From: Candidatus Rokuibacteriota bacterium
GTDB lineage: Bacteria; Methylomirabilota; Methylomirabilia; Rokubacteriales; CSP1-6
Direction of reading: 5' to 3'
DNA length: 6,534 nt
NCBI GenBank assembly: GCA_016177555.1
Contig: JACOVB010000113.1
Location: 1 to 6,534 of the forward strand
This document shows positions 1 to 6,534 of the stretch, piece by piece (position 1 is the stretch's first letter; every line of letters begins with the position of its first letter). The notes under the pieces are model-generated. The model did not search any database, had not been told where the DNA came from, and saw only the letters and a list, made by a program, of their open reading frames with translations. The position numbers were made by a program, and so were the translations under genes.

Positions 1-1
1 C

Positions 2-250
2 GAGATCGCGCGCGCGACCGGCGCGGCGCGGCGGGCCAGCGCGACGATCCTCTTCCTCTACGACGCCCACCTCTACCCGTCGAACCGCGCGCTGCTCGAG
101 GCGCTCCAGCGGGCGGCGCCCGCGCTCGGCGTGGTGGTCATGCGCGATCCCTGGGACGCCGAGTACCTCGCCCCCGTCGTCGGCGGCATCACCGCCTACG
201 GCTGGCGCCGCTGCCAGCTCGACGCCTGCCTCGCCCGCCTGCTCGGCTGA
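2..250 (+). CDS. GH3 beta-N-acetylhexosaminidase, C-terminal fragment (5' end outside window)
   Basis: An open frame enters from the left edge and ends at the TGA at 248-250, giving the last 82 residues of a protein. It has the alternating pattern of the C-terminal alpha/beta domain of family 3 glycoside hydrolases: strand ATILFLYDAHLYPSN (about 14-28), helix ALLEALQRAAP, strand LGVVVMRDPWDAEYLAP (42-58), then GITAYGWRRCQLDACLARLLG. The 'RDPWDAEYL' and 'TAYG' elements recall the ends of NagZ-like beta-N-acetylhexosaminidases, which remove terminal GlcNAc from chitin- or peptidoglycan-derived sugars. The catalytic Asp and the NagZ Asp/His loop lie outside the window, so specificity cannot be tested. 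The last 46 nt are duplicated at 964-1009. The gene converges on brnA, leaving only 24 nt. Family assignment is fairly firm; the exact substrate is inferred. Confidence 0.72.
   Translation, partial: EIARATGAARRASATILFLYDAHLYPSNRALLEALQRAAPALGVVVMRDPWDAEYLAPVVGGITAYGWRRCQLDACLARLLG
205..250 (+). repeat. 46-bp direct repeat, copy 1 (3' end of hexosaminidase gene)
   Basis: This stretch, beginning gcgccgctgccagctcga and ending ctgctcggctga, matches 964-1009 at 45 of 46 positions; the only difference is c223 versus g982. Identity stops immediately after the TGA stop codon on the right and at g204 on the left. The mismatch changes a GAC (Asp) codon to GAG (Glu) in the hexosaminidase frame. The two copies are 759 bp apart in the same orientation and bracket the BrnT/BrnA genes. 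Confidence 0.93.
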
Positions 251-274
251 GGGCCGGCCCGGCAAGCCGCTCCA

Positions 275-571
275 CTATCCCACGCGCTCCTTCGTCAAGC
301 CCTCCGCGATCCACATCCTGAGCAGGGTCTGGTACGGGACGCTCTTGCGTCTGGCCACCTGCTTGGCGGCAGCAATCTGCTGGGGCTCCAGGCGCAAGGT
401 GACCGGCTTCTTCAGCTCGCCCCTCTCGGCCACGTGGCGCCGCAGGCCTGGCGACGCCTTGACAGCAACCTCGCGCAGCGCGCCTGCATACGGCGCCGAA
501 TCGTGGGTCGCCCAGAACTCGGCCGCCTCCCGGTCGTCCTTGAACTTCGGAACGTCTCGCTTGGTCTTCAT
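275..571 (-). CDS. brnA: BrnA-type CopG family antitoxin
   Basis: This encodes a 98-residue protein with the layout of the type II antitoxin BrnA (CopG antitoxin family). The N-terminal toxin-wrapping part carries VPKFKDDREAAEFWATHDSA (7-26), matching the family pattern 'PkFksedEe.eFWethDs'. The C-terminal part is a ribbon-helix-helix DNA-binding domain: strand KPVTLRLE (55-62), helix PQQIAAAKQVARRKS (63-77), turn VPYQ, helix TLLRMWIAEGLTKE (82-95). The ATG at 571-569 overlaps the brnT stop as ATGA, so the two genes are probably translationally coupled; the reading frame is open further upstream but only as a shadow of brnT. BrnA neutralises BrnT by direct binding, and the complex usually represses its own promoter. 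Toxin-first order, typical of brnTA, is kept. The gene ends 24 nt from the convergent hexosaminidase stop. Confidence 0.9.
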   Translation of the reverse strand: MKTKRDVPKFKDDREAAEFWATHDSAPYAGALREVAVKASPGLRRHVAERGELKKPVTLRLEPQQIAAAKQVARRKSVPYQTLLRMWIAEGLTKERVG

Positions 572-852
572 CGCCTTCCCTTCCGCCTGGCCTGATAGAG
601 CCGCTTCTCTCTCTCCGTCACGTCCCGCGCCGTGAGGACCCTCACTGTGGCCCCTCTGCGCGACACATACACGGCGAAGAGGTAGCGCCCTGCGAGGCTC
701 GGTCCGTACGCGAGGTAACGCCCATCCCGGCCGCGCGGCACCAGGGGGTTGCCGGAGAGCGCCTCCTCGACTTCGTCCGGAGAGACCCCGTGCCGGCCGA
801 TGTGCCCCACGTTCTCGTCGTCCCACAGGAATCCCTGGATCCAGGGCATCAC
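568..852 (-). CDS. brnT: BrnT family ribonuclease toxin
   Basis: This encodes a 94-residue protein of the BrnT/DUF497 family, RelE-fold ribonucleases that stop translation by cutting RNA. Visible family elements in order are FLWDDENVGHIGRHGVS (8-24, the 'WD..N..hi.rHGVs' signature), DEVEEALSG (26-34), RYLAYG (45-50), the strand pair GRYLFAVYVSRRG (55-67), and RVLTARDVTEREKRLY (71-86, the 'vR.ltARd.t..Er..Y' signature). Length is normal for the family and no key motif is missing, so the toxin looks intact. The start is ambiguous: GTG at 852 is followed at once by ATG at 849, and only a weak GGGCG-like ribosome site precedes them. The stop overlaps brnA by 4 nt. Typical activation is by proteolytic loss of BrnA under stress. 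Assignment is strong; toxicity in this host is inferred. Confidence 0.9.
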   Translation of the reverse strand: MMPWIQGFLWDDENVGHIGRHGVSPDEVEEALSGNPLVPRGRDGRYLAYGPSLAGRYLFAVYVSRRGATVRVLTARDVTEREKRLYQARRKGRR

Positions 853-865
853 GGCGCCCGACGAC

Positions 866-902
866 AGTGTCCATGAGAAGACCGTACAATGTCAATACAC
901 GG
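866..902 (-). promoter_or_regulatory. Candidate brnTA promoter with imperfect operator palindrome
   Basis: On the minus strand a perfect -35 hexamer TTGACA (895-890) is followed after 18 nt by GACACT (871-866), a weak -10 with 3 of 6 consensus positions. Positions 882-902 form an imperfect palindrome with ccgt and acgg arms, 14 of 20 positions symmetrical, that covers the -35. BrnA-BrnT complexes are known to bind and repress their own promoter, so this is the natural place for the operator. The -35 match is clear; the -10 and operator roles are inferred. Confidence 0.4.
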
Positions 903-959
903 CTCGCGGGCCCCGCGTATGATCACAACGCGCTCCGCTTCTTCAGCCCGGATCACCAG

Positions 960-2333
960 TCACGCGCCGCTGCCAGCTCGAGGCCTGCCTCGCCCGCCTG
1001 CTCGGCTGACTTGGCGCGGGCGCTTCGCGCGCGGCGCCTGAAGCCGGTAGGCCTCCTCCGGTGCAGCCTCGCCTGCCCTGCCGGGCTCCGTCGGCGCCCC
1101 CGTCCGCCACACGGCCTCGATGGGCACCGCGTGGAACCGCCCGCCGAAGGGGAGGGCCATTTCCCCGCCGTACAGCACGACACCCCGCCAGAACCTCGCC
1201 CCGGCCGCGGTGGCCAGGGCCCTGAGCCCCTGGAAGTCGCCGGGCCCCACGGTCGCCGACCGTTTCACCTCGACGCCCACGACCCGGCCCCGCCGGTCCT
1301 CGAGCACGAGGTCCACTTCCTGCTGGCCCGAGGTGCGGAAGTGAGAGAACGCGGGCCGGGTCCGGCTCCAGGTGGCCTGCTTCCACAACTCCATGATCAC
1401 GAAGTTCTCGAGCAGGCCGCCGAGGGGGCCCTGGTCCACGGCGAGCCGCTCCGCACCGACCCCGAGAAGAAACGCCATGAGGCCGGAATCCACGACCAGC
1501 AGCTTCGGACGCTTGAGCAGTCGTACCCCCTGCCCTCCGGACCATGCGGGAACGGTCTGGACGAGGAAAGCGCCCTGCAGCAGCGCCATGTAGCGCCTGA
1601 GCGTGTTCCAGGGCAGGCCGCTGCTGCTGGATACCTCCGCGGCGTTCAGCAGGGTGCCTCCTCGGGCGGCGAGCAAGGCCAGCAGGCGTGGAAGCTCGGT
1701 GAGCCCGGCGACGTTGGAGACGTCGCGGACATCGCGCTGGAGGATCGTCGTGAGGTAGGAGCCGAACCAGGCCTCGCGCCGGCGCGGCTCGACCAGCGCT
1801 TGCGCCTCCGGCAATCCTCCGCGGACGAGGCGCTCCCACAGCTCCGCCCCCACCGCTCGGCCGCGGGGCAGGGCTGGCATGTGATCGGAGAACAGGACGT
1901 CGATCAGCCCCTCGCGAACGCCCTCGATCTCGCCCTGCGAGAGAGGCCACAGCGTCAGGATCTCCATGCGGCCCGGCAGGGCATCGGCCAGGCGCGGCAG
2001 GAGCAGGATGTCGGACGATCCCGTCAGGAGAAAGCGCCCCGGGATGCGCGCGCGGTCCACCTGCACCTTGATCGCGAGGAACAGCTCCGGGGCCCTCTGG
2101 ATCTCGTCCAGGATCACCGGGCCCTCGAACCGGGAGAGAAATCCTGCCGGATCGGTGTACGCGGCCGCGTGCGCCGGGGCCTCGTCCAGGCTCACGTAGG
2201 TGGCCTGATGGCCGGCGGCCACGAGCGACTGCACGAGGGTCGTCTTGCCCGTCTGCCGGGCCCCGTTGACGAGGACGACAGGACGGTCCAGGAGAGCCTC
2301 GCGAACGTGATCAGAGATGTTTCGCCGCAGCAT
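960..2333 (-). CDS. AAA/DUF4143 ATP-binding protein with extended C-terminal tail
   Basis: A 457-residue protein of the common but poorly understood AAA_14 plus DUF4143 family. The N-terminal P-loop domain has Walker A GARQTGKTT (24-32), Walker B VILDEIQ (73-79) and a sensor-like FLLTGSSDI (101-109). A winged-helix-like segment AAEVSSSSGLPWNTLRRYM (231-249) follows, and the C-terminal part has the restriction-endonuclease-like pattern LEN (E310), EVDLVL (D341), VEVK (E355, K357). Family members usually end soon after the strand seen here as FHAVPIEAVW (400-409); the remaining 48 residues are Arg/Gly/Ala-rich and unlike the family. Their codons run through the second copy of the 46-bp repeat, and the stop lies just past it, so the native C-terminus may have been replaced. 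The ATG at 2333 fits the promoter and the family N-terminus (RR.i...v...L...PVVL..GARQTGKTT). Cellular role unknown; such genes are patchily distributed and horizontally mobile. Confidence 0.88.
   Translation of the reverse strand: MLRRNISDHVREALLDRPVVLVNGARQTGKTTLVQSLVAAGHQATYVSLDEAPAHAAAYTDPAGFLSRFEGPVILDEIQRAPELFLAIKVQVDRARIPGRFLLTGSSDILLLPRLADALPGRMEILTLWPLSQGEIEGVREGLIDVLFSDHMPALPRGRAVGAELWERLVRGGLPEAQALVEPRRREAWFGSYLTTILQRDVRDVSNVAGLTELPRLLALLAARGGTLLNAAEVSSSSGLPWNTLRRYMALLQGAFLVQTVPAWSGGQGVRLLKRPKLLVVDSGLMAFLLGVGAERLAVDQGPLGGLLENFVIMELWKQATWSRTRPAFSHFRTSGQQEVDLVLEDRRGRVVGVEVKRSATVGPGDFQGLRALATAAGARFWRGVVLYGGEMALPFGGRFHAVPIEAVWRTGAPTEPGRAGEAAPEEAYRLQAPRAKRPRQVSRAGGRGRPRAGSGA
964..1009 (+). 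repeat. 46-bp direct repeat, copy 2 (inside the ATPase 3' tail)
   Basis: This is the second copy of the hexosaminidase 3' end, including its TGA at 1007-1009, with one mismatch (g982 versus c223). It is not attached to a hexosaminidase coding region: the bases to its left do not continue the alignment, apart from a possible short atcacc patch at 954-959. On the minus strand it encodes roughly residues 442-456 of the ATPase and lies 1 nt inside that gene's last sense codon. Confidence 0.93.
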
Positions 2334-2339
2334 GGCGAG

Positions 2340-2368
2340 ATTTTCGCCATCCAGTGGCGATTTGTCAA
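2340..2368 (-). promoter_or_regulatory. ATPase promoter, probably giving a leaderless mRNA
   Basis: On the minus strand TTGACA (2368-2363) is followed after exactly 17 nt by GAAAAT (2345-2340), 4 of 6 matches to the -10 consensus. The ATG at 2333 begins 7 nt beyond the -10, where transcription would start, and no Shine-Dalgarno sequence fits between. The promoter lies in an AT-rich patch (about 2337-2400) that stands out sharply from the surrounding DNA. Spacing and -35 are as good as can be seen in the window; leaderless initiation is inferred. Confidence 0.6.
2344..2360. promoter_or_regulatory. Perfect inverted repeat in the promoter spacer (candidate operator)
   Basis: The sequence tcgcca-tccag-tggcga is a perfect 6-bp inverted repeat with a 5-nt centre. 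It sits between the -35 and -10 elements of the ATPase promoter and just overlaps the -10. A protein bound there would block RNA polymerase, so it is a good operator candidate. Which repressor would bind is unknown; the ATPase's own winged-helix-like segment and the neighbouring BrnA are possibilities only. Confidence 0.4.
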
Positions 2369-2474
2369 CTTGGCTTGTTTATCAGTGTGTTGCTGAGTCA
2401 TCCCGGAGTGTCAGCCGGCCCGCTCCGGTCCCGTCTTGACGTCCAGGCGCCATGCCCCCCGCGGGCGGGCGGCG

Positions 2475-3491
2475 TCAGGCGATGGACGGGTGAGGCATGT
2501 CGGGATGGACCGCTTCCTCCAGCGTGAGGCGCGGCCGGTCCCGGAAGGGCTCGCGGCGGACGGGGCACTCGTCGAGGTCGCACATGGCGCAGTAGATCCG
2601 GTGGCAGGGATCGGTGTGGAAGGCGAACTCGCCCTCCACGCCGAGCTGCCGGATCACCGTGTCCGCCAGCGACTCGGCCAGATCGTGGGCCCGGTCCACG
2701 GACCAGAACTCCGGCACGACGAGATGGGCGTCCACGTGGTGGAAACGCCCCGCGCGGATGGCGCGGAGATGATGGACACGGATCACGCCCTGCCCCACGT
2801 GGGAGCGCAGCACCTCCAGCAGCCGGTTCAGCAGGTCGGTGTCCTCTTCGTCGAGGAGACCGCCCGCGGCGTGGCGCACCAGGCGGTAGCCGGTCCACAT
2901 AAGGTTGAGCGCGACCACCGCGGCCGCCAGCGGATCGAGCCAGACGAGCCCCGTCAGCCGGACGAGGAGCAGGCCCACGATGATGCCGGCGCTGGTCCAG
3001 ACATCCGAGAGCACGTGCTGCCCGTCGGCCACGAGGGTCAGCGACTGGTAACGGCGACCCGTGCCGACGAGGAACAGGCCGAGGGCGAGGTTCGCCAGGC
3101 TGGCGGCAGCGATGATCAGGACGCCCTGGCCCAGCTGGCGCACCTCGGGGCCACGGATCAGGCTCAGCGCGACCTCGTAGACGATGACGACGGCGGCGAA
3201 GGCGATGAGGCCGCCCTCGAAGGCTGCCGAGAAGAACTCGACCTTCCCGTGCCCGTAGGGATGATTGCGGTCGGCTGGATGAGCGGCGAAGATGAGGCCG
3301 CCCACGGCAAAGACCGCCGCCACCACGTTGACAATGGACTCCAGCGCGTCCGACAGGATGGCCGTGGAGCCGGTGAGCCGGTAGGCCTCGTACTTGGCGC
3401 CGAGGAGCACCGCCGACACCACGAGGGAGATGACGCCCGCCCTGAGGCGGATCCGCGAGTCGTCGGCCGGTGGCTCGTGCAGGGCGATCAT
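2475..3491 (-). CDS. Cation diffusion facilitator (CDF) family transporter
   Basis: A 338-residue inner-membrane protein of the CDF family, which export divalent metal ions in exchange for protons. About six membrane helices occupy residues 17-205. The TM2 motif is ILSDALESIVNVVAA (45-59), followed by the loop HPADRNHPYGHGKVEFF (71-87) and the TM5 motif VADGQHVLSDVW (154-165) with H159 and D163. The cytoplasmic C-terminal domain contains HHVDAHLVVP (251-260) and a terminal cysteine cluster at C296, C301, C304 and C309 in DPCHRIYCAMCDLDECPVR, suggesting a bound metal. In TM2 the residues aligned with the FieF metal ligands Asp45/Asp49 read Glu51/Asn55, so the metal specificity is not the standard zinc type. 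The ATG at 3491 is preceded by a weak GCGGGC. The gene lies 44 nt downstream of the symporter gene and is probably expressed with it; the open frame running far upstream is a GC-rich shadow, not a fusion. Confidence 0.92.
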   Translation of the reverse strand: MIALHEPPADDSRIRLRAGVISLVVSAVLLGAKYEAYRLTGSTAILSDALESIVNVVAAVFAVGGLIFAAHPADRNHPYGHGKVEFFSAAFEGGLIAFAAVVIVYEVALSLIRGPEVRQLGQGVLIIAAASLANLALGLFLVGTGRRYQSLTLVADGQHVLSDVWTSAGIIVGLLLVRLTGLVWLDPLAAAVVALNLMWTGYRLVRHAAGGLLDEEDTDLLNRLLEVLRSHVGQGVIRVHHLRAIRAGRFHHVDAHLVVPEFWSVDRAHDLAESLADTVIRQLGVEGEFAFHTDPCHRIYCAMCDLDECPVRREPFRDRPRLTLEEAVHPDMPHPSIA

Positions 3492-3535
3492 GCCCGCATG
3501 ATACCGCGGCCGGCGCGGCCTGTTCCAGCGAGCCG

Positions 3536-5023
3536 CTAGCGGCGGTCGAGCGCGGGGGCGAGCAGCACCGCCAGCGCCATGGTGCCGGCCGTGCCCAGGA
3601 TCACGAGCCACGACCAGCCCAGCGCGATCACGCGCGTCTCGGCGAGGATCAGGAGCCCGAGGTTGATCAGCGCCATGATCACCATGGCCATCACGTTGGC
3701 CCGGTTCGACCGGACGCGGGTCAAGAGCCCGAGCAGGAAGACGCCCAGCAGCGAGCCGAAGGTCACTCCCGCGATCTTGAAGGCGAGCCAGAGGATCTTG
3801 TCGAAGTAGGAGAAGCCGAATGCCAGCGCCGCCAGGACGAGGCCGAAGGCGATGACGGCGAGCCGGGAGACGCGCAGGTAGTGGCGCTCGCTCCCGTCCG
3901 GGACGAGAAGCGGCCGGTAGATGTCGGTCACGAAGGAGGCGGCGAGCGAGCCCAGCGGCGAGTCGATGGACGCCAGCACGATGGCCGTGAGCATCATCCC
4001 GCGCAGCACCACCGGCATGGCGGACCGGATGAAGAATGGGAAGATCTCGTCCGGCCGCGGCAGCGCCGTCCCCGCGTGCTGGACGTAGTACGTGTAGAGC
4101 CCCGCGCCGATCGTGAGGTAGAGCGCCAGCGTCACGAGGGTGCCGAGCGGCGTGATCGAGAGCGTCCGCTGGCTCTCCCGCCGCGTCTCCACCGTGAGCA
4201 GGCGCTGCATGAGGTCGTGATCGGTGCCGAAGGCCGCCATGGAGCCCACGAGCCCATTGAGGATGGCGAGCCAGAAGATGTTCGGGTCCGTGAGCACGCG
4301 CCGCCAGAAGTCCGGATCGCCCGGCGCCGGCCCCCAGTTGATGACGGTGAGCCGTCCCGCCTCGGATGCCGTGGCGAAGATCGCCCCGAGGCCGCCCTGC
4401 ACCTCCCAGGCGAGGAAGAGCACGGTGGCGAGCCCGCCCACGAGGAACATCCCGGCCTGGAAGACATTGGTCCAGACCACCGCCTTGACGCCGCCCATGG
4501 CGATGTAGGCGATGGACACCGCGGTGAACAGCGTGATGGTCGCCCAGAGCGGCCAGCCCACGAGGACGGAGACCGCGAGCGCCGCGGCCATGAGCCGCAC
4601 GCCCGAGCCCAGCAGCCGCGTGATGAAGAAGAAGATGGAGCCCGTCACCTGGCTGGCGGCGCCGAAGCGGTGCTTGAGGAACTCGTAGATCGTCACGCAG
4701 TCGTAGCGGTAGAAGGCGGGGATGAAGAGGACGGCCACGGCGAACTTGGCGAGGCTCGAGCCGACGAAGAACTGCGCGTACTCCCAGTTCTCGCTGTAGG
4801 CCGTGGCGGGGACCGAGATGATCGTGACGGCGCTGATCTCCGTCGCGAGGAAGGACAGGCACGCGGCCCACCACGGGATGCGCCGCCGGGCCAGGAAGAA
4901 GTCAGCGGTGTTCCGCTGCTGGCGGGTGAAGACTCCGCCAATGGCGAGGAGACAGGCCAGCGAGAGCACAAGGACCGCGTAGTCGGGCCAGGTGAGCGAC
5001 CCGCCGAGGGAGGAGGGCGCCAT
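3536..5023 (-). CDS. Sodium:solute symporter (SSS) family transporter
   Basis: A complete 495-residue integral membrane protein with about 13 hydrophobic helices, the usual SSS topology. TM1 is residues 12-32; the DFFLARRRIPWWAACLSFLA segment (41-60) leads into the broken TM2, and GGVKAVVWTNVFQAGMFLVGG (177-197) and GTDHDLMQRLLT (266-277, the 'G.D...vQR' signature) are diagnostic. LASIDSPLGSLAASFVTDIYR (350-370) is the Na2-site helix. Members use the sodium gradient to import sugars, sialic acids, amino acids or vitamins; this subgroup's substrate cannot be read from sequence. The adjacent sugar kinase and the hexosaminidase 4.8 kb away make an amino sugar a reasonable guess. At the Na2 site the usual Ser-Ser or Ser-Thr pair appears as Ser352-Ile353. 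The start is the ATG at 5023, 11 nt from a CATAAT box; the C-terminus ends at a TAG inside a small palindrome (3534-3543). CDF gene follows after 44 nt. Confidence 0.93.
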   Translation of the reverse strand: MAPSSLGGSLTWPDYAVLVLSLACLLAIGGVFTRQQRNTADFFLARRRIPWWAACLSFLATEISAVTIISVPATAYSENWEYAQFFVGSSLAKFAVAVLFIPAFYRYDCVTIYEFLKHRFGAASQVTGSIFFFITRLLGSGVRLMAAALAVSVLVGWPLWATITLFTAVSIAYIAMGGVKAVVWTNVFQAGMFLVGGLATVLFLAWEVQGGLGAIFATASEAGRLTVINWGPAPGDPDFWRRVLTDPNIFWLAILNGLVGSMAAFGTDHDLMQRLLTVETRRESQRTLSITPLGTLVTLALYLTIGAGLYTYYVQHAGTALPRPDEIFPFFIRSAMPVVLRGMMLTAIVLASIDSPLGSLAASFVTDIYRPLLVPDGSERHYLRVSRLAVIAFGLVLAALAFGFSYFDKILWLAFKIAGVTFGSLLGVFLLGLLTRVRSNRANVMAMVIMALINLGLLILAETRVIALGWSWLVILGTAGTMALAVLLAPALDRR

Positions 5024-5034
5024 GGGCGTGAAGC

Positions 5035-5064
5035 ATTATGCGCCCGGCTGCGGGGCTCTCCGAA
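5035..5064 (-). promoter_or_regulatory. Candidate symporter promoter in the divergent intergenic region
   Basis: On the minus strand CATAAT (5040-5035) matches 5 of 6 of the -10 consensus and lies 11 nt before the ATG at 5023, leaving a leader of only about 5 nt. A weak -35, TTCGGA (5064-5059), sits 18 nt upstream. The 65-bp gap is shared with the divergent kinase promoter, so the two may be co-regulated. The -10 is convincing by eye, the -35 is not. Confidence 0.45.
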
Positions 5065-5075
5065 GGTTTTCCCCG

Positions 5076-5081
5076 TACAAT
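5076..5081 (+). promoter_or_regulatory. Candidate -10 box for the kinase gene
   Basis: TACAAT matches 5 of 6 of the -10 consensus and ends 7 nt before the GTG at 5089, so transcription would begin at or next to the start codon. No good -35 is visible 16-19 nt upstream and no Shine-Dalgarno sequence precedes the GTG, which fits leaderless translation. This box would fall inside the gene if the upstream ATG at 5038 were used. Confidence 0.4.
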
Positions 5082-5088
5082 ACCCCGC

Positions 5089-5967
5089 GTGACGCCTCCC
5101 GCCCGTCGATCAGCGGATCGCGCCGGCTCGTGGGCAGTGGCGGTGGACCGCGGCGGCACCTGGGTACGCGTGCTGGCCGCAAGCCGCGCGGGAGAGGAGC
5201 GCGCCGCCCGGCGGCCCGCGAGCCGCGTCCCCGACCTCGAGCGGCCGCTCGCGCGCCTGCTCCGCCGGTGGCGGATCGCGCCGGATGAGATCGGCGCCCT
5301 CGTCGTGGCCTCGCGCGGCGTGTGGACGGCCGCCGAGCGCCGCGCGGCCGAGCACGGGCTGCGCGGGCTGGCTCGCCGGATCCGCGCCATCTCCGATGTC
5401 GAGGCGGCGTATCGCGGCGCGCTGGGCGAGGGGGCGGGGGTCCTCCTGCTCGCCGGCACCGGCTCCATCGCGCTCGGCCGCGACGTGCGCGGAGGCTGGC
5501 GGCGCGCCGGCGGGCTCGGTCCGCTCCTGGGCGACGAGGGCTCGGCGTTCTGGATCGGGCGCCAGTGGCTCAGGGCCATAGCCGGTGAGGCAAGCCGGCC
5601 CCGGCTGCGACGGCTCCTCGGCGCGCCCGATGCGGTGAGGCGCATCGCCGCGCTGGCCCCCGCCGTGCTTCGCCGGGCCCGCGGCGGCGACAGCCAGGCC
5701 CGCCACGTGGTGGCGGAGGCTCAGCGCGAGCTCGCGAGGCTCCTTCACGAGGCCGCGCGTCGGGCGCGGCTCAGGCCGCCCGTCCGTGTGAGCTGGGCCG
5801 GGCGCCTCATGGACGACGCGGCCTTCCGCGCCGGCGTCTGGCGCGCGGCGCGGCGGCAGGGCCTGCGCATCGCGCCCCGCCCGCCGGCGGCAGCGCCCGT
5901 CAGAGCCGCCCTCGGCCTGGCGATCGCCACGCTCGCCCCCACCACGCGTACGCCGCGGGGCCCGTGA
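5089..5967 (+). CDS. BadF/BadG/BcrA/BcrD-type ATPase, N-acetylglucosamine kinase-like
   Basis: A 292-residue cytoplasmic protein with the actin/hexokinase-type ATPase fold of the BadF group, whose simple members phosphorylate GlcNAc or related amino sugars. Counting from GTG 5089, phosphate-1 is AVAVDRGGTWVRV (16-28), the likely catalytic Asp is D103 in SDVEAAYRG, phosphate-2 is LLLAGTGSIALGR (119-131), and the sugar/nucleotide segment is GGLGPLLGDEGSAFWIG (141-157), almost the textbook NAGK signature. A weaker C-terminal adenosine-like motif VSWAGRLMDD (234-243) and PVRAALGLA (270-278) follow. GTG was preferred to the in-frame ATG at 5038 because a TACAAT box lies just before it and homologues begin close to the first strand. 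The gene diverges from the symporter and overlaps the permease remnant by 68 bp at the 3' end. A benzoyl-CoA reductase-type activator is unlikely, as no CxxC cluster ligands are present. A likely partner of the hexosaminidase in amino-sugar recycling (inference). Confidence 0.85.
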   Translation: MTPPARRSADRAGSWAVAVDRGGTWVRVLAASRAGEERAARRPASRVPDLERPLARLLRRWRIAPDEIGALVVASRGVWTAAERRAAEHGLRGLARRIRAISDVEAAYRGALGEGAGVLLLAGTGSIALGRDVRGGWRRAGGLGPLLGDEGSAFWIGRQWLRAIAGEASRPRLRRLLGAPDAVRRIAALAPAVLRRARGGDSQARHVVAEAQRELARLLHEAARRARLRPPVRVSWAGRLMDDAAFRAGVWRAARRQGLRIAPRPPAAAPVRAALGLAIATLAPTTRTPRGP

Positions 5968-6534
5968 GTGCCGCGGCCACGCCGATTGCCGTGTTGAGCC
6001 AGTCGGCCGTCGCCATGGCCAGCAGGCTCACCGCCGCGGGAAGCGCCGCCGTCAGCCACATGCCCGCGCGGCCCCCGCTGACGCGCCACGGCCGCGCCAG
6101 ATCGGGCTCGCCCAGCCGGAGCGCGACGAAGGCGGCGACTTCCAGCAGGAGCGCCAGCGAGTGGAGCCACATGTTCAGGACGATGAGCTCCTTGGATGAA
6201 GCCGAGCGCGAGCGCCCAGCGCGCGGGGGCCGACATGCCGGGCCACCAGAAGCGCAGGTAGTCGGCGAAGAGCGCGGGATATACCGCCACGTCCACGAAC
6301 GAGTTGAGCCAGGACCACCAGCCGACCTGGAAGCCCCAGAAGGGGCCGAAGGCGCGCCGCACCCAGGTGACGTAGCCGCCCTCGGCGGGGAGCGCCCCGG
6401 CCATCTCGGACATGGCCAGCGAGACTGGCAGGCTCCAGACCAGCGGTGTCTCCATCAGGAGCAGGAGGGCGAGCCCAGGACCGAAGGATGCCACCGCATT
6501 CTCGATCCCGTAGGGACCGCCGCTCACATTGAAG
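5900..6534 (-). pseudogene. APC-family amino acid/polyamine permease, internally deleted and frameshifted
   Basis: The right edge opens inside the N-terminal part of an APC-superfamily permease: FNVSGGPYGIENAVASFGPG, then LVWSLPVSLAMSEMAGALPA, GGYVTWVRRAFGPFWGFQVG, and WWSWLNSFVDVAVYPALF, all family hallmarks. This frame is convincing down to RWALALGF (codon at 6200-6198), after which it loses family character. The next frame then resumes with SKELIVLNMWLHSLALLLEV and ALRLGEPDLARPWRVSGG, the end of such permeases, up to the TGA at 5902-5900. The helices that normally lie between (about TM4 to TM9 or TM10, of the order of 200 residues) are absent, and the halves are in different frames. The join falls at about 6194-6200. 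The true 5' end is outside the window. No functional transporter can be made from this; a bad assembly join is the alternative explanation. The original substrate was probably an amino acid or polyamine. Confidence 0.82.

Follow-up and report, generated by a model that had tools for sequence, protein, structure and literature searches.

A BrnT-BrnA toxin-antitoxin pair between two copies of a hydrolase gene tip in an uncultured relative of the Rokubacteria: a probable scar of recombination between relatives

Genomic islands at tRNA sites and non-autonomous elements flanked by att sites are a known class, and BrnT toxins, the family considered here, are RNases for which BrnA serves as both antitoxin and repressor. 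Small variable segments flanked by direct repeats have been described as microdiversity loci (PMC2884548). In the effector-immunity arrays of the Vibrio cholerae type VI secretion system (T6SS), displacement of old 3' ends by homology-facilitated illegitimate recombination has been proposed; the same work rates that process as rarer than ordinary homologous recombination (PMC5361080), and a figure of 3e-10 per recipient is given for E. coli conjugation in another study (PMC3240628).

The locus described here lies in the window, by which we mean the whole stretch of 6,534 nucleotides that was analysed, from contig JACOVB010000113.1 of an uncultured bacterium related to the Rokubacteria (Table 1). 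The last 46 nt of a hydrolase gene recur at an offset of 759 nt with 45 of 46 positions identical. Identity ends at the outer limits of the repeat, where TG at 203-204 faces AC at 962-963 on the left and, past the TGA, GGGCC from 251 faces CTTGG from 1010 on the right. The repeat scores 43 against a best of 16 from 50 dinucleotide shuffles of the downstream part, and is not due to chance. The original prediction, made from these letters alone, was right that the direct repeat is real, that its first copy terminates at the hydrolase stop codon, that BrnT and BrnA are the only genes between the copies, and that the unit lacks an integrase or transposase, none being seen in the 8 window ORFs scanned. 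The 82 hydrolase residues within the window have no Pfam match, and the identity of the gene comes from its longer homologue in locus L001 (Glyco_hydro_3, E 1.1e-64).

Table 1. Features of the left part of the window (positions are those of the whole stretch)
Feature	Position	Strand	Remarks
GH3 family (beta-N-acetylhexosaminidase-like) gene, 3' end	2..250	+	constant left flank
Repeat copy 1	205..250	+	ends at stop codon TGA; 46/46 identical to the single L001 copy
Spacer between hydrolase stop and brnA stop	251..274		24 nt here, 25 nt in L002; 15/25 aligned columns identical
brnA antitoxin, CopG-type (CopG_antitoxin, PF12441)	275..571	-	E 9.7e-13; 4-nt overlap with brnT
brnT toxin (PF04365)	568..852	-	E 1.7e-10; likely start codon at 849, as in relatives
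brnT upstream region	853..963	-	putative -35-like TTGACA at 895-890, by eye
AAA_14/DUF4143 ATPase A, open gene, 457 aa	960..2333	-	match to PADLOC phage-defence candidate PDC-S01
Novel junction, BrnT upstream DNA to displaced gene tip	963..964		from L001 comparison; P0052 shares the ATPase end point
Repeat copy 2	964..1009	+	outside the hydrolase gene; antisense encodes last ATPase codons
Cation efflux transporter	2475..3491	-	right flank

The genes carried between the copies are unremarkable. As in known BrnT-BrnA type II systems (PF04365/PF12441), a BrnT-domain toxin comes first and a CopG-type BrnA second in one operon, with the same gene order, 4-nt overlap, sizes and domain matches; the window genes themselves show nothing unusual beside those systems, and the pair is expected to act as an ordinary type II system. 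The stretch containing the TTGACA motif resembles the region upstream of brnT in genome G018. Viral contigs yielded 24 stretches with the BrnT pattern, none confirmed as a relative, and no exact match to the repeat core; in the window itself there were no Rfam matches at gathering thresholds and no tRNA genes.

Set beside the described systems, the locus resembles each in part. A gene-end direct repeat brackets the cargo of the 759-bp unit and the gene is left intact, as in insertions at gene 3' ends, and tRNA-site islands such as L143 likewise show a 3'-end direct repeat around cargo with BrnTA, with no tyrosine recombinase match on that contig; unlike them, the window uses the end of a protein-coding gene, not seen reused, and its unit spans only 759 bp. 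It shares with microdiversity loci (PMC2884548) a short variable segment between conserved genes, a short bracketing repeat and an empty allele in a relative, but in the window the repeated sequence is the flanking gene's own 3' tip, and its neighbours favour gain over deletion. With the V. cholerae arrays it has in common a module anchored in a conserved upstream gene and an old 3' end pushed downstream with its partner gene; there effector parts are displaced with immunity genes, whereas here it is a hydrolase tip with a DUF4143 ATPase (PMC5361080). A transposon or IS origin finds no counterpart in the window, with no transposase in the 8 ORFs and no convincing terminal inverted repeat among 25 of the 29 inverted pairs listed.

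Comparison with relatives shows alternative modules behind the same gene. In L001, a Rokubacteria locus and the nearest relative found, a single 46-bp copy is followed directly by the DUF4143 ATPase A: window 1-250 corresponds to L001 5958-6207 (94%) and window 964-2061 to L001 6162-7259 (96%). This is an empty site, with one repeat copy and no BrnTA, of the kind the original prediction had proposed to look for, and because it exists the 759-bp segment behaves as a precise presence/absence unit. The tail of the ATPase protein, taken alone, points to the same arrangement in P0053, which suggests an empty site in a second lineage. L002 has brnA at the same place together with a different ATPase, B, and lacks both brnT and the second copy; its brnA has 89% DNA identity, much like the genes that flank it (86% for the hydrolase, 87% and 90% for the transporters). 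In L047 only 91 bp separate the hydrolase from the cation transporter. A donor order of hydrolase, brnA and brnT with a single copy was not found among these relatives, L002 having brnA only. The further expectation that the same 46-bp boundary would surround other cargo failed, since none of 52 other hydrolase loci has a downstream copy of the homologous gene tip; 5 of these loci have less than 1.5 kb of downstream sequence. L092 carries a different, added tail segment that belongs to a dispersed repeat.

The second copy also has a coding role, which the original prediction had missed: read antisense, it provides the C-terminal codons of ATPase A, whose frame stays open through it. ATPase A directly abuts the hydrolase in L001 and, judging by its protein tail, in P0053. 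The proteins of the window and of P0052 both end in RAGSGA at the same codon, while those of L001 (SGASRSR) and P0053 (GRPSSHSR) are longer, their tails being the antisense of an intact hydrolase end. At the empty site the ATPase frame extends 62 nt antisense into the hydrolase end, and the frame in the window is four codons shorter than that of L001.

We regard the locus as probably a scar left when relatives with different small genes at this position recombined, a known kind of genome change and not a new mobile element. Gain is the simplest polarity for the 759-bp segment, and BrnTA was probably gained as a unit at a spot of turnover for small toxin-antitoxin or candidate-defence modules. 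As to how, we give an even chance to a recombination event with its anchor in the hydrolase, by which the old 3' tip and ATPase A were moved downstream. The incoming DNA would have carried a hydrolase 3' region followed by BrnTA, and the recipient chromosome a hydrolase followed by ATPase A. One end would be resolved by homologous recombination within the hydrolase, and the other, upstream of brnT at position 963, by a non-homologous join to the resident gene, 46 nt short of the stop codon. The outcome would be an intact hydrolase, then BrnTA, then the displaced old tip with its ATPase. This tip may have been tolerated or retained on account of the ATPase frame, which reads antisense into the end of the hydrolase; given that overlap, the duplication spares the hydrolase and costs the ATPase just four codons. 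Nor does the right boundary of the repeat at the stop codon need an att core, because the sequences immediately after the stop differ between haplotypes.

The empty site of L001, the ATPase tails, the L002 brnA with one copy, the L047 adjacency and the lack of repeated tips in the other hydrolase loci all speak for displacement, as do a looser analogue, L177, and the proposal made for the V. cholerae arrays. Against it, the comparison turned up no donor; among 95 genomes, the BrnT closest to that of the window sits in an att-like unit at a tRNA gene; and homology-facilitated illegitimate recombination is rare where it has been measured. Copy 1 matches L001 at 46/46 positions and L002 at only 38/46, so that an L002-like donor left no trace in it; the donor would have to be closer than L002, or the crossover very near the stop codon.

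That closest relative also counts for a different explanation, which we consider possible though doubtful: that BrnTA is a non-autonomous integrative cassette of 759 bp, with a 46-bp att site mimicking the hydrolase 3' end, moved by a recombinase acting in trans and restoring the gene as it inserted. The exact repeat at a gene 3' end, the restored gene and the clean empty site would all be expected of such an element. The relative in G018 (71% amino acid identity) occupies a 1.6-kb unit between repeats of the 3' half of tRNA-Lys; the complete tRNA lies upstream, and its contig shows no match to PF00589. Around L159 the repeat is a tRNA-Phe 3' end, and the repeats of L186 and L199 resemble tRNA 3' ends by eye, although neither ARAGORN nor Rfam calls a tRNA. 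L199 has in addition an integrase remnant, a weak match (E 0.001) that falls under the cut-off of the family. The recombinase search in relatives was limited to tyrosine recombinases (PF00589). The tRNA islands are, however, ordinary, and at the hydrolase the tip is not reused, L002 has brnA without a second copy (brnT being absent there too), and the scanned window ORFs and listed inverted pairs offer neither recombinase nor convincing termini. Of the integrative element originally proposed, then, the empty site and gene-end repeat stand, while the 46 bp as its core site finds no support. The 46 bp have no dyad symmetry beyond that of shuffles, but two tRNA controls do not stand out either, which makes this test uninformative. 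Wider still, and unlikely in our judgement, is the proposition that BrnTA in Rokubacteria travel generally as integrase-less cassettes that use a helper recombinase at tRNA and protein-gene 3' ends through gene-end mimics of 45-70 bp, the 759-bp unit being the smallest here.

The order seen in the window could instead be ancestral, L001 and P0053 having lost BrnTA by recombination between the 46-bp repeats and L002 having lost brnT, the repeat and ATPase A. The L002 brnA and the P0053 ATPase A (82% amino acid identity) do look about as old as the clade, and, in the species covered by the microdiversity work, recombination between short repeats on either side may account for as much as one fifth of small variable segments (PMC2884548). 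Yet at least two independent precise deletions would be required, and the copies differ at 1 of 46 positions, below what the 14% hydrolase divergence across the clade would lead one to expect unless they were converted; we think this an improbable history, if slightly less so than the general cassette proposition. Assemblers can be misled by a short repeat, and copy 2 might then be a chimeric join; this is very improbable, since the P0052 ATPase, which comes from a different contig and is 97% identical, stops at the same codon past copy 2. P0052 moreover has its own substitutions inside copy 2, and the open ATPase frame also argues against an error.

A general rule that BrnTA loci lie between gene-end repeats was considered and rejected: repeats are common around BrnT loci, but tight units show hardly any enrichment. 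The survey took in 61 loci, comprising 60 of 121 listed places, hand-picked for contig room, and one BrnA place (G050:C122); many of them run into a contig end. Bracketing repeats, defined as at least 25 bp long, at least 88% identical and within 8 kb, were present at 13 of the 61 loci. In 20 stretches of 20 kb, hand-picked from long contigs, 21 of 380 centres had one (Fisher p 2e-4, which is optimistic since the centres overlap). Across 43 hydrolase loci none of 860 positions did, and within the same BrnT loci 117 of 1031 other positions did. The 13 comprise four tRNA 3'-end repeats (ARAGORN confirms two, and two were judged by eye), an IS-like pair, also judged by eye, two long gene duplications, four matches of 25-29 bp and two cases that involve protein-gene 3' ends (L145 and L177). 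Tight units, with no more than 1.5 kb on each side, numbered 4 of 61 against 11 of 560 (p 0.05). Among 27 further loci, partly the same places, five had any pair of repeats within 3 kb. Two of them are known from above, L264 being the G018 unit and L285 being L177. In L273 a pair of 103 bp surrounds BrnT, its second copy running up to the end of the contig, and in L265 and L284 the two copies fall to the same side. A ParE control gave a pair in 1 of 30 loci (L245) with up to 1.5 kb of flank, and is not used as a rate. L145, with a 50-bp repeat ending at a stop codon, was rejected as a second case: its relative L228 shows that the bracketed part includes native downstream sequence, which a simple insertion would not. 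L177 is a looser analogue, in which a 159-bp duplication brackets the BrnT gene and crosses a gene stop into the next gene, and so is not limited to the gene end.

For a single protein-gene 3' end in uncultured bacteria, the locus offers a series of alleles: an empty one, one with just ATPase A, one with brnA and ATPase B, and one with BrnTA and ATPase A. The displaced 46-bp tip suggests in which order the events took place. It shows how a toxin-antitoxin pair can be added beside a candidate defence gene with neither neighbour broken. If a helper integrase were responsible after all, the locus would be a sign of very small satellite cassettes with toxin-antitoxin genes as their cargo.

The 46-nt direct repeat bracketing the BrnT-BrnA pair stands as originally described, with 45 of 46 positions identical between the copies and a repeat score of 43 against a maximum of 16 over 50 shuffles, which places it far beyond chance. 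Its first copy is the tip of a GH3 gene, judging from the Glyco_hydro_3 match in the homologue at L001, a locus of Rokubacteria GWA2_70_23, and nothing but the genes of the BrnT toxin and of a CopG-type antitoxin lies between the copies, the brnT frame being preceded by 111 bp. The second copy is read antisense by an AAA_14/DUF4143 ATPase gene (ATPase A), whose stop lies directly past it.

Coordinates of the repeats and associated features in the window and in loci from relatives
Locus	Feature	Position	Remark
Window	Repeat copy 1	205-250	hydrolase 3' tip
Window	Repeat copy 2	964-1009
Window	ATPase A gene	960-2333 -	PDC-S01, E 4.8e-159
Window	Match to L001 6162-7259	964-2061	96%
Window	WRLDVKTG (vs WLVEVKTG)	2412-2462 -	38-bp match to L002, 84%, E 8e-4
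Window	Segment absent	6194/6195	~620-626 bp of L003, L004, L007, L008
L001	ATPase A, degraded	6146-7259	in-frame stop; 5' part lost at 7259, unrelated sequence from there
L002	brnA and ATPase B genes	6233-7881	ATPase B at 6526-7881, PDC-S01, E 1.1e-89
L092	Dispersed repeat	547-604, 2192-2262, 3889-3959
L143	Complete tRNA-Lys	3984-4059
L143	tRNA-Lys 3'-half copies	13343-13387, 14943-14988
L145	50-bp repeat	353-402, 6192-6241	94%
L177	159-bp duplication	4168-4326, 5141-5299	92%
L273	103-bp repeat	511-613, 2607-2709	perfect

Relatives carry several alternative arrangements behind this hydrolase. In L001 the gene has a single 46-bp copy, matching copy 1 at 46/46 positions, and is followed directly by, and contiguous with, the window's ATPase, so that the empty site sought by the original prediction exists. 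L002 (GWC2_70_16) has brnA behind the hydrolase at a spacing of 25 nt (24 nt in the window), with no brnT at that site and no second 46-bp copy; the brnA start is overlapped by 4 nt by a different DUF4143 ATPase (ATPase B), as if the antitoxin had swapped its partner. At L047 (G057) a gap of 91 bp separates the hydrolase stop from the start of the cation transporter found as right flank in the window. A pattern scan with the 82-aa hydrolase end matched at least eight loci among the matches listed, seven from Rokubacteria/Rokuibacteriota and one from Methylomirabilota. The hydrolase is matched in 54 of 57 genomes of L001's family, and the downstream comparison covers 52 of these matches, hits in G011 and G040 being left out: a stretch matching the window's sodium:solute symporter lies downstream in 37, in 32 at ≥60% identity, and in 17 such a match lies ≤100 bp from the hydrolase stop. 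Two further observations concern the window itself. The minus-strand stretch reading WRLDVKTG is possibly a remnant of the end of an ATPase B-like gene, though the likeness may be chance, and the segment missing from the amino-acid permease region reflects either a deletion or an assembly gap.

The ATPase frame continues antisense into the end of the hydrolase, so that the ATPase C-terminus reveals which DNA lies beyond. The window's ATPase ends ...VSRAGGRGRPRAGSGA, and the homologue P0052 (97% identical over 96%, on a separate 4,061-bp contig) ends ...VRRAGGRSRRRAGSGA at the same codon, with substitutions of its own in copy 2; P0052 most likely shares the junction. The L001 ATPase runs on to ...SGASRSR and P0053 (82%, on a 56.9-kb contig) ends ...GRPSSHSR, both being intact hydrolase in backward reading. 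Taking P0052 and P0053 by their protein ends, the abutment of hydrolase and ATPase would occur in two lineages and the window's order in at least two sequences, which counts against an assembly artefact and for a gain of BrnTA as the simplest polarity by parsimony.

The original prediction suggested that the repeated gene tip is the duplicated core of an integrative element, either a very small non-autonomous cassette or what remains of a larger element; to the mobile-cassette view we assign the lower probability. The empty site agrees with it, as do BrnT loci elsewhere that are bracketed by tRNA ends. The closest BrnT among 95 genomes of the phylum (G018, 71% aa) lies between tRNA-Lys 3'-half copies, within the last, 1.6-kb unit of a tandem accretion that has a complete tRNA-Lys further upstream (L143, G018:C94); in the adjacent unit lie genes for an HTH_17 protein and for another with weak HTH matches, and a PF00589 match is absent from the contig. 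L159 has a tRNA-Phe 3'-end repeat on both sides of BrnT, and the repeats at L186 and L199 resemble tRNA 3' ends by eye, with no tRNA found by ARAGORN or Rfam; L199 also holds a weak integrase remnant (E 0.001, under the family cut-off). These tRNA-bracketed loci look like ordinary genomic-island footprints; at the BrnT places of G035 and G049, on the same BrnT branch (62% and 58% aa), no bracketing repeat was found. The expected reuse of the gene end around other cargo failed, however, the homologous tip being repeated in 0 of 52 hydrolase loci (five with <1.5 kb downstream), and no recombinase was seen among the eight window ORFs scanned, nor convincing inverted termini among 25 of the 29 inverted pairs. 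A 40-nt match in L092 was rejected as a reused tip, since it falls within an added tail segment, a dispersed repeat of which one copy forms the added hydrolase tail in G035 and another is inverted.

Other bracketing repeats differ in kind. At L177 (G043:C57) BrnT lies between copies of a duplication that runs from the end of a short-chain dehydrogenase gene into the beginning of its neighbour, with a further 26-bp piece, and both adjoining frames remain open. This is predicted by duplicative recombination and not by an attachment core confined to a gene end; the window resembles it in that two overlapping genes there both stayed readable after the insertion between them. The repeat flanking BrnT at L273 (G052:C175) looks like coding sequence, its second copy reaching the contig end, so that the repeat may extend further. 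At L145 (G056:C78) the repeated sequence is the 3' end of a permease-like gene; its two copies lie 5.8 kb apart and each ends in TGA, and comparison with L228 ruled out a simple insertion.

We favour homology-anchored, one-sided illegitimate recombination as the process behind the window's order. An incoming hydrolase end with BrnTA would pair within the resident hydrolase, while the other incoming end would join 46 nt ahead of the resident stop, shifting the old tip and its ATPase downstream. The boundary at the stop codon would follow by itself, since the window, L001, L002 and L047 each have a different sequence right after it. The alleles and the junction are observed and the polarity follows by parsimony; donor, pairing and joining are inferred. 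A donor carrying brnT was not found, and this is the main gap in the mechanism. Displacement of the same kind has been put forward for the T6SS arrays of V. cholerae (PMC5361080), homology-facilitated illegitimate recombination is rare where measured (PMC3240628), and in the species examined for small variable segments 10-18% of these have flanking direct repeats (PMC2884548).

DNA identity between the window and L002 is 86% in the hydrolase, 89% in brnA, 87% in the cation transporter and 90% in the symporter, so that brnA has diverged about as much as its flanks. Given the single difference between the copies, the duplication is probably younger than the window-L002 split, unless the copies were converted; against L002, copy 1 is identical at 38/46 positions and copy 2 at 39/46. 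BrnT/BrnA proteins nearer than any in the examined genomes are P0001 (94% aa over 87%) and P0172 (99%).

Several keyword searches of the literature returned no paper and others gave work on Rokubacteria, BrnTA, illegitimate recombination and tycheposons; a printed account may still exist. The unit is a confirmed and fairly well resolved case of small-module turnover, of a type already known. BrnT and BrnA have no PADLOC match. Both DUF4143 ATPases match PDC-S01, a phage-defence candidate in PADLOC, so the spot behind the hydrolase is one where candidate defence genes and a toxin-antitoxin pair are exchanged.
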